Of a DNA stretch of 64,000 nucleotides, positions 1 to 64,000 are shown in pieces. Location: positions 62,001 through 126,000 of the forward strand of contig JALEFZ010000059.1 in the NCBI GenBank assembly GCA_022760475.1, written 5' to 3'. A model generated the notes under the pieces. The model was not told the origin of the DNA. It saw nothing but the letters and a program-made list of their open reading frames with translations, and did no database searches. The DNA comes from Bacteroidia bacterium. Lineage in GTDB: Bacteria; Bacteroidota; Bacteroidia; J057. The translations under genes and the position numbers were made by a program. Position 1 is the first letter of the stretch; the number at the start of each line of letters is the position of its first letter.

Positions 1-2
1 AT

Positions 3-1688
3 CCTTATATCAAAGCTCAGAAGCCCGAACTAAGCCTGAAGGTTCAACGGGAAATCAATGAAAAGAACCTGGTCTTCGTAAGTAAAAACTTCCTGGCTCA
101 GCAAGACTTCACCAACTTACTCAAACACATTTTCCAGCCTCCCATCAAGCAAGAAAATAGTTTTGAGAGCCTTGAGGCCATATTGAATTACATCAGTCAG
201 ATTTTTGACCTGTTGCTGAGAGAAACAGCTTCCAGCTTCAACAGGCTTGAGTCAGAATTTGTAGTTCAGTTCCACACCCAGTTTAACCAGTTGCGAGAGG
301 TATTGCTCCACTACCAGCCCAGCCTAAGCCTTGCAGGCTTCACCCAATTGCTTAGAGAAGCGTTGCAGCGGTCGCGAATTCCCTTCGAGGGCGAGCCCCT
401 TGAGGGCATACAGCTCATGGGATTCCTGGAAACCAGGGTATTGGACTTCAAAAAAGTGTTTGTGATGGGTGCCAATGAGGGTAACCTGCCCGACACCAGC
501 AAAGGCAATAGCTTCATTCCCTACAGCCTAAGAAAAGGATTTGGACTGCCCACATATGAAGAAAAAGATTCCATTTATGCCTACCACTTCTACCGACTGC
601 TACAACGGACTGAGGAAGTACACCTGATCTACAATACGGTTGTACAGGATCGGGGAGGCACACGTGAGATAAGTCGATTTATCAGACAGATCAGGTATTT
701 CTTCCGTGAAACGCCCAATCTCAAGATCCATGAGCGAATCATAACTACCCCTTCTCCCTATTCACAAAGCCAGCCCATTCTCATCCAACAAAATGAGGAC
801 ATCAAAAAGATTCTTCATTCCAAGTACCTGGATCAATCCGGCAACTCCAAGTCATATCTTTCTGCCACAGCCATGACAACCTACCTTGGCTGCCCTTTGA
901 AGTTTTACTTCAGGTATATCGCAGGCATTCGGGAATCGGACTCAGTAGAAGAAAACATCGAAGCCAATACCTTCGGTTCGGTCCTGCATTACACCCTTGA
1001 ACTGCTTTATAAAGAAATGCTCAACCGCCCCATCGAAAAGGATGCAATAAAAGAATTGCGGCAAAATCTGGGAAGCAAACTCAAACAGGCCTTTGAAGCA
1101 CACAAATTGCCCTGGAACGAAGAACTAAGGGGCATGAATTACCTTTATAGGGATGTCATCAGGCAGCAGGTGGGTCGGATATTGACTCAGGATGCCAATG
1201 GAGATGCGTTTAAAGTCATTAGCCTGGAAGATGAGGAGAAATTTTTCACCAGCTTCGATATTGGTGGTAAGAAGGTGAAGATCAATGGAATGTTGGACAG
1301 GATTGACCTGCTGGCCCAGAGTGATACCGTCCGTATCATTGACTACAAAACGGGAACCGTAAAGCTCAAGGATCATATTCAAGTCCATGAGTGCTTTGAA
1401 GGGGTCAAATACAAGGAAGTATTCCAGGGATTTTTATATGCCTGGCTTTATAAGCGCCAATATTCGGATGCCAAGGTCAAGGTAGGTTATTACACTGTCA
1501 GGGAGTTGAGTAAGGGCATCAGGTTCATCCAAAATGGCAATGCGGTCAGCAATGCTGAATTGGCACAATTTGAGGATCTGCTAAAGGAGTTAATTGTGAA
1601 AATCCTTTCAGGAGATTATTCCCAAACAGAAGATGAGTCCTATTGCAGATTCTGTTCTTATAAGGGAATCTGCAACAGGGGGAGATAG
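3..1688 (+). CDS. PD-(D/E)XK nuclease, AddB-like C-terminal part (5' partial)
   Basis: Only the last 561 codons are present; the frame is open from the window edge, so the start lies upstream. The C-terminal half carries a PD-(D/E)XK nuclease core, with GMLDRID followed by IDYKTGTVK giving the catalytic Asp/Lys pattern. Four cysteines resemble the [4Fe-4S] staple of AddB nucleases: one in GCPLKFYF before the core and three in CRFCSYKGIC at the very end. Proteins of this family act with an AddA/UvrD-like helicase in resecting double-strand DNA ends for recombination; the partner is not visible here. The upstream part of the visible piece (FMGANEGNLPDTS) matches the inactivated helicase-like region of AddB. 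The assignment to the family is firm; calling it AddB rather than a looser relative is inference. Confidence 0.86.
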   Translation, partial: PYIKAQKPELSLKVQREINEKNLVFVSKNFLAQQDFTNLLKHIFQPPIKQENSFESLEAILNYISQIFDLLLRETASSFNRLESEFVVQFHTQFNQLREVLLHYQPSLSLAGFTQLLREALQRSRIPFEGEPLEGIQLMGFLETRVLDFKKVFVMGANEGNLPDTSKGNSFIPYSLRKGFGLPTYEEKDSIYAYHFYRLLQRTEEVHLIYNTVVQDRGGTREISRFIRQIRYFFRETPNLKIHERIITTPSPYSQSQPILIQQNEDIKKILHSKYLDQSGNSKSYLSATAMTTYLGCPLKFYFRYIAGIRESDSVEENIEANTFGSVLHYTLELLYKEMLNRPIEKDAIKELRQNLGSKLKQAFEAHKLPWNEELRGMNYLYRDVIRQQVGRILTQDANGDAFKVISLEDEEKFFTSFDIGGKKVKINGMLDRIDLLAQSDTVRIIDYKTGTVKLKDHIQVHECFEGVKYKEVFQGFLYAWLYKRQYSDAKVKVGYYTVRELSKGIRFIQNGNAVSNAELAQFEDLLKELIVKILSGDYSQTEDESYCRFCSYKGICNRGR

Positions 1689-1698
1689 ACATGAGTTC

Positions 1699-1965
1699 TC
1701 AATTATCGGACTTTTTGCCGTAGGGCATTTGAGAATTGCTTGTAGGAAGCCAATCCATCAGGATTTCAGATTCATTCTGCTTTTCTTCTTTCTTCCATTC
1801 ATTCTCCCACTTTTGCCATTGAGCTTCTTCCCTTGGGCTCAAGAGCTCATCTTTTGCAATTTCGACAGAGACATTATCCTGCTTTTGAGGCTTGTCTTCA
1901 GGAAGGTCTAATGGTGGTGTGGTGTAAGTAAGGGTAGCGACGATTATCCAACTTAGCGGATTCAT
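1699..1965 (-). CDS. Small hypothetical protein with N-terminal hydrophobic segment
   Basis: This 88-codon frame starts with a short hydrophobic stretch (PLSWIIVATLTYTT) followed by a highly charged region rich in Lys, Glu and Trp (WQKWENEWKKEEKQ). That composition looks like a real small secreted or membrane-anchored protein rather than a shadow, but I recognise no family. It is convergent with the nuclease gene, the stop codons lying 10 bases apart. Its upstream region also serves the divergent mltG. A competing plus-strand frame here overlaps the end of the nuclease gene and has no protein-like character. Existence is uncertain. Confidence 0.45.
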   Translation of the reverse strand: MNPLSWIIVATLTYTTPPLDLPEDKPQKQDNVSVEIAKDELLSPREEAQWQKWENEWKKEEKQNESEILMDWLPTSNSQMPYGKKSDN

Positions 1966-2197
1966 GATATAATAATTTTAGTAAGACGGAACAGCGGTAG
2001 TTGAGTCTTGGCTTAATGGGGTGGGTTAATACTTTACAATAAGATGTGTAGTTTCCTCCAACTTTCCCTAATCCTGGTTGATAATGGTCATCTTTAGATC
2101 ACTTTTTGCAGGGAAATTCGTAGTAATTAAAATTGGAACAAGAATTTGAGCTTTTCTTTGATTAGTTTGATGGGTCAAGGAGCAAGGAATTCTACCA

Positions 2198-2205
2198 TAT
2201 CTTTG
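2198..2205 (+). promoter_or_regulatory. Possible -7 box (TATCTTTG) before mltG
   Basis: TATCTTTG matches the Bacteroidota sigma-A -7 consensus TAnnTTTG exactly and sits 33 bases before the mltG start, a normal leader length. No convincing TTTG -33 element lies at the expected distance, so this rests on the -7 match and position only. Confidence 0.35.
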
Positions 2206-2238
2206 TTATTACAAGAATAAAAATATTTCCTCAAATAA

Positions 2239-3279
2239 ATGAAACGCTTTTTAACCAATCCTATCACCTGGCTACTGATTCTTGGAGCAGGGGCTATTTT
2301 GGGTTACCAATTGGTGTACAAGCCACTATTTGGTACCAATGTGAAAACTGCAGATGGAAAAGACATGGAATTTTTCATTCCGAGGGGATATGATTACAAG
2401 GAAGTTGGAGACAAGTTGCTTCGAGAAAAGCTCATCAAAGACCCTCAATCCTTTCATTGGCTTGCCAGAAAAATGAATTACCCCAAGCATGTCTATCCAG
2501 GTAGGTATATCATCAAGGATGGCATGAGTAACCGGGAATTGATAACTCTCCTGAGGTCAGGTTCCAGAGAAGCCATTGATTTTACTTTTGTAAAATTTCG
2601 AACCAAGGAAGACCTCGCCAAGCATGTGGGCGAACGCCTTGAAATGTCCTCAAGTGACTTTCTTGCCGTATTGAATGATGAGGAATTCCTCAAAAAACAA
2701 GGGGGACTCAATCCCGAGCTAGCCATGATGGTATTCATTCCGAACACTTATAAGGTTCATTGGCACATTTCACCCAAAGAATTTTATAAAAAAATGTACA
2801 GCGAGTATCAAAAATTCTGGACAGCTGAAAGGAATAAGAAACGGGAGAAGTTCAAACTTAATAGAAGAGAAATCATGACCATTGCCTCCATTGTGGAAGA
2901 GGAGACAAATAAAAATGACGAAAAATCCAGGGTAGCGGGTGTTTATCTGAATCGCGTTAGGAAAAAATGGCCATTGGAAGCAGATCCGACCGTAAAATAT
3001 GCGGTTGGCGATTTTACCATCAAAAGGGTTCTGTTCAAGCATTTGAAGTTTGACTCCCCCTACAACACCTACCTGTATCCAGGCATTCCTCCAGGTCCAA
3101 TTTGTACCCCTTCTATCCCTTCCATTGATGCTGTACTAAATGCAGAAAAACATGAATACATGTTCTTCTGCGCCAGGATTGATGGATCGGGTTACCACCA
3201 ATTCTCAGAAACCCTGGCTGCCCACAATGCTTATGCGGCCAAGTATCAAAGGATGCTAGACCAAATGGGTATTCGCTAA
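2239..3279 (+). CDS. mltG: Endolytic murein transglycosylase MltG
   Basis: MltG cleaves nascent peptidoglycan strands at the inner membrane and so sets glycan chain length. The 346-residue protein has the family layout: a short cytoplasmic N-terminus, one membrane segment at about residues 9-25, a LysM-like region (FIPRGYDYKEVGDKL), then the YceG domain. The catalytic motif is IASIVEEETN, with Glu220 as the likely acid; VYLNRVRKKWPLEADPTVKYA follows as in characterised MltG proteins. The length is normal. The ATG start is preceded by an AT-rich leader and a possible -7 box. It stands alone, with a long non-coding stretch downstream. Confidence 0.94.
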   Translation: MKRFLTNPITWLLILGAGAILGYQLVYKPLFGTNVKTADGKDMEFFIPRGYDYKEVGDKLLREKLIKDPQSFHWLARKMNYPKHVYPGRYIIKDGMSNRELITLLRSGSREAIDFTFVKFRTKEDLAKHVGERLEMSSSDFLAVLNDEEFLKKQGGLNPELAMMVFIPNTYKVHWHISPKEFYKKMYSEYQKFWTAERNKKREKFKLNRREIMTIASIVEEETNKNDEKSRVAGVYLNRVRKKWPLEADPTVKYAVGDFTIKRVLFKHLKFDSPYNTYLYPGIPPGPICTPSIPSIDAVLNAEKHEYMFFCARIDGSGYHQFSETLAAHNAYAAKYQRMLDQMGIR

Positions 3280-3492
3280 CAACAAATTCACATTCCTGAA
3301 CAATCCCTCCGGGCGAACAATTAAATAATTTTCAGTGGCCTCATGAAGGCTTGGCATGCTATTTGAACTGTTTACGTGACTGATCAATCAAGTTTTGATC
3401 ATCTCCATTAATCATTCGAAAATAGGAATCAAAATAAAATCGTGCCAACACGATTTATAGAATCCTATTGAAAAAATGAATAATTACCCTTT

Positions 3493-3535
3493 TTAGAGCC
3501 CAAATCATATTGTATAAATATGATTTGGGCTCTAA
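3493..3535. repeat. Perfect 19-bp inverted repeat (hairpin, 5-base loop)
   Basis: The arms at 3493-3511 and 3517-3535 are perfectly complementary and carry the core AGAGCCCAAATCATA and its reverse complement; the loop is GTATA. No T tract follows on either strand, so it is not a standard Rho-independent terminator. It may be a palindromic intergenic repeat or a structured RNA element. Confidence 0.8.
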
Positions 3536-3609
3536 TCATTTAAAAATCAGAAGATTAATCTAATGAAAAACTTTTCAATTCTTACAATTAATCGAAATCA
3601 GGAAAAATA

Positions 3610-3671
3610 ACCATTTAAACAATAAAACAAACCATTCAAACAATAAAAATTACCATTCATACCAAATTAAA
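3610..3671. repeat. Short AT-rich tandem repeat, 21-bp unit, about 2.5 copies
   Basis: Units begin ACCATTTAAACAATAAAA (3610), ACCATTCAAACAATAAAA (3631) and a diverged third copy ACCATTCATACCAAATT (3652). The first two differ at only a few positions. Too few copies, and no spacers, for a CRISPR array. Confidence 0.6.
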
Positions 3672-3741
3672 GGTAATTCAAGCATCAGATAACTATTATT
3701 GGATATGAAAGGGCGATAATCCTGGATTACAAGAGCAAGGG

Positions 3742-3791
3742 CTAGGGTTGATTCTTCCGCTTAGTGGAATTGAATCCCCTAGTTTTTTTTT
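3742..3791 (+). terminator. Terminator-like imperfect hairpin plus T tract
   Basis: CTAGGG at 3742-3747 pairs with CCCTAG at 3777-3782; inner ATTC/GAAT and TTCC/GGAA segments extend the stem with small bulges, and nine T follow. It lies 460 bases after mltG and 220 bases before the next gene, so it probably does not terminate either one directly. It could end an unannotated small transcript. Confidence 0.45.
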
Positions 3792-4010
3792 GGAGTCTTA
3801 TTTGATTTCACCCTTAATTTGCCTTCAGCCAGGCGAAATGTCTGGTTTTCCGTACAAAAACTTTGCAGCTTTTTATTGACTGTTGTCTAGCATTCTTACA
3901 AGCTTTTATCTTGGCAGCGAGAAAGCTTTTGTAGGTTTTTTATGGACTTTTTGTAATTTGAAATGCTCGCATAACAACTTTGAATATTTCAAAGTTCTGG
4001 GCAAGCAAGC

Positions 4011-6437
4011 GTGGAAAAATTATTCATCCTCATGAAACAAGCGCGTTGGCCTTGGTATGTTGTTCTGGTATTGTTTTATAGTGTATTGGCTCTATGGGGC
4101 CTTTCTTTTTATCAGGAAATTCAAAGAGTCAGAGACTTCGATCTGGTTCCAGGCCTGGAATCCTCATTTGAAGGGAATGACTGGGTAGACTGGAAAGATA
4201 CTGAGCAAGGAGTTGTGGCGGAGCGAGTCCATCCCCTCCCAGGCTACAAGGAAATTTCATTTTCCAGCATTGCTCCAGGAGACAGAATACTTGAACTGAA
4301 CCATGATAAGGTGTACAAGGCTGAAGAAGTCAATAAAATTACTTCCTCCAGACGCCCAGGTCATCTCTTCACCATGAAGATCCTGAAGTACGATCCCTTC
4401 AACAGAATCTACATAGGTGAGCGTGAGATATATGTCCAAAACGGATTCAGGCTTTCATTCTCCTTTAACTCCATGGGTTGGTACTGGCACCTCAGTGTAT
4501 GGTTGGCTGGTATTGGAGCATTTATCGCTTTGGTCATCCTGATTATCCTGGCGCCCATCGTGAAGGATCAGATTTTACAGCAGCTTGCTCTACTTGCGCT
4601 TATCGGGACTGGATTGCTTTTCTTCCTCCTTCAGCTTACCCACAACTCATATTTGATCATTAAAAATGATCTTGAAAATATCCAGACGGAACAATTGTTT
4701 ATCTTATTCTATCTAGGGCTACTGATTGTTTATACATTATGTTACTTCTTCCTTAAAATAGATAAAGGCAGATGGACAATCTTGTTTTTGTTGCCTTCAT
4801 TACTCGCTGGAATTTTCCTTTTCTTCATGAGCTATCAATTCCTGGTAGTAGAGCAGAACTTCAGGTTCTTTCATAACGTGGTTGAGAATAGCACATTTAT
4901 TTTCTTCCTCTTACATCTACTTGGAGGCACTTTGTTATACCTGAGTTCGGGCATAGGAGAAGGAAAGCGAAGAGAGCCCATTTATCTGTTGTTGGTGAGC
5001 CTTTTCGCACTTGGAGCCTTGCTATTTTTCTATTTTCTAAAGGATTCAACGGCTTACAGGGATCACGGGATTTTTGCCACCTTCATCCTGATGTTTTTCC
5101 CATTGATCCACAGCCCCATCCAGCAATTACAGTTTGGAAAAGTAAGCTTGGTCGTAACTCAAACCTTACAATACCTGGTATTTCTGATCTTTGGCCTGAT
5201 CATTTTCCTTCTACTTTCCCAACTCTTTTCATATTCTGCCTTATCGGCTTACAGGACGATTCTACTCCCCGTAGCATTCCTGATTTTGTTGGCCATCATG
5301 AGGGTTACATACTTGGCAAATGAAGACAAACTCAGCCGCTATTTTGTATCAAGCCAGCAAGAACAGCTCAATAAGATAAAAGCCTTTATTGCTCGAATAC
5401 CTCAATACTCAGCAGCTGAAAAATTACTTTTAGACCTTAAGAAGGAACTTACCGATTTCTTTCAAACGGACAATGTTGACCTTTGGAACCCACCTACCGA
5501 ATTAGAAGAAGGAGAGGAAGCAGTGGAAAAAGAAATCGATTGGGACAGGGTATATCACAAACTTAAAAATACCAATAGCATTTGGTCTAAAACAAAGGTC
5601 ATCTCCCCGCTATTGCTGGAGGATGAGGAAGAATTGTCCGCCTCTCCTTACCACTTGATCAGTCCTATTTCTATTGAAGAGGGTGATTACTTGTTGCTCA
5701 AGTTGGGAAAAAAGAAAAGAGGGGTGTACAACCTGTCTGACTTGGAGTTGATTTCACAGATCGTCCAGCAAACCCAGCTCACGCTCAACGTTCTGGTTCT
5801 AAACCAAAGAGAGGTGGAGCTTGTCCAGCAGACCTATGATGCGAAGTTGACAGCATTGCGCTCCCAGATCAATCCACACTTCCTGTTCAACACGTTGAAC
5901 TCCATTGGAGAATTGGTTCATGAATCTGCCGATCGCGCCGAGGCTGCGGTAGAGAAGCTGGCCTATATCTTTAGGTACACCCTTGATAAATCCAGCGAAA
6001 ACTTTGTAGCACTTGATGAGGAGGTGAGTTTGATCAGGACTTATCTGGAGATGGAAAAGATTCGTTTTGGTGAAAAATTGGACATCGACATAGAAATCAG
6101 GGACAACATGAACAAAGTCCCTATACCGTCTTTTATACTGCTCACCCTGGTGGAGAACTGTATCAAGCACGGTGTGTCTAAAATACTACACAATGGCTGG
6201 GTTTCTGTCATGGGATATCAGGAAGATGACTTCCTTGTGTGCGAAGTGGAAGACAATGGCCCAGGCATAGATGTCAGTAGAATTTATAAGAGCCACGGAC
6301 TCAGCAATAGCATATCCAGAATTGAGAACATCTACGAAATGAAGGACCTTTTCAATTTTCAAAATACTGGAAATGGGACCCTGGTCACCCTAAAAATTCC
6401 CCTAAGTAAAGCCTATGAAAAGGCTGGAACGTCCTAA
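4011..6437 (+). CDS. LytS/YpdA-type sensor histidine kinase with PDZ-like domain
   Basis: An 808-residue membrane sensor kinase of the His_kinase (PF06580) class. In order: a membrane segment at about 15-33, an extracytoplasmic PDZ-like region at about 60-150 (PGDRILELN), some eight membrane segments between 152 and 445, a GAF-like region at about 470-600, then the kinase. The phosphoacceptor is His623 in QINPHFLFNTLN, and the ATPase N box is LVENCIKHG with a GPGI G box near the end. The LytTR regulator follows 258 bases downstream, so they are the probable partner pair. The start is GTG; an ATG eight codons in (4032) is possible. The ligand is unknown; the PDZ-like part suggests sensing of protein termini or envelope state, which is inference. 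Confidence 0.9.
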   Translation: MEKLFILMKQARWPWYVVLVLFYSVLALWGLSFYQEIQRVRDFDLVPGLESSFEGNDWVDWKDTEQGVVAERVHPLPGYKEISFSSIAPGDRILELNHDKVYKAEEVNKITSSRRPGHLFTMKILKYDPFNRIYIGEREIYVQNGFRLSFSFNSMGWYWHLSVWLAGIGAFIALVILIILAPIVKDQILQQLALLALIGTGLLFFLLQLTHNSYLIIKNDLENIQTEQLFILFYLGLLIVYTLCYFFLKIDKGRWTILFLLPSLLAGIFLFFMSYQFLVVEQNFRFFHNVVENSTFIFFLLHLLGGTLLYLSSGIGEGKRREPIYLLLVSLFALGALLFFYFLKDSTAYRDHGIFATFILMFFPLIHSPIQQLQFGKVSLVVTQTLQYLVFLIFGLIIFLLLSQLFSYSALSAYRTILLPVAFLILLAIMRVTYLANEDKLSRYFVSSQQEQLNKIKAFIARIPQYSAAEKLLLDLKKELTDFFQTDNVDLWNPPTELEEGEEAVEKEIDWDRVYHKLKNTNSIWSKTKVISPLLLEDEEELSASPYHLISPISIEEGDYLLLKLGKKKRGVYNLSDLELISQIVQQTQLTLNVLVLNQREVELVQQTYDAKLTALRSQINPHFLFNTLNSIGELVHESADRAEAAVEKLAYIFRYTLDKSSENFVALDEEVSLIRTYLEMEKIRFGEKLDIDIEIRDNMNKVPIPSFILLTLVENCIKHGVSKILHNGWVSVMGYQEDDFLVCEVEDNGPGIDVSRIYKSHGLSNSISRIENIYEMKDLFNFQNTGNGTLVTLKIPLSKAYEKAGTS

Positions 6438-6695
6438 AATTACTACAAATTTCACCTAAATATTACAATAAAAGTTAGAGGCACGGGTTTTGTATTTAAG
6501 AAAAAAGAAACTTTCTGCTTGGCTATACTTTTAATTATCCAGATCTTTTTGGGTGCCGTTCTTTAAGACCAGGTTTTAAACTGTCCTGATTTAAAGCAAT
6601 TTGCCTAACTAATTTTTGAAGTTTCAAACCGAATGGTGGTCAGAGCAAAGTAGTAGTTGATTGGTAATGGAACCCAAAAACAAACTCTCAGTTAT

Positions 6696-7463
6696 ATGTC
6701 CAAACTTCGCGTATTAATCGCTGATGATGAGCTCCCAGCTCGTAACAAAATGAAGCGTCTACTTACAAAATTCAACGATGTTGAAATCGTACACATGGCA
6801 GAAAATGGCCTAGACGCTTTGGAAAATATTCAGAACAGCAAGCCGGATTTGGTTTTTCTAGATATTGAAATGCCAGGAATGAATGGCCTGGAGGTAGCTG
6901 GGAACATCACCACTGATCCCATGCCAGCAGTAGTTTTCGCAACAGCCTATAATGAGCACGCCATCAAGGCTTTTGAATTGAATGCACAGGATTACCTCTT
7001 GAAGCCCTTCAATGAAGATCGCTTGCGCCAGGCTGTAGACAAGGTAAAGAACAACCGCATCGAAACAGCACTTGACCCTGAGAAGTTGGTCGAACTACTG
7101 CGTCCTGAAGCTGCGGAGGAGATCAAAGTACCTTTCTCCAATAAGGTACCCATCCCGACAAGAGACCGATACAAATTGGTGGATTATGATGATGTAGTTT
7201 GCATCGAAGTGGAAGAAAGAAGCGTAAGGCTGTTCACCAAAGAAAGATCTTACCTGCTTAACCATACCCTTGATACATTTGAGCGCAAGTTGCCAGGAGA
7301 CATGTTCTTCCGGGTAAACCGTTCTTGCATCATTGGTCTGAAGCATGTATTGGAAATTGTGATCTGGTTTGGTAACCGTTTCAAGATTATCTTGAGCAAC
7401 CAGAAGGAAGTAATTTCCAGCCGTGAGAAATCAAAAATCCTCAAGCAGGTATTAAAATTTTAG
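6696..7463 (+). CDS. LytTR-family response regulator (probable partner of upstream kinase)
   Basis: A 255-residue regulator with an N-terminal receiver (acidic pair Asp10/Asp11, phosphoacceptor Asp56 in LVFLDIEMPGMNG, conserved Lys in LLKPF) and a C-terminal LytTR DNA-binding domain (residues about 155-255, FFRVNRSCIIGL). I start it at the ATG of MSKLRVLIADDE because the upstream extension begins at a TTG and adds residues not typical of receivers. The upstream LytS-like kinase gives a standard kinase/regulator pair. A strong terminator follows immediately. Target genes cannot be read from the window. Confidence 0.93.
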   Translation: MSKLRVLIADDELPARNKMKRLLTKFNDVEIVHMAENGLDALENIQNSKPDLVFLDIEMPGMNGLEVAGNITTDPMPAVVFATAYNEHAIKAFELNAQDYLLKPFNEDRLRQAVDKVKNNRIETALDPEKLVELLRPEAAEEIKVPFSNKVPIPTRDRYKLVDYDDVVCIEVEERSVRLFTKERSYLLNHTLDTFERKLPGDMFFRVNRSCIIGLKHVLEIVIWFGNRFKIILSNQKEVISSREKSKILKQVLKF

Positions 7464-7493
7464 CGTTGATATTAGTCAACGATAATTTTGTTG

Positions 7494-7520
7494 AAACTGC
7501 GCCCTAGGCGCAGTTTTTTT
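7494..7520 (+). terminator. Rho-independent terminator after LytTR regulator
   Basis: A perfect 10-bp stem (7494-7503 with 7507-7516, core AACTGCGCC) with a three-base loop is followed by a T tract. It lies 30 bases after the LytTR regulator stop. Confidence 0.92.
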
Positions 7521-7698
7521 TGTTTTGCAATATTGGATAGTTGAATCCTCTGTTTCCTAAAAAGAGCTTCTTCCTATATTTAATATTTTGAATGGATAAA
7601 TAATTCAAATGAGTCCAATCAATAGCTTTCCTACCCTTATCGTAAATGCTTTTAAACATGAATTGCTTGTGAGTGAGATTTTTGAATAAGTTTGTCCC

Positions 7699-8379
7699 AT
7701 GGCAAAAATCACACTTGTCCCCACCCCTATTGGAAATCTCGAAGACATCACCTTGAGATCCATCAGGTGTCTGAAAGAGGCAGACCTTATTGCAGCTGAA
7801 GATACACGCACCTCCGGCAGGTTGCTCAAGCACCTTGAGGTAGACACCCCTCAGACCTCGCTTCACCAGCATAACGAACATAAGAAAGTCCAGGATCTCC
7901 TCGACAGGGTGGAAAATGAAGACCTTCACCTGGCAGTTATTTCAGATGCCGGTACACCCGGAATTTCCGATCCTGGTTTCCTGATCGTCAGGGAAGCCCA
8001 GAAAAGGGAGGTACTGGTACAAAGTCTACCCGGTGCAACAGCCTTTGTTCCTGCCCTCGTAAATAGTGGATTGCCCTGCGACAGGTTCACCTTTGAGGGC
8101 TTCCTGCCCATCAAAAAAGGTCGTAAAACCAGGCTGGATTCTTTGTTGGAAGAACAAAGAACCATGGTTTTCTACGAATCGCCCCACAGGATTTTAAAGA
8201 CTCTAAAGCAATTTGCAGAGCATTTTGGGGCAGAGCGCCCTGCTTCCATATCGCGGGAAATATCCAAGATACACGAAGAAAACGTTTCAGGAACTTTACA
8301 AAGCCTAATTGATCATTTTGAAGCCAAAAGCATAAAAGGGGAGTTTGTCCTCGTTGTAGGAGGAAAAACTCCCGATTGA
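7699..8379 (+). CDS. rsmI: 16S rRNA (cytidine(1402)-2'-O)-methyltransferase RsmI
   Basis: RsmI methylates the 2'-OH of C1402 in the ribosomal decoding centre using SAM. The 226-residue protein has the tetrapyrrole-methylase fold signatures of the family: VPTPIGNLEDIT at the N-terminus, the SAM-site motif SDAGTPGISDPG around residue 88, GFLPIKKGRKT, and FYESPHRI. Length is typical of the shorter Bacteroidota forms, lacking the extra C-terminal part of the E. coli protein. It converges with glpK, the stops four bases apart. Confidence 0.95.
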   Translation: MAKITLVPTPIGNLEDITLRSIRCLKEADLIAAEDTRTSGRLLKHLEVDTPQTSLHQHNEHKKVQDLLDRVENEDLHLAVISDAGTPGISDPGFLIVREAQKREVLVQSLPGATAFVPALVNSGLPCDRFTFEGFLPIKKGRKTRLDSLLEEQRTMVFYESPHRILKTLKQFAEHFGAERPASISREISKIHEENVSGTLQSLIDHFEAKSIKGEFVLVVGGKTPD

Positions 8380-8383
8380 TTCA

Positions 8384-9898
<1,515 letters not shown>

Positions 9899-10054
9899 TC
9901 ATCAATACCAATTTTGCATATTCTTCTTTAAAATTTGCCATTCTAAAAGTTATCTGCCATAAACAGAAACAAAACGAATTGGAAGTTTCTTTTTCGTCCT
10001 CATATGAAAATCTTATCATTGATGTGAAATCCATGAAAATTGAAAAATAAATCC

Positions 10055-10750
10055 ATGAATATGAAAAATCTGATAGCCATCCTTCTTTTATTTTCTTCCC
10101 TAAGCCTTCAAGCGCAAGAAATTGGAACCGATAAATTGGGAAACTGGTTGATGTATTTTGGAATGCACAGGCTTTCAGATGATCTCAGCATTCATACCGA
10201 AGCACAATTTCGTTATTATGAATTGACTTCAAACCTTAATCAGGTTCTTCTCAGAACGGGCTTGAATTATCACATCAACTCCAAGGCAATGGTAACCGCA
10301 GGCTATGCCTACATCCCTACCGAATCCTTCGAAAAGGGTGCAAATCAAGTAAGTACAAGAGAAAACAGAATTTGGCAGCAATTTATCCTCCGCAATAAAG
10401 TAGGAAGGTTCAACTTCGAACACAGGTATCGCCTCGAACAAAGATGGGTCAGGCAAGACGAAGAGACCAACTACCTTAACAGGGCGCGTTACCGTATTTT
10501 CATTGCTGTACCTATCTCAAAACCAGCAATGGAAGATAAAACCTGGTTCCTTGCAGCCTACGATGAAATTTTTCTTGACCTGGATAGCGATCCATTCAAC
10601 CAAAATCGCCTTTATGGTGCAGTAGGCTATAAATTCAACTCAACTCTAAGCCTTCAAGCCGGTTATTTGCGTAATCATATTGGTCCCAATTGCTTCAACA
10701 GGGTCCAATTCGCCCTTTTCCTGAATACCGATCATCGGAAAAACAAATAA
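10055..10750 (+). CDS. DUF2490 family outer-membrane beta-barrel-like protein
   Basis: A secreted protein of about 231 residues with a clear signal peptide (MKNLIAILLLFSSLSLQAQ). The mature part is built of alternating amphipathic strands rich in Tyr, Arg and Gln (RYRLEQRWVRQDEE, RYRIFIAVPIS) and ends with a barrel-like segment before a charged tail. This matches the Bacteroidota DUF2490 family, presumed outer-membrane barrels of unknown function. I start it at the ATG at 10055; another ATG two codons later (10061) is equally good, and an upstream TTG extension looks non-coding. Its job in this cell is unknown. Confidence 0.82.
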   Translation: MNMKNLIAILLLFSSLSLQAQEIGTDKLGNWLMYFGMHRLSDDLSIHTEAQFRYYELTSNLNQVLLRTGLNYHINSKAMVTAGYAYIPTESFEKGANQVSTRENRIWQQFILRNKVGRFNFEHRYRLEQRWVRQDEETNYLNRARYRIFIAVPISKPAMEDKTWFLAAYDEIFLDLDSDPFNQNRLYGAVGYKFNSTLSLQAGYLRNHIGPNCFNRVQFALFLNTDHRKNK

Positions 10751-10798
10751 ATAATCGAGGCGAAATTTCTAGATTAATCCGATCAAGAACCTGCAAAA

Positions 10799-11848
10799 AT
10801 GAATGAAGAAATAGAATTAACCATAAAGGCCTACCTGGAAAGCATTCATGCCCAGGATTTTGATCGCTGCTATGAGATGCTGGATAAGGATGAGTCTGCC
10901 GAGTATAAAAAAATCATTCAGGACTTTGCAGAAAAGATGGAACCTTTCGGAGAAGCAGACGAATTGCTGAAAAGGATGCAAATCGAGAGTCTGGATATAC
11001 TCAGACAAATGTCAGATAAGGAATTTCTTGTAAATATTTTCAAGCAGATCAGCAAAGAAGTAGGCCAGAAAGAGCTCAAACGCATGGTTGAAAGTACAGA
11101 AATACTCAACATCGATGCGACCGATTATCTTACCATCGTACAATACAAGTTTTCTTTCCCGATGTATGAGGGAGAATGGACAGATATCGAAACCGAGATT
11201 CACCTCATCTTCAAGGAAAACAGATGGCAGATCCTGTTTAAGCCAGGAATGAGCCATGCCTTTGCCCATTTCGATCGTGAAATTGACTTCTATAATAAAA
11301 GGAAGGCAATGGATCAGCCTGAGAAATTTTCCAAAAGCCGTACAGGGGAATTGTCCTCCTATACCGTAACGGGATACAAGAATGCCCAAGGAGAGGTTGT
11401 TTTTGAGGCGCGATTTAAAGACGCAGGAGAATTCAATGAAGGCCTTGCATACGCAAGGGTATTTGAGAAATATGGCTATATCGATCAGACTGGTGAATTT
11501 ACCATCAAACCAAGATTTTCAGATGCACAGGATTTCAGTCAAGGCCTGGCAGCAGTCGCCATTTATATCCCAGAGGAAGGTACGCGATGGGGCCTTATTG
11601 ATCGAGAAGGAAATGAAGTCTATCCCTTTGAACTCAAGGAAGCAGGAGAATTTTCCGATGGACTAATGGTTTGCAGCAATGAAGCTGAAAAGTGGGGCTA
11701 CCTGAATACCTCCGGCGAGCTTGTCATTCCATTCAAATTCGACTATGCCCAGGATTTTTATGAAGGAGAAGCAGAAGTAGGTATTTGGAACGAAGATGAA
11801 GAAATGATTTATATGACCATTGATACCAATGGAAATATCCTCGACTAA
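10799..11848 (+). CDS. WG-repeat containing protein
   Basis: A 349-residue protein with no signal peptide. Residues about 1-150 form an acidic helical domain resembling a DUF4878/NTF2-like region (AYLESIHAQDFDRCYEML), and the C-terminal half contains WG beta-repeats of the form KYGYIDQTGEFTIKPRFSDA, RWGLIDREGNEVYPF and KWGYLNTSGELVIPFKFDYA, spaced about 45-50 residues apart. WG repeats are common in Bacteroidota and thought to mediate binding; the function here is unknown. It follows the DUF2490 gene in the same direction after 48 bases and could be cotranscribed. Confidence 0.85.
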   Translation: MNEEIELTIKAYLESIHAQDFDRCYEMLDKDESAEYKKIIQDFAEKMEPFGEADELLKRMQIESLDILRQMSDKEFLVNIFKQISKEVGQKELKRMVESTEILNIDATDYLTIVQYKFSFPMYEGEWTDIETEIHLIFKENRWQILFKPGMSHAFAHFDREIDFYNKRKAMDQPEKFSKSRTGELSSYTVTGYKNAQGEVVFEARFKDAGEFNEGLAYARVFEKYGYIDQTGEFTIKPRFSDAQDFSQGLAAVAIYIPEEGTRWGLIDREGNEVYPFELKEAGEFSDGLMVCSNEAEKWGYLNTSGELVIPFKFDYAQDFYEGEAEVGIWNEDEEMIYMTIDTNGNILD

Positions 11849-11877
11849 AAAAGGGCTGCCCCCGAAGGAGCAAGCCC
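11847..11877 (-). terminator. Terminator for the minus-strand lipoprotein gene
   Basis: GGGCT/AGCCC arms (11853-11857 and 11873-11877), lengthened by a GC pair past a bulge, form a hairpin that on the minus strand is followed by six T. It lies 40 bases after the stop of the lipoprotein gene that ends at 11918. On the plus strand it is followed by A, not T, so it serves the WG-repeat gene poorly. Confidence 0.7.
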
Positions 11878-11917
11878 AAAAAAGTTAAGATGGAAAAGTC
11901 TTTAACAGATGCTTCGC

Positions 11918-12457
11918 TTATTCAACGAAGGCTGTCTTAACTGTCGTATTTAAAATCACCTGAATCTCTGTTGATTCCAGGAGAGTTTTTCCCAAAGTCA
12001 TACTGTAAAGCAGAGAAATATTTTCTGCATCCATCAAGTCAGACAAACTGGGTGTCGTTGGATCTGTTTTCACCCTGATCATTTTACCACCTTTGGCGGC
12101 TTCTTCAGCAACTTGCGAGGTAAACTTCAATGGCACTTCTCTCCCCTCCAAAAATAGGCTTGCACTAAAGTCTTTGAGATAGGCAAAATCTGCCTTGGAA
12201 GAATCAGGCATCAAAAAGGTAACTGACTTCAATTCAATGTCTTCAATAAACTGGACCCCTCTTTTTTCCAGCTCTTCGCCTAACCTGTTTTCTGAAACAG
12301 GGATTTTCACCTCAACAGTAGAATCTGCTGCGAAAGGTGCATTAAGGGGGATGTTAAATTCATAGTCATAGTCAAAGCTCAGGCCGGGCACACCAAATTC
12401 TGTACAGGAGACGAACATGAAGGCTAAAGGCAACAAGACAAGGAAGATCTTTTTCAT
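11918..12457 (-). CDS. Hypothetical lipoprotein
   Basis: A 179-residue protein with a signal peptide and lipobox ending FVSC (MKKIFLVLLPLAFMFVSC), so it is probably a lipid-anchored envelope protein. The mature domain is acidic, with beta-type segments (NIPLNAPFAADSTVEVKIPV, VEVKIPVSENRLGEELEKR) and no motif that I recognise. The start is placed at the Met directly before the signal peptide; a Met six codons upstream precedes it without adding a signal. It has its own terminator. Function unknown. Confidence 0.8.
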   Translation of the reverse strand: MKKIFLVLLPLAFMFVSCTEFGVPGLSFDYDYEFNIPLNAPFAADSTVEVKIPVSENRLGEELEKRGVQFIEDIELKSVTFLMPDSSKADFAYLKDFSASLFLEGREVPLKFTSQVAEEAAKGGKMIRVKTDPTTPSLSDLMDAENISLLYSMTLGKTLLESTEIQVILNTTVKTAFVE

Positions 12458-12634
12458 GTGATTGATATAGAGCAATATTTATTAATAATATCAAATTTTA
12501 CACTTACAAATCTATACGATTATTCGAATTAAAAATAATTCATTTTTGGGAAATACTTACAAGCAAAGAGGAAGAAACCGAAACTGATCCGGCATCTTCC
12601 TCTATTATTTTCTAGGGTGAGAAAAACTTACTAC

Positions 12635-14026
12635 TTATGTTAACTCATTGGATTTCACTGCATGTATCATAAAAAAACCTTCTGACTCATCCTCCTTGAT
12701 TTTTCCAGAATCTTTCACATAGCCTATGTTCCAAATTTTCTTGATCGTGAATCCACTGTCTTCCAAAAGCCCTGTGATCTCATCTTTTGAAAAATAATGC
12801 AGGAAGGCTATTTCTTTTCCATTGGTTCTTTTGTAGAACACATCTCCCTCTTGGTATCCATATTTATACAGTTTCATGTTGTTGTAGGCTTTTACTGCCA
12901 GAGGTCCCCATTCGTTTTTGTTCCCCATATTGAATACATCTATCATCAATGGAGCATTCATTTTCAAATGTTTATTCAGTTTAAGCAGGGCATTTTTCCT
13001 GACGTCATAGGTACTGATATGTCCAAAGGCATAAAGCCATGTAGCTGCACAATATTGTTTCTCAGGGGGAAGTTCAAGATCTACCCAACCTGAATTGATC
13101 AACTCTATATCCTTTTCTGCTGCAACTTCACACATGGAAGCACTGATGTCGACTCCTTGAATCTTATAAGTTGATCCAGAAATTTTCCGGATGTCAATGG
13201 CCCTCCTTCCTGTACCACAGGCAATATGAAGAACTTCGTCAAGGCTTTCCAGATTTCTGAATTGATTGGCAATGATTTCATTGATCTTATCCGTGTAGGC
13301 AGACCTTGATTCGTGTTTTTGGTCTATTTGATCATAAATCTCAGCTTGCTCACAATAATATGCACCGACCATCTCCCCTATTCGTTCGGATTCAGGTTTG
13401 GGAATGACAGGATAAATGACATGGGAACGTTTGCGATGGAAGGTAGCCATGTCCTGAAAGCTGAATGCATTCTCTCGTAATGCCTTAAAATGTCCTTCTC
13501 GATCTGACCAGCTAGCAGACTTGGCAGTAGCGCTCAGGATTCCCTCCGCTCCAATTTCGGTATTGTAAATGGCTAGATCTTCAAGGGTGTCCAAGGCTGG
13601 ATAATAAAAATGTATACTTACAGCTCCCTCTTTTTCGTTGGGGTTGGCGAGTTTGTGAATGGTTTGATCAGGCTCATCAGCTACTCCTCCGGCAAGGTAG
13701 CGAACCGCATGAGACTCACCTAAAATTCCATCCTTAAAAACATATTCTATGTTGTCCAATTCGCCTTCTAACATAGCGACGTACCCATAAAAACCTTTAT
13801 GATAATGAATGGCACTTTCTGTTGATGGAGGCCAATAGATCAACACACACTCAAAAGGTTCCAGGCAAAGGATGTTTCTTCCATAATCTCCTGGATCGCA
13901 TTCATACGGTATATGTTCTTTGTATTCAAGTTTTGCGAGGTCAATCCCTTTGACAAAATCTCCCAGCGATTCATATGATAGGTCTTCTTTTCTAAAATTG
14001 TTAATTCTTTCGAGTAGTTGCTTCAT
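12635..14026 (-). CDS. Cysteine dioxygenase-like cupin fused to SAM-dependent methyltransferase
   Basis: A 463-residue two-domain protein. Residues about 25-165 match thiol dioxygenases (cysteine dioxygenase family): three probable iron-ligand histidines at His74 and His76 (SAIHYHKG) and His124 (IHKLAN); Arg50 in YGRNIL at the position that binds the substrate carboxylate in cysteine dioxygenase; and Tyr141 in HFYYPAL at the place of the catalytic Tyr157. The cysteine that crosslinks to that tyrosine in mammals is Gly81 here, as in most bacterial enzymes. Residues about 215-460 are a class I methyltransferase, with the SAM motif VLHIACGTGRRAIDI (265-279) and GVDIS. The likely first step is oxidation of a small carboxylated thiol to a sulfinate; coupling to methylation is inference. 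It appears to be a single-gene transcription unit. Confidence 0.88.
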   Translation of the reverse strand: MKQLLERINNFRKEDLSYESLGDFVKGIDLAKLEYKEHIPYECDPGDYGRNILCLEPFECVLIYWPPSTESAIHYHKGFYGYVAMLEGELDNIEYVFKDGILGESHAVRYLAGGVADEPDQTIHKLANPNEKEGAVSIHFYYPALDTLEDLAIYNTEIGAEGILSATAKSASWSDREGHFKALRENAFSFQDMATFHRKRSHVIYPVIPKPESERIGEMVGAYYCEQAEIYDQIDQKHESRSAYTDKINEIIANQFRNLESLDEVLHIACGTGRRAIDIRKISGSTYKIQGVDISASMCEVAAEKDIELINSGWVDLELPPEKQYCAATWLYAFGHISTYDVRKNALLKLNKHLKMNAPLMIDVFNMGNKNEWGPLAVKAYNNMKLYKYGYQEGDVFYKRTNGKEIAFLHYFSKDEITGLLEDSGFTIKKIWNIGYVKDSGKIKEDESEGFFMIHAVKSNELT

Positions 14027-14229
14027 GTTTTAGGTAAATATTTGTGAAGAAAATACCATATGCTCAAAATAGATTCAACCGAAAACGGAAATTTAACTTT
14101 AAGAGAACAAAAGGTCTGAAAATTTAAAATGAAATTTACCAATCCTGGAAATGCCAAAAAAATTGTGTTTAGTCCACGTCATTTTATTCCTTTGTAAAAC
14201 CGAACCTAATTAGAAGCAAAGGAATTATT

Positions 14230-15282
14230 ATGAATGCCAGTAAGCGTTGGTGGCCACTAATCGCCTTCTCCCTTGCTTATTTCCTTGTACTTGGACTGAT
14301 ATATTTAGTCGAGTCCAGACATCCTGATGGCAATATTCACAGCCTTACAGATGCTTTTTGGTACTCTCTCGTAACCCTTACAACTGTGGGATATGGAGAC
14401 TTTTATCCTGTTTCCTTTGTTGGAAGGGTACTGAGTCTCTTTTTTGTATTTGGTTCGCTTGGCCTTCTTGGCTTATTCATCAGCAATGTGACCGAAAGTT
14501 TCTACAAAAGACAAGAATTCAAAAAAATGGGCTACAAAGGCACTGACTTCGAAAAACATGTAATTATTCTTGGATGGAATTCTTTTGCTCATTCCATCAC
14601 TGAGCAATTATTGGCCTCCCACACCAAGGTAGCCATCGTCACGGGACAAAAGGACAACATTGATTTGATATATGAAGAGTTTGGTAAGGAAGAAGTTTTT
14701 GTTCTTTTTTCTGATCCCAAAACTTCTAACCTGCTAGACAGGCTAAATCCAGCACAATCCTCTGTCATTTTTGTAAACCTGGAAAACGATACAGACAAAC
14801 TGATCACCGTCCTGAATTTGAAAAAGGAATATCCCAAAATCGAATTCATGGTAATCCTGGACAATACAGACCTCAAGGGAACTTTCTCAAGTGCAGGAGT
14901 AACCTTTATCCTTTCTAAAAATGAAATTGCAGCAAAATTGGTTGCCAGTTTTATTTTTGAGCCTGATGTAGCCAACCTTACCAGCGATTTACTTTCGTCA
15001 GCAGAAGAAGGCAAGGAAGATGATTATGACATCCAACAATACAAGGTTCTTCCCCAGAACCCCTTCCTGAATAGCAATTTTGGCGATACCCTTGTCAAGC
15101 TAAAAACAGATTTTAATGCGGTACTTTTGGCTATTGCCAGGATTGAAGATGGCCAAAGAAAACTCTACAAAGTCCCCTCAAATGATTTTCTGATCAAGGA
15201 AAATGATTATTTGATCATGGTTGTCAATGAGGCCAAACTAAGCCTGATTAGAGAGAGTTTTGGTACCTTAGAAGGAATTTGA
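14230..15282 (+). CDS. Two-TM potassium channel with RCK (TrkA-N/TrkA-C) domains
   Basis: A 350-residue ligand-gated K+ channel of the MthK type. Membrane segments lie at about 9-27 and 64-86 around a pore helix with the K+ selectivity filter TVGYGD at residues 52-57. The cytoplasmic part has a Rossmann RCK-N domain starting HVIILGWNSFAHSI (about 110) and an RCK-C domain at about 265-345. The RCK glycine motif is altered (GWNSFA where GxGxxG is usual), so nucleotide control may differ from the textbook case. It is transcribed on its own, divergent from the dioxygenase fusion gene. Confidence 0.93.
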   Translation: MNASKRWWPLIAFSLAYFLVLGLIYLVESRHPDGNIHSLTDAFWYSLVTLTTVGYGDFYPVSFVGRVLSLFFVFGSLGLLGLFISNVTESFYKRQEFKKMGYKGTDFEKHVIILGWNSFAHSITEQLLASHTKVAIVTGQKDNIDLIYEEFGKEEVFVLFSDPKTSNLLDRLNPAQSSVIFVNLENDTDKLITVLNLKKEYPKIEFMVILDNTDLKGTFSSAGVTFILSKNEIAAKLVASFIFEPDVANLTSDLLSSAEEGKEDDYDIQQYKVLPQNPFLNSNFGDTLVKLKTDFNAVLLAIARIEDGQRKLYKVPSNDFLIKENDYLIMVVNEAKLSLIRESFGTLEGI

Positions 15283-15397
15283 CCTTCTCAAACTCAATGC
15301 TGCATACCACTCACAAGAAAAACTTTCAGTAATTTCTGAAAATATTGAACAATGGCCTTAAGCTATCGTATCTACAAGCAAACATATAGACAGAGCG

Positions 15398-16345
15398 ATG
15401 GTAAAGAAAAAAATTGTCATAGCAGGTGGGACGGGCTTCATAGGCCAATATTTATCTACCTATTTTAATGAGTTGGGGTATGAAATAGTCATCCTGAGCC
15501 GCCAAACTCGTGAAGCCCAGGACAATATCAACTACCTTCAATGGGATGGAAAGACCCTTGGTGAATGGAAAAATTCACTGGAAGGGGCGGAAGCCTTGAT
15601 CAACCTAGCTGGTAAGTCGGTCAATTGCAGATATACCGAAGAAAATAAAAAGGCGATATTATCTTCCAGGATAGACAGTACCAAGGTACTTGGCCAGGCA
15701 GTTGCAGCTTGTGAGATTCCTCCTAAAGTCTGGCTCAACTCAAGCACAGCTACGATTTATCGTCATTCTGAGGCAAAAGAGATGACAGAGGAAGATCCCA
15801 TACATCCGGAGAACTTCTCAGAAAATGTAGCTCAATCCTGGGAGGACTGTTTTTTTTCCTTTGAATTGCTTCCCATAAGGCAGGTAGCCATGCGCATCTC
15901 GATTGTACTGGGTGATGGAAGCGCACTGAAACCATTGATAAAGCTGTGCCGAGTTGGCTTGGGAGGTGCCCAAGGAAAGGGAACTCAATATGTAAGCTGG
16001 TTGCATATTCATGATTTGGCCAGAATGGTCGAATACTTTATCCATGACGAAGGGGCCAAAGGCATCTACAATTGTACAAGCCCAATTCCAGTTCCCAATT
16101 CCATATTCATGGCTGAATTAAGAAAATCATTGAAAACTCCATTTGGCTTACCTGCATACAGATGGATGCTGGAAGTGGGAGCATTCTTTCTACAAACTGA
16201 GGCTGAACTGATTCTAAAAAGCAGGAGGGTAATTCCCAAAAGACTCCTGGAGGAAGGATTTACATTGACTTATGAAAATGTAAAAGATGCTATTGATGAA
16301 ATTCTTAATTCAAAGAAGAATAAGGCTCAGAAATCTATGGCCTAG
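15398..16345 (+). CDS. TIGR01777 family NAD(P)-binding oxidoreductase (YfcH/SDR39U1-like)
   Basis: A 315-residue extended short-chain dehydrogenase of the TIGR01777 family. The nucleotide site GGTGFIGQY is at residues 9-17, the signature SGVGxYG region is here LNSSTATIYRH, and the C-terminal DUF1731 part follows (VPKRLLEEGFTL-like VIPKRLLEEGF). The YG pair of typical members is replaced by IYRH, so I would not assume a standard Tyr/Lys catalytic site. The reaction of this family is not established. It follows the K+ channel by 115 bases in the same direction and converges with a lipoprotein gene 16 bases downstream. Confidence 0.92.
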   Translation: MVKKKIVIAGGTGFIGQYLSTYFNELGYEIVILSRQTREAQDNINYLQWDGKTLGEWKNSLEGAEALINLAGKSVNCRYTEENKKAILSSRIDSTKVLGQAVAACEIPPKVWLNSSTATIYRHSEAKEMTEEDPIHPENFSENVAQSWEDCFFSFELLPIRQVAMRISIVLGDGSALKPLIKLCRVGLGGAQGKGTQYVSWLHIHDLARMVEYFIHDEGAKGIYNCTSPIPVPNSIFMAELRKSLKTPFGLPAYRWMLEVGAFFLQTEAELILKSRRVIPKRLLEEGFTLTYENVKDAIDEILNSKKNKAQKSMA

Positions 16346-16361
16346 ACTGAGAATCCTCATC

Positions 16362-16769
16362 CTACTTGCGGACATAGTAAAAGGTACTTCCTATTCCTAA
16401 TTCTTCAATCGGCGTTAATCCAATTCTCTCACAATCCATTTGATCTATCAGAAAACTTTCCGAAAGATGTTTGCTTACATACAGAACCAGGAAGTTTTTA
16501 CCTTCCTCATTCTCTCGAACTATGTAATTACCTGATTGTAGAGAATCGAGTCCCAGGGTCAGTATGAATTTTGACTCAGGCTGGAAGGCAATTTCTCTGA
16601 TGACATGCTTTTGTGAACCATTTCGCAAAACAGCTGTTCCAAGTTCCCATGAACCAAGCAACACACACTCCTCCTCTTCAAGAGGTTGCACAGAATCAGC
16701 ATCACAGGAATACAGAAAAAGTTGTAGGCATGCCAAAAGCATTACTATGGGGAAATGGAAACTATTCAT
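16362..16769 (-). CDS. Hypothetical lipoprotein
   Basis: A 135-residue protein starting MNSFHFPIVMLLACLQLFLYSC, a signal peptide ending in a lipobox (LYSC). The mature part is a small beta-rich domain with a GSWELG motif near its start, the pattern of lipocalin-like META/DUF5004-type domains common in Bacteroidota lipoproteins. I could not tie it to one family. The start is placed at the Met directly before the signal peptide rather than four codons upstream. Function unknown. Confidence 0.72.
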   Translation of the reverse strand: MNSFHFPIVMLLACLQLFLYSCDADSVQPLEEEECVLLGSWELGTAVLRNGSQKHVIREIAFQPESKFILTLGLDSLQSGNYIVRENEEGKNFLVLYVSKHLSESFLIDQMDCERIGLTPIEELGIGSTFYYVRK

Positions 16770-16904
16770 ACCGGAGAACAATTGGGGTTCTGTTCCCTAA
16801 GGTTTACGGATCACTCAATTAGGAGATGCCATAATTTCCCGATAGCTTATCTTTGGTGCAAAATTGGTCGATTTTGTATTCAAAATGTATGTTAAGCGTA
16901 CTCC

Positions 16905-17477
16905 TCAAAAGGAGCCGAAGCTTTCTGCAAATGCCACAAAACCCTGACAATGGTCGTCTACGAGATGCGCATGAGCAGCAGGAGGCCCATCCTGACATAT
17001 AAATACCGTGTACATCCCGGCATTCCTCCCAAACTCCATGTCAGAAATGTTATCTCCCAACATGATGGATTTTGAAAAATCTATCTCTGGAAAATCTCTT
17101 TGGGCTTGTAAGGCCATACCAATGGCAGGTTTACGGCAATTTTCTAGGTCATTCTCAGGGTGGTTCGCACAATAATATATCCCGTCTATTCGCCCCCCCT
17201 CTTCCTCGATCTCTTCCAACATTTTCTGATGAATGTCCTCCAAATCTTCTGCAGTCATCACTCCCCTCTTGATCCCACGCTGGTTTGTTGCAATGATGAT
17301 TCTTTTGAAAAGGGGATTGATTTTGGCCAGGGCTTCCTTTGCTCCCGGCAAAAAATGAAACTCCTCCCAGCTCTTGATGTAATCGCCAGTAATCAGGTAA
17401 TTCAATACCCCATCTCTATCACTAAAAAGGGTCCATTCACCTTGAACCCAGTCCCTGGGAAACTGTATTTCAGCCAT
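16905..17477 (-). CDS. HAD-IIIA phosphatase, GmhB/HisB-N-like
   Basis: A 190-residue HAD-superfamily phosphatase. The catalytic motif is FSDRDGVLN (Asp20 nucleophile, Asp22 acid/base); motif II is IIATNQRGI, and motif III is LGDNISDMEFGRNAG. The insertion CANHPENDLENCRKP resembles the zinc loop of D-glycero-manno-heptose-1,7-bisphosphate 7-phosphatase (GmhB), but one of the usual four Cys/His ligands appears to be missing. The substrate is probably a sugar bisphosphate used for LPS heptose or a related nucleotide sugar; no other heptose gene is in the window, so GmhB is a family-level call. Confidence 0.9.
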   Translation of the reverse strand: MAEIQFPRDWVQGEWTLFSDRDGVLNYLITGDYIKSWEEFHFLPGAKEALAKINPLFKRIIIATNQRGIKRGVMTAEDLEDIHQKMLEEIEEEGGRIDGIYYCANHPENDLENCRKPAIGMALQAQRDFPEIDFSKSIMLGDNISDMEFGRNAGMYTVFICQDGPPAAHAHLVDDHCQGFVAFAESFGSF

Positions 17478-17666
17478 GCTTTGTTTTTTTCAAAATTTGC
17501 TTGACACTCCGTCATAAGCTGTCATTTGAAAGACAGAACAAGCATTCCTTTTCATAAATGAATTCCTTCATAAGTAGTCAAAATGGGTCAGATTTTAGCC
17601 GAATGTGTTGAATCTATTGTCCTGTTAATCAGTAATATTGTATAAACACTACAACAGAAAGTACCC

Positions 17667-17768
17667 ATGATCTTGACCACCTACATCATTCTATCCCTTG
17701 TAATTGGAAAGATGATGCTTGAAGAATTTTTCAAGCCAAACATGCAACTCCAATACATTCAAAAGTAA
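17667..17768 (+). CDS. Possible 33-residue membrane micropeptide
   Basis: An ATG frame too short for most gene finders reads MILTTYIILSLVIGKMM at its N-terminus, a plausible single membrane helix, followed by a short polar tail (EEFFKPNMQLQYIQK). It ends about 155 bases before a strong plus-strand terminator, in a spacer with no other rightward gene. There is no recognisable homologue, and a 33-codon frame can occur by chance, so confidence is low. Confidence 0.3.
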   Translation: MILTTYIILSLVIGKMMLEEFFKPNMQLQYIQK

Positions 17769-17922
17769 GCTCATAAAAGCAACGCAAGTATCCTAGAACT
17801 TTTTTTCATCGCTTAGTATCAACACTGTAAAACTAGCCCATAAGTAAAAATTTTACCCCAATAATTCTTTTGCACTATCCTAAAAAACTATCCACGAAAA
17901 AATCTGAATATTGCTGCGTTGT

Positions 17923-17955
17923 GCCCGGACTTCAAAAGAAGTCCGGGCTTTTTTA
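17923..17955 (+). terminator. Strong Rho-independent terminator without an obvious upstream gene
   Basis: A perfect 11-bp stem (17923-17933 with 17938-17948, core GCCCGGACTTC), loop AAAA, then a T tract. No plus-strand protein gene of normal size lies upstream. On the minus strand it lies after the SRPBCC gene stop but is followed by A-poor sequence without a T tract. Confidence 0.88.
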
Positions 17956-17963
17956 TTCCTAAG

Positions 17964-18482
17964 CTAGTTAGATAATTTTATGGCATTTGAAGCCATTTCA
18001 TAAGAAGCAGATTGCAAGAACCCACGAAACTGATCCTCCGACATATTTGGGTTTTCGATGAATTCGAAGCGGGAAGTAAATACAACCATGCTTTTGTTAT
18101 ACCCCAGATCAATTATCCTAAAGCGATTGATGACATTTTTGGCGGGCACCCCTTCTACTACTTGCCACTCATATGTACGATTCTCATCATCAAATTCTAG
18201 AATCTTCTCAATGAAATAGCCAGACTTATCAGGAGTTACACATTTCCTTTCTCCTCCTACACCCTTAGGGCCTTTCCAGCTTAGAGAGCCTACTGCAGAA
18301 GAAAGTTGAGGGATGTTATCCATTTTTCGAATCTGCTCCCAAACTTTATCCGCGGATACATTGGCAAGTGCTGAAGTGGTAATTAGGGCATCTTTTGTAG
18401 GCTGCGCAAAAGCTTTTCCTGAAATTCCAAAAAGGGAAAAGGCCATCATCAAGGCCACAGAAATCAAATTTTTAGTTTTCAT
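17964..18482 (-). CDS. Secreted SRPBCC (START-like/polyketide cyclase) family protein
   Basis: A 172-residue protein with a Sec signal peptide (about residues 1-26, cleaved after KAFAQ). The mature domain is an SRPBCC hydrophobic-ligand fold: ITTSALANVSADKVWEQI starts the first strand and helix, then KGPKGVGGERKC, NRTYEWQVVEG and a long C-terminal helix (GFLQSASYEMASNAIK). This family binds lipids or small aromatic molecules; the ligand here is unknown. The periplasmic location is unusual, since most SRPBCC proteins are cytoplasmic. Confidence 0.86.
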   Translation of the reverse strand: MKTKNLISVALMMAFSLFGISGKAFAQPTKDALITTSALANVSADKVWEQIRKMDNIPQLSSAVGSLSWKGPKGVGGERKCVTPDKSGYFIEKILEFDDENRTYEWQVVEGVPAKNVINRFRIIDLGYNKSMVVFTSRFEFIENPNMSEDQFRGFLQSASYEMASNAIKLSN

Positions 18483-18538
18483 TTTTTTGGTTTAAATAAT
18501 TTCGAACTCGTCGATTAGATGCCATGGCAAAAGGGGTG

Positions 18539-19153
18539 TTACAAAACTTTATAATATTCTTTGAGTATCTGAAAATGATGCACCTGATGACCTGATATAC
18601 AAAGGCTTATCATCCGAACTGAAGTCTTGAATCCATCCAAGCGCCCCACCTTGATGAGTTGATCTTGATCAAGCTGTTTGAACGCCCGGATGGTTTCATT
18701 ACGAACCTCCAAAAATTCATTCAGCAGATCTACCTTGCTTTTATATTTCCCCCCCATTACGGTAGATGACTGAGTATAACTTTGGTATTGATAATTTGAG
18801 CAAATGATACCTGCGATAATCAATGCACGCTCAGTCATGATACGCTCATAACTGATGACGTGCTGCAAAACCTCACCTACAGCCCATTTTCTGGGACCAT
18901 ACTTGTAGCGAAATTTTTCCGCAGGGATCTTTGCCAATTCTTTGACCAGCAGCAATTTCGAATTCTCAAGTACCTCTTCAACAGTTTCACCTTGGACTGC
19001 TTTTTCAGAATAATACAAGATGGCAGTGTCATATTCGCTTGTAGGGATTTTTTGGAACAGCATATTGTTACTTTTAGTTTGACCGTTGAGTAGGCAGCAA
19101 TTAAGGGTGGCAAGGACACAGAGAAGTCCAAACCGGAAAAATGTAAACTCCAT
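18539..19153 (-). CDS. Secreted DinB-family putative metal-dependent protein
   Basis: A 204-residue DinB/YfiT four-helix-bundle protein. The metal-ligand pattern of the fold is present: His in LQHVISYE (first ligand) and GHQVHHFQIL near the C-terminus (second and third ligands). An N-terminal hydrophobic segment (about 1-25) looks like a signal peptide, unusual for this mostly cytoplasmic family. DinB proteins often act as metal-dependent thiol S-transferases; the substrate here is unknown. It is transcribed leftwards, towards the SRPBCC gene and separated from it by 56 bases, so the two could form one unit. Confidence 0.85.
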   Translation of the reverse strand: MEFTFFRFGLLCVLATLNCCLLNGQTKSNNMLFQKIPTSEYDTAILYYSEKAVQGETVEEVLENSKLLLVKELAKIPAEKFRYKYGPRKWAVGEVLQHVISYERIMTERALIIAGIICSNYQYQSYTQSSTVMGGKYKSKVDLLNEFLEVRNETIRAFKQLDQDQLIKVGRLDGFKTSVRMISLCISGHQVHHFQILKEYYKVL

Positions 19154-19306
19154 AAACTCGTTTTATAGCTTAGATACAAGCTAAGGTCAGTTGTTACAGA
19201 TTTGAACAATAATTGGATTCCCAAATTCCCTTCAAAGGGTGCAACAGTGCCCCTCTTCAAATGTTGAATTCATTAAAAATGGTTAGATTGCTGAAAAGAA
19301 TAGCAT

Positions 19307-20869
19307 ATGGGCAACAAGGAAGAAATTGATGAACTCAAATCCCGGTTTTTTGCCAATATTTCCCATGAATTTCGTACTCCCCTTACATTAATTCTTGGCC
19401 AGGTCGAACAACTAAGGGAAGCCATTGCTGAGCAAACGCTTTATCCCAAACTGGATACCATCGAACGGAATGCCAGTCGACTGCTTGATTTGATCAATCA
19501 GGTATTGGAACTCGCCAAAATTGAAGCAGGAAGGCTGGATATGAAGATGGAAAATAGGGATATCATCCTATTCCTTTCCCAGATGGTTCAGGCCTTTGAT
19601 CCCCTCGTCAAGCAGAAAAAACTTCAACTCAATCTCATCGCTGAAGAAAAGGACTTCATCATGTCCTTTGACGCCTATAAATTGGAAAGGGTAATTTTTA
19701 ACCTAATCTCTAATGCCATCAAGTTTACGCCTGAAGAAGGAGAAGTGAGGGTAGAGTTCAAGGTGCTCGATGAAAAAAAACACATAGAAATCAAGATTAT
19801 AGATACTGGAATCGGTATAAGACCAGAAAAAGTTCCATATATTTTTGATCGTTTCTTTCAGATTAAGGTGGAAAAAACCCAGACCTACACAGGGACGGGG
19901 ATTGGACTTTCCTTGGTGAAGGAATTGATTGAAATGCACAATGGGGAAGTAAATGTAACAAGTAAGGTTGGAGAAGGGACAACTTTCATCATTTATCTAC
20001 CATACTTGCAAAATGAGGGCACTGCAACAGAAGAAGTTCATGAAATTAAGCTCGAGCCAATCAAGGAACTTAGCAAGCAGAAATTTGAGCTGCCCGAAGC
20101 CTCAGAAAACAAGGATTCTGTATTGATTGTAGAGGACAATGCAGAGTTAAGACAGTATTTACTTGAAGAGTTGTCAAAGGAAGGATATAACTTATCTGCG
20201 GCGGAAGATGGTGAAGAGGGCTTTATTTATGCCAAAAATATACTTCCAGACCTGATCATTTCAGACGTGATGATGCCGTTCATGGATGGTTATGAATTGG
20301 CAGAAGCCCTAAGATCAGAAGAAAGAACCAGCCACATCCCCATTGTCTTGCTTACTGCAAAAGCCTCTGAGAGTAGCAAACTTCATGGCTTGAGTATAGG
20401 AGTGGATGATTACCTATTTAAGCCCTTCAGCAGTGCTGAACTAAAGGTTCGGGTCAAAAACCTGATTGAACAAAGAAAGAGATTACGTGAAAAGTTCAAG
20501 ACCGCAACAGTTATCCGTCCTTCTGAGGTAAGTATGAATTCTGTCGATCAGGATTTTCTGGGGAAAGTCTTGAAGTGTATTGAGGAAAACATGGCTAACC
20601 CGCTATTCGGGGTGGATCTTCTGGCAGAGGAAGCAGGCATGAGCGTCAGCCACCTGAATAGAAAGCTCAACGCGCTTATTGATCAGCCGGGAGGTCAATT
20701 GATCAGGTCATTGCGTATGCAGCGTGCACAGGAACTTCTGGAAAAGAATGTGGGGAACATCTCCGAGATCGCCTATATGATCGGTTATTCCAACCCTACC
20801 CATTTTACCAGGAGCTTCAAAAAGCAGTTTGGATATTCTCCTTCAGAGTTCAAAAAAAGACAGGCCTGA
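19307..20869 (+). CDS. Sensor-less hybrid histidine kinase / receiver / AraC regulator
   Basis: A 520-residue one-protein two-component system: HisKA with His20 in FANISHEFRTPL, an HATPase domain at about 125-232 (N box NLISNAIKFT, G boxes DTGIGI and GTGIGL), a receiver at about 265-380 (Asp320 in IISDVMMPFMDG, Lys in LFKPF) and an AraC/XylS DNA-binding domain at about 425-518 (IAYMIGYSNPTHFTRSFKKQ). It resembles the C-terminal half of Bacteroidota hybrid two-component systems but has no sensor domain or membrane segment. The start is fixed by an in-frame TAG six bases upstream. Its input must come from a partner or from the cytoplasm. Its stop overlaps the arfB start by one base. Confidence 0.93.
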   Translation: MGNKEEIDELKSRFFANISHEFRTPLTLILGQVEQLREAIAEQTLYPKLDTIERNASRLLDLINQVLELAKIEAGRLDMKMENRDIILFLSQMVQAFDPLVKQKKLQLNLIAEEKDFIMSFDAYKLERVIFNLISNAIKFTPEEGEVRVEFKVLDEKKHIEIKIIDTGIGIRPEKVPYIFDRFFQIKVEKTQTYTGTGIGLSLVKELIEMHNGEVNVTSKVGEGTTFIIYLPYLQNEGTATEEVHEIKLEPIKELSKQKFELPEASENKDSVLIVEDNAELRQYLLEELSKEGYNLSAAEDGEEGFIYAKNILPDLIISDVMMPFMDGYELAEALRSEERTSHIPIVLLTAKASESSKLHGLSIGVDDYLFKPFSSAELKVRVKNLIEQRKRLREKFKTATVIRPSEVSMNSVDQDFLGKVLKCIEENMANPLFGVDLLAEEAGMSVSHLNRKLNALIDQPGGQLIRSLRMQRAQELLEKNVGNISEIAYMIGYSNPTHFTRSFKKQFGYSPSEFKKRQA

Positions 20870-21267
20870 TGCCCATAAAGATACATGAAAGCGACTATGA
20901 AATGACTGCCATCAGAGCTTCAGGGCCAGGAGGACAAAATGTCAATAAGGTCGCTACGGGCATTCAATTAAGGTTTGACATCAAAAAATCAGCCTTGTCC
21001 GAAAGCCTGAAAAACAAGATCCTCCAACTCAGAGACAAACGAATCAATTCAGAGGGTATAGTCATCATAAAGGCGACCCAACACAGATCTCAGCAAAAAA
21101 ACAGGGAAGAGGCCGTCAAACGCCTACACCTTTTAGTAGAAAAGGCCAATAAAAAGGCGAAAAAGCGAATCGCTACTAAGCCGACCCGAGCTTCCAAAGA
21201 AGCAAAACGAAAGGACAAAACGAGGAGAAGCGAAGTAAAACAAGGGCGAAAAAAAATCAACTGGTAG
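20869..21267 (+). CDS. arfB: Alternative ribosome-rescue factor ArfB (peptidyl-tRNA hydrolase)
   Basis: ArfB releases peptides from ribosomes stalled without a stop codon. The 132-residue protein has the release-factor motif GPGGQNVNK around residues 20-28 and the basic C-terminal tail (about residues 95-132, almost all Lys/Arg/Thr/Ser) that enters the empty mRNA channel. Length is typical. The start ATG overlaps the stop of the kinase-AraC gene as TGATG, implying translational coupling. Confidence 0.94.
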   Translation: MPIKIHESDYEMTAIRASGPGGQNVNKVATGIQLRFDIKKSALSESLKNKILQLRDKRINSEGIVIIKATQHRSQQKNREEAVKRLHLLVEKANKKAKKRIATKPTRASKEAKRKDKTRRSEVKQGRKKINW

Positions 21268-21815
21268 CATCCATTTTCCTACTCCCCCCCTTAGAATAAG
21301 GCCCCAATACTAAATAGCCATGAAACATTCATCCCAATGTTCAGCCCTATTATCCTGCTTTCTACTTGTTCCCAAAAGGAGCCATTGGAAACAACCATTT
21401 AGATAAGGGGTAAAATAACTTTGGTGAGTTAAAGAACCGTCTTTCTCCAAGAGATACCAAGGGTTACTATCTGATGGGTGAAGACAGCCTATCTTATGTT
21501 CGGGATCTTGGGGATTTGATGGAAAGGCCTTCCTTAGCAAGATTAAATCCAGACATTGGAATTTTTTTCACCCAAATAGCAAAATAAAGCAGTAGGGCCA
21601 ATATATGATTGGCTCTCCAACCAATTGAAGTGTAAGGGCTTCCTGCGTATAATATTTTTCAACTACAAAAGATATATATCAGGAGAGCTTAGGATAGCCA
21701 CTCGTAAATAAAAAAATGAAACCAATTCCTAAAAATTTTGCTTATCCTTTTTATTTGAGTAGTCCTTCGATACAAAAAGCCCATCTTTTGTATATTCATG
21801 AAAATTAATTGAGTG
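21268..21815. other. 548-bp intergenic region with remnants of a small gene
   Basis: Apart from the decayed frame at 21337-21587, I see no gene or clear structure. A 76-codon minus-strand frame (21310-21540) has no protein-like character. The last 200 bases presumably hold the promoter of the kinase-cyclase gene. Confidence 0.55.
21337..21587 (+). pseudogene. Decayed small lipoprotein-like gene (frameshifted)
   Basis: One frame begins MFSPIILLSTCSQKEPLETT, a lipobox-like N-terminus, and stops at about 21400. A second frame continues protein-like from 21417 (NFGELKNRLSPRDTKG, then YYLMGEDSLSYVRDLGDL) and stops at 21587. The two frames differ by one phase, as if a small insertion or deletion between 21399 and 21417 broke a gene of about 80 codons. 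No family is recognised; the alternative is coincidence. Confidence 0.4.
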
Positions 21816-24800
21816 ATGGGAAGAAATTTTTGTAGAGGCTTATCCATTTTGTTTTTTGGGCTGTTGGCTTCATTCCCAAGCTCTATCCTTTCTCAAAATA
21901 CCAAGATTGAGCTATTCAGAGACCAATTTGGATCCCCTAATGACAGCCTCGGTATCTCCTACGCCGATTCTCTCTCCGACGAGTTTGAGTCACTGGAAAT
22001 GTGGGATTCGGCTTACAGATATAACATGCTAGGCATTGAGCGCTGCAGGACCTACAGAGATACCGCGAACCTTATTGAGCTTATTTACAACCTTCACCCC
22101 TATTATGAAGCCCTTGGAGATACCCTTAGAGCAGATAGTTGCAGGAGGGCTGCTTATCGTCTATTGGGATACTATGGATCAAGATTACAGAAAGAATTCA
22201 ACTCCTTCAACAACTCTATTGTATCCTCCAGAAAACGCTTTTCACTCTTGGTGTATGAAGATAGCAGCAAGACTGTAGACCTTGATTCAGCCATTAGTTT
22301 ATTCTATCAAGGTAAATTTAAAGCCAACTTCCAGCTCCAACCCAACAAGGACAACAGGGCATGGATCCGGTTCAGGATCAAAGGTTTCAGGGATTCATCA
22401 CTTAGGGCATTGTTTATGCTTGGGATGGAAACCCAGACCTGGGATACCGCCCAAATTTACATACCCCTCTCTTCGAATTCTTGGCGAAAAGAGGTTACGG
22501 GGCTTCGGGTACACCCCAAAAATAAAACCTCGGTGAAAGAATGGGGGAACATGTTTTATGTTGACCTCCCGGCAGGAAGCGATACCACAATTTTTATCCA
22601 ACTGGATGGTCTGTCCTCTATCAGGTCTGTCCCTGCCTATTTCATCAGCGAGCTTCAAGCTGAGTTTTTAACAGAAATCAGGTCTGAAGAGGAGAAGAAA
22701 ATTTTTGCCTTTTTGGGCATTTTGATGGCCATGGCCATGTATTTCTTGCTTTTGGCCATTGTTACAAAGGAAAAGTCTTATGTACCTTATCTGGTCTATC
22801 TATTTGGGATGATTTTGATTCCATTGAATTATTCCAAATTTCATGATTGGTTTCCTATGTATTCCGATTATGATTATTTCATGTACTTCCTGGGAATTGC
22901 CATTGCTGGTGCAGGCCTTCTTTCATTTTCCCGTACTTATCTGAACATCAAAAAACTTTCTCCAATCTGGAATAAAATCACAAAAATTTTCACCATCATC
23001 TACGTCATTCCTCCCATATTCATGAGTGTCGTATTTGGCTTTGGTTTCGTTTTTGGCAGCTACGATTTATCTCCAATAGGTGAACAAATTTTAAGCGTTT
23101 CCACAACTGTAATGGTCTTTTTATTGTTCATCAATATATTCCTGGGGCTGGTCCTGACCGTAATTTTAGGTTTTATCGCCTATAGAAAAGGATTTAAGCC
23201 GGCAGGATCATACCTCATTGGAATGACAATCCTGATCATTTTCGTTGGCCTACTTTCTGTGCTCTTGGTGTTAAACCCGAGGTTTATCATGATTTATCTG
23301 GATTATGAAATTGCCACCTCTACGGCAATGGGAGGGATCATTTTACAGTTGATCTTCTTTGCCCTGGGAGTCGGACAAAAAATCAACCTCCTCGAACAAG
23401 ACAATGCCAAAGCGCTTAAGTCCAAACTGGAAGTTGAAAGAGAAGCCAAAGACAAATTGCTTCAGGCAGATAAATTGAAAGACGAATTTCTAGCGAATAC
23501 TTCTCATGAATTACGTACCCCGCTTAATGGAATTCTGGGTCTAAGTGAGGCTATAAATGATGGTATTACAGGCCCTACTACACCCGAGATGCAGGAAAAC
23601 CTTGGTATGATTATCAGTTCTGCCAGAAGGCTTAGTGGCTTGGTCAATGATCTTTTGGATTTTTCAAAGCTAAAAAACTATGACCTGGAACTTCAATTGA
23701 GACCCCTCGATTTTCGTTCCCTTGCAGATGTTGTCCTCAAAGTAAGCCAATCCTTGCTGGGTGAAAAAGACATTGTGTTGGCTCATAACATTCCTGCTGA
23801 CCTCCCAGCTGTCATGGCGGATGAGAATCGATTACAACAAATCCTTTACAACCTGATCGGCAACGCCATCAAATTCACCGAAAAAGGACAGGTTCTATTG
23901 GAGGCATGGCACGAAAATCAAGTGGTAAATATTTCTGTTAAGGACAGTGGTATTGGTATTCCAAAGGATAAGCAAGATCAGATCTTCCAATCTTTCGAAC
24001 AAGGAGATGGCTCTACAGCCAGGGAGTATGGCGGCACAGGACTTGGATTAAGCATTACCAAACAGTTGATCGAGTTACATGGAGGTAAAATCAAGGTAGA
24101 ATCTGAAGTGGGAAGAGGCTCTAATTTTTCATTCTTTATTCCCATCACTGATAAAAATACAGAGACATATAATGAATTGCCGAAGGTTGAAGAAAACCCT
24201 ATTTCCATTCCAGAGGCTCTTCCAATTGAAAAACAGGAGTTAATCACGAATCAGCAGACAAAAGCGAGGCTTTACACGGGTAATAAATCCCTTTACCGCA
24301 TCCTGGTAGTAGATGATGAGCCCGTAAACCGCCAAGTTCTTAAAAATCATCTCGCTGCCGAGCCGTTTTACGTAACGACTGTTATGAATGGTGTCGAAGC
24401 CCTAGAAGCAATAGATTCTGGCCAGGAATTTGACCTTGTCTTGCTGGATGTAATGATGCCAAAGCTATCAGGCTTTGAGGTTTGTCAGAAGCTAAGAGAG
24501 AAATATCTTCCAGCAGAGCTACCCATCATCATGATTACGGCTAAAAATCAGGTCTCTGATCTGGTCTCAGGGCTAAAATTCGGGGCCAACGATTACATTG
24601 TTAAGCCCTTTTCCAAACAAGAATTGCTGGCAAGGATTCAGACACACCTGCATTTGCTGGACATCCATGCAGCTACAAGTCGATTCGTTCCCTATGAGTT
24701 TCTGAGATCCCTTGGAAAAGAGACCATTACTGAGGTCAAATTAGGGGATCAAGTTGCGCGAGAGGGCACTATCCTATTTTCTGATATCAGAGGCTACACA

Positions 24801-25526
24801 AGCGTGGCTGAGGGCATGACTCCAAGGGAGACCTTCGCCTTTCTGAATGCCTATCTGAGCAGGATGGGACCTATAATTCAGGACAACCAAGGCTTCGTCA
24901 ATCAATTTTATGGGGATGGAATCATGGCCTTGTTCCTGAAAGGTGGGGAAGATGGTTTGAAAGCAGGAATCGGAATGCTAAAGACCTTACATATTTATAA
25001 TGAAGAGCGCCTCCAAAAAGGACGAACCCCACTTCGCATCGGCATAGGCCTGCACATGGGTTCTCTTATGCTGGGCATGATCGGGGATACCCGACGCCTG
25101 GACACTGGGCTAGTCGCTGACTCTGTAAATACCACTTCAAGGATAGAGGGTCTTACCAAATTCTATGGTGCATCTCTCTTACTTTCAAGGTCGCTCTATG
25201 AGGAAATAGAAAATCCTGAGGATTACCATCTAAGACCGCTGGGAAAGGCATTGGTGAAAGGAAAGAAAGAACCGATTGAACTTTTTGAATGTCTGGATGG
25301 TCTTGAGGAAAGGGAATTTCAACTGAAAGTTCAAAATCAACCCGATTTCGAAGCTGGCTTGGAATCGTATTACAATAAGAATTTTGCCCGAGCGATTGCC
25401 TGCTTCTCTCAGGTTTTGGAACAAAATCCCGACGATCTCGCTGCGAAGTATTACCTGGATCAGGCGTCCTCCTTACTGGGAAAGACTGTTGCAGAAAATT
25501 GGACCGGGGTAAATCAGGTTGGATAA
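21816..25526 (+). CDS. 7TM hybrid histidine kinase - receiver - class III nucleotide cyclase
   Basis: A 1236-residue signalling protein (from the ATG at 21816; a GTG lies one codon earlier). In order: signal peptide, a 7TMR-DISMED2-like extracellular domain at about 125-275, a seven-helix membrane region at about 290-515, HisKA with His564 ([12 protein letters not shown]), HATPase at about 670-785, receiver with Asp878 ([13 protein letters not shown]), a class III nucleotide cyclase domain at about 980-1165 and a TPR-like tail ([17 protein letters not shown]). The cyclase has metal Asp990 in FSDIRGYT, the second Asp in [10 protein letters not shown], and the Asn/Arg pair in [14 protein letters not shown]. 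Purine-selecting positions are Gln (VNQFYGD) and Gly, not the Lys/Asp or Lys/Thr of adenylate cyclases. It links an external signal to phosphotransfer and probably a cyclic nucleotide. Confidence 0.9.
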
Positions 25527-25623
25527 TGTCCACCCTTTTGGGACTTACTTGTTTAAATCCTTCGGATCACATTCAATCGGTTACACATTTGTAAGAAAAA
25601 GCCATAGCTTTATAAGCTAGTTT

Positions 25624-26868
25624 ATGAAATTCTCAGAATTCGGCATATCAGATGAACTGGTTCGCAGCCTGGACCAACTGGGCTACAAACGTCCCACTGA
25701 CATCCAGTACAAGGCAATTCCTTCCATCATGAAAGGAGAAGATGTCCTGGCCATCGCTCAGACAGGTACGGGTAAAACCGCAGCCTTTGCCATACCGATA
25801 GTCGATCGGCTGCACAAAAGAAAAAGTTCCAAGCGAAGCGACGGCATCAAATGCCTCGTCATGGTTCCTACCCACGAATTGGCCATTCAGACCTCAGGCA
25901 GCTTCGGAAAAATAGGTAAGCACACACGTGTAAAATCCTTTGGAGTATTTGGAGGGGTAGAACAAGAGCAACAAATTGCACAGCTCAACAAAGGAATCGA
26001 TGTACTCATCGCTACCCCTGGCCGTATGTTTGACCTGGTTCATCAAGGGCACCTTGACCTAAGAAAGGTTGAAGTTCTGATTTTGGATGAGGCAGATCAT
26101 ATGCTTGATCTCGGCTTCTATAAGGATATTCAGGACCTCATAAGGCTACTCCCCAGACGTCGCCAAACCCTTTATTTTTCAGCCACCATTAATGAAAAAA
26201 TAAAGAAACTGGCCTATTCCATCGTCAAGAATCCCATCAGAATTCAGATTTCTCCTAAAAATCCAGTCAACAAGAACATCGAGCATGGAGTTGCCATGGT
26301 TGAAATGGATGACAAGAGGTTTTTCCTTGAGAGGCTGTTCAAGGAACAAGAGGATAAAAAAATCCTTGTTTTTGTACGGACCAAAATCCGCGCAGAACGT
26401 GTAGCCAAAGCCATGGGCAGGGTAGAAATACAAAGTACCACCCTGCATGGAGACAAAGATCAAAAAGAAAGGTTACAAGCCCTGAGACAATTCAGGGAAA
26501 GTGAGGTCCGAATGCTCATCGCTACAGACGTAAGCGCAAGAGGCCTGGATATCCCGGATGTAGATCAGGTCATCAATTATGACCTCCCGGAAAGGGGTGA
26601 TGTCTATGTCCACCGCGTGGGCAGGACAGGTCGAGGAAAACAAAGAGGATCTGCTATTTCTTTTTGCAGCAGCCACGAAAAAGATTATTTGAAAAATATC
26701 GAATCCTACATTGGAGACTCAGTTCCCAGGCTGGAAATTGGAAAGGAAGAGTATAAGCATACCCTAAAAGGTTTCGGAGAAAAAGGAGGTGATTGGCGGC
26801 AAGTCATCAAAGAGATAGAAGAGGAAGATGATTTTCGCAAAAAGGGCCGCAAAAAAAAGAAAAGGTAG
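25624..26868 (+). CDS. DEAD-box RNA helicase (RhlE-like)
   Basis: A 414-residue ATP-dependent RNA helicase with all core motifs: Q motif (RPTDIQYKAI), motif I AQTGTGKTAAF, Ia PTHELA, GG, TPGR, motif II DEAD at about 158-161, motif III SAT, and motifs V-VI (ATDVSARGLDIPDV, HRVGRTGRGK). A short basic tail (KKGRKKKKR) ends the protein. Such helicases remodel structured RNA in ribosome assembly and cold adaptation. The poly-Lys codons at the 3' end also provide the T tract of a minus-strand terminator. Confidence 0.95.
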   Translation: MKFSEFGISDELVRSLDQLGYKRPTDIQYKAIPSIMKGEDVLAIAQTGTGKTAAFAIPIVDRLHKRKSSKRSDGIKCLVMVPTHELAIQTSGSFGKIGKHTRVKSFGVFGGVEQEQQIAQLNKGIDVLIATPGRMFDLVHQGHLDLRKVEVLILDEADHMLDLGFYKDIQDLIRLLPRRRQTLYFSATINEKIKKLAYSIVKNPIRIQISPKNPVNKNIEHGVAMVEMDDKRFFLERLFKEQEDKKILVFVRTKIRAERVAKAMGRVEIQSTTLHGDKDQKERLQALRQFRESEVRMLIATDVSARGLDIPDVDQVINYDLPERGDVYVHRVGRTGRGKQRGSAISFCSSHEKDYLKNIESYIGDSVPRLEIGKEEYKHTLKGFGEKGGDWRQVIKEIEEEDDFRKKGRKKKKR

Positions 26869-26889
26869 GAAGTTTTGTGCTTCCTACCT
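26851..26889 (-). terminator. Terminator for the minus-strand Cys-rich protein gene
   Basis: A perfect 10-bp stem (26863-26872 with 26880-26889) overlaps the helicase stop codon. On the minus strand it is followed by a T-rich tract formed by the helicase poly-Lys codons. On the plus strand no T tract follows. It lies 29 bases after the Cys-rich gene stop. Confidence 0.65.
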
Positions 26890-26917
26890 AGGGACGAACT
26901 ACTCAATTAACCTCAGC

Positions 26918-27364
26918 TTATTTTTTACAAGGGATCTTTTTTCCTCGCATCTTACAGCGAGTCTTTTTAGCAACACAGTAACAGCGTAGCTCCTTCTTCG
27001 GTTGAACTCTCTTGTCATTATTCTTGTCATACCAGAACATTTGGCACTTTTCACAAGTATCATCACATCCTATCTTGTAGCAATTTCCTTTTCTTTTGAT
27101 CACAATCGTAGAAGGCATTCTTTTTACCTTACGAGACAATTTCAACGTCTTGGCTTGCGAAACGGAAATGGGCTTTGCAGCTTTCAAAACTGAAGGTTCA
27201 ATCATAAAAGTTCCACCTTTTCGAAGAATGTCATCTTTTGTGATGATTAATCCTGGCTTTTGGAACCAAGGGGGTAGGGTGTCATTAACTTGAGCTTGAG
27301 CCTCGTGGCCGAAGGCAAATAGAAATGCAAAAAGTAGGGTGCTAATAATTACTTTAGCTTTCAT
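26918..27364 (-). CDS. Secreted basic Cys-rich hypothetical protein
   Basis: A 148-residue protein with a clear signal peptide (about 1-24, cleaved after EAQA). The C-terminal 55 residues are strongly basic and carry eight or nine cysteines in CYKIGCDDTCEKCQMFW, CYCVAKKTRCK and a final IPCKK. The spacing suggests disulfide or metal knuckles in the periplasm. No family recognised. The high density of Lys/Arg and Cys hints at binding of acidic polymers or metal; that is inference. Confidence 0.75.
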   Translation of the reverse strand: MKAKVIISTLLFAFLFAFGHEAQAQVNDTLPPWFQKPGLIITKDDILRKGGTFMIEPSVLKAAKPISVSQAKTLKLSRKVKRMPSTIVIKRKGNCYKIGCDDTCEKCQMFWYDKNNDKRVQPKKELRCYCVAKKTRCKMRGKKIPCKK

Positions 27365-27522
27365 AGTTTAAATTGTTAAGTGTTTTTTCTGAATTCCTTT
27401 TATAGTTCCCTCCCCCATTCAAGATGTAACACGACAATTGATTTTTTTTTGAATTTGTTGAATCCTTTTGCCCTGAAGGCCACCTAACAAAACATTAACA
27501 AATGTCTATAGGTTAGCCTTAT

Positions 27523-29025
27523 GTGAGTAAAAGTTCACCCATCAACATATTGTGGTTCAAAAGAGACCTCAGGCTACAGGATCATCTTCCCCTTCGACAA
27601 GCAATTGGTGAAGGACTCCCCATATTGTTATTCTATGCTTTTGAGCCTTCTCTTATATCTGGTAACAAAAGCAAATACGACCTTAGGCATTTACGATTTA
27701 TTTGGGAGTCTCTATCAGAAATGCAGGAGTTGCTATCTAGCCATCAAACAAAAATCCACATCGTCCACCAGGAGGTAATCAGTTTCCTGGAATATGTCTC
27801 CGAGCGTTACCTCATCCAAAATATCTATTCCTACCAGGAAACAGGCATCCAAATAACATTTGACAGAGATATTGAAGTTGGGAAATGGTGCAAGGCCAAA
27901 GGTATCCAATGGCGGGAATTTCAGATGGGAGGAGTTATTCGAGGAATCAACAACCGTAAAAATTGGCCTAAAAAATACATTGAGATTCTTTCAGCTCCGC
28001 TTGACAAGGTATCACTGGATAAAATAGTCCCTTTCCAATTACCCAGATGGGAATACGAATCCATCAAAGGATCTCCAATTCCTGAAAGCTGGAAAAGACC
28101 GGACAGAATCTTTCAACCAGGAGGAAGTCGCACAGGCTGGAAATACCTCATGGATTTTTTTGAGCGAAGGCATAGGGGTTATGCAAGGCAGATCTCCAAG
28201 CCAGAACTTAGCAGGACATCCTGTGCAAGAATCTCCCCATATCTCGCATGGGGTAATCTCTCCAGCAAGCAAGTCTTTCATCAATTGAGATACTTCCTTA
28301 GCTTAAAAGAGAGCAACTACGCCGATCTTCAGGCATTTCAATCCAGGCTTCTTTGGCGAGACCATTTCATACAGAAATTTGAGGCAGAGGTGAGCCTGGA
28401 GTGGAAAAACCAAAATCCTCATTACAATCGCATTAGGCAAGACTGGAACGAAGACGCTTATTTGGCATGGGAACAAGGTCAAACGGGCTTTCCATTGATT
28501 GATGCAGCCATGCGCTCTGTGATACAGACGGGTTTCCTGAATTTTCGTTGTAGAGCTATGCTCGTCTCCTTTCTCACACATCACCTATGGCTTGATTGGC
28601 AAAGAGGAGCCACCCATCTGGGAAAGCAATTTCTGGACTATGAACCGGGAATCCACTACCCGCAATTTCAAATGCAGGCGGGTACGACAGGAATCCATAC
28701 TGTCAGGGTTTACAATCCCGTCAAGCAATCCAAAGACCATGACAAAGAAGGGGTTTTTATCAAAAAATGGGTACCAGAACTCAGGCAATTACCTGCAAGT
28801 CTGATTCATGAGCCTTGGAAGGTAACTGCACTGGAAAGTCAATTCTACAATTTCTTTCCTGGGAAAGATTACCCACTACCCATAGTCAACATAGAAGAAA
28901 GTTATCGGAAGGCACAGGACATCCTATGGTACATGAGAAAAGATCCTGCAATCAAGGCTGAAGGGCTGGAAATCATGTCAAAACATGTCAATGATGACAG
29001 GGATAACTGGTCTAGGCTAAAATAA
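27523..29025 (+). CDS. Photolyase/cryptochrome family protein, divergent branch
   Basis: A 500-residue flavoprotein with the N-terminal photolyase domain ([14 protein letters not shown]) and the C-terminal FAD-binding helical domain. The FAD site pieces are recognisable: [36 protein letters not shown] and [10 protein letters not shown]. The Asn in YNP matches the FAD-N5 Asn of photolyases, consistent with light-driven DNA repair. Several positions differ from class I CPD photolyases: MHNR is replaced by LNFR, and GNWQW by PQFQM. It is probably a photolyase-type repair enzyme of a poorly studied bacterial branch. The start is GTG, since the ATG two bases earlier is followed at once by TGA. Amylosucrase follows after 49 bases. 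Confidence 0.92.
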
Positions 29026-29074
29026 TATCTGCTTGTCCACTAAAATAAGGTAGTTAGCAGAATTTGAATTAATT

Positions 29075-31126
29075 TTGACTTATAACCTAATCCATTTATT
29101 TCTACTACACGTGTACGATCCCAAATTACATTTTCAATTTCGCCAACTCCTCTCTGAAAAAGAAAATGTCAAAGCTCGCCAGGAATATGAAGCCTTTTCT
29201 CAAAGGGCATTCGCCAACCTTTCTCGCATAAAAAATCTTTTTACACGCCTTTATGGGAATCAAAAAAATTGGGAAACCCAATATTGGCTCTTGATGGAAG
29301 ATCTTATCCAGACTTTTATAGATAGGCCTGTTGAATTGCGTAGGCAGGACATGAATCGAGAAGCCGATCGGGATTGGTACCTGAACGAAAAGTTGGTGGG
29401 AATGATGCTGTATGTAGATCGTTTTGCTGGTAAGCTGGATGATTTTGAATCAAAAGTTTCATACATCAAGGAATTGGGTGTCAATTGGATACACCTGATG
29501 CCACTTTTGAAGTCACCTGAAGGTAGCAATGACGGAGGTTATGCTGTAAGCGATTATCGAGCTGTAGATCCGAAATTCGGAAGCATGGAGGAACTTCGTC
29601 GCATAGCAGATAAACTCAGAGGTGAGGATATGCTCCTAACCCTGGACATGGTCATGAACCATACCGCAGACGAGCACGAGTGGGCACAGAAAGCAAGGTC
29701 AGGAGATCCCTACTATCAGGATTTTTACTATTTCTTTGACAATAGATCCATGCCGGACTGGTATGAAGAGGGCATGCCAGAGGTATTTCCACAGTCTGCA
29801 CCCGGAAATTTTACCCATATTCCTGAGTTGAATAAGTGGGTCATGACCGTATTCCACAACTACCAGTGGGACCTGAACTATCGAAATCCCATTGTATTCA
29901 GGGAAATGATGAAAATTCTCCTTTTCCTAGCCAATGTAGGGGTGGACATCATCCGTCTGGATGCGGTCGCTTTCACCTGGAAAATTCCAGGCTCCACCTC
30001 TCAGAATACAGAAGAAGCCCATGTCATTCTGCAACTAATGAAGGCTTGCGCTGAGGTTGTGGCGCCAGGCTTTGCCTTTATTGCGGAGGCCATCGTTGCC
30101 CCGCATGAAGTGATCAGGTACTTTGGCGAAGGTGAAAGCTATGGCCATGAATGTGAAATTGCATACAATGCTACTTTTATGGCACTCCTTTGGGACGCAG
30201 TAGCAAGTGAAGACACGACAATGCTTAGAAAGGGAGCACAAGCAATTCCTGCCAAACCTGATGGAACGACCTGGATAAATTACCTCAGGTGCCACGATGA
30301 CATCGGGCTTGGCTTCGATGAAAATATACTCCATGAATTGGGTAAGTCTCCTTATCACCACAAAAAATACCTTGTAGATTATTACTCAGGGAATTTTAAA
30401 GGTAGCATGGCCCTGGGAGCTCCCTTTGCTTTCAACCCTAAAACAGGAGATGCCAGGATCTCAGGATCTCTTGCAGCACTGGCAGGGCTAGAGAGGGCGA
30501 TAAAGGACAATAACTCTGAATTGATTGACTTGGCGATCCAGAAGATTCTGATGCTTCATGGCATCATCCTGTCCTACGGAGGCCTGCCTATGATCTACTA
30601 TGGAGATGAAATAGGTATGGGAAATGACCATTCATACCTTGACGATCCGGATAAGTCCTATGACAACCGATGGATGCATAGACCAATCATGGATTGGAAC
30701 AAAGCTGACAAGAGAGTCGATCCAGCCAGCCCTGAAGGACGAATATACAAGGGGCTCCAGAAACTCATTTTACTAAGGAAAAGTTCACCTGAGTTTGCTG
30801 ACCAAAATAGCTTGAGCATCGAAGATAGTGGCAATCCATTTGTCTTTAGTTTTCTGAGATGGAACTATGAAGGTGCAAAGACATTGGTGCTATCCAACTT
30901 TACATCTTCGACTCATTTTGTTAGGACAGAACACTTGAGTAAGCTAGGGTTTATTCCCTACGATATGCGGGATAAATTGAGTGGGTCTGCCCCCAAATTC
31001 TACCACGACTTGATTGAAATCCCACCTTATGGCCAGTATTGGCTTACGGATAAAACCACCTTTGATGCCTTTCAAGCTGCTGAAGAGATGGAGGCCTTGC
31101 AATCACAGTTTAAATGGGGCGTATAA
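29075..31126 (+). CDS. Amylosucrase (GH13 sucrose glucosyltransferase)
   Basis: Amylosucrase transfers glucose from sucrose onto an alpha-1,4-glucan. The 683-residue protein aligns by eye along its length with the Neisseria enzyme: an N-terminal helical domain, YVDRFAGKLDDF, HLMPLLKSPEG, VMNHTADEHEWA, FHNYQWDLNYRNP, the nucleophile region DIIRLDAVAF (Asp), the acid/base in IAEAIV (Glu), and the third acid in RCHDDIG. No signal peptide, so it acts in the cytoplasm. An in-frame TAG at 29051 limits the upstream extension and no ATG is available, so the start is probably the TTG at 29075. A cytoplasmic alpha-amylase 14 kb away could recycle the polymer; no glycogen synthesis gene is in the window. 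Confidence 0.92.
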   Translation: MTYNLIHLFLLHVYDPKLHFQFRQLLSEKENVKARQEYEAFSQRAFANLSRIKNLFTRLYGNQKNWETQYWLLMEDLIQTFIDRPVELRRQDMNREADRDWYLNEKLVGMMLYVDRFAGKLDDFESKVSYIKELGVNWIHLMPLLKSPEGSNDGGYAVSDYRAVDPKFGSMEELRRIADKLRGEDMLLTLDMVMNHTADEHEWAQKARSGDPYYQDFYYFFDNRSMPDWYEEGMPEVFPQSAPGNFTHIPELNKWVMTVFHNYQWDLNYRNPIVFREMMKILLFLANVGVDIIRLDAVAFTWKIPGSTSQNTEEAHVILQLMKACAEVVAPGFAFIAEAIVAPHEVIRYFGEGESYGHECEIAYNATFMALLWDAVASEDTTMLRKGAQAIPAKPDGTTWINYLRCHDDIGLGFDENILHELGKSPYHHKKYLVDYYSGNFKGSMALGAPFAFNPKTGDARISGSLAALAGLERAIKDNNSELIDLAIQKILMLHGIILSYGGLPMIYYGDEIGMGNDHSYLDDPDKSYDNRWMHRPIMDWNKADKRVDPASPEGRIYKGLQKLILLRKSSPEFADQNSLSIEDSGNPFVFSFLRWNYEGAKTLVLSNFTSSTHFVRTEHLSKLGFIPYDMRDKLSGSAPKFYHDLIEIPPYGQYWLTDKTTFDAFQAAEEMEALQSQFKWGV

Positions 31127-31170
31127 AAAGAACAAAACCTAAACATCCTTAACGGCTGCTTAGGTTTTGT
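31125..31170 (-). terminator. Terminator for the redoxin gene
   Basis: An 11-bp perfect stem (31132-31142 with 31160-31170, ACAAAACCTAA arms) and a 17-base loop are followed on the minus strand by TCTTTTT. On the plus strand no T tract follows. It lies about 24 bases after the redoxin stop. Confidence 0.65.
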
Positions 31171-31193
31171 AGCATTATGGTTAAAACTGGAGC

Positions 31194-31814
31194 TTATTCC
31201 GTCCAGCGAATTTCACATGTTTTGCCTTCGGCATTTTGGATTTCTGGCAATTTGCCATTAAGCAAGCTCTGGATCGCATCCTGAGCATAACGCTTTGTTA
31301 CAGCTCTTTGGATGACATTGTCATCAATCGCCCCTTTGTAGGCGATCATGAACGTGCCTGCCTCGGGCTTCAATACAAATACTTCCGGGTTGACCTTTGC
31401 TCCGAAAGACTTTGCTATTTGTTGAGTCCTGTCTTTCAGATAAGGAAAAGCAAAAGGGGCATACTGCCTCATCAAGGAATCTGCATCCCTTTGACTCAAA
31501 TTTGCGTCATTAGAATTGATCGCAACGAAACTGATGTCCTTGTCTTTAAAATTGTTGTAAAGGGCATCAATACGCTCCGCATATTTGGTAGCAAATACAC
31601 AATTTGAGCTTGTAAAAAATACTACAATAGCCTTTTTCTCCTTATGCTCGTTGAGGTCAAACTTTATTCCGTTGGAATCAGAAATTTGAAAAGCTTCTAC
31701 CTTTTGAGCTTCCTGGGCTCTTGCAGTTGGTATACCTACTAGAATGGCAACCAGCGTAGTCAGGATAATGGACATGAATTGTCTGGCCATAGATCTGAAG
31801 TTAGATGAAACCAT
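31194..31814 (-). CDS. Secreted redoxin/thioredoxin-fold protein
   Basis: A 206-residue thioredoxin-like protein. Residues about 9-34 form a signal peptide ending TARAQ, placing it in the periplasm. The redoxin core follows, with one candidate active cysteine, Cys72 in FTSSNCVFATKY, in place of the CxxC of thioredoxins; the only other cysteine is Cys200 in KTCEIRW near the C-terminus. This resembles the alkyl-hydroperoxide-reductase/thiol-specific antioxidant family (SNCPFA type). It may be a one-Cys peroxiredoxin-like or an interacting redoxin. The start could also be Met9. Preceded by the phosphopantetheinyl transferase gene in the same direction. Confidence 0.86.
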   Translation of the reverse strand: MVSSNFRSMARQFMSIILTTLVAILVGIPTARAQEAQKVEAFQISDSNGIKFDLNEHKEKKAIVVFFTSSNCVFATKYAERIDALYNNFKDKDISFVAINSNDANLSQRDADSLMRQYAPFAFPYLKDRTQQIAKSFGAKVNPEVFVLKPEAGTFMIAYKGAIDDNVIQRAVTKRYAQDAIQSLLNGKLPEIQNAEGKTCEIRWTE

Positions 31815-31906
31815 GTAAAAACAAGGACTTCCTAATCAACGATTTGGAAGGTAAATCTTGTATAATACGTTAAAAGTTCGGGAGTAAAGTGCTTATATCT
31901 AGGGGA

Positions 31907-32611
31907 TCAATGGAAAATAAGCCGATCTTCTTTTTTGAGTTCCTTGATTTCTTTTTCAGGAACTTTTGACGAATAGGTAAGGACAAAATCTTTATTAACG
32001 ATGTAGTTTACGTCAATACAAAGTTTCAGGTTATCTTTTCTCACAATTGCTTTGACAATACCTTCATCCTTGAAATTAAAATTCTCAAGCTGAATGAAGA
32101 GATTATCCTTAAAAGCAAAGCCCTCACCCATGATTTTGTAGAGCGTCTCCTTGGCGCTCCATATCAAAATAAAGGCTTCAAATTTATTTATCTTATCATA
32201 CCAATCCAGTTCGGGCTGGTTCATAAACAGAAAACGTGTTCGAATATTTCTTTTTCGACCGAGGTATTCGATGTCAACGCCTACTTCTTTGATGGAGGAG
32301 GCAATTGCAGTGGAAAAATGCCCAGAATGGGAATACGAGATATAAGAATTGTAATTGGATAAATAAGGCTTTCCACTAGGGTTGTTGAGCGACTCGACAT
32401 GTTGCTTGTCATCGATCTTTAACAACTCTTTTAGACATAGCCTGCTAGACAGCCATTCCAGTCTTTTCTGAGGATGGGCAATTTGGCTGAGCCTAACCCA
32501 TTCGTTTTCATACAGCTTTACCCTTTCAAGAAAGAACAGTTCGTCTTCCTCAACTTTCCACAATCCTAGCCTTGTGTCAGGAATTTTACTCTCAAGTGGA
32601 ATGAAAGGCAT
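31907..32611 (-). CDS. 4'-phosphopantetheinyl transferase (Sfp-like)
   Basis: This enzyme transfers phosphopantetheine from CoA to a serine of acyl, peptidyl or polyketide carrier proteins. The 234-residue protein shows the Sfp-type motifs: GVDIEY (Asp113, Glu115, magnesium ligands) and WSAKETLYK (residues 151-159, with Glu155 and Lys159). No secondary-metabolite cluster is nearby, so the target could be the fatty-acid carrier protein or a product cluster elsewhere. The gene reads leftwards between the SPOR-like gene and the redoxin. Confidence 0.93.
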   Translation of the reverse strand: MPFIPLESKIPDTRLGLWKVEEDELFFLERVKLYENEWVRLSQIAHPQKRLEWLSSRLCLKELLKIDDKQHVESLNNPSGKPYLSNYNSYISYSHSGHFSTAIASSIKEVGVDIEYLGRKRNIRTRFLFMNQPELDWYDKINKFEAFILIWSAKETLYKIMGEGFAFKDNLFIQLENFNFKDEGIVKAIVRKDNLKLCIDVNYIVNKDFVLTYSSKVPEKEIKELKKEDRLIFH

Positions 32612-32678
32612 AAAGTGTTTGTTTACTTTAATTTACAAAAATAGTCTACGTTCTACAAAGGCTTTAGGTAAGTATCAC

Positions 32679-32715
32679 AAAAAAAACTCCTACCTTTTTT
32701 TCATCAGGCAGGAGG
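32679..32715 (-). terminator. Terminator for the SPOR-like gene
   Basis: A 9-bp stem with one G-T pair (CTCCTGCCT/AGGTAGGAG read on the minus strand, 32687-32715) is followed on the minus strand by eight T. It lies 38 bases after the SPOR-protein stop. Confidence 0.8.
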
Positions 32716-32752
32716 ATTTATATCTAAAACGTTTTCGGTCTTTACGGGCTAC

Positions 32753-33379
32753 TTAGTCATCCAGGATAGAAGTTCCCTGATTGGATAGGTGGTTTTCGGC
32801 CTCTTCAATAGAAACCCTAACCCCGTCTAGGTATGGAACAACCCATGGCTTTTTGATTCCCATCTTCTCAATTTCGTTGCGAAACTCAGAGGCTTCATCA
32901 TAAGTTCTAAAAGCACCTATTAGGTATTTGTTGAACCCATCAGAACGCTCCTTCACGAAGTTGGTTCCTTCAGGATTGGAGCCTGCATCATAAAATACGT
33001 AGGCTCCGATCTGGACCCTATATACAAGTCCTGGAAGGATCCCTCCATCCATGAGTCCTTTCATTTGCCCCAACTCTTGCTCTAGCTGCCTTCTAGTGTC
33101 CATTTCGCTCTGAAGGCGATTCTCAAGGTTAGATACCTGAGCAGTCAGCGTAGCTACCTCTTCGTCATTTCTTTCGTTGAGTAATTTTTTGTTCGCTTCT
33201 TTAAGGTCCTTGATTTGTTCCTCATAATTCTCGAATTCTGACTTAAGGTTCAGTGGATTCTTTGAATAACTTTTGGCCTTCTTCTTCCAAAACTTTTTCT
33301 CCTGCTTTGAAACCTGTGCATCCATACCCAGGGGCAGAATCATTAGGGAAATGAGGAATATGACAAGTGTATGTTTCAT
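32753..33379 (-). CDS. Secreted coiled-coil protein with SPOR-like domain
   Basis: A 208-residue protein with a signal peptide (about 1-21). Residues about 45-105 form a coiled coil (ENYEEQIKDLKEANKKL, then VSNLENRLQSEMDTRR). The C-terminal 85 residues form a SPOR-type repeat pair: YRVQIGAY, then YLIGAFRTYDEASEFRNEI and PWVVPYLDGVRVS. SPOR domains bind denuded septal peptidoglycan, so a cell-wall or division-site role is plausible by family knowledge. Its own terminator lies downstream. Confidence 0.86.
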   Translation of the reverse strand: MKHTLVIFLISLMILPLGMDAQVSKQEKKFWKKKAKSYSKNPLNLKSEFENYEEQIKDLKEANKKLLNERNDEEVATLTAQVSNLENRLQSEMDTRRQLEQELGQMKGLMDGGILPGLVYRVQIGAYVFYDAGSNPEGTNFVKERSDGFNKYLIGAFRTYDEASEFRNEIEKMGIKKPWVVPYLDGVRVSIEEAENHLSNQGTSILDD

Positions 33380-33616
33380 TATGAATTATTTGGGAATGGA
33401 AAAAAGCAATTCTAATTAGGTGTAAAAACATCTTTCATAACGATAAAGGATGTTTTTTTATTCTAAACAGCTGGAAAAGAACCTAATATTTATTTAGCAA
33501 TGATTGTGCCTAATGTCAAAAACGAAAGTATTCAGAAACGGGTTCAATATTAAACCCATTCTAGAATAAATATATTTTTTTTGATCTAAAATGGATCAAA
33601 TTGAATTAATTAGCTT

Positions 33617-33648
33617 GTTGGATTTCGCTGTCAGGTGCTGTATTTTAG
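33617..33648 (+). promoter_or_regulatory. Probable promoter of mdh (GTTG - 20 bp - TATTTTAG)
   Basis: TATTTTAG (33641-33648) matches the Bacteroidota -7 consensus TAnnTTTG at five of its six defined positions, and GTTG (33617-33620) lies 20 bases upstream at the -33 position. The predicted start of transcription gives a leader of about 40 bases before the mdh ATG. Confidence 0.5.
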
Positions 33649-33691
33649 CAGCCAAAGGAACACATTTAAACATAACAAAACATCAAATATT

Positions 33692-34621
33692 ATGTCAAAA
33701 GTTACCGTAGTCGGGGCAGGTAATGTAGGTGCAACCTGTGCAGAGAATGTAGCCCGCATGGACATTTGCAACGAAGTCGTCATGGTTGATATCAAAGAGA
33801 ACTTTGCCGAAGGTAAAGCTCTTGATCAGTGGGAAACTTCTCCAGTAAACTACTTTGACACCAGGATTACAGGATCTACCAATGATTACTCCAAAACCGC
33901 AGGTTCTGATGTGGTTGTAATTACCTCTGGCATTCCTCGTAGACCAGGTATGAGCCGCGATGACCTGATCAGCACCAATGCAGGAATCGTAAAGTCTGTT
34001 ACTGAAAATGTAATTGCACATTCTCCTGACTGTGTCATCATCGTAGTTTCCAATCCACTGGATGTTATGACCTACCAGGCTTACCTTACTGCTCAGTTCC
34101 CTTCCAACAAAGTAATGGGAATGGCTGGTATCCTTGATACAGCACGTTACCGCTCCTTCCTTGCTATGGAACTAAATGTTTCTCCTAAGGATATCCAGGC
34201 AGTACTGATGGGTGGACACGGTGATACCATGGTACCCCTTCCAAGATACACCACTGTCGCAGGTATCCCTGTAACAGAAATGCTGAGCATGGAAAGGATC
34301 AATGCAATCGTAGAACGCACCAAAAAAGGTGGTGGTGAGATCGTAAACCTACTGGGAATTTCTGGTTGGTATGCGCCTGGAGCTTCCGCAGCACAAATGG
34401 TAGAAGCAATACTTAAGGATTCAAAAAGAATCTTCCCATGCTGTGCTTACCTGACTGGTCAGTACGGAGTGAACGACCTTTACCTGGGTGTACCTGTAAA
34501 ACTTGGAAAAAGCGGCATCGAAGAGATCATTGAGCTTCAATTGAATGATGAAGAGATGGCGATGCTACATGATTCTGCTGAGGCCGTAAGAAATACAGTT
34601 TCTGTGTTGTCAAAGCTGTAA
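33692..34621 (+). CDS. mdh: Malate dehydrogenase
   Basis: MDH interconverts malate and oxaloacetate with NAD in the TCA cycle. The 309-residue protein is an LDH-like (type II) malate dehydrogenase: NAD site VVGAGNVGATCAENVA, substrate-selecting Arg in GIPRRPGMSRDDL, and active-site His in MGGHGDTMVPL. The coding start is the ATG of MSKVTVVGAG; the reading frame continues upstream but the extra residues are not family-like. Codon choice is strongly biased, as in highly expressed genes. A strong terminator follows. Confidence 0.97.
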   Translation: MSKVTVVGAGNVGATCAENVARMDICNEVVMVDIKENFAEGKALDQWETSPVNYFDTRITGSTNDYSKTAGSDVVVITSGIPRRPGMSRDDLISTNAGIVKSVTENVIAHSPDCVIIVVSNPLDVMTYQAYLTAQFPSNKVMGMAGILDTARYRSFLAMELNVSPKDIQAVLMGGHGDTMVPLPRYTTVAGIPVTEMLSMERINAIVERTKKGGGEIVNLLGISGWYAPGASAAQMVEAILKDSKRIFPCCAYLTGQYGVNDLYLGVPVKLGKSGIEEIIELQLNDEEMAMLHDSAEAVRNTVSVLSKL

Positions 34622-34640
34622 TTTTTTAAGAAAAAATAGC

Positions 34641-34672
34641 AAAGCGATGCTCTCTTTGGGCATCGCTTTTTT
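34641..34672 (+). terminator. Rho-independent terminator of mdh
   Basis: A 10-bp perfect stem (34641-34650 with 34660-34669, AAAGCGATGC arms), a 9-base loop and a T tract lie 20 bases after the mdh stop. Confidence 0.93.
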
Positions 34673-34838
34673 ATTTCCCTAAACATCTTATTAGACTAAT
34701 ACCTACGTAATATCTATTTGATAAATTGCTACAAGTGATTGATTAACAAACCTTAATAAGAGTCGATCAATCAAAAAGGGTCACACCAACTATACACCCC
34801 AACAACATTCAAGGATAGTTTTGCGACTTTTCCATTTT

Positions 34839-34868
34839 TCCCTGGTGAGCATTTCACTGGGGATTTTT
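34839..34868 (+). terminator. Second, orphan terminator-like hairpin
   Basis: TCCCTGGTGA (34839-34848) pairs with TCACTGGGGA (34854-34863) with two G-T pairs, loop GCATT, followed by five T. It is downstream of the mdh terminator, so it may end an unannotated short transcript or act as an attenuator before the glycosyltransferase. Confidence 0.5.
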
Positions 34869-35000
34869 GTTATTTAGAATCTTGAAGTTTTTGTCTAATG
34901 GAGGCATGAGCTCAATTTGTAAATTCCTTAAATCCCCTTGGGCTATTTCACCATGAATATCAACAAGGGCAAATGGGAAGTTTAACTAAAGAATCCACAC

Positions 35001-36014
35001 ATGAAGCTCCTATATGCGATTCAGGGTACCGGCAATGGTCATTTGAGCCGGGCAAGAGACGTCATCCCCGCCCTTATGAAACATGGTGATGTAGACATCA
35101 TTGTCAGCGGTACCCAGTCGGAGGTCAAACTCCCCCACCCCATCCTGGAAAAGTACAAAGGACTTTCATTCATCTACAATAAAAAAGGAGGATTGGATTA
35201 TGGCAAAACCATCTCCCATAACCTTAGCCTTAAGGCTTGGAAGGAGATAAAGTCGGTCCCCGTGGAGAATTATGACCTGGTCATCAATGATTTTGAGCCC
35301 ATTTCTGCATATGCCTGTAAAATGAAGAAGGTTCCAAGTGTTGGAATGGGGCATCAGGCAAGTTTCTGGAGTGAAAAAACACCCAGGCCGGCCAGAAGAG
35401 ACTTCCTGGGGGAGTGGATTCTAAAAAATTATGCCCCAGCTGACTTTGCCGTAGGATTCCATTTTGAGAGGTATGATGACTTCATATACACCCCAGTTGT
35501 TCGCTCCGATGTGAGAAACCTTAGCCCCACCGACGAAGGGCATTATACTGTTTACCTTCCTGCCTTCGATGAAGAAAGCCTATTGAGCTACCTGAATCAA
35601 GTCCCAAATACGAACTGGCATGTCTTCTCCAAGTTTGCCAAGGAGCCTTATCAAAGGGGAGGCGTCCAAGTAAATCCTGTCAACAACGAGAGGTTCATGG
35701 CCAGTTTTTCCGGGGCCAGAGGTGTACTTACCGGTGCAGGATTTGAAACACCCGCTGAAACCCTTTATCTGGGAAAGAAATTATTTGCAGTCCCAATAAA
35801 AGGACAGTACGAACAGTACTGCAATGCCGTATCATTGGAGAAAATGGGAATTCCTGTATTGTGGAAAGTAGATAACTCCTTCGTAAAAAGGTTAAGATCC
35901 TGGGTAGAAGATGGGGAACCAGTACAGGTAGACTACGCCGACAACATCCAGGAGGTAGTTGACGAACTTTTTGCCAGGTTAGCAAGAGGGATTATTAAAT
36001 TAAGGAAAAATTAA
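35001..36014 (+). CDS. GT-B glycosyltransferase (MJ1255/TIGR00661-like)
   Basis: A 337-residue glycosyltransferase with the GT-B fold. N-terminal motif IQGTGNGHLSRARDVIPAL is the glycine-rich acceptor loop shared with the MurG/MJ1255 group; the C-terminal donor site is GVLTGAGFETPAETLYLGK with GQYEQYCNAVSLEKMGIP. No membrane segment. The substrates cannot be told from sequence; relatives act on lipid or cell-surface precursors. It converges with the degenerate receiver gene, the stops one base apart. Confidence 0.88.
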   Translation: MKLLYAIQGTGNGHLSRARDVIPALMKHGDVDIIVSGTQSEVKLPHPILEKYKGLSFIYNKKGGLDYGKTISHNLSLKAWKEIKSVPVENYDLVINDFEPISAYACKMKKVPSVGMGHQASFWSEKTPRPARRDFLGEWILKNYAPADFAVGFHFERYDDFIYTPVVRSDVRNLSPTDEGHYTVYLPAFDEESLLSYLNQVPNTNWHVFSKFAKEPYQRGGVQVNPVNNERFMASFSGARGVLTGAGFETPAETLYLGKKLFAVPIKGQYEQYCNAVSLEKMGIPVLWKVDNSFVKRLRSWVEDGEPVQVDYADNIQEVVDELFARLARGIIKLRKN

Positions 36015-36015
36015 C

Positions 36016-36393
36016 TTAGGCAGCATCTGACAAGGAAAACCCAACCATTTGGGTAATTTGTCCAATCAAATATTTAGGGGTGATGGGGGTTGCAAGAACT
36101 TTGTCAAAAATTCCTGTTTTTTCCAGAATTGGAATAGAATCGTTGTCTGTAGTCAGTGCCAGAATTGCTGGCACTCCATTCTTGAATTTGGCTCTGATAT
36201 TTTTTGCGAATTCGATTAAATCCTCCTCCCAGTCAAGGTTTCCAATGATAATCAACTGAGGGTCAAAAACATCTAAGCAGGAACATAATACATTCTTTTC
36301 ATTGCAGGCTTGAACACTGAAGCCTTGCTTCTGTAGGTTGTAAGATAAGAGATCTTGTATGTCCTCTTCTCTTTCAAAAACAATTACGTTCAT
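36016..36393 (-). CDS. Degenerate single-domain receiver (phosphorylation residues missing)
   Basis: A 125-residue CheY-like fold. The first strand and helix fit a receiver (MNVIVFEREEDIQDLL), but every phosphorylation residue is changed. The acidic pair is Glu7/Arg8, the phosphoacceptor site reads LIIIGNLDW with Gly51 at the Asp position, and the usual Lys before Pro is Thr in ATPITP. It therefore cannot be phosphorylated in the normal way and is probably a protein-interaction module or pseudo-receiver. No kinase is beside it. It is divergent from nothing nearby and ends against the glycosyltransferase gene. Confidence 0.82.
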   Translation of the reverse strand: MNVIVFEREEDIQDLLSYNLQKQGFSVQACNEKNVLCSCLDVFDPQLIIIGNLDWEEDLIEFAKNIRAKFKNGVPAILALTTDNDSIPILEKTGIFDKVLATPITPKYLIGQITQMVGFSLSDAA

Positions 36394-36511
36394 TACGGAT
36401 TTCTGGTACTGTCATAAATTTACCAGAAAATAATAACTTAACAAATCCTTAATGTGTTATATAAGAAATTTATGCTGTATGAACCTCATTTAGATGTAAT
36501 GAGCCTAGTTT

Positions 36512-37645
36512 TTATGGTATATTTTCATCAAAAAAGTTGTGAATAACCTCCTCTCCCAAGCCTAGAGAGTGAGTCATTCCTGCCCCTCCTACTCCATTCA
36601 CAAGGGTAATATTTCTCTCAACTTTGTTCACAAAATCTATTTGTCCTGGCAATTTTGCATAGATTCCAACCCATCTCCTGGCTATGGATTTAAGAGGAAA
36701 GTCAGCCATCTCATGTAAGTAGTCTAGGACGTATTCATTTAAATCCTCGTTGATAAAGGGATCATGGGTATGTCCGTATTCGTGGGTATCACCAATGATG
36801 AGTTCTCCAAGTCCATTTTGAGACATCATTACATGGATTCCCCAGCTGTTGAACCATGGGCTTTCTTGGGCGATGCGATGCTTTACAGCCGCTAATGACT
36901 TGCAATGAGAAAAGGAAGCATAATGCTGAAGGGTAAGGCCACCATAGATGGAAGGCCCCATTCGCCAATTGTTGGGTTGAGGCCCAGTGGCCAGCATTTG
37001 AAGTTTCACTTTGACGATTCCAGAATTGACCATTGCCTCTGGATAAAGGCTTTCCAGATCCGGCCCACTGGCTACAAAAACATGATCATTCTCCCCCGCG
37101 ATTTCCAACAATTTCTCCCTATCAATTGGAGTTTTGAAGTGGAATTCAACCCCATATTTTTCTTTTAGCAATGCACTTGTTTTCAAATTCGCTTCTCGGG
37201 GATCAACGATCATTTCGGTCCTAGAGAAAAGTCCCCCCAGAATCCCATTAGCTTTGGCAGTAGGAGATTTTTTCAAAACTTCCTCCCTGCTCAGTAGCTC
37301 CAGTTCATAGCCTTCATCCTTTCTCCCCTCATAAAACTCTTCTGCTACATGCCCTTCGTCTTCTCTGCGGATAAGTAAGAGAGACCCGCAAGGATCAAAC
37401 CAGAAGCCAGCCTCCTCCGCCAGCTCTTGCCAAATTTTGCGGCTATTCATGCTCCTATTAAAAGCCTTTCCCTTGGCTTGGCCGATGGGCCAAATCATTC
37501 CAAAGTTTCGGATGGAAGCACCGACAGCCTTTTCATTCCTTTCATAAAGGCTTACGCTAATACCTCTTCTTGCAGCAGCATAGGCCAGCCCCAACCCAAT
37601 TACCCCAGCTCCAACAATTGCTATTTTGTGCTTTGATTGTGCCAT
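36512..37645 (-). CDS. FAD-dependent oxidoreductase, TIGR03364 type
   Basis: A 377-residue DAO-family flavoenzyme. The FAD dinucleotide site VGAGVIGLGLAYAA lies at about residues 10-23; the substrate half includes GGLFSRTEMIVDPREANLK and the C-terminal FAD-contact segment NGVGGAGMTHSLGLGEE. This is the TIGR03364 pattern, whose members are known from phosphonate-degradation gene neighbourhoods where they oxidise aminoethylphosphonate-like amines. No phosphonatase is in the window, so the substrate is inferred from the family. The DUF5690 transporter starts upstream on the same strand with only three bases between them, so they form one operon. Confidence 0.9.
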   Translation of the reverse strand: MAQSKHKIAIVGAGVIGLGLAYAAARRGISVSLYERNEKAVGASIRNFGMIWPIGQAKGKAFNRSMNSRKIWQELAEEAGFWFDPCGSLLLIRREDEGHVAEEFYEGRKDEGYELELLSREEVLKKSPTAKANGILGGLFSRTEMIVDPREANLKTSALLKEKYGVEFHFKTPIDREKLLEIAGENDHVFVASGPDLESLYPEAMVNSGIVKVKLQMLATGPQPNNWRMGPSIYGGLTLQHYASFSHCKSLAAVKHRIAQESPWFNSWGIHVMMSQNGLGELIIGDTHEYGHTHDPFINEDLNEYVLDYLHEMADFPLKSIARRWVGIYAKLPGQIDFVNKVERNITLVNGVGGAGMTHSLGLGEEVIHNFFDENIP

Positions 37646-37648
37646 TTC

Positions 37649-38938
37649 TTATGCGTTGAATTTTCTGAAGTAGTAAATCAGGTTTAGAAGTGTAAATAAA
37701 ATCATCAAGCCTCCTGCGATATAGGTAAAGCCGTAGAAAAACTCTAACCAACTGATCTCCAGCCCCTCTTCATTTCTGAAAAACAATTCTTTATAAAGGA
37801 GAACTACAATGCTGCCCAGGTAGCCGAAGGAATCAGCGATGTACATCAAAAACCCTATATTTCCCTTTGTCCTGGATATGGTAACGAAGCGTTCGAAGAG
37901 CACATTATGATAGGATACATAGCTCAGGTACATCCAAAAACCAATCAAAACCATCCACCAATAGGCATTTATCAGCCCATTTAGAAAAAGAAACATAGTC
38001 GCAAAAAGCATTAAGCTGTTGAAAATCAATAAGCTGAGATTAAGGGCGTAAGCCTGTCGACTATTTTTTATGAGAAAAAAGAAAGCCAGTAGGAAGGTTA
38101 CGGTAAACCCAATGAGGGTATTGGCTGAGGCAAGCTGCGAACCTATCAATTCCGGGGCATAGCCAAGACCTTCCCAAATTTCAACTTCAAACTTGTCGCG
38201 AAAGTCTCTGTAGGCAGTAAGGACGACAAAGGTGGCAACCATTGCCAAAATGCCAGGCCAGAATTTCTTTATAAAGTTGATCCGATCATTCAGATTCATT
38301 GGCTCCCGCGCTTCACGGCTTTCGATATCCTCCTTGTTGGGTGGTGGAAGAATAGACAGCATGCCAACAGAAAGGAAAAGTGGCAGAACAAAGACTGCGC
38401 CCGTAGCAAAGGGCATCCATGCTTCAGAGATCCCTAGGTCAATCATCAGGTATCGGGCGACAGCTTTCACCCAACCTGAACCAACAATGAAACTTGCTGC
38501 CATTCCAGCCCCAAGTAGTTCTGTCAATTTCCTCCCTTCCAAAAAAGAAAAGACGATTCCCCAAATCATCCCTAGTGGAAGGCCATTTAGAAATAAAAAA
38601 ATCCAGGAGTATGGATAATCGACCCATCCGGCACCCAATAGGGAAAGCCATGCCAAGCAAATCAGTAAGAGTATCGCAGGTATGCGCCTTTTCAATGCAA
38701 GGCCGGAAACCAGATAGATGCCTACAAATTTTGAAATCATGTATCCCATTACCTGGGAGATGACCAAGACAACTTTATATGATAGCCCCCACAACTCCTG
38801 TCCATCATAAGTTGCAGCAGTAAAAGGCTTGCGAAAAGCGTACATACAAAGGTAGGTAGAGAATGCAGCCACGATGGCAAACACAGCAAATACTGCCGGT
38901 TCTGCTTTACTCAGCCGAATACGTAAGCGCTTTATCAT
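37649..38938 (-). CDS. DUF5690 family MFS-like transporter
   Basis: A 429-residue membrane protein with about 11-12 transmembrane segments spread over its whole length and an MFS-like layout (LNGLPLGMIWGIVFSFLEGRK in the first half). It belongs to the Bacteroidota DUF5690 family. It is cotranscribed with the TIGR03364 oxidoreductase, three bases apart, so it probably imports that enzyme's substrate; this pairing is the best clue to its function. Family and transport role are firm, the substrate is inference. Confidence 0.88.
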   Translation of the reverse strand: MIKRLRIRLSKAEPAVFAVFAIVAAFSTYLCMYAFRKPFTAATYDGQELWGLSYKVVLVISQVMGYMISKFVGIYLVSGLALKRRIPAILLLICLAWLSLLGAGWVDYPYSWIFLFLNGLPLGMIWGIVFSFLEGRKLTELLGAGMAASFIVGSGWVKAVARYLMIDLGISEAWMPFATGAVFVLPLFLSVGMLSILPPPNKEDIESREAREPMNLNDRINFIKKFWPGILAMVATFVVLTAYRDFRDKFEVEIWEGLGYAPELIGSQLASANTLIGFTVTFLLAFFFLIKNSRQAYALNLSLLIFNSLMLFATMFLFLNGLINAYWWMVLIGFWMYLSYVSYHNVLFERFVTISRTKGNIGFLMYIADSFGYLGSIVVLLYKELFFRNEEGLEISWLEFFYGFTYIAGGLMILFTLLNLIYYFRKFNA

Positions 38939-39077
38939 CTGGGATAATTATGGTGTTTGGTATTCAGGTCTACCTTCTTTGCAAGCTGTAAAATAAAGTA
39001 GGTTTAGTGAAGAAGTAATTATTTACTTATTGTTAAGTATTAAGCCAAATGGAGAAAATACTTAACAAAAAAAGAAA

Positions 39078-40148
39078 TCAATCCAGGTACACCACCAATC
39101 TTTTTACCCGAATATTAAGTTGATCCAATTCGGGCGCATTGGTGGTAAACTTTGATTGCCCAGCGTATTTCTGAAGAATGTCCTTCCTGGCTGTATTGGT
39201 TGGTTCAAGGATTACGTAGAAATATTTACTAATTGGAGCGAGTTTGCCTGTCTTCCAATTGTCAACGACTCCACCGTATGTCCAACCAAAACCAGAGAAT
39301 ACAAAAGGGGCCTGATTCACCTTGATCATTTCTTTTAGTGGAAGGCCACTTGCCAAGCCCATCGGGCTGAACCAGCCTGCATCCAATTGATCAAAATATA
39401 CTGCCTTCACCTGCAGCCTGTCTTCTTTTTTCCAGGTGATTCTAATTTCCTCATTTGTATTGTAAAACAGGATGGTACAATCTTCTGCCCCTCCATCTGG
39501 CAGCTTTACCTTGCCACGTTTTACGCGCCCTGCCCCATACAACTTAATCAACTCAACTTCTGAGGTATTAAGGGTAATGGCTCCTACCTGCTTTCCTGGA
39601 ATAATTTGTCTTTGCGATGCCAAGGGTACAGGCGCCTGCGGCATTGACCTTTGATTGGCTCCGGGCGGAGGTCCCAACAAGTCCTTGACTATCTGTTCAA
39701 AAGCCGGATTGACAAAGCGTACACCTCCTTCATGGACCCAGCCCATCAGACCTTCCTTGGTTTTGATAAGAATCCAGGCCTCATTAAAATTCTGCCCCCT
39801 TAGGTTGAATGACTCCTTTCTTACAGTCCTTTGATATAGGTATTCAGCAATTTCTCCTTCTTCCATTTGGCCAACCTGAGGCATATCCTTCCCAGGTTGA
39901 GCTTTGATAATCAATTTACTGACCCAGGCCTGTACCTTATTGGGTCTGGCAAGCTCAGCCAGATCTTCCGAAATATCATTGATCCCCTGAACAATTTCCT
40001 GGGTACTTGGGAGGTCAGGTTTAGTCGTGGTGGAATTGGTAGAATTGTTGCTTCCCTCCTCTGGTAAAGGCGGGAGTTCGCATGAGGAAAATGAAAAAAA
40101 AATCAGGAAAATTAGATAAAAAACAAAAGGCTTGTTTTGTATACCCAT
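39078..40148 (-). CDS. Lipoprotein with SH3-like domain, hypothetical
   Basis: A 356-residue protein with a signal peptide and lipobox (IFFSFSSC at about residues 17-24), then a Ser/Thr/Asn-rich linker. Residues about 75-150 look like a bacterial SH3 domain (WVSKLIIKAQPGKDM, EEGEIAEYLYQRT, GLMGWVHEGGVRF), which usually binds cell-wall peptides. The C-terminal 180 residues are beta-rich with no recognised family. Lipid-anchored envelope protein; function unknown. It precedes, on the same strand but after 139 bases, the transporter operon. Confidence 0.82.
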   Translation of the reverse strand: MGIQNKPFVFYLIFLIFFSFSSCELPPLPEEGSNNSTNSTTTKPDLPSTQEIVQGINDISEDLAELARPNKVQAWVSKLIIKAQPGKDMPQVGQMEEGEIAEYLYQRTVRKESFNLRGQNFNEAWILIKTKEGLMGWVHEGGVRFVNPAFEQIVKDLLGPPPGANQRSMPQAPVPLASQRQIIPGKQVGAITLNTSEVELIKLYGAGRVKRGKVKLPDGGAEDCTILFYNTNEEIRITWKKEDRLQVKAVYFDQLDAGWFSPMGLASGLPLKEMIKVNQAPFVFSGFGWTYGGVVDNWKTGKLAPISKYFYVILEPTNTARKDILQKYAGQSKFTTNAPELDQLNIRVKRLVVYLD

Positions 40149-40340
40149 GACTGCAAGATAATCTTGAATGATATAAAAATAATCAGCTTATGTTAAATGA
40201 ACACATGCTCATAACAAGAGATATCACTATCAAATTTCAACTAAAATCCTGATAATGAAGGATTTTTTTTATGATTTCCCAAACACAATCAAAACTATTT
40301 AGTTATGTAAAGAAATTCACCCATCTAAACTAAGGTTGTT

Positions 40341-40673
40341 ATGAGTATTGCACAAGCTGAATGGACCATTTCTCAAATGGAATCCCTAAGTAGAAAATTG
40401 AAGGCCATTGCCCACCCTGTTCGTCTGGCCATCATCGAGATGTTAGAAGGGGACCGTCGCATGACTGTTACCGAAATCTATACCCGCTTAAATGCGGATC
40501 AGTCTTCAATTTCTCATCATTTAAGCATTTTGAGGGACAAGAGAGTCCTATCTTCTGAAAGAAAAGGAAAGTTTATATACTATTTCCTTCGCAACCAGTC
40601 CTACCTTAGCCTAATCGATTGCCTCAGTGAAATCCATAAGGAAGACATCAAGGGAATCAATTCTTTTCATTAA
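40341..40673 (+). CDS. ArsR-family transcriptional regulator
   Basis: A 110-residue winged-helix regulator (AHPVRLAIIEMLEGDRRMTV, then recognition helix QSSISHHLSILRDKRVL). The metal-binding ELCVCDL motif of ArsR/SmtB sensors is absent; the only Cys is in the C-terminal helix, so it is probably a metal-independent member. The nearest gene on its strand starts 330 bases downstream, after a terminator, so regulation of a neighbour is not evident. Confidence 0.93.
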   Translation: MSIAQAEWTISQMESLSRKLKAIAHPVRLAIIEMLEGDRRMTVTEIYTRLNADQSSISHHLSILRDKRVLSSERKGKFIYYFLRNQSYLSLIDCLSEIHKEDIKGINSFH

Positions 40674-41005
40674 TTCTAAGGTAAGTTTCTGATTTTCACC
40701 CTTGTGGCAACCTAGCTAAATGGTTCTGATGTCTATTACACAGATCTTAGAGTGAACCAAAATTAATATTTGAATATAACCTCAAAGAGGCAACGCCCGT
40801 GCGTTGCCTCTTTTTTTGTAGCACATTTATGATGGCCACCTCATAATTTTATTACCCTTGCTGAAAATTGATTAACATTAATTTCTGGTACTCTTTTCTT
40901 AAATGATTGGTATAATTTGCCTTAAATAAGTTAAAGATCAACTTCTTCATATATCATAGTAATAGGATATTCCTTTAAATCTATCTCAAGTATTCAATTG
41001 ACCCT
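40674..41005. other. 332-bp intergenic region with a terminator; otherwise nothing seen
   Basis: Holds the 13-bp-stem terminator at 40784-40817. The remaining 190 bases before the dehydratase gene are AT-rich, without a frame or a promoter that I could call. Confidence 0.55.
40784..40817 (+). terminator. Strong Rho-independent terminator
   Basis: A perfect 13-bp stem (40784-40796 with 40801-40813, core AGAGGCAACGC), loop CCGT, followed by a T tract. It lies 111 bases after the ArsR stop; it either ends a long 3' UTR or a short separate RNA. Confidence 0.92.
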
Positions 41006-42025
41006 ATGCCTTTTGACCATTCCTTCAAAAAAATCAAAACCCTAGATATGCACACGGGTGGAGAGCCACTAAGAATTATACTAGATGGATACCCAACATT
41101 TGATGGGTTGGGGATTCTGGAAATCAGAAGGGAGTTGGAACTCCATCATGATCACTTAAGAAAAATCTTGATGTGGGAACCCAGGGGACATGCAGATATG
41201 TACGGCCTTTTGAAGGTTCCGGCTCAAAGGAAGGACTCTGCGTTTGGGGTAATCTTTATGCACAATGCAGGTTACAGCACCATGTGTGGGCACGCAACCA
41301 TTGCCATTGGAAAGGCAGCCATCCATCTTGGTTGGGTAAACCCGACTCCTCCCCTTACTACCTTTAAGATTGATGCCCCTTGTGGCCAATTGGAAGTATT
41401 TGTTCATCACAACCAGACTGGTGGAGTAAAAAGGGTGTCCTTCGAAAATGTCCCTTCTTTTTATGTAGGAAGGTATGAGGTTGAAATCCCAGCTGTTGGC
41501 AAGATGCCCTACGACCTCGCTTATGGTGGTGCCTTTTATGCCTATCTGGATATAAATCAATTGGGAATAAGCTGTGAGCCAAAACATTATTCTGAAATCA
41601 TTCGGTGGGGTAAAACTATCAAAAAGGCGGTCATTGCTCAGAATTCAGATATCAGGCATCCTTTCGAGGAGGATCTTAGCTTTCTTTACGGTTGCATATT
41701 CATAGATAAGTCTAAAAGGGAAGGAATACACAGCAAAAACGTTTGCGTATTTGCAGATGGAGAAGTGGATAGAAGCCCGACAGGCTCTGGGGTTTCTGGA
41801 CGTGCAGCTATTCATTATAATATGGGTCAGTTAGGGATAAAAGAAGAGATTTCTATTGAAAGTATCCTTGGGACGGAAATGGAAGTATCTATAGATCGCA
41901 CAGAAAACTATGACACATATGAGGCAATAATCCCCTGGGTATCAGGCACTGCCTACTTTACTGGAACAAATGAATTTTGGATAGATTCTGAAGATCCACT
42001 CAGTGGTGGATTTTTTCTCCAATAA
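41006..42025 (+). CDS. Proline racemase superfamily; probable trans-3-hydroxy-L-proline dehydratase
   Basis: A 339-residue PrpA/proline-racemase fold enzyme. The first catalytic cysteine is present (Cys94 in STMCGHATIAIG), but the second is a threonine, Thr259 in DRSPTGSGVSG. In this superfamily, racemases and 4-hydroxyproline epimerases use two cysteines, whereas trans-3-hydroxy-L-proline dehydratases (human L3HYPDH type) have Cys plus Thr; the residues here fit the dehydratase. No other hydroxyproline gene is nearby, so the pathway context is missing. The gene stands alone and ends 82 bases before the His-rich protein gene. Confidence 0.9.
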   Translation: MPFDHSFKKIKTLDMHTGGEPLRIILDGYPTFDGLGILEIRRELELHHDHLRKILMWEPRGHADMYGLLKVPAQRKDSAFGVIFMHNAGYSTMCGHATIAIGKAAIHLGWVNPTPPLTTFKIDAPCGQLEVFVHHNQTGGVKRVSFENVPSFYVGRYEVEIPAVGKMPYDLAYGGAFYAYLDINQLGISCEPKHYSEIIRWGKTIKKAVIAQNSDIRHPFEEDLSFLYGCIFIDKSKREGIHSKNVCVFADGEVDRSPTGSGVSGRAAIHYNMGQLGIKEEISIESILGTEMEVSIDRTENYDTYEAIIPWVSGTAYFTGTNEFWIDSEDPLSGGFFLQ

Positions 42026-42054
42026 AGCAACTATCTCCGCCTGTGGTACGATAT

Positions 42055-42062
42055 TATTTTTG
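42055..42062 (+). promoter_or_regulatory. Probable -7 box (TATTTTTG) of the metal-uptake operon
   Basis: TATTTTTG matches the TAnnTTTG consensus exactly and lies 45 bases before the His-rich protein ATG. The palindromic operator (42088-42104) would then lie just downstream of the transcription start, where a bound repressor would block elongation. No clear -33 element is visible. Confidence 0.45.
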
Positions 42063-42087
42063 TCATCCTCAGGAAGTTTCAATATAA

Positions 42088-42104
42088 TTGCAACACTGTT
42101 GCAA
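42088..42104. promoter_or_regulatory. 17-bp palindromic operator, Zur/Fur-like
   Basis: TTGCAACACTGTTGCAA is a perfect inverted repeat (TTGCAAC - ACT - GTTGCAA) lying three bases before the ATG of the His-rich protein and at the head of the TonB-receptor operon. Its size and symmetry fit a dimeric Fur-family repressor such as Zur. The assignment to Zur is inference from the genes it precedes; the palindrome itself is plain in the sequence. Confidence 0.6.
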
Positions 42105-42107
42105 AAA

Positions 42108-42446
42108 ATGAGAAAACACCTTGCACACATATCATCATTTTTCCTTCTGCTTTCGCTGAGCTTTGTTTTGCCGAAAGCAGTGTGGCACAATTGCTCAGAG
42201 CATGAGCATGGCTACCACCATGATGTGCATGAATCCTTTTCTCTTGAAACTGGAATTTCAAATTGGGAAGCCCCCTGTTCGATTTGTGATTTTGAATTCA
42301 CAAACGTTCTAATTGACTCCCCCTTACGCTTGAGTTCACATGACTTTATTGCTGAGTCGCATCCTTATTTAAAGTACTCAGCGCCATCTCTTGATATAGC
42401 AAAACTTAAGCAGGAAAGGGGCCCACCGCTCAGATTCGAAGCCTAA
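42108..42446 (+). CDS. Secreted His-rich protein (probable metal-binding)
   Basis: A 112-residue protein with a signal peptide (about 1-23, MRKHLAHISSFFLLLSLSF). The mature part starts with a metal-ligand cluster: WHNCSEHEHGYHHDVHE, seven His/Cys in about 17 residues, followed by CSICDF. No family recognised. The start is the ATG directly after the palindromic operator; the frame extends upstream but lacks a signal there. It heads the TonB-receptor operon, 40 bases before the receptor gene. Periplasmic metal capture is the simple reading. Confidence 0.78.
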   Translation: MRKHLAHISSFFLLLSLSFVLPKAVWHNCSEHEHGYHHDVHESFSLETGISNWEAPCSICDFEFTNVLIDSPLRLSSHDFIAESHPYLKYSAPSLDIAKLKQERGPPLRFEA

Positions 42447-42485
42447 TACAACCCAACCTCTCTTTTTGAATCTGATTTTTTCCAA

Positions 42486-44819
42486 ATGAAATACTTTATT
42501 ATCTGCCTCTTATTGGCGGGTATAGCCATAAGCAGCTCTTGGGCACAGGACTGTTCGCTTACCGTCGAGGGGATATTGATGGGGGAATCAAGTCAGCAAC
42601 CTCTGGCCTTTGCCTCTGTTCAAATAAAAGAAAAACGTATTGGAACTTTTACCGACTCATTAGGCCACTTCAAAATTGAGGGCCTTTGCCCGGGTACTTA
42701 TACCTTCATCTGTGATCATATTGCATGTGAGCATTTAGAGATAAGCATGCGCATTGATTCAGCAGAGAATAAAAGGAATTTCATTTTAAAACATCATGAA
42801 CTTCACGTCGATGAAGTCACCATTAGCCGTAAGAAAGCCGAGGAATATGACAACACGGTAGTAAGTCAAATTGAAGGTCAGGCATTGGAAGAAAATGTCG
42901 GAAAGCAACTCGGTGATATACTTGCGAAAATACCTGGAGTCAATGTCTTAAAGACAGGGCCTTCCATCTCAAAGCCTATAATTCATGGCCTTCATTCCAA
43001 CAGAGTTCTTATCCTGAACAATGGGATCAGGCAGGAAGGCCAGCAATGGGGTTCGGAGCATGCTCCGGAAATTGACCCTTTCATTGCCAACAAACTAACG
43101 GTTGTTAAAGGTGCCTCAGGGCTGAGATATGGTCCTGGTGCCATAGGAGGGGTAGTTTTGGTAGAACCCGAAGACATGAGGGACAGTGTCGGAATAGGTG
43201 GGAAAATCCATTTACAAGGCCAGTCCAATGGACGTGTGGGCATTGTTTCTGGACACCTGGAAGGCAAGGTGCCAAATTTCAGGCCGCTGAGTTGGAGAAT
43301 TCAGGGAACGATAAAAAAGGGAGGAAACTTCCATACCCCTGGTTATTTCATGCAAAATACAGCGACTAGAGAACAAAATTTTTCAGGGCACCTTCGTTAT
43401 GAGACTTTTTCAAAAGGCTGGGAATTATTCTACAGCCAGTTTAACTCAATAATTGGAATCTTAAGCCCTGCTCACCTAGGAGGTAGAAGGGATCTTGAAA
43501 GAGCTCTTGCAAGTCCTACCCCAATAGGAGCTGATACTGTTGGCTTTACTTATGACTTTGTAAGGCCTTATCAGGACATCAAACACCACTTGGCAAAAGC
43601 CAAATACTTCTGGCGAATTCCAAGCCTTGGAAAAATCAATGCTGTCTACTCTTTCCAGCACAATAACCGCAGGGAATTTGATAAGCATAAGCCAAGGGGA
43701 ACAGATGAGAATGGTGAAGACAAAGCAGAACTTGACTTTAGTATTTCTACCCATACACTTGAAGCAAATCTTGAGCATTCTCTCAGCACCGAGATTGAAG
43801 GAGTAGTTGGTGGGGCCGGAGTTTATCAAAACAATTTGTTAAAAGGGCGAATGTTCATCCCCAATTATGTTCTATTTGGAGGTGAAGTATTCTGGATCGA
43901 AAAGTGGCGCAGGGACAATTGGGAATTAGAAGGGGGAATCAGGTATGATTATCGTTGGGTCCATAGTGCCAGAGAAGAAGCAGGGATAGATATTTTCTCC
44001 ATAAGAGATTTTCAAAGTTTCTCAGCCAATCTGGGTGGAAACCTTTTTATAAACCGAAAGTTAACTGCAACAGTAAACCTTGGAAGAGCTTGGCGTCCTC
44101 CTCATGTCAATGAGTTGTTCAGCGATGGTTTGCATCATGGAGCTGGAGCAATTGAAATCGGTGATTCTACATTGAACTCTGAAAAGGCCATCAAGCTGGT
44201 AGGAAGTCTGGATTACAATGGAGAGAGGTTCAAAGCCAACTTGATTGTTTACAACCAATGGTTTGAAAGCTTCATTTATCGCAAGCCCGGTGGCATCCAG
44301 GCGACCATTCGCGGAGCCTTCCCGGCCTTTAACTACGCACAGACCCAAGCAATGCTGAGCGGTGGAGATGTCAACATGAGCTTCCGCATCCTTAACAGCT
44401 TGGAATGGCAAGGGCAAGCATCCTATTTGAGAGCGTGGAATACAGGGGATAATGAGCCACTGATTTTTATGCCAGCCAATAGATTTTCGAACTCACTCAA
44501 GTTTGAGCTGGCTGGAAGGGGCAAAATCACCAATAGCTACATCAAGCTCAATTGGCTTCATGTCCTCGAACAAACGCTCGTTCCGACGAGCGAAGACCCA
44601 CTTGAACGAGATTGGCGTCCACCTCCACCAGCCTACAACCTCGTTGGGCTGGATGCAGGAACGCAGCTCAATTTTGGAGGCCAGCGATTAATGTTGATTT
44701 TTTCGGTCGATAATTTGTTCAATACAACTTATAGAGACTACTTGAACCGATTCCGCTATTTCACGGATGAACTTGGGAGAAACATTAGCTTAAGATTAAC
44801 CTATACTTTTAAACATTAA
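42486..44819 (+). CDS. TonB-dependent receptor, ZnuD-like
   Basis: A 777-residue outer-membrane receptor: signal peptide (1-20), a carboxypeptidase-regulatory-like domain at about 24-100 (AFASVQIKEKRIGTFTDSLG), a plug with GPSISKPIIHGLHSNRVLIL and VVKGASGLRYGPGAIGGVV, and a barrel to the C-terminus ending in an aromatic/basic strand (LRLTYTFKH). The plug wording and the upstream His-rich protein resemble zinc receptors of the ZnuD type. Import needs TonB-ExbBD, encoded elsewhere. The lipoprotein gene follows after 15 bases, so the three genes form one operon. Confidence 0.9.
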   Translation: MKYFIICLLLAGIAISSSWAQDCSLTVEGILMGESSQQPLAFASVQIKEKRIGTFTDSLGHFKIEGLCPGTYTFICDHIACEHLEISMRIDSAENKRNFILKHHELHVDEVTISRKKAEEYDNTVVSQIEGQALEENVGKQLGDILAKIPGVNVLKTGPSISKPIIHGLHSNRVLILNNGIRQEGQQWGSEHAPEIDPFIANKLTVVKGASGLRYGPGAIGGVVLVEPEDMRDSVGIGGKIHLQGQSNGRVGIVSGHLEGKVPNFRPLSWRIQGTIKKGGNFHTPGYFMQNTATREQNFSGHLRYETFSKGWELFYSQFNSIIGILSPAHLGGRRDLERALASPTPIGADTVGFTYDFVRPYQDIKHHLAKAKYFWRIPSLGKINAVYSFQHNNRREFDKHKPRGTDENGEDKAELDFSISTHTLEANLEHSLSTEIEGVVGGAGVYQNNLLKGRMFIPNYVLFGGEVFWIEKWRRDNWELEGGIRYDYRWVHSAREEAGIDIFSIRDFQSFSANLGGNLFINRKLTATVNLGRAWRPPHVNELFSDGLHHGAGAIEIGDSTLNSEKAIKLVGSLDYNGERFKANLIVYNQWFESFIYRKPGGIQATIRGAFPAFNYAQTQAMLSGGDVNMSFRILNSLEWQGQASYLRAWNTGDNEPLIFMPANRFSNSLKFELAGRGKITNSYIKLNWLHVLEQTLVPTSEDPLERDWRPPPPAYNLVGLDAGTQLNFGGQRLMLIFSVDNLFNTTYRDYLNRFRYFTDELGRNISLRLTYTFKH

Positions 44820-44834
44820 CCAAACAATAAGATT

Positions 44835-45338
44835 ATGAACTTTCGCAATCTTGCAATTCTATTCATTGCCTTTTCAGTTGTAGTTTTCCTTCCTTCATGT
44901 ACTCCTGAAGAGCCAGGTGATGGAGAAGAAGAAATCACTTCTGTAGTCCTGACTTTCGACAACGGAGTAGGACAGATCAAGTGGACTGAAGGTGGTTCTG
45001 CACCTGACATCACACTTGATGCCAACACAACTTATACAGTTTCTGTAGAGTTCCTTAACGAAAGCGATCCTAACGACGTTGAAGACGTAACTGAAGAGAT
45101 CAAAGAAGAAGATGACGAGCACATCGTATGCTACGACGTTACTTCAGCTGACGTTGCAATCACCAGAACTGACTCTGATGGTACTTTCGAAGTAGGTCTT
45201 GCTACTTCTTGGGTTACTGGAGACGCTTCAAACGGAACTGTAGTTCTTGATTTGAGACACCAGCCAGAAGTTAAAGACGGTTCTTGTACCCCTGGAGACT
45301 CTGACGTAGAAGTAGAATTCAATGTTACTATTCAGTAA
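44835..45338 (+). CDS. Strongly acidic lipoprotein, probable partner of the TonB receptor
   Basis: A 167-residue protein with a signal peptide and lipobox (VVFLPSC). The mature part is extremely acidic, with Glu/Asp runs (EEITEE-like EVTEEIKEEDDE) and only one or two cysteines. It follows the receptor gene after 15 bases and is ended by the operon terminator. Codon use here is unusually biased towards C- and T-ending codons (GAC, GTT, GCT, CTT) compared with the neighbours, suggesting high expression. A surface metal- or substrate-binding lipoprotein is plausible; no family recognised. Confidence 0.8.
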   Translation: MNFRNLAILFIAFSVVVFLPSCTPEEPGDGEEEITSVVLTFDNGVGQIKWTEGGSAPDITLDANTTYTVSVEFLNESDPNDVEDVTEEIKEEDDEHIVCYDVTSADVAITRTDSDGTFEVGLATSWVTGDASNGTVVLDLRHQPEVKDGSCTPGDSDVEVEFNVTIQ

Positions 45339-45368
45339 TATATAACAAGTTAAAGTAGTGTGTAAATA

Positions 45369-45407
45369 ACCCGGGTCTTGGCGTGAGCCAATCCGGGTGT
45401 TTTTTTT
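45369..45407 (+). terminator. Rho-independent terminator of the TonB-receptor operon
   Basis: Stem segments ACCCGG/CCGGGT and TTGGC/GCCAA with a small internal loop (45369-45398), GTGA loop, then eight T. It lies 31 bases after the lipoprotein stop and 97 bases before the alpha-amylase gene. Confidence 0.9.
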
Positions 45408-45504
45408 GCTTTATTTTTCCTTTCCATTACAAAAATTTTTACCTCACAAAACAAATGAAAGCTTCCAATTGCCTATATTGAAACCAATCATAAAAGACAC
45501 ACCT

Positions 45505-46983
45505 ATGGCAAATGGAACCCTCATGCAGTATTTTCATTGGTACACCCCCAATGACGGCTCCCTCTGGAGACAAGTAGCAGAAGAAGCACAAAAACTGGCT
45601 TCAGATGGCATCACAGCCCTTTGGCTTCCACCTGCATATAAGGCTGCCTCAGGCATCAATGATGTTGGCTACGGAGTATATGACATGTATGACCTGGGAG
45701 AATTTGACCAGAAAGGGAGCATAAGAACAAAATACGGGACGAAGGACGAATATTTGGCAGCCATCGAGGAAGCCCACAAACACAACATTCAGATTTATGC
45801 TGATGTGGTCTTTAACCATAGAGGGGGAGCTGATGATACTGAATTTATCAAGGCTGTCAGGGTAAATTGGGACAATCGAAATTTCAGCTATGGTGGCGAC
45901 GTATGGATTGAAGCATGGACAGACTTTCAGTTTGCAGGTAGAAATGGCAAGTATTCTGATTTCAAATGGAATTACCGACATTTTGATGGGGTAGATTGGG
46001 CAGAAAACCTGAAAGAAAATGCCATTTTCAAATTTATAGGTAGAGGGAAGGATTGGGAAGGAATGGTGTCTGATGAAAATGGCAACTATGATTACCTGAT
46101 GTTCTCTGATATTGACATGAACCATCCCGAGGTAAGGACCGAGCTTGCCAGATGGGGAAGGTGGATTGTTGGATTTACGGGCGTTGACGGGTTTCGACTA
46201 GATGCTATAAAACACATTCAGTACAGCTTTTTCAGGGAATGGATCAGCTATATGAAGACACGGGTTAAAGAGGATATTTTTACCGTAGGTGAGTATTGGG
46301 AGTATGATGTGGAGAAACTGCACAATTACATTGAAAATACCGATGGACTAATGTCGCTTTTTGATGCACCACTTCATCACAATTTTTACAAGGCATCGAT
46401 AGAAGGAGGTTCTTACGACATGAGGCGTATTCTAGACGACACCCTCCTCCAGGAACAGCCAGGGCTAGCAGTTACGCTTGTAGAAAATCACGATACCCAA
46501 CCCCTTCAAGCCCTTGAATCCCCTGTCCAAAACTGGTTCAAGCCACTCGCTTACTCCCTTATTCTCCTATGGCATGAAGGTTATCCTTGTGTATTCTATC
46601 CTGATTATTACGGCGCAACATATCGAGATAAGGGGAAGGATGGTAATTTTTATGACATTGAACTTAAGGCTGTCGCAGAATTGCCTACGCTCCTAAAGGC
46701 CAGGCAAATCTACGCACATGGCATTCAGCGCAGCTACATGGATCATTGGGATGTGGTTGGATTCACCCGAGAGGGAGACAACCAATTTCCAGGTTCAGGA
46801 CTTGCAGTCCTGATGAGCAATGGCCATGCAGGTAGCAAATGGATGGACATGGGACATCGGAATGCAGGCAAGGTCTATATTGACCTTTTGGGCAAACACC
46901 CAGCCGAAGTCGAAGTCAACGAGCATGGTTGGGGTGAATTCTTTACCCAAGGAGGCAGTGTATCTGTATGGGTAGAGGCATAG
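45505..46983 (+). CDS. Cytoplasmic alpha-amylase (GH13_5)
   Basis: A 492-residue GH13 alpha-amylase that hydrolyses alpha-1,4-glucans internally. Conserved regions: DVVFNHRGGADDTE, GFRLDAIKHI (nucleophile Asp), GEYWEYDVEKL (acid/base Glu) and VENHDTQP (third acid). It has no signal peptide when started at the ATG of MANGTLMQYFHWY; the upstream extension begins at a non-ATG and looks like noise. Cytoplasmic members of this subfamily (AmyS-like) degrade stored or imported maltodextrin. Together with the amylosucrase at 29 kb the window encodes both making and breaking of glucan. Converges with the prenyltransferase gene. Confidence 0.94.
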   Translation: MANGTLMQYFHWYTPNDGSLWRQVAEEAQKLASDGITALWLPPAYKAASGINDVGYGVYDMYDLGEFDQKGSIRTKYGTKDEYLAAIEEAHKHNIQIYADVVFNHRGGADDTEFIKAVRVNWDNRNFSYGGDVWIEAWTDFQFAGRNGKYSDFKWNYRHFDGVDWAENLKENAIFKFIGRGKDWEGMVSDENGNYDYLMFSDIDMNHPEVRTELARWGRWIVGFTGVDGFRLDAIKHIQYSFFREWISYMKTRVKEDIFTVGEYWEYDVEKLHNYIENTDGLMSLFDAPLHHNFYKASIEGGSYDMRRILDDTLLQEQPGLAVTLVENHDTQPLQALESPVQNWFKPLAYSLILLWHEGYPCVFYPDYYGATYRDKGKDGNFYDIELKAVAELPTLLKARQIYAHGIQRSYMDHWDVVGFTREGDNQFPGSGLAVLMSNGHAGSKWMDMGHRNAGKVYIDLLGKHPAEVEVNEHGWGEFFTQGGSVSVWVEA

Positions 46984-46989
46984 GCTGCC

Positions 46990-47859
46990 TTACATCATCA
47001 GCAACTCCCCTATTCCAAAACAGGCAAATACAACTGATGCAACCCCATTCGTAGTGAAGAATGCAAGGTTGACTTTTGAGAGGTCGTTGGGTTTTACGAT
47101 CAGGTGTTGGTATATCAGCAGCACCAGGAATATCCCTGCACCTACCCAAAAAATCCAACTTCCACCTGTCAGCATTCCAAAAAGGATAATCATAGCAGCT
47201 GTTATGAGGTGGAGCCAAATTGATACGTTTAAAGCCCTGTTTTTGCCCAGCAAGGCAGGGATGCTATTCAGGTCATGCTCCTTGTCAAAGCCTTCATCCT
47301 GTAAGGCATAAATGATATCAAAACCGCTTACCCAGCTTAATACAGCCAAGCCCAAAATTATAGGTTCCCACTCAAAGTGGGCTGTAACTGCAATAAAAGC
47401 ACCTACAGGAGCCAATGCCAATCCAAGCCCAAGGACAAGGTGACATAGGGCAGTGAAGCGCTTGGTATAAGAGTAACCCAAGATCACCAAAAGGGCAACA
47501 GGTGACAACATCAGGCAGAGGGGATTTATGAAGGCAGTGGTAGTGATAAACAGGACAGAGTTGATGATGATAAATGCCATGGCCTGCCGTGGATTGATCA
47601 CTCCTGCAGGAATCTCCCTGGTGGCGGTTCGTTCATTTTCACTGTCAATGTCCCTGTCTACATATCTATTAAAAGCCATGGCTGCGCTCCGAGCAAACAC
47701 CATGCACAAAACCACTAAAATTAAAGATTGCCACCAGGGCTTATCCATCTCCAATTGGTGGATTTCCATGTACTTGAGTCCAAGAAACAAGCCTAGCAAT
47801 GCAAAGGGCAAGGCGAATATGGTATGAGCAAATTTTATCAGCGATAAGTATTTCTTCAT
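46990..47859 (-). CDS. UbiA-family prenyltransferase (probable MqnP, menaquinone)
   Basis: A 289-residue integral membrane prenyltransferase with about eight helices. Both Asp-rich motifs are present: NRYVDRDIDSENERTATRE (about residues 64-82) and YALQDEGFDKEHD (about 185-197). It fits the UbiA-like group that prenylates the futalosine-pathway menaquinone precursor (MqnP) in Bacteroidota, rather than a 4-hydroxybenzoate enzyme. Other mqn genes are not in the window. A possible -7 box (TAATTTTG on the minus strand, 47877-47884) precedes it. The stop lies seven bases from the alpha-amylase stop. Confidence 0.92.
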   Translation of the reverse strand: MKKYLSLIKFAHTIFALPFALLGLFLGLKYMEIHQLEMDKPWWQSLILVVLCMVFARSAAMAFNRYVDRDIDSENERTATREIPAGVINPRQAMAFIIINSVLFITTTAFINPLCLMLSPVALLVILGYSYTKRFTALCHLVLGLGLALAPVGAFIAVTAHFEWEPIILGLAVLSWVSGFDIIYALQDEGFDKEHDLNSIPALLGKNRALNVSIWLHLITAAMIILFGMLTGGSWIFWVGAGIFLVLLIYQHLIVKPNDLSKVNLAFFTTNGVASVVFACFGIGELLMM

Positions 47860-48032
47860 CTTTTTAGATGTTTCATCAAAATTACTGCTTGAATTAACAA
47901 CTTTCCTGTTTCAATGTTAAAACAATCTTTTACTCACACTGTTTTTATCCTGAAAATGATTTTTGTTCATGTTTTTCTAGGAATCATTTAACAAAAAGCC
48001 CATTATAGATATAAAATTTCATATATTTGTTC

Positions 48033-48362
48033 ATGACCCAAAAGTATCAGGTATTTCTTTGCATTAGCCACAAACCCCGCATCTTTGGAGGAGGCTGCTG
48101 CAATGACAAGGGCAGCGAGGATTTATTGGAGGAATTGAAAAGCCTGATCAAAGAGCATGGTTTATCGTCCAAAGTAGAGATAAACTCATCTTCTTGCCTT
48201 AAGAATTGTCTCAATGGACCTTCTATATTGGTGCTTCCAGGAAGGGTAATGTATGGTAAGATCACTTCTGATGATTTGAAAACCATCGTCAGTCAACACT
48301 TTAAGGAAGGGAAGCCTGTAAGAAAATTAATCAAAACTCCTGGCACATCTATTTTGGGCTAA
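48033..48362 (+). CDS. (2Fe-2S) thioredoxin-like ferredoxin
   Basis: A 109-residue thioredoxin-fold [2Fe-2S] ferredoxin of the NuoE/Shethna type. The cysteines are Cys10 (FLCIS), Cys22/Cys23 (GGGCCND), Cys55 and Cys59 (SSSCLKNCLNGPSIL), matching C-x11/12-C ... C-x3-C. It would carry one electron in the cytoplasm; the redox partner is not nearby. I start it at the ATG at 48033, after a TTG two codons upstream. It converges with a LytTR regulator, the stops one base apart. Confidence 0.9.
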   Translation: MTQKYQVFLCISHKPRIFGGGCCNDKGSEDLLEELKSLIKEHGLSSKVEINSSSCLKNCLNGPSILVLPGRVMYGKITSDDLKTIVSQHFKEGKPVRKLIKTPGTSILG

Positions 48363-48363
48363 G

Positions 48364-49134
48364 CTATCGATCCAGCCAGTTTTTAAAGTCTCTGATTCGT
48401 TCCCTGCTGACAAGGATCTCCTTTTCCTCGGCAAACTCAATACTGAGCTTTAGCCTCCTTTGAGAAAAAGCTACGATCTCCTTGATGGCTTCAAACCGAC
48501 AAAGGAATTGTCTATTGACTCGAAAAAACTCCTTAGGGTCTAATTTGTCTTCTATCTCATTCAGGGTTTCATCCAATATATACCTTTCATTTTTCCTGGT
48601 TCGGATGAAACTGACCTTATCTTCACTATAAAAGTAAAGGATGTCAGAAACTGGAATCGGGTGAATAAACTCCCCCTTTTTGACGACAAATCTCTCTTTG
48701 AATGTTTGGGTTTTTCCCTGAATGGCATCAGCAAGAGCTTCAATATCAAAGGGCAAACGTTGTTTCCTATTCTTTTCCCAGAATACTTTCACAAACTTAT
48801 CCATTGCATTGGCGAGCTCCTCAAAATCAATGGGCTTCAGCAAATAATCCACACTATTGGCTTTAAATGCCTGAAGGGCAAAGGCATCATAGGCTGTTAC
48901 AAAGATGACAGGTGGTTTTGCCTTAATTTGTTCGAATATCCTGAAGCTACTTCCGTCTGCCAATTCAATATCCTGAAAAACCAAATCCGGAGTGGGATTT
49001 TCCTGAAACCATTCTACAGCACTTTCTATAGAATCCAGGATATCAAGTATTTCGATATGGCTCTCATATTGGTGAATCAGTTGAATAAGCCTTTCAGCCG
49101 CCAGGGGCTCATCTTCTATGATTAGGACCTTCAT
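48364..49134 (-). CDS. Orphan LytTR-family response regulator
   Basis: A 256-residue regulator with a receiver (acidic Glu7/Asp8, phosphoacceptor Asp55 in LVFQDIELADG, Lys in LLKPID) and a C-terminal LytTR DNA-binding domain (FFRVNRQFLCRFEAIKEI). There is no LytS-like kinase beside it, so its partner must be encoded elsewhere; the window does hold another LytS-like kinase at 4.0-6.4 kb with its own regulator. Target genes cannot be read from here. Confidence 0.93.
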   Translation of the reverse strand: MKVLIIEDEPLAAERLIQLIHQYESHIEILDILDSIESAVEWFQENPTPDLVFQDIELADGSSFRIFEQIKAKPPVIFVTAYDAFALQAFKANSVDYLLKPIDFEELANAMDKFVKVFWEKNRKQRLPFDIEALADAIQGKTQTFKERFVVKKGEFIHPIPVSDILYFYSEDKVSFIRTRKNERYILDETLNEIEDKLDPKEFFRVNRQFLCRFEAIKEIVAFSQRRLKLSIEFAEEKEILVSRERIRDFKNWLDR

Positions 49135-49245
49135 GTAGGAATTACCGAATTTTTATAAATAATTTCGTATCCAAAATAAGAAAATTCAGCTTAGCTAAAA
49201 GATCTCTTTGATTTACTTTTCTCCAATCCTTAAGCCTTAAAATCT

Positions 49246-49542
49246 ATGATAGTCAGAATTGTAAGAATGGAATTCCAAACTGACAAAATTGATGAGTTTC
49301 ACCTCATCTTCGATAAATACAAGAAAAAAATTCGAAGTACGGAAGGCTGTCTAAAACTGGAACTACATGTAGACAAAAATCATCCTCATGTACTTTATAC
49401 CTATAGCCATTGGACAGGTCAAGAGGAGCTGAATAGTTACCGGCATAGCTCAACCTTCAAGGAAGTATGGCCTCAAACCAAGGCTTTATTTGGGGGGAAA
49501 CCTCTGGCATATTCCCTGGAAAAACTGGAAGAAATCAACTAA
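49246..49542 (+). CDS. Antibiotic biosynthesis monooxygenase (ABM) domain protein
   Basis: A 98-residue single-domain protein of the ABM/dimeric alpha-beta barrel family: IVRIVRMEFQTDKIDEF starts the first strand, then EGCLKLELHVDKN, LYTYSHWTGQEELNSYR and a C-terminal strand. Such small proteins act as quinol monooxygenases or as accessory folds in other reactions; the substrate is unknown. It lies 110 bases after the start of the divergent LytTR regulator. Confidence 0.9.
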   Translation: MIVRIVRMEFQTDKIDEFHLIFDKYKKKIRSTEGCLKLELHVDKNHPHVLYTYSHWTGQEELNSYRHSSTFKEVWPQTKALFGGKPLAYSLEKLEEIN

Positions 49543-49621
49543 AAGTTAGGTAAGACAGAGAAGAATATACATTTCGTCGCAATATTTCTTTGATATATTT
49601 TAGCAAGGAAATATTATCACA

Positions 49622-52600
49622 ATGGAACTGTTTTGGAAAAAGCTCTTGGTATTTGTGGGGAGGGATGGAAGTCAAAGTATATCTTATTCGCTAGATAAAG
49701 CTCAAATGAAGGCGGATATATATATCGGCCGAATATTTAACTTTATCGGTGGACTTGCCCTCACGATTTTTGGTCATGTTATCAACTATCTTGATGCAGA
49801 ACATGCCTTACCTATGACCGAAAGGCATATCTACAGTACCCTTTGCGTAGCTTTGGGTTTTTTGAGCTTTCTTCCCAGTATCAACAAAACGAAATGGGTA
49901 AGTGCCTATAAGGTCAATACCTACATTTATACAGCCTATTGCTCTACCTTACTCTTCAGATCTGAATACAGTATCCTTATGCTATTGGCTTGTATAGTAG
50001 CATTTCAGGCCATCCTGTTTACCCATACAAGTAAGAAAGAGATCTACTCCTATGTTTTATTTTCCTCTATCATATACCTGGGAGTCTTTATCCTTCTTCC
50101 TAACGGAATTGAATTTGAAACAAGGGCATTCGAGGCTTCGATATTTCTGGTTCTCATGATGGCCAATACTGCCGTATCCTTATTGAACAGTAGCTATATC
50201 AAGAAGTTGAAAGAGCGAGGGGTTGAAATCAAGAAACAAAAGAGTCTTTCTACTTCCATATTTGAAAACTCCACGGACATCATATGGGCTTTGGATCAAA
50301 AGATGAGGTTGCTCACCTTCAATGGGAAATTCTCTCGTCATTTTGAAGAGTTGTATGGTTTTGTGCCATCCATCGGACTAGACATGTCAGAGATAGAACC
50401 AGCGAAAGATCAACACATTTCATGGATAGCGCATTACAGACAGGTTATCGAGGGTACTCCAACTTCCTTCAATACTTCTCTGGATATATTTGATACAACA
50501 GAGTGGTTTGAATTTTTCATGATGCCTATCGAACAGGATGGCGCAATCATAGGGGTCTCAGCGTTCGGAAGGAATATCACTGAAGAAGTACTGCACAGCA
50601 GGGAGAAAAAATCCATGGAAATGGCTCTCAGGAGGACTGAGCAGCGCTCTCAGTTGGCAATGGAAGGCTCTAGAGACGGCTTGTGGGATTGGGAAATAGC
50701 AACCAACAGGACATATCTATCCGAGCGATATCGAGAAATTCTGGGATTGGATGCCTCATTTGAAAATATTTCTGGTGATAGCATGACCTCCTTATTCCAC
50801 GAGGATGACCTTGAGTTGATCACGAAAGAGATCGATGATAATGTACAGGGGAAATCCAACCAAATCAATACTGAATTCAGGATGTTGCATAAGGAGGGAC
50901 ATTTTGTATGGGTTCAAATCAGGGGCAAGGTATTTCATAATGCAGAGGGAATTCCAATAAGAATCAGTGGATTCTTGTCTGACATTTCAGAAAGAAAGCA
51001 CACAGAGAACCTCCTTCAAGGATTCTTGGCCTCTTCTCCTAATGGGATTATAACCCTGGATGTAGATAAAAATTCCTCTGGTCTTGTAAATGATTTCAAA
51101 TATTCTCTAGTAAATGCAAAGGCTCAAAACCTCCTTGGAATTCAATCCAATGATCTTCTTGGTGAAAGCAGCCTTGAAAGTGCTGGGGGCATCAATAAAC
51201 TTGATGTAACCTCCTTGATGGTAGAATCATTTGAGAAATCCATAACTCTTGCCTGCAAGCGGCAATACATGCATCCAGATAAAGAAAGAGGAGAAATATG
51301 GCTTAAAATTCTGATTGCACCATTGGAAAATGGGGTATCACTTACCCTAAGTGATATAACCCAAAAGAAGCAAAATGAGGAGCGGCTTGAATTCCTTTCT
51401 TTGGTAGCCAACAATACCGACAATGGAGTTGTGATTGCCGATAGGCATGGTAAAATTGAATGGATTAATAATGGATTTACAAAGATTACAGGCTACCAAT
51501 TGAATGAGGTCATTGGGAAAAAGCCTGGAAGCATCTTGCAAGGTCCTAAGACCAACCCGGAAACAGTCAGAACGATCAGAGCAAAAATCAAATCTAAAAA
51601 GCCATTTTCCCAGGAAATCCTTAACTATAATAAAAATGGTGAGCCTTACTGGGTAACCATGCACATCACTCCAATCCTGGATGAGGAAGGAGAAATTAGC
51701 AGATTGATCGCATTAGAATCCGACGTAACCCAACAAAAAGAATACGAGTTGGCCTTAAAGGAGGCCAAAGAGTCCGCAGAAGCCGCTGCTGTGGCCAAAG
51801 CAGAATTTCTGGCAACAATGAGCCATGAAATTCGGACACCCATGAATGCAGTTATTGGTATGACAGGACTGCTTCTTGACTCAAGCCTTACGAGAGAACA
51901 AAGGGAATTTGTCGAAACGATTCGAATAAGCGGAGACAACCTCTTGAATGTTATCAATGACATCCTGGATTTCTCAAAAATTGACTCTGGGAAAATGGAA
52001 CTTGAGTCTCAGTCATTTGACTTGATTGAAACCATAGAAAATGTATTGGATCTATTGGGATCTAAAGCCCAGGACAAGGGGCTTGAGTTGGCATATGATC
52101 CAGCATTGGGCGTACCAAGATACATTGTATCAGATCCGACGCGGATCAGCCAGATCCTGGTCAACCTCGCCAATAATGCCATAAAGTTCACGGCTAAGGG
52201 AGAAGTTATCATCAAGGTAGAAACTTTGGCTTCCCCCAACCCTGATCACCAAGTCCTGCAATTTGCAGTCACAGATACGGGCATAGGTATTCCACCGGAG
52301 AAATTGAGCAAGCTTTTCAAATCCTTCTCTCAGGTTGACGCCTCAACCACCAGAAAATATGGGGGCACTGGCTTAGGATTAGCCATTTGTAAAAAACTGG
52401 TGGAAATGATGAATGGAAAGATTTGGGTAGAAAGCGAAGCCCAAAAAGGTTCGAGTTTCTTCTTTACTATTGAAGTAAAGCTATCTACAGGTCCTAGAAA
52501 AATATATCCGCCCACAGACATCAGAAATAAAAAAGTACTGCTGGTTGATGATAATCCTACCAATCTGAAAATACTTAAAAGGCAATGTTCAAATTGGGGA

Positions 52601-53374
52601 TTGGTTCCAGTCTGCACCATGCTCCCTGAAGAGGCTACAGAAATTCTGGCAAGGGAAAAGAATATAGAATTGGCTATTCTGGACTATCAAATGCCTAACA
52701 TGAATGGAAGTGACCTGGCAAAGGTCATAAGGGCAAACTACAAGAAAGCTGAATTACCTATTATTTGTTTGACCTCTATGGGCGGAAGTCTGGCAGCTGA
52801 AGAGCGAGAATATTTCAACTCATTTTTGAGTAAACCTGTTAGGCGTGAGCTTCTTTTGGAACATATATCAGGGGTACTTTCTCAAAGTAGTCCGGGGGTA
52901 TATGAAAACCTAGCGCCTAAAAATAAAGTTGAAGAGGATGATCAACCCATCGAAAACCTGAAGATCCTTTTGGCAGAGGACAATATTGTGAATCAAAAGG
53001 TAGCAACCCGTATACTTGCCAAACTGGGCTATGGGTCAGAAATAGCAGCAAACGGCTTAGAAGCAATAGATGCTTTGAAAATGCAAAATTTCAACATCGT
53101 CTTCATGGATATGCAAATGCCCGAAATGGATGGCCTAACCGCTACCCAAACCATTAGACAAATGCCTGAGTTTGCTGACAAACAACCTTTGATAGTTGCC
53201 ATGACAGCCAATGCCATGAAGGGAGACAGGGAGCGTTGTCTTGCGGCAGGGATGGACGACTATATCAGCAAGCCCGTGAAGAAGGAGCAGATAAAAAATA
53301 TGATTTTAAAATGGTTTAGGCCAGATGGCCAGCTTAAAAAGGAAAGAAATATGGAAGAAGGCCCAATACTATAA
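49622..53374 (+). CDS. Membrane hybrid histidine kinase with four PAS and two receiver domains
   Basis: A 1250-residue sensor kinase. About six membrane segments lie between residues 35 and 190, followed by PAS domains at about 212-325, 350-462, 466-585 and 590-715 (PAS/PAC wording such as LSQLAMEGSRDGLWDWEIA and NDVTQQKEYE). Then HisKA with His735 (MSHEIRTPMNAVIGM), HATPase at about 845-965 (NLANNAIKFT, GTGLGLAI), receiver 1 with Asp1021 (LAILDYQMPN) and receiver 2 with Asp1163 (IVFMDMQMPEMDG). The architecture is BarA-like with extra PAS sensors, suggesting redox, light or small-ligand input. Its last 41 bases overlap the end of the SLC13 permease gene, which reads the other way. Confidence 0.93.
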   Translation: MELFWKKLLVFVGRDGSQSISYSLDKAQMKADIYIGRIFNFIGGLALTIFGHVINYLDAEHALPMTERHIYSTLCVALGFLSFLPSINKTKWVSAYKVNTYIYTAYCSTLLFRSEYSILMLLACIVAFQAILFTHTSKKEIYSYVLFSSIIYLGVFILLPNGIEFETRAFEASIFLVLMMANTAVSLLNSSYIKKLKERGVEIKKQKSLSTSIFENSTDIIWALDQKMRLLTFNGKFSRHFEELYGFVPSIGLDMSEIEPAKDQHISWIAHYRQVIEGTPTSFNTSLDIFDTTEWFEFFMMPIEQDGAIIGVSAFGRNITEEVLHSREKKSMEMALRRTEQRSQLAMEGSRDGLWDWEIATNRTYLSERYREILGLDASFENISGDSMTSLFHEDDLELITKEIDDNVQGKSNQINTEFRMLHKEGHFVWVQIRGKVFHNAEGIPIRISGFLSDISERKHTENLLQGFLASSPNGIITLDVDKNSSGLVNDFKYSLVNAKAQNLLGIQSNDLLGESSLESAGGINKLDVTSLMVESFEKSITLACKRQYMHPDKERGEIWLKILIAPLENGVSLTLSDITQKKQNEERLEFLSLVANNTDNGVVIADRHGKIEWINNGFTKITGYQLNEVIGKKPGSILQGPKTNPETVRTIRAKIKSKKPFSQEILNYNKNGEPYWVTMHITPILDEEGEISRLIALESDVTQQKEYELALKEAKESAEAAAVAKAEFLATMSHEIRTPMNAVIGMTGLLLDSSLTREQREFVETIRISGDNLLNVINDILDFSKIDSGKMELESQSFDLIETIENVLDLLGSKAQDKGLELAYDPALGVPRYIVSDPTRISQILVNLANNAIKFTAKGEVIIKVETLASPNPDHQVLQFAVTDTGIGIPPEKLSKLFKSFSQVDASTTRKYGGTGLGLAICKKLVEMMNGKIWVESEAQKGSSFFFTIEVKLSTGPRKIYPPTDIRNKKVLLVDDNPTNLKILKRQCSNWGLVPVCTMLPEEATEILAREKNIELAILDYQMPNMNGSDLAKVIRANYKKAELPIICLTSMGGSLAAEEREYFNSFLSKPVRRELLLEHISGVLSQSSPGVYENLAPKNKVEEDDQPIENLKILLAEDNIVNQKVATRILAKLGYGSEIAANGLEAIDALKMQNFNIVFMDMQMPEMDGLTATQTIRQMPEFADKQPLIVAMTANAMKGDRERCLAAGMDDYISKPVKKEQIKNMILKWFRPDGQLKKERNMEEGPIL

Positions 53375-55067
53375 CTCCATACATCAGGGTTAAAGGCCAG
53401 CCTCCACGCAAATAGTCTTGAAAGCGGTATTTTCCTAGTCCCCAGACCATGGTGTTGGTCTGGTAACCAATAGGAGTCAGGAAACTGGCACTTGCGCCAT
53501 AGGCCACAGCCATGACGAAGGGCAGATAACTCACCCCCAACTCCTCTGACATGGCAAAGGCGATCGGAAAAATAAGTGCCGCAGCAGCATTATTAGTTAC
53601 CAGTTCTGTAAGCAAGACGGTAGCCAGGTAAATTCCAATGAGTGCAGCATAAGGAGAATTTTGTCCAAACATTTCTGTGATCCCTCCACCTATTTTATCT
53701 GCAAGCCCCAAGTCTACCAAGACCTTTGCCAATCCCAAGGAACTGCCTATCATCAACAAAAGGGACATGTTCAGGTTATTTTTGAGGTCTTTAATCTTCA
53801 AAAGATTGAGTACCATAAAGGTGAATAGCAGGAGTGTCATGGATTGAAAGAGGCTGAGCAAATTAAATGCAACAGCTAGAATCCCCCCCAAAAAAAGGCT
53901 AATTGCCAAGTAACTTTCTCTATAATTGAGGGAGGAATCGGGCTGTATAGGACTTATTACAATAAAATTTCGGTCAATGTTGTGATGCTTGGCAAAGTCC
54001 TCACCCACGGCGAGGATCAGTTGATCTCCTGTGCGGAGGTCAATCTGCCCCAACTTTCCAGAGAGTTTTTCTCTACCTCTATTCACCCCTACCACCAAGG
54101 CATCAAATTTGGTTCTGAACTGGGCATCCTTGATCTTCCTTCCAAGGATAGGCGAATTATGTCTGATAACAACTTCTTGTAGGTTTGATTCAAGCAACTC
54201 ATCTAGCCCTGTCTCCAAAATTACCAGCCCATCAAACTTTCGTAGTTCCTGAATTTGAGTAATGTCTCCTGTAAAAACCAGTCGATCTCCTTCTTTAAGG
54301 ATTTCTCCTGGAGTGATGGGCGATAAGAGTTTGTCTCCCCTTACAATTTCACCCAGGAATAGATTTTCAAGATTTCTGAGCCCATTTTCTGCAATGCTCT
54401 TTCCGATCAATTTTGCCCCCTTCCCTACCCTGACTTCCAGGAAATATTCCTTAACCTTATTCATCTCATCCACTGGCAGATCTGGCAATAATCGAGGCAG
54501 GATAAAAATAATATAGATCCCACCGAAGAAAACCACAGGAAGCCCGATTTTGAAAAAGTCATAAAAGCCAAGGGAAGGCAAGTCTTTATCTACGATAAAG
54601 CTATTGATGATCAGGTTTGTAGAGGTTCCAATCAGCGTAAGAACCCCTCCCATTATGGCTGCATAAGAAAGGGGAATCAATAATTTTGAAGGCGAAAAGT
54701 ACTTATTGTTGCGTACCAATCCCAGCATACTGGCTACCACAGCGGTATTGTTGAGGTGAGATGACAACAACATGACCAAGGCTGAAAGCCTGAAAAGCGA
54801 AAGACTCCTTTTATTTGGAACGAAGACCTTTCTGGCCAAAAGTGGAATAAATGCAGACTTTTCAATGGCCGAGGAAACCATTAAGAGGAGGATTAATGCC
54901 ACAAGGGTTTCATTGGCATAACTTTGCAGGAGTTTCTCTGCTGGTATGTAGCCAAGAAACATGCAGATACATGCAGCTCCGACAAATAATAGTGCAGGCT
55001 GGATTTTAGTTGAAATGAGAGCAACAACCAACCCACAAAAGATAAACCCTACTACCAGAAGGCTCAT
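53334..55067 (-). CDS. SLC13-family permease with two TrkA-C domains
   Basis: An anion permease of about 577 residues (a Met 23 codons upstream at 55136 is also possible, but the extra residues carry no membrane segment). Roughly ten membrane helices in two halves (IQPALLFVGAACICMFLGYIP, then MSLLLMIGSSLGLAKVL) enclose two cytoplasmic TrkA-C domains (EVRVGKGAKLIGKSIAENGL and VIRHNSPILGRKIKDAQF), typical of this family. It probably imports sulfate, dicarboxylate or a related anion with Na+; the substrate is not fixed by sequence. Convergent overlap of 41 bases with the hybrid kinase gene. Confidence 0.9.
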   Translation of the reverse strand: MSLLVVGFIFCGLVVALISTKIQPALLFVGAACICMFLGYIPAEKLLQSYANETLVALILLLMVSSAIEKSAFIPLLARKVFVPNKRSLSLFRLSALVMLLSSHLNNTAVVASMLGLVRNNKYFSPSKLLIPLSYAAIMGGVLTLIGTSTNLIINSFIVDKDLPSLGFYDFFKIGLPVVFFGGIYIIFILPRLLPDLPVDEMNKVKEYFLEVRVGKGAKLIGKSIAENGLRNLENLFLGEIVRGDKLLSPITPGEILKEGDRLVFTGDITQIQELRKFDGLVILETGLDELLESNLQEVVIRHNSPILGRKIKDAQFRTKFDALVVGVNRGREKLSGKLGQIDLRTGDQLILAVGEDFAKHHNIDRNFIVISPIQPDSSLNYRESYLAISLFLGGILAVAFNLLSLFQSMTLLLFTFMVLNLLKIKDLKNNLNMSLLLMIGSSLGLAKVLVDLGLADKIGGGITEMFGQNSPYAALIGIYLATVLLTELVTNNAAAALIFPIAFAMSEELGVSYLPFVMAVAYGASASFLTPIGYQTNTMVWGLGKYRFQDYLRGGWPLTLMYGVIVLGLLPYFFPF

Positions 55068-55222
55068 ATTAGCATCAGAGAATTTAAATTGAGGAACAAG
55101 GTATAAGTAAAATGCTTCATTCCAAGCTAAGGTCATGAAGCTGCTTGTTAGAAATCCTCATATCTCTGGCAAAAATATGCCAAAACTCATGTGGTCAGCA
55201 AAAATTTCCTAAATGGTTAATA

Positions 55223-56233
55223 TTAGGGATTCACTTGTTTGAGAGCGACACGCATGAGGTACATGTCAGCAGTCATGTAGAGGTACTTATTGTCATAGCC
55301 GAAGGCACAATTGGCGGTGGCTTGTCCAGTCCTGATCGTACCCAGGTGCTGTCCTTCGGCAGAGAAGACCCATACTCCACCTGGACCTGTAGCAAAAATG
55401 CTCCCATCTGGTAGAACTTTCAAGCCATCGGGAAGTCCTGGATTCTCATCTCCTACAAGAGAAGTAGCATCCGCAAATACCCTTCCTCTTCCAAGGCTCT
55501 TGTCCTCATTCAAGGTATAGGATACCCAATAGGCTTTATTGGCATCAGAATTGGCAACATACAAGGTAGACTCGTCAGGCGAAAGTGCAATCCCGTTCGG
55601 TCTGGTCAGGGAATCAACTAATAAGTGTACCTGCCCACTTGTATCGATGCGATATACACCCATGTAGGGAATCTCCCTGCTAGAATCCTGTTCTTGTCCT
55701 GGAAGGCCATATGGCGGATCGGTGAAATAGATATTTCCTGCCTTATCGATGCAGAGATCATTAGGGCTATTGAAGCGCTTTAGCTCATAGCGATCTGCGA
55801 CAGTCTCGTAAGCTGCGGAGGGTTTATCCATAGAAGCCCCTAGTCTGGCAACTCGACGATCTCCATGTTGGCACAGCAAGAGTCTGCCATCCAGGTCAAG
55901 AGCCAATCCATTTGCTCCTTCCCGCTTGCCTTCCCCAGTATATCCTGATGGGTCCAGGTAAGTTTCAAGGCCACCAACTACCGACCATTTAAACACCTTA
56001 TTCTCAGGGACATCCGAAAACAGGACATAGCCATCTTCACCTCCGACCCAGACAGGTCCTTCGCTCCAATTAAACCCTTCAGACAAAATCTCTAAGGTAT
56101 CGTCCTTTTGCAGGTAGTTATAAAATGCCTCTTCTTTGACGTCAAATACTTCGTTCGTTTTTGTGCTTTCTTCCTTGCTTGCCTCGCAAGAAAAAAGACA
56201 AATGGCTGCAAGTAGTAGGAGATAATTTTTCAT
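55223..56233 (-). CDS. SMP-30/gluconolactonase-like lipoprotein
   Basis: A 336-residue protein with a signal peptide and lipobox (LLAAICLFSC). The rest is a six-bladed SMP-30/gluconolaconase-type propeller: EGPVWVGGEDGYVLFSDVPE, GANGLALDLDGRLLLCQHGD, NSPNDLCIDKAGNIYFTDPP and LPDGLKVLPDGSIFATGPGG carry the metal-site Asn/Asp/Glu residues of the family. Acts in the envelope as a lactonase or sugar-derivative hydrolase; the exact substrate is unknown. It reads leftwards, as does the OmpA-like gene behind it. Confidence 0.91.
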   Translation of the reverse strand: MKNYLLLLAAICLFSCEASKEESTKTNEVFDVKEEAFYNYLQKDDTLEILSEGFNWSEGPVWVGGEDGYVLFSDVPENKVFKWSVVGGLETYLDPSGYTGEGKREGANGLALDLDGRLLLCQHGDRRVARLGASMDKPSAAYETVADRYELKRFNSPNDLCIDKAGNIYFTDPPYGLPGQEQDSSREIPYMGVYRIDTSGQVHLLVDSLTRPNGIALSPDESTLYVANSDANKAYWVSYTLNEDKSLGRGRVFADATSLVGDENPGLPDGLKVLPDGSIFATGPGGVWVFSAEGQHLGTIRTGQATANCAFGYDNKYLYMTADMYLMRVALKQVNP

Positions 56234-56252
56234 AGAAAAACCTGATGGCTAG

Positions 56253-57023
56253 TTAAAATATAAGATGAAAATCGACCCTGTTGTTGAGGCCTCTTTCGTC
56301 AACTCGTCCTGAAACAGGCTGCGCATTTCCGTATCCAAAATATCGGAGTCGGAAGGGGGCAATGCCTTTTGAAATCAAAATCGCTCTGGTTTGCCTTGCC
56401 CTAAGTTCTGACAACTCTACGTTCTTGTAAATGCTGCCATCCACATCCGCATGTCCTAGCAATACCATTTTAACCGAAGGATTTCTTCTTAGCAAGATGT
56501 AGATCCTCCTCAGTTCAGACATTGCAGTTGAATCAAGGTCTACCGAAGTATTTTTAAAATAAAGGGAGGAAATCAAGGTATAGGGAGCATCGATATCATC
56601 TGGCTGAACATACCCCCCGGATGTACCAAGGAGCAGGTTGACCGTTATTTCATCTTCCTCTGGCTTTTTACTGAGGTCAATTTCCTGTCCTGAAACCCTA
56701 AAGCCCTTTGATTCTGCCTCTATGATATAAACTGCACCTATGGGAAGATTCATGACAAAGCCCTCTGTTTCATCTCCCTGTCCTATGGCCACTACGTGTC
56801 CGCTGGCTCCCATCAAAGCCCTAACACTGGCTTTCATAGGTTCCATTGTCTTTTGATTGGCAACCTGAACCACAATCCTTACCTTATTAGAATCAATGGA
56901 TAGGGTATCTACTTTAACTGCAGCAGAATCCTGAGAAAAAGAGAGATGTGGAAATAATATGGCAAAACCAAGGAAGCATAGCCCCAAATATCTTGGTAGC
57001 ACAAAGGTTGACAGGAAGTTCAT
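56253..57023 (-). CDS. OmpA-like peptidoglycan-associated outer-membrane protein
   Basis: A 256-residue secreted protein (signal peptide about 1-30, ending SFSQ). The N-terminal half is a beta-rich domain, and residues about 145-256 form the OmpA C-terminal domain that binds diaminopimelate of peptidoglycan: SLYFKNTSVDLDSTAMSELR, VLLGHADVDGS, NVELSELRARQTRAIL and a final NRVDFHLIF. It ties the outer membrane to the wall. Its stop lies 19 bases before the start of the SMP-30 gene, so the two are probably cotranscribed. Confidence 0.92.
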   Translation of the reverse strand: MNFLSTFVLPRYLGLCFLGFAILFPHLSFSQDSAAVKVDTLSIDSNKVRIVVQVANQKTMEPMKASVRALMGASGHVVAIGQGDETEGFVMNLPIGAVYIIEAESKGFRVSGQEIDLSKKPEEDEITVNLLLGTSGGYVQPDDIDAPYTLISSLYFKNTSVDLDSTAMSELRRIYILLRRNPSVKMVLLGHADVDGSIYKNVELSELRARQTRAILISKGIAPFRLRYFGYGNAQPVSGRVDERGLNNRVDFHLIF

Positions 57024-57140
57024 AGGTCACTTAGAAGGACGATAGTTGCGATAAAATTAATCAAATTCCGCTTTTTTGAATAAGAAATTCTATTTTCCCT
57101 TGTTACTTAACAATTTAGAAACACCAAAGGCAATATAGCA

Positions 57141-57806
57141 ATGCTTGAAATAAAGTCCTTCACCTTCAACCCCTACCAGGAAAATACTTATATATTGATC
57201 GATGAAAAGCGCAATTGTGCAATTGTCGATCCGGGTTGTTACTCCCAAACCGAACAGCAAGCCTTAGTCGCTTTTATCAAAGAGAACGAATTAAGCCCTT
57301 TGTATTTACTCAATACCCATGGACACATCGATCATATGTTGGGGAATCGATTTGTGGTGGATGAGTTCCAGGTTCCCTTTCTGACTCATCGGGGAGTAAT
57401 AGCAGAATTGGAGCATGCCGAATCCTATGGACCATTGTTTGGACTGAATCCCTCCCCATCACCCAAACCTGACAAACTGGTCGATGAAGGCGATATCATC
57501 GAGCTTGGCTCAGAAAAGCTCAAGGTTATTTTTACACCTGGACATGCTGCGGGTCATATTAGTTTCTACCACGAGGCCTCTATGAATATCCTTTCGGGAG
57601 ATGTTTTGTTCAAAGGAAGTATTGGGAGGACAGATTTACCGGGTGGAGATTACCCAACATTAATGGAGACCATTTTTAACAAGTTTTTGCCTTTAGCTGA
57701 TAATGTCGTTGTACATCCAGGACACGGCCCTACAACCACCGTTGGGGAGGAAAAACGGTCAAATCCATTCATTTTGGATTGGCAGAAAAAGCAAAACTTG
57801 AGCTAA
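57141..57806 (+). CDS. MBL-fold metallohydrolase (glyoxalase II-like)
   Basis: A 221-residue metallo-beta-lactamase-fold hydrolase. Metal ligands are visible in NTHGHIDHMLG (His60, His62, Asp64, His65), GHAAGHISFYH, and LSGDVLFKG with HPGHGPTTT later; the family needs two metal ions. Relatives hydrolyse thioesters such as lactoyl-glutathione (GlxII) or other esters; glutathione is rare in this group, so the natural substrate is probably another thiol conjugate. It is followed by the long repeat-rich spacer. Confidence 0.93.
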   Translation: MLEIKSFTFNPYQENTYILIDEKRNCAIVDPGCYSQTEQQALVAFIKENELSPLYLLNTHGHIDHMLGNRFVVDEFQVPFLTHRGVIAELEHAESYGPLFGLNPSPSPKPDKLVDEGDIIELGSEKLKVIFTPGHAAGHISFYHEASMNILSGDVLFKGSIGRTDLPGGDYPTLMETIFNKFLPLADNVVVHPGHGPTTTVGEEKRSNPFILDWQKKQNLS

Positions 57807-57970
57807 TGAATCAACTTTGTTCAAAAACAAAATTTATTCCAACTGCTTTAACTTGGCGTTATACTGTTAGGGGCTGATTTAAAGGGTATATGCCTTTAGA
57901 TTTGGTGGTCAATTTCTGGGAGTTTCTGTAGATCATAGATCAGCATTTGGAAATAGGCGTAATTTTTAAC

Positions 57971-58006
57971 ATAACCCTGTCAGGGTTTAAACCCTGACAG
58001 GGTTAT
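57971..58006. repeat. 36-bp perfect palindrome
   Basis: ATAACCCTGTCAGGGTTT (57971-57988) is followed directly by its exact reverse complement (57989-58006), with no loop. A cruciform or dispersed palindromic repeat is likely; it is not followed by a T tract. Confidence 0.9.
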
Positions 58007-58040
58007 AGTTGACAAGACCGGACTAGTTGACAAGACCGGA
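58006..58040. repeat. Tandem duplication of a 17-bp unit
   Basis: TAGTTGACAAGACCGGA occurs at 58006-58022 and again at 58024-58040, one base apart. It starts on the last base of the palindrome. Confidence 0.85.
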
Positions 58041-58041
58041 A

Positions 58042-58059
58042 TAGTGAATTAATTCACTA
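58042..58059. repeat. 18-bp perfect palindrome
   Basis: TAGTGAATT at 58042-58050 is followed without loop by AATTCACTA (58051-58059). It directly follows the tandem duplication. Confidence 0.85.
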
Positions 58060-58246
58060 AAATGCGCAACATCTCTTCTGAGATGTAGCTTTAACAGACA
58101 AATCCTTAATTTTTAAGGCCCTTCCTTTCTTCGAACTCGAATTATAAAAACAAAATCCCCTTCCTTACAAAGGATTGCTTAACAACAAGTTAAGTGCAAA
58201 AAACATCATCGGCTATTTTTTTTTCAGAAAAAAAGAAAAGCATACG

Positions 58247-58282
58247 ACTCTAAAGGTACAGTACAACCTAAAACCTTAGAGT
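58247..58282 (+). promoter_or_regulatory. Hairpin in the leader immediately before a lipoprotein start codon
   Basis: ACTCTAAAGGT (58247-58257) pairs with ACCTTAGAGT (58273-58282) with one bulged A; the stem ends three bases before the ATG at 58286. It would mask the initiation region in the mRNA and may control translation; this is inferred from position only. Confidence 0.35.
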
Positions 58283-58285
58283 TAT

Positions 58286-58855
58286 ATGAAAAATATTTTT
58301 CAAATCTTTGCTTGCCTGCTCGCAATGGCCATGACCGTGTACGCTTGTACCATGCAGGAGTCTCAGGAAGTTGCTCAAACGGCTTCTACCAGTAATCTTG
58401 ATCCCCTCCAATCCGTAACACAAGCTGGAACCGAAGGCTACAAACTGAATACAGATAACCCCTTTTCATTTGTAAGTTCCTCCAATGAGCTTGAAGGATT
58501 GCCAGAATTGGCTCCAGAGATATTTGCCATGGAAGAAGTTGCCACAGGTCTTTCCATAATCGCATCTCATGAGGCTGCCATTGCCAGTGGAAACCACAAC
58601 ATGGAGGGCCCAACTAAACTAATCGCGGTAAATTTCTACGGTTATGTTTTCGGAATGGAATTACCCTTAAGCTACATTTCAACACTACCTGGAAACGTGG
58701 ATTTTAGAGAGATATATTGTCAATGCAACAAATTGCAACAAATTCAACAATGTCAAAAACTCAGGCTTCCAGATTTCCCATCAACGTATGTTTGTTATAA
58801 AGGGAGTTGCCCTAAATGTGAAATGAAGGAACGTAAGGAAGACCCTACCCAGTAA
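58286..58855 (+). CDS. Cys-rich hypothetical lipoprotein
   Basis: A 189-residue protein with a signal peptide and lipobox (AMTVYAC). The C-terminal third holds six cysteines, CQCNKLQQIQQCQK and CYKGSCPKC, likely disulfide-bonded in the periplasm. The middle is low-complexity and acidic. No family recognised. It shares a bidirectional hairpin terminator with panD. Confidence 0.75.
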   Translation: MKNIFQIFACLLAMAMTVYACTMQESQEVAQTASTSNLDPLQSVTQAGTEGYKLNTDNPFSFVSSSNELEGLPELAPEIFAMEEVATGLSIIASHEAAIASGNHNMEGPTKLIAVNFYGYVFGMELPLSYISTLPGNVDFREIYCQCNKLQQIQQCQKLRLPDFPSTYVCYKGSCPKCEMKERKEDPTQ

Positions 58856-58875
58856 GGAAAATAATCTTCCCATAA

Positions 58876-58913
58876 AAAATCCCTGCTACGGGTAAAACAG
58901 TAGCAGGGATTTT
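58876..58913. terminator. Bidirectional terminator between the lipoprotein and panD
   Basis: A 14-bp perfect stem (58876-58889 with 58900-58913, core ATCCCTGCTAC) has T residues at both outer ends in the respective strand sense (four on the plus strand, six on the minus). It lies 20 bases after the lipoprotein stop and 23 bases after the panD stop. Confidence 0.85.
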
Positions 58914-58935
58914 GTCATGTCAAATTATATTTTTA

Positions 58936-59289
58936 TCAAACCTTAGGCAGGCGGTTATTTTCATCAGGGAAGATGATGGTAGGCTCATAGCCTTGGGCTT
59001 CTTCCCTACTCATCATTGCATAGCTAATGATGATGATTTTGTCTCCAACCTGGACTTTTCTGGCAGCCGGTCCATTTAAGCAAATGGTCCCACTTCCTCT
59101 TTCTCCTGCGATTACGTAGGTTTCCAGCCTTTCTCCATTGTCAATGTTGACAATCTGGACCCTTTCGCCTTCGAGCATATTGGCCGCCTCCATGAGGTTG
59201 CGGTCAATGGTTATGCTCCCTACATAATTTAACTCTGCCTGGGTAACTTTGACCCTGTGTATCTTTGATTTAAAAATTGTTAAGTACAT
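58936..59289 (-). CDS. panD: Aspartate 1-decarboxylase
   Basis: PanD decarboxylates aspartate to beta-alanine for pantothenate and CoA synthesis. The 117-residue pro-enzyme has the self-cleavage site YVGSITID with Gly24-Ser25, from which the pyruvoyl group forms, and the conserved [15 protein letters not shown] and [10 protein letters not shown] segments. Length is typical. The pfkA gene lies upstream on the same strand, 108 bases away, and may be cotranscribed. Confidence 0.96.
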
Positions 59290-59397
59290 CTAGTATTGCG
59301 ATTGAACAGCTCATCCTTCTGGAAGGGCAAAGAAAGTAATTTTTCTACTTTTTCGACGAAAATCCTGCCAAAAGTAACCTTTTTGTTTAACGCCTTA

Positions 59398-60375
59398 CTA
59401 AACGGATAGTACCTCCAGAAGGTTCATCAAGGCAGGGTCCATCTCCTGATTAAGCTTACATGCCTTAGCAAAAGAAGTATGGACGACCTTATTGTTCACC
59501 TGCCCCACCATGATGTTAGAAAGTCCCTCACAAAGGGCTTCCACAGCAGCATTTCCAAGTCTGGAGGCAAGTACCCTGTCCATACAGGAGGGAGTTCCCC
59601 CACGCTGGATATGCCCAAGTACAACTACTCGCGTATCATAATGAGAGAACCTTGCATTCACTTGTCTGGCTACATCATCTGCTCCTCCTGCGTCATCACC
59701 TTCAGCGACGATAATGATGGAAGAAGTCTTATGCCTGATCCAGCCTTGCTCTAGTTTATCACATATCACATCGATATAGGTCTTTTCCTCAGGAATCAAT
59801 ACAGCCTCAGCACCTCCTGCAATTCCAACATTCAATGCAATAAAGCCCGCGTCCCTTCCCATCACCTCAATGATGAACAGGCGGTTATGAGAGTCTGCCG
59901 TATCCCTGATCTTATCAATGGCTTCCATCGCTGTATTCAGTGCAGTATCATAGCCAATGGTAAAATCTGTACCATAAAGGTCGTTATCAATGGTCCCAGG
60001 TGCTCCTACAATAGGAATTTTAAATTCATTGCAGAAAATACTAGCTCCAGCAAAAGTACCGTCTCCACCAATCGCAACCATGCCCTCTATCCCAGCTTCT
60101 TTTATCCTGTTATAAGCACGTTGTCTTCCCTCTGGAGACCTAAATTGTGCACTACGAGATGACTTCAGAATCGTTCCTCCACGTTGAATGATGTTACTCA
60201 CAGAGTGGGCCTCCATCTTGATGAAATCGCCCTCAATCATCCCCTGGTATCCTCTCCTGATTCCAACCACTTCCATCCCCTCAGCCACAGCTGTCCTTAC
60301 CACTGCCCTAAGGCAGGCATTCATACCGGGAGCATCTCCCCCGGATGTATATACTCCTATTCGTTTCAATTTCAT
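59398..60375 (-). CDS. pfkA: ATP-dependent 6-phosphofructokinase
   Basis: PfkA phosphorylates fructose 6-phosphate in glycolysis. The 325-residue protein has the ATP/substrate motifs of the bacterial enzyme: YTSGGDAPGMNACLRA at residues 9-24, IGGDGTFAGA, PGTIDNDLYGTDFTIG with the catalytic Asp, and EVMGRDAGFIAL. Length is that of the standard allosteric enzyme. A -7-like box precedes it on the minus strand. Confidence 0.97.
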   Translation of the reverse strand: MKLKRIGVYTSGGDAPGMNACLRAVVRTAVAEGMEVVGIRRGYQGMIEGDFIKMEAHSVSNIIQRGGTILKSSRSAQFRSPEGRQRAYNRIKEAGIEGMVAIGGDGTFAGASIFCNEFKIPIVGAPGTIDNDLYGTDFTIGYDTALNTAMEAIDKIRDTADSHNRLFIIEVMGRDAGFIALNVGIAGGAEAVLIPEEKTYIDVICDKLEQGWIRHKTSSIIIVAEGDDAGGADDVARQVNARFSHYDTRVVVLGHIQRGGTPSCMDRVLASRLGNAAVEALCEGLSNIMVGQVNNKVVHTSFAKACKLNQEMDPALMNLLEVLSV

Positions 60376-60738
60376 AATTCTGAAAATCTAGGCGATTAAC
60401 TGCTTTTTCAATTCAAACATACAGACATTCCCACCCAAATATCAATTATTATTGCATGGCATATATCATTTTGTGTATCGAAAACGATTTCATTGGCAAA
60501 TAGCCTTAATTTTTTCTTTTCCGAATGAAGTAGCCTTCAAACTTATGCCCCATTTCAAAATCCCCCAATAATATGTAGCGCTGGTTAATATTTTTTTAAC
60601 AAATGCCCTGTTTTTTCTGATTTTACATAAATAAGAATTCAAAAAAATAAATGTAATAATTGCTATTCCTATATAAATCCTGCTTTTTTGTCCTTATCCT
60701 TTTTCGCCTGCTACTTACAAACTATCAATTTTTATTCA
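60376..60738. other. 363-bp divergent intergenic region
   Basis: Lies between the divergent pfkA and fabH genes and must hold both promoters. Apart from the pfkA -7-like box I see AT-rich sequence without a repeat, an RNA or a convincing frame. Confidence 0.55.
60414..60421 (-). promoter_or_regulatory. Possible -7 box (TATGTTTG) of pfkA
   Basis: Read on the minus strand TATGTTTG matches TAnnTTTG exactly and lies 38 bases before the pfkA ATG. A clear -33 element at normal spacing is not visible. Confidence 0.4.
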
Positions 60739-61722
60739 ATGAAAATTAAAGCTGCAATCACTGCTGTTGGTGGTTACGTACCTGAGAAAGTCCTTCACAA
60801 CAAGGACCTCGAAAAGATGGTAGATACCAATGATGAATGGATCCGTGAAAGGACAGGCATAATTGAAAGAAGGATTCTTGAGGAGGGAAGAACAACCTCA
60901 GATATGGCCGTAGAAGCCATACACGATTTGCTCAAAAAGACCAACATTACTCCTCAGGATATTGACCTGATCATCGTGTCTACAGTCTCCCCTGATCATG
61001 TCTATCCAGCTACGGCCAATATCATTGCAGATAAAATAGGTGCCCCACAATCCTGGGGATTCGACATGAACGCGGCTTGTTCAGGTTTCCTTTATGCTTT
61101 GCGTACCGGCTCACAGTTCATCGAGAGTGGTATGCACAAAAAAGTCCTGGTCGTTGGTGCTGACAACATGACCATGAGGGTCAATTACGAAGACCGCAAC
61201 ACTTGTATCTTATTTGGAGACGGAGCAGGTGTCGTCCTTCTTGAACCTATTGAAGAAGAAGTTGGAATCCTCGATTCTGAATTCGCAGTGGATGGCTCTG
61301 GTGCCAAGCTCTTGATGCAAGAAGCTGGAGGTTCCTATTTGCCAACTACAGTGGAAACCGTTAAGGCGAAAAAGCACTTTATCTTCCAGGAAGGACGAAC
61401 AGTATTCAAGCACGCTGTGAAAGGCATGGCTGACATCACTGAAGTGGTGATGAAAAGAAATAATCTTACAGCCGATGATGTAGCCTACCTCGTTCCTCAC
61501 CAGGCAAACAAGAGAATTATAGATGCTACAGCCAATAGAGCAGGCCTACCTGAAGAAAAGGTAATGATCAACATTCATAAATACGGAAATACCACCAACG
61601 CAACCATCCCTCTATGTCTATGGGAATGGGAGTCTAAATTAAGCAAGGGAGATGTCCTCCTTTTAGCTGCCTTCGGTGGCGGATTTGCATGGGGCTCAAT
61701 TTATTTGAAATGGGCTTATTAA
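60739..61722 (+). CDS. fabH: 3-oxoacyl-ACP synthase III (KASIII)
   Basis: FabH starts fatty-acid synthesis by condensing an acyl-CoA with malonyl-ACP. The 327-residue protein has the catalytic triad of KASIII: Cys114 in NAACSGFLYAL, His254 in VPHQANKRI and Asn near residue 284 in GNTTNATIP. The start is the ATG of MKIKAAITAV; the longer upstream frame is non-coding. It heads the cluster fabH - lipoprotein - efp - accB, a lipid/translation grouping common in Bacteroidota apart from the inserted lipoprotein. Confidence 0.96.
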   Translation: MKIKAAITAVGGYVPEKVLHNKDLEKMVDTNDEWIRERTGIIERRILEEGRTTSDMAVEAIHDLLKKTNITPQDIDLIIVSTVSPDHVYPATANIIADKIGAPQSWGFDMNAACSGFLYALRTGSQFIESGMHKKVLVVGADNMTMRVNYEDRNTCILFGDGAGVVLLEPIEEEVGILDSEFAVDGSGAKLLMQEAGGSYLPTTVETVKAKKHFIFQEGRTVFKHAVKGMADITEVVMKRNNLTADDVAYLVPHQANKRIIDATANRAGLPEEKVMINIHKYGNTTNATIPLCLWEWESKLSKGDVLLLAAFGGGFAWGSIYLKWAY

Positions 61723-61758
61723 AGGATTGATTATATAAAGACTAATTTGTTTTTTAAG

Positions 61759-61791
61759 CAGGGTTTTCAATATCGAAAACCCTGTTTTTTT
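61759..61791 (+). terminator. Rho-independent terminator after fabH
   Basis: A perfect 10-bp stem (61759-61768 with 61775-61784, CAGGGTTTTC arms), 6-base loop and a T tract. It lies 36 bases after the fabH stop and ends only eight bases before the next ATG, so the downstream gene must rely on a promoter overlapping this spot or on read-through. Confidence 0.88.
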
Positions 61792-61798
61792 ATTGAAA

Positions 61799-62734
61799 AT
61801 GAGAGTAGTTTCCTTTTTCTGCATCTGTTTGGCCTTTTTGACATCCTGTACCCTGGATGATGATCAAAGATTTGTCCCCGAAACGAAAGGGGCCTATTTT
61901 TTACTCAATGGATTGGAAGGCAAAAGTATCCTTGGAATTACTGAGGGCAATCTTTCCCGAGATATTGCTACTGCATGGGGCATCTCTGAAGAGTTGCACG
62001 ACATGTCAGGGAATGAAAATATCTTGTGGCTCCTTGCAGGCGAGAACTCCCTATATGAAGTAAATCTTGAAGATTTTAGCAGCGTGAGCTTCCAACTTGA
62101 AGGCATAAAGCCCACATATATCAGCAGTGGGGAAGACTATCTCCTGATCTCAGATACATCAAACCTGCAACTAGGATTTTTTCATAAAAAAGACAAAGAG
62201 TTGACGCTGGTACCGACAAGCAGAAAGCCTGCAAAAGCCCTATACAGGAGTGCCAAGTTTTTTATACCCATGGACTCCATTTACCTGAATACCTACCACG
62301 AAACAGGAATTGCATTTTTGGCTGAGACCCAAATGCTTTATCCCATCATTGACCTTGAATCTGACAACCGAACATCTATCCTTGTCATGATGAAAGAGAA
62401 AGATCGTTGGTATCGAGCCAGCGTAGACTGGAACAATTCTCAGGTATTAGGACTTACAAATGAAACCGCGATAAGGATTATTAGAGCCACACCGTACTTC
62501 CGATCTGCCTATGAAAAAGAATGGCTAAGAAATGTAGAGGTCGACACAACTAGGAGGCTTTTCCTAACCAAGGACATTGCACAAATGGAAGTCGACTTCT
62601 TTGAATCTGATGTCTACTTTGTCTCAGAAGATACACTTGAAAGATTTAATATAAGAAGTAGAGAATTAGAAAAACTGGGGGTGATTTCTGAAGAAATTGA
62701 AACTTCCTATTTTTACATTGGCAATAGAGATTAA
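61799..62734 (+). CDS. Hypothetical lipoprotein, propeller-like
   Basis: A 311-residue protein starting MRVVSFFCICLAFLTSC, a signal peptide with lipobox (FLTSC). The mature part has repeats with hydrophobic strands and Asn/Asp-rich turns (NILWLLAGENSLYEVNLEDF, YLLISDTSNLQLGFF), suggestive of a beta-propeller. No family recognised. It sits between fabH and efp and interrupts an otherwise housekeeping cluster. The start is the ATG at 61799; a TTG two codons upstream gives the same frame. Confidence 0.78.
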   Translation: MRVVSFFCICLAFLTSCTLDDDQRFVPETKGAYFLLNGLEGKSILGITEGNLSRDIATAWGISEELHDMSGNENILWLLAGENSLYEVNLEDFSSVSFQLEGIKPTYISSGEDYLLISDTSNLQLGFFHKKDKELTLVPTSRKPAKALYRSAKFFIPMDSIYLNTYHETGIAFLAETQMLYPIIDLESDNRTSILVMMKEKDRWYRASVDWNNSQVLGLTNETAIRIIRATPYFRSAYEKEWLRNVEVDTTRRLFLTKDIAQMEVDFFESDVYFVSEDTLERFNIRSRELEKLGVISEEIETSYFYIGNRD

Positions 62735-62834
62735 TTATCTCGCAATATTTCTTAAATTGCCACCCATTTTGAAAAACGAGATTAAAAAAAGCAGGACAAA
62801 CTGCAATTATATTATCTACTCAACCTATTGATTT

Positions 62835-63398
62835 ATGGCAGGTATTTCAGATCTCCGTAAAGGCCTTTGCATCAGATACAATGGAGATATCTATTCCATT
62901 TTGGAGACGCAACACGTTAAAAAGGCCCGAGGTGCAGCCTCAATGAGGGTAAAAATGAAAAGCCTTACCTCAGGAAAGGTAATTGAGAATAACTTCCAGG
63001 CAAGTGCCCAGATTGAAGCCATCAGGGTAGAACGCCACAAATACCAATACCTTTATGACTCAGGGGAAGATTTGACCTTCATGCATGAGGAGACTTATGA
63101 ACAAATCCCCATTTCGAAGAAACTCATTGATAATGTGGAGCTTCTGACTGAAGGTGAGATGGTAGAGGTCCTTTGGAATACCGAAGATGATGTAGCTTTG
63201 ACTGTAGAGCTGCCCCAATATGTTATTAGGGAGGTTACTTATACCGAGCCAGGCATCAAAGGTGATACTGCAACCAACACGCTGAAACCTGCAACCATCG
63301 AAGGTGGTGCAGAAATTCGCGTTCCTTTGTTTATCAATCAGGGAGATAAGGTGAAAGTGGATACAGCCACCAAAGCGTACATGGAAAGAATGAAATAA
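62835..63398 (+). CDS. efp: Elongation factor P (EF-P), Arg32 type
   Basis: EF-P helps ribosomes make peptide bonds at consecutive prolines. The 187-residue protein has all three barrel domains (KOW-like N-domain, then two OB domains ending VPLFINQGDKVKVDTATKAY). The loop that carries the modification reads HVKKARGAASMR, with Arg at residue 32 where most EF-Ps, including E. coli and typical Bacteroidota, have Lys in PGKG. Arg32 EF-Ps are rhamnosylated by EarP in Pseudomonas, but no earP is beside this gene. It precedes accB by 51 bases. Confidence 0.96.
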   Translation: MAGISDLRKGLCIRYNGDIYSILETQHVKKARGAASMRVKMKSLTSGKVIENNFQASAQIEAIRVERHKYQYLYDSGEDLTFMHEETYEQIPISKKLIDNVELLTEGEMVEVLWNTEDDVALTVELPQYVIREVTYTEPGIKGDTATNTLKPATIEGGAEIRVPLFINQGDKVKVDTATKAYMERMK

Positions 63399-63449
63399 TT
63401 CCAATTACTCAATTCGCCCTAACATACATACTACCTAATTCTCTACACT

Positions 63450-63962
63450 ATGGAATTCAAAGAAATTCAGGACATACTCAAACTGGTTAATAGGACCAAC
63501 CTTACAGAAGTCGAGATTGAAAATGGAGACTTCAAGATCAAAATAAAAAGGAAGGCACCTGAATCAAATGTAATTTATACCCAGCAGGCTGCTATGCCTG
63601 TATCTCAATTGCCTGTAGCACAGCCTGCGGTAAGTTTGCCTCCAGCAGAGCCCAAAGAGGCTGCTCCCAAAGCAGCTCCTGAAGCCCCGGCTAAAGCTGA
63701 AGCCCCTGCTTCTGATAATCTTGTAGAATTCAAATCTCCAATGATTGGAACCTTTTATCGTGCTTCCAATCCCGAGACTCCTCCTTTTGCCAAGGTTGGC
63801 GATAAGGTTACCAAAGGACAGGTACTTTGCATCATCGAAGCGATGAAATTGTTCAATGAAATTGAATCTGAAATTTCAGGAACCATCGTGAAGATTTTGG
63901 TAGAAGATTCCAAGCCTGTCGAATACGATCAGCCATTATTCCTGATCGAACCTGATGCCTAA
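63450..63962 (+). CDS. accB: Biotin carboxyl carrier protein of acetyl-CoA carboxylase
   Basis: AccB carries the biotin of acetyl-CoA carboxylase. The 170-residue protein has the Ala/Pro-rich linker (about residues 55-90) typical of BCCPs and the C-terminal biotinyl domain with IIEAMKLFNEIE, Lys133 being the biotinylated residue. It follows efp by 51 bases; accC, usually next, would start beyond the window edge. Confidence 0.96.
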   Translation: MEFKEIQDILKLVNRTNLTEVEIENGDFKIKIKRKAPESNVIYTQQAAMPVSQLPVAQPAVSLPPAEPKEAAPKAAPEAPAKAEAPASDNLVEFKSPMIGTFYRASNPETPPFAKVGDKVTKGQVLCIIEAMKLFNEIESEISGTIVKILVEDSKPVEYDQPLFLIEPDA

Positions 63963-64000
63963 GGTAGGTATTTGCCTAAATTCAACATGGCTCATTTCTC

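Follow-up and report, generated by a model that had tools for sequence, protein, structure and literature searches.

A conserved cysteine dioxygenase-methyltransferase fusion of mostly marine Bacteroidota and its possible role in joining thiol oxidation to methylation

Introduction

In OvoA, a SAM methyltransferase is combined with non-heme-iron thiol chemistry. In mammalian cysteine dioxygenase (CDO), cysteine ligates the iron through its thiolate and its amine (PMC8050391). NmbA, the bacillithiol N-methyltransferase (9ri2), methylates a thiol metabolite at its cysteine amine, and N-methyl-bacillithiol is present in Bacteroidetes (PMC6282198, PMC12719100), so that thiol-linked N-methylation is known chemistry in the phylum. 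Glycine sarcosine N-methyltransferase (GSMT) has an active-site His138 and, after beta-5, a carboxylate-binding Arg167 in MpGSMT (PMC5146677). A search confined to the open literature, with subscription papers outside its scope, gave nothing relevant on a CDO-methyltransferase fusion or on N-methyltaurine biosynthesis. Here we report a gene that joins the two domains in one reading frame; its product is a genuine and conserved two-domain enzyme, apparently undescribed and built of known families.

Results

The window, which is the whole 64,000-nucleotide stretch of DNA analysed, carries the fusion gene on its minus strand (Table 1). The ORF begins with ATG and runs from 14026 to 12635 with no internal stop. 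Pfam matched CDO_I (PF05995) at residues 44-149 with 46.5 bits and Methyltransf_25 at residues 265-355 with 32.2 bits, both exceeding the respective cut-offs of 23 and 27 bits. A sequence-only reading of this DNA had proposed a thiol dioxygenase fused to an intact class I methyltransferase and had suggested an HMM check of both domains. The cupin reached twice its cut-off, and the SAM motif of the C-terminal half is conserved. A PKP sequence (209-211) sits just past the linker in the alignment of 58 fusions.

The fusion gene is solitary in its genome, as shown by the gap of 159 bp to the next downstream ORF (11918-12475, same strand, without a Pfam match) and by a divergent ion-channel gene 203 bp upstream. 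The 6.86-Mb genome contains no other CDO_I match. Elsewhere in the window (21813-25526), a 1237-aa protein was read by eye as a hybrid histidine kinase with a receiver, an adenylate/guanylate cyclase-like domain and a TPR-like end.

Table 1. Positions of the fusion gene, its modules and its conserved motifs in the window, with the loci in which pdxH follows
Feature	Position	Strand	Remarks
Whole CDO-methyltransferase fusion gene	12635..14026	minus	463 aa, stop codon included; intact ORF
CDO module, residues 1-195	13442..14026	minus	CDO_I match; stand-alone relatives (191-198 aa) stop here; Foldseek 4qm9
Y48-G49-R50, pocket Tyr and putative substrate-carboxylate Arg (Arg-type CDO)	13877..13885	minus	Y-x-R-N aligned with CDOs
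H74-Y75-H76, two of three predicted iron ligands	13799..13807	minus	H74 and H76 58/58; aligned with CDO His ligands
H124, third predicted iron ligand	13655..13657	minus	58/58; aligned with CDO His
S137-x-H139-x-Y141, Ser-His-Tyr motif	13604..13618	minus	S/T137, H139 and Y141 58/58
Inter-domain linker, about residues 196-204	13415..13441	minus	H202 nearly invariant; model confident here
Class I SAM methyltransferase module, residues 205-463	12638..13414	minus	Methyltransf_25; VIA-align
SAM motif I, VLHIACGTGRR, residues 265-275	13202..13234	minus	G271, T272, G273 and R275 58/58
H336, candidate acceptor-site His	13019..13021	minus	58/58; aligned with the NSFTH His of GSMT
Loci with pdxH next downstream (fusion or CDO-only)			L016, L029, L032, L038, L041, L046, L047, L049, L058-L061, L066, L069, L082, L086, L094, L096, L037

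Dioxygenase half

The residues that the sequence-only reading had taken for the CDO catalytic set (H74, H76, H124, R50 and Y141) are all present and align with those of the B. subtilis and mammalian CDOs. Across the 58 aligned fusions, Y48 and G81 are invariant and R50 is kept in 57, with Lys in the remaining one; the Cys-pocket residues Y48, R50, W65, H139 and Y141 are kept. The profile of this half matched the Bacillus subtilis CDO (3eqe/4qm8) with an E value of about 3e-19 and mammalian CDOs with about 1e-12 to 5e-14. Foldseek matched the N-terminal half to the cysteine-bound CDO of B. subtilis (4qm9) with a TM of 0.85 on the target and an rmsd of 2.3 A; the correspondence of the iron His residues to those of solved CDOs is at the level of alignment and fold. 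By every testable sequence criterion, the half is an Arg-type CDO, and we expect with good confidence that the fusion dioxygenates cysteine or a close analogue.

In a quick version of the CDO tree, this half forms a separate clade (SH-aLRT 99, stem branch 2.15) apart from the ordinary Bacteroidia CDOs. Three genomes of the clade also contain an ordinary CDO, one with the fused form (G266) and two with the CDO-only form (G317 and G211). The long stem and the ordinary CDO alongside indicate that the role of the half is likely to be specialised rather than housekeeping. A further unusual CDO architecture is that of another locus (L131:1597-2826), a 409-aa protein in which an N-terminal domain of no recognised kind precedes a weakly CDO-like C-terminal one (24.9 bits).

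Methyltransferase half

The C-terminal half combines a Rossmann-like fold with the glycine-rich motif of class I SAM methyltransferases, and we have little doubt that it is an active one. Ten putative acceptor-site residues (Y223, Y231, R241, Y244, H336, D363, W373, Y398, H410 and Y411) are invariant in 58/58 fusions, as are D232, F365, E372-W-G and D395. Among characterised proteins, those nearest by profile for the most part N-methylate small amines (TylM1, GSMT/GNMT, phosphoethanolamine methyltransferases, MitM and NmbA); the topmost structures, 1wzn and 3d2l, carry no functional name. Foldseek returned many class I methyltransferases with NmbA (9ri2) first, and VIA-align of residues 207-461 gave Z scores of about 20-23 to a broad class I set, none of them prominent. 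The methyl acceptor would be a small molecule, most likely an amine. The position of GSMT Arg167 is taken by F365 in every fusion; the half does not qualify as a glycine/sarcosine N-methyltransferase, and the acceptor would have to be held otherwise than glycine is in GSMT.

Two named identities were considered and rejected. Against C. tepidum NmbA (9ri2), the profile of the methyltransferase half scored 41.9 bits, roughly as much as against other methyltransferases. By single-sequence search, the fusion-bearing genome G337 has another gene that scored 139.9 bits to 9ri2; this different gene is a true NmbA relative, which rules out NmbA as the identity of the fused half. The bacillithiol pathway was also dropped as a discriminating trait, since BshC was found in 11/11 genomes examined, fused or not. 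An OvoA-like identity was rejected because TIGR04345, the OvoA C-terminal model, scored 20.1 bits on the fusion against a cut-off of 170 and no OvoA above cut-off was found in the window's genome. The same genome encodes an EgtB-like sulfoxide-synthase homologue (L102, G000:C1:69483-70727; ovoA_Nterm 129 bits, cut-off 400).

Spread and conservation of the fusion

Of the 395 Bacteroidia genomes sampled, 7 carry a full-length fusion, the genome of the window counted, and the six others were 42-49% identical; the CDO half occurred alone in four genomes of the same sample. A second sample of 395 genomes, drawn across the phylum, gave no additional match. In a second collection (genome_contigs), a single-sequence scan detected no relative, and an alignment-based profile was needed to find 61 loci, nearly all full-length fusions and a few of them the same records as the whole-genome matches. 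The carriers in this collection belong to Flavobacteriales, Crocinitomicaceae, Cryomorphaceae, Saprospiraceae, Cyclobacteriaceae and other Bacteroidota MAGs; altogether they are dozens of Bacteroidota, mostly marine. Judged by this kinship, the window too would derive from class Bacteroidia. The 58 full-length fusions that were aligned, including that of the window, are 34-48% identical to it. A plasmid search found no copies of either CDO-methyltransferase fusion (the other is described below).

The fused form is that of nearly every relative found, with single domains in five relatives, and the survey of the architecture bore out the expectation of a real fusion. Its recurrence in 7/395 Bacteroidia genomes and about 60 loci of the second collection indicates that the fusion is neither chance nor artefact. 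The two-domain architecture appears to be new; its component domain families are already known.

AlphaFold2, run with the 58-row alignment, predicted one rigid two-domain protein with a mean pLDDT of 96 and a pTM of 0.92, so that the arrangement of the two domains relative to each other is a confident prediction. The pairwise identities of the two halves are correlated (Mantel r 0.87, with 0/2000 permutations as high), and dN/dS in close pairs is about 0.03-0.25 for each half, in keeping with purifying selection.

The CDO-only relatives of the same clade (L034-L037) might have formed a split pair with a separate methyltransferase. This was rejected: no orphan methyltransferase of the clade was found in their genomes, where the best match reached 55 bits against >312 in the fused ones. 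A methyltransferase-only relative, 34% identical and without the His equivalent to H336, was found in an Obscuribacterales MAG (L093:7995-8828), the genome of which has no CDO_I match. The CDO-only relatives, in four genomes, and the methyltransferase-only one, in one genome, indicate that evolution can part the two activities.

Gene neighbourhood

Of the 64 loci having a downstream gene, 19 have pdxH immediately downstream in the same orientation (Table 1); the stop and start codons often overlap, by 1-4 bases in several pairs, and the loci are spread over the tree. An asparaginase_2 gene is downstream in 8 loci. Neither adjoins the fusion gene in the window. The recurrent neighbours are pdxH and asparaginase_2, neither of which has a known action on cysteine sulfinate or taurine. 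The pdxH link may reflect a role near PLP, or merely shared O2-dependent regulation.

A second fusion lineage

A second, far-diverged fusion of a CDO with a class I methyltransferase was found as a 551-aa protein in one genome (G159), with four more at 53-66% identity. Members of this lineage (L130:2055-3710, also L140-L144) have a long helical linker, and CDO-only forms occur as well (L145 and L146; genomes G888 and G772). The AlphaFold model has a pLDDT of 89.6. Compared with the window fusion, the linker is longer and the methyltransferase is poorly related, BLAST aligning only motif I, whereas profile comparison aligns the two fusions collinearly over both halves. The CDO of the second lineage falls elsewhere in the quick CDO tree, and the lineage likely arose independently. 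In some genomes it sits in a sulfur setting of transport and persulfide-type genes, its neighbours including sulfur transporters, a sulfate permease, a rhodanese/beta-lactamase-fold protein, a peroxiredoxin and a thioredoxin. The second fusion was not found in viral contigs. The existence of this lineage supports a functional link between the two chemistries.

Discussion

In the explanation that we prefer, the N-terminal cupin would bind Fe(II) through H74, H76 and H124 and dioxygenate cysteine, or a close small carboxylate thiol, to a sulfinic acid, a step that the conserved residues strongly support. R50 and Y48 would hold the thiol substrate, with assistance from S137-H139-Y141. With SAM as the donor, the C-terminal domain would then methylate a small acceptor, in all likelihood an amine. 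This acceptor may be the sulfinate product or the metabolite that follows it, in which case an N-methylated cysteine sulfinate or taurine-type compound would result, and the fusion would couple the oxidation and methylation steps. The domain identities, the residues and the true fusion of the sequence-only reading stand; its idea that an oxidised thiol product is methylated goes beyond them and is retained as a conjecture.

The near-universal fusion, the co-evolution of the halves, the confident model and the second fusion lineage speak for coupling, and the CDO-only and methyltransferase-only relatives weaken it in its strict form. On balance, we lean slightly towards the two activities belonging to one pathway. 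A bifunctional enzyme that both oxidises a thiol to a sulfinate and methylates a small amine within the same pathway is a tentative proposal, and it is rather doubtful that the sulfinate or its product is what the fusion methylates. The full picture is possible rather than probable: in marine Bacteroidota a bifunctional thiol dioxygenase/N-methyltransferase would make a methylated metabolite of cysteine-sulfinate or taurine type that has so far gone undescribed, while a far-diverged second fusion of the two enzyme types occurs elsewhere in Bacteroidia. If both activities share one substrate, a single protein would lead from cysteine to a methylated sulfinate or sulfonate, and its gene would serve as a marker for this organosulfur metabolite in marine Bacteroidota. 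We know of no maker of such a metabolite in these bacteria. Even if the methyltransferase has a different target, thiol oxidation and methylation are tied together by this architecture.

The existence of each domain without the other, the position of pdxH, a gene of PLP synthesis, beside even a CDO-only relative (L037), and Phe365 in place of the GSMT-type carboxylate Arg would all fit two active domains with separate targets. The methyltransferase might then act on a vitamin B6/PLP-linked compound or on an amine unrelated to the sulfinate, with the fusion serving co-expression or regulation by cysteine or O2 and no hand-over of substrate. Such an arrangement has a real, if minor, chance of being correct; the near-universal fusion, the co-evolving halves and the second lineage favour a metabolic link instead. 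The dioxygenase substrate may also be a thiol other than free cysteine, such as homocysteine or a cysteinyl derivative or, if the methyltransferase acts first, its N-methylated thiol product. A different task is suggested by the long-stem clade and the ordinary CDO beside it in three genomes, but the known Cys-pocket residues are kept and an N-methyl group would impede the amine-iron binding of cysteine, and we regard this substrate as unlikely.

The joining of a cupin to an effector-like domain, and the second, ordinary CDO of some genomes, could be read as a non-catalytic cysteine/O2 sensor gating the methyltransferase. Sensors often lose catalytic residues, whereas here the full iron and Ser-His-Tyr set is present in 58/58 fusions and the CDO half is under purifying selection, making a sensor very improbable. 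A mere joining of two genes by assembly or annotation, to which the five single-domain relatives might point, is ruled out for practical purposes by the one stop-free reading frame and by the 58 full-length fusions from many separate assemblies.

Four known systems come closest to the fusion. Arg-type bacterial CDO (B. subtilis YubC, 3eqe/4qm8/4qm9) resembles the fusion in its cupin fold, 3-His iron set, Y-x-R-N and Ser-His-Tyr, and both have Gly where mammalian CDO has the cross-linking Cys. The fusion is about 27% identical to YubC and differs from it in the extra C-terminal methyltransferase and in its own clade apart from the sampled Bacteroidia CDOs. NmbA shares the class I fold and is the top Foldseek match of the C-terminal half, but its identity to that half is only 16%, and the match is tied with other class I enzymes. 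GSMT and TylM1 share the layout of the SAM motif; H336 corresponds to the active-site His of GSMT, and Y223 lies near Tyr14 of TylM1. In contrast to both, the fusion has a CDO partner, the invariant Phe365 in place of the GSMT carboxylate Arg, and two extra motifs, EWGP and GDVFY. In OvoA/EgtB-type enzymes the iron domain is an FGE/DinB sulfoxide synthase, whereas in the fusion it is a cupin CDO.
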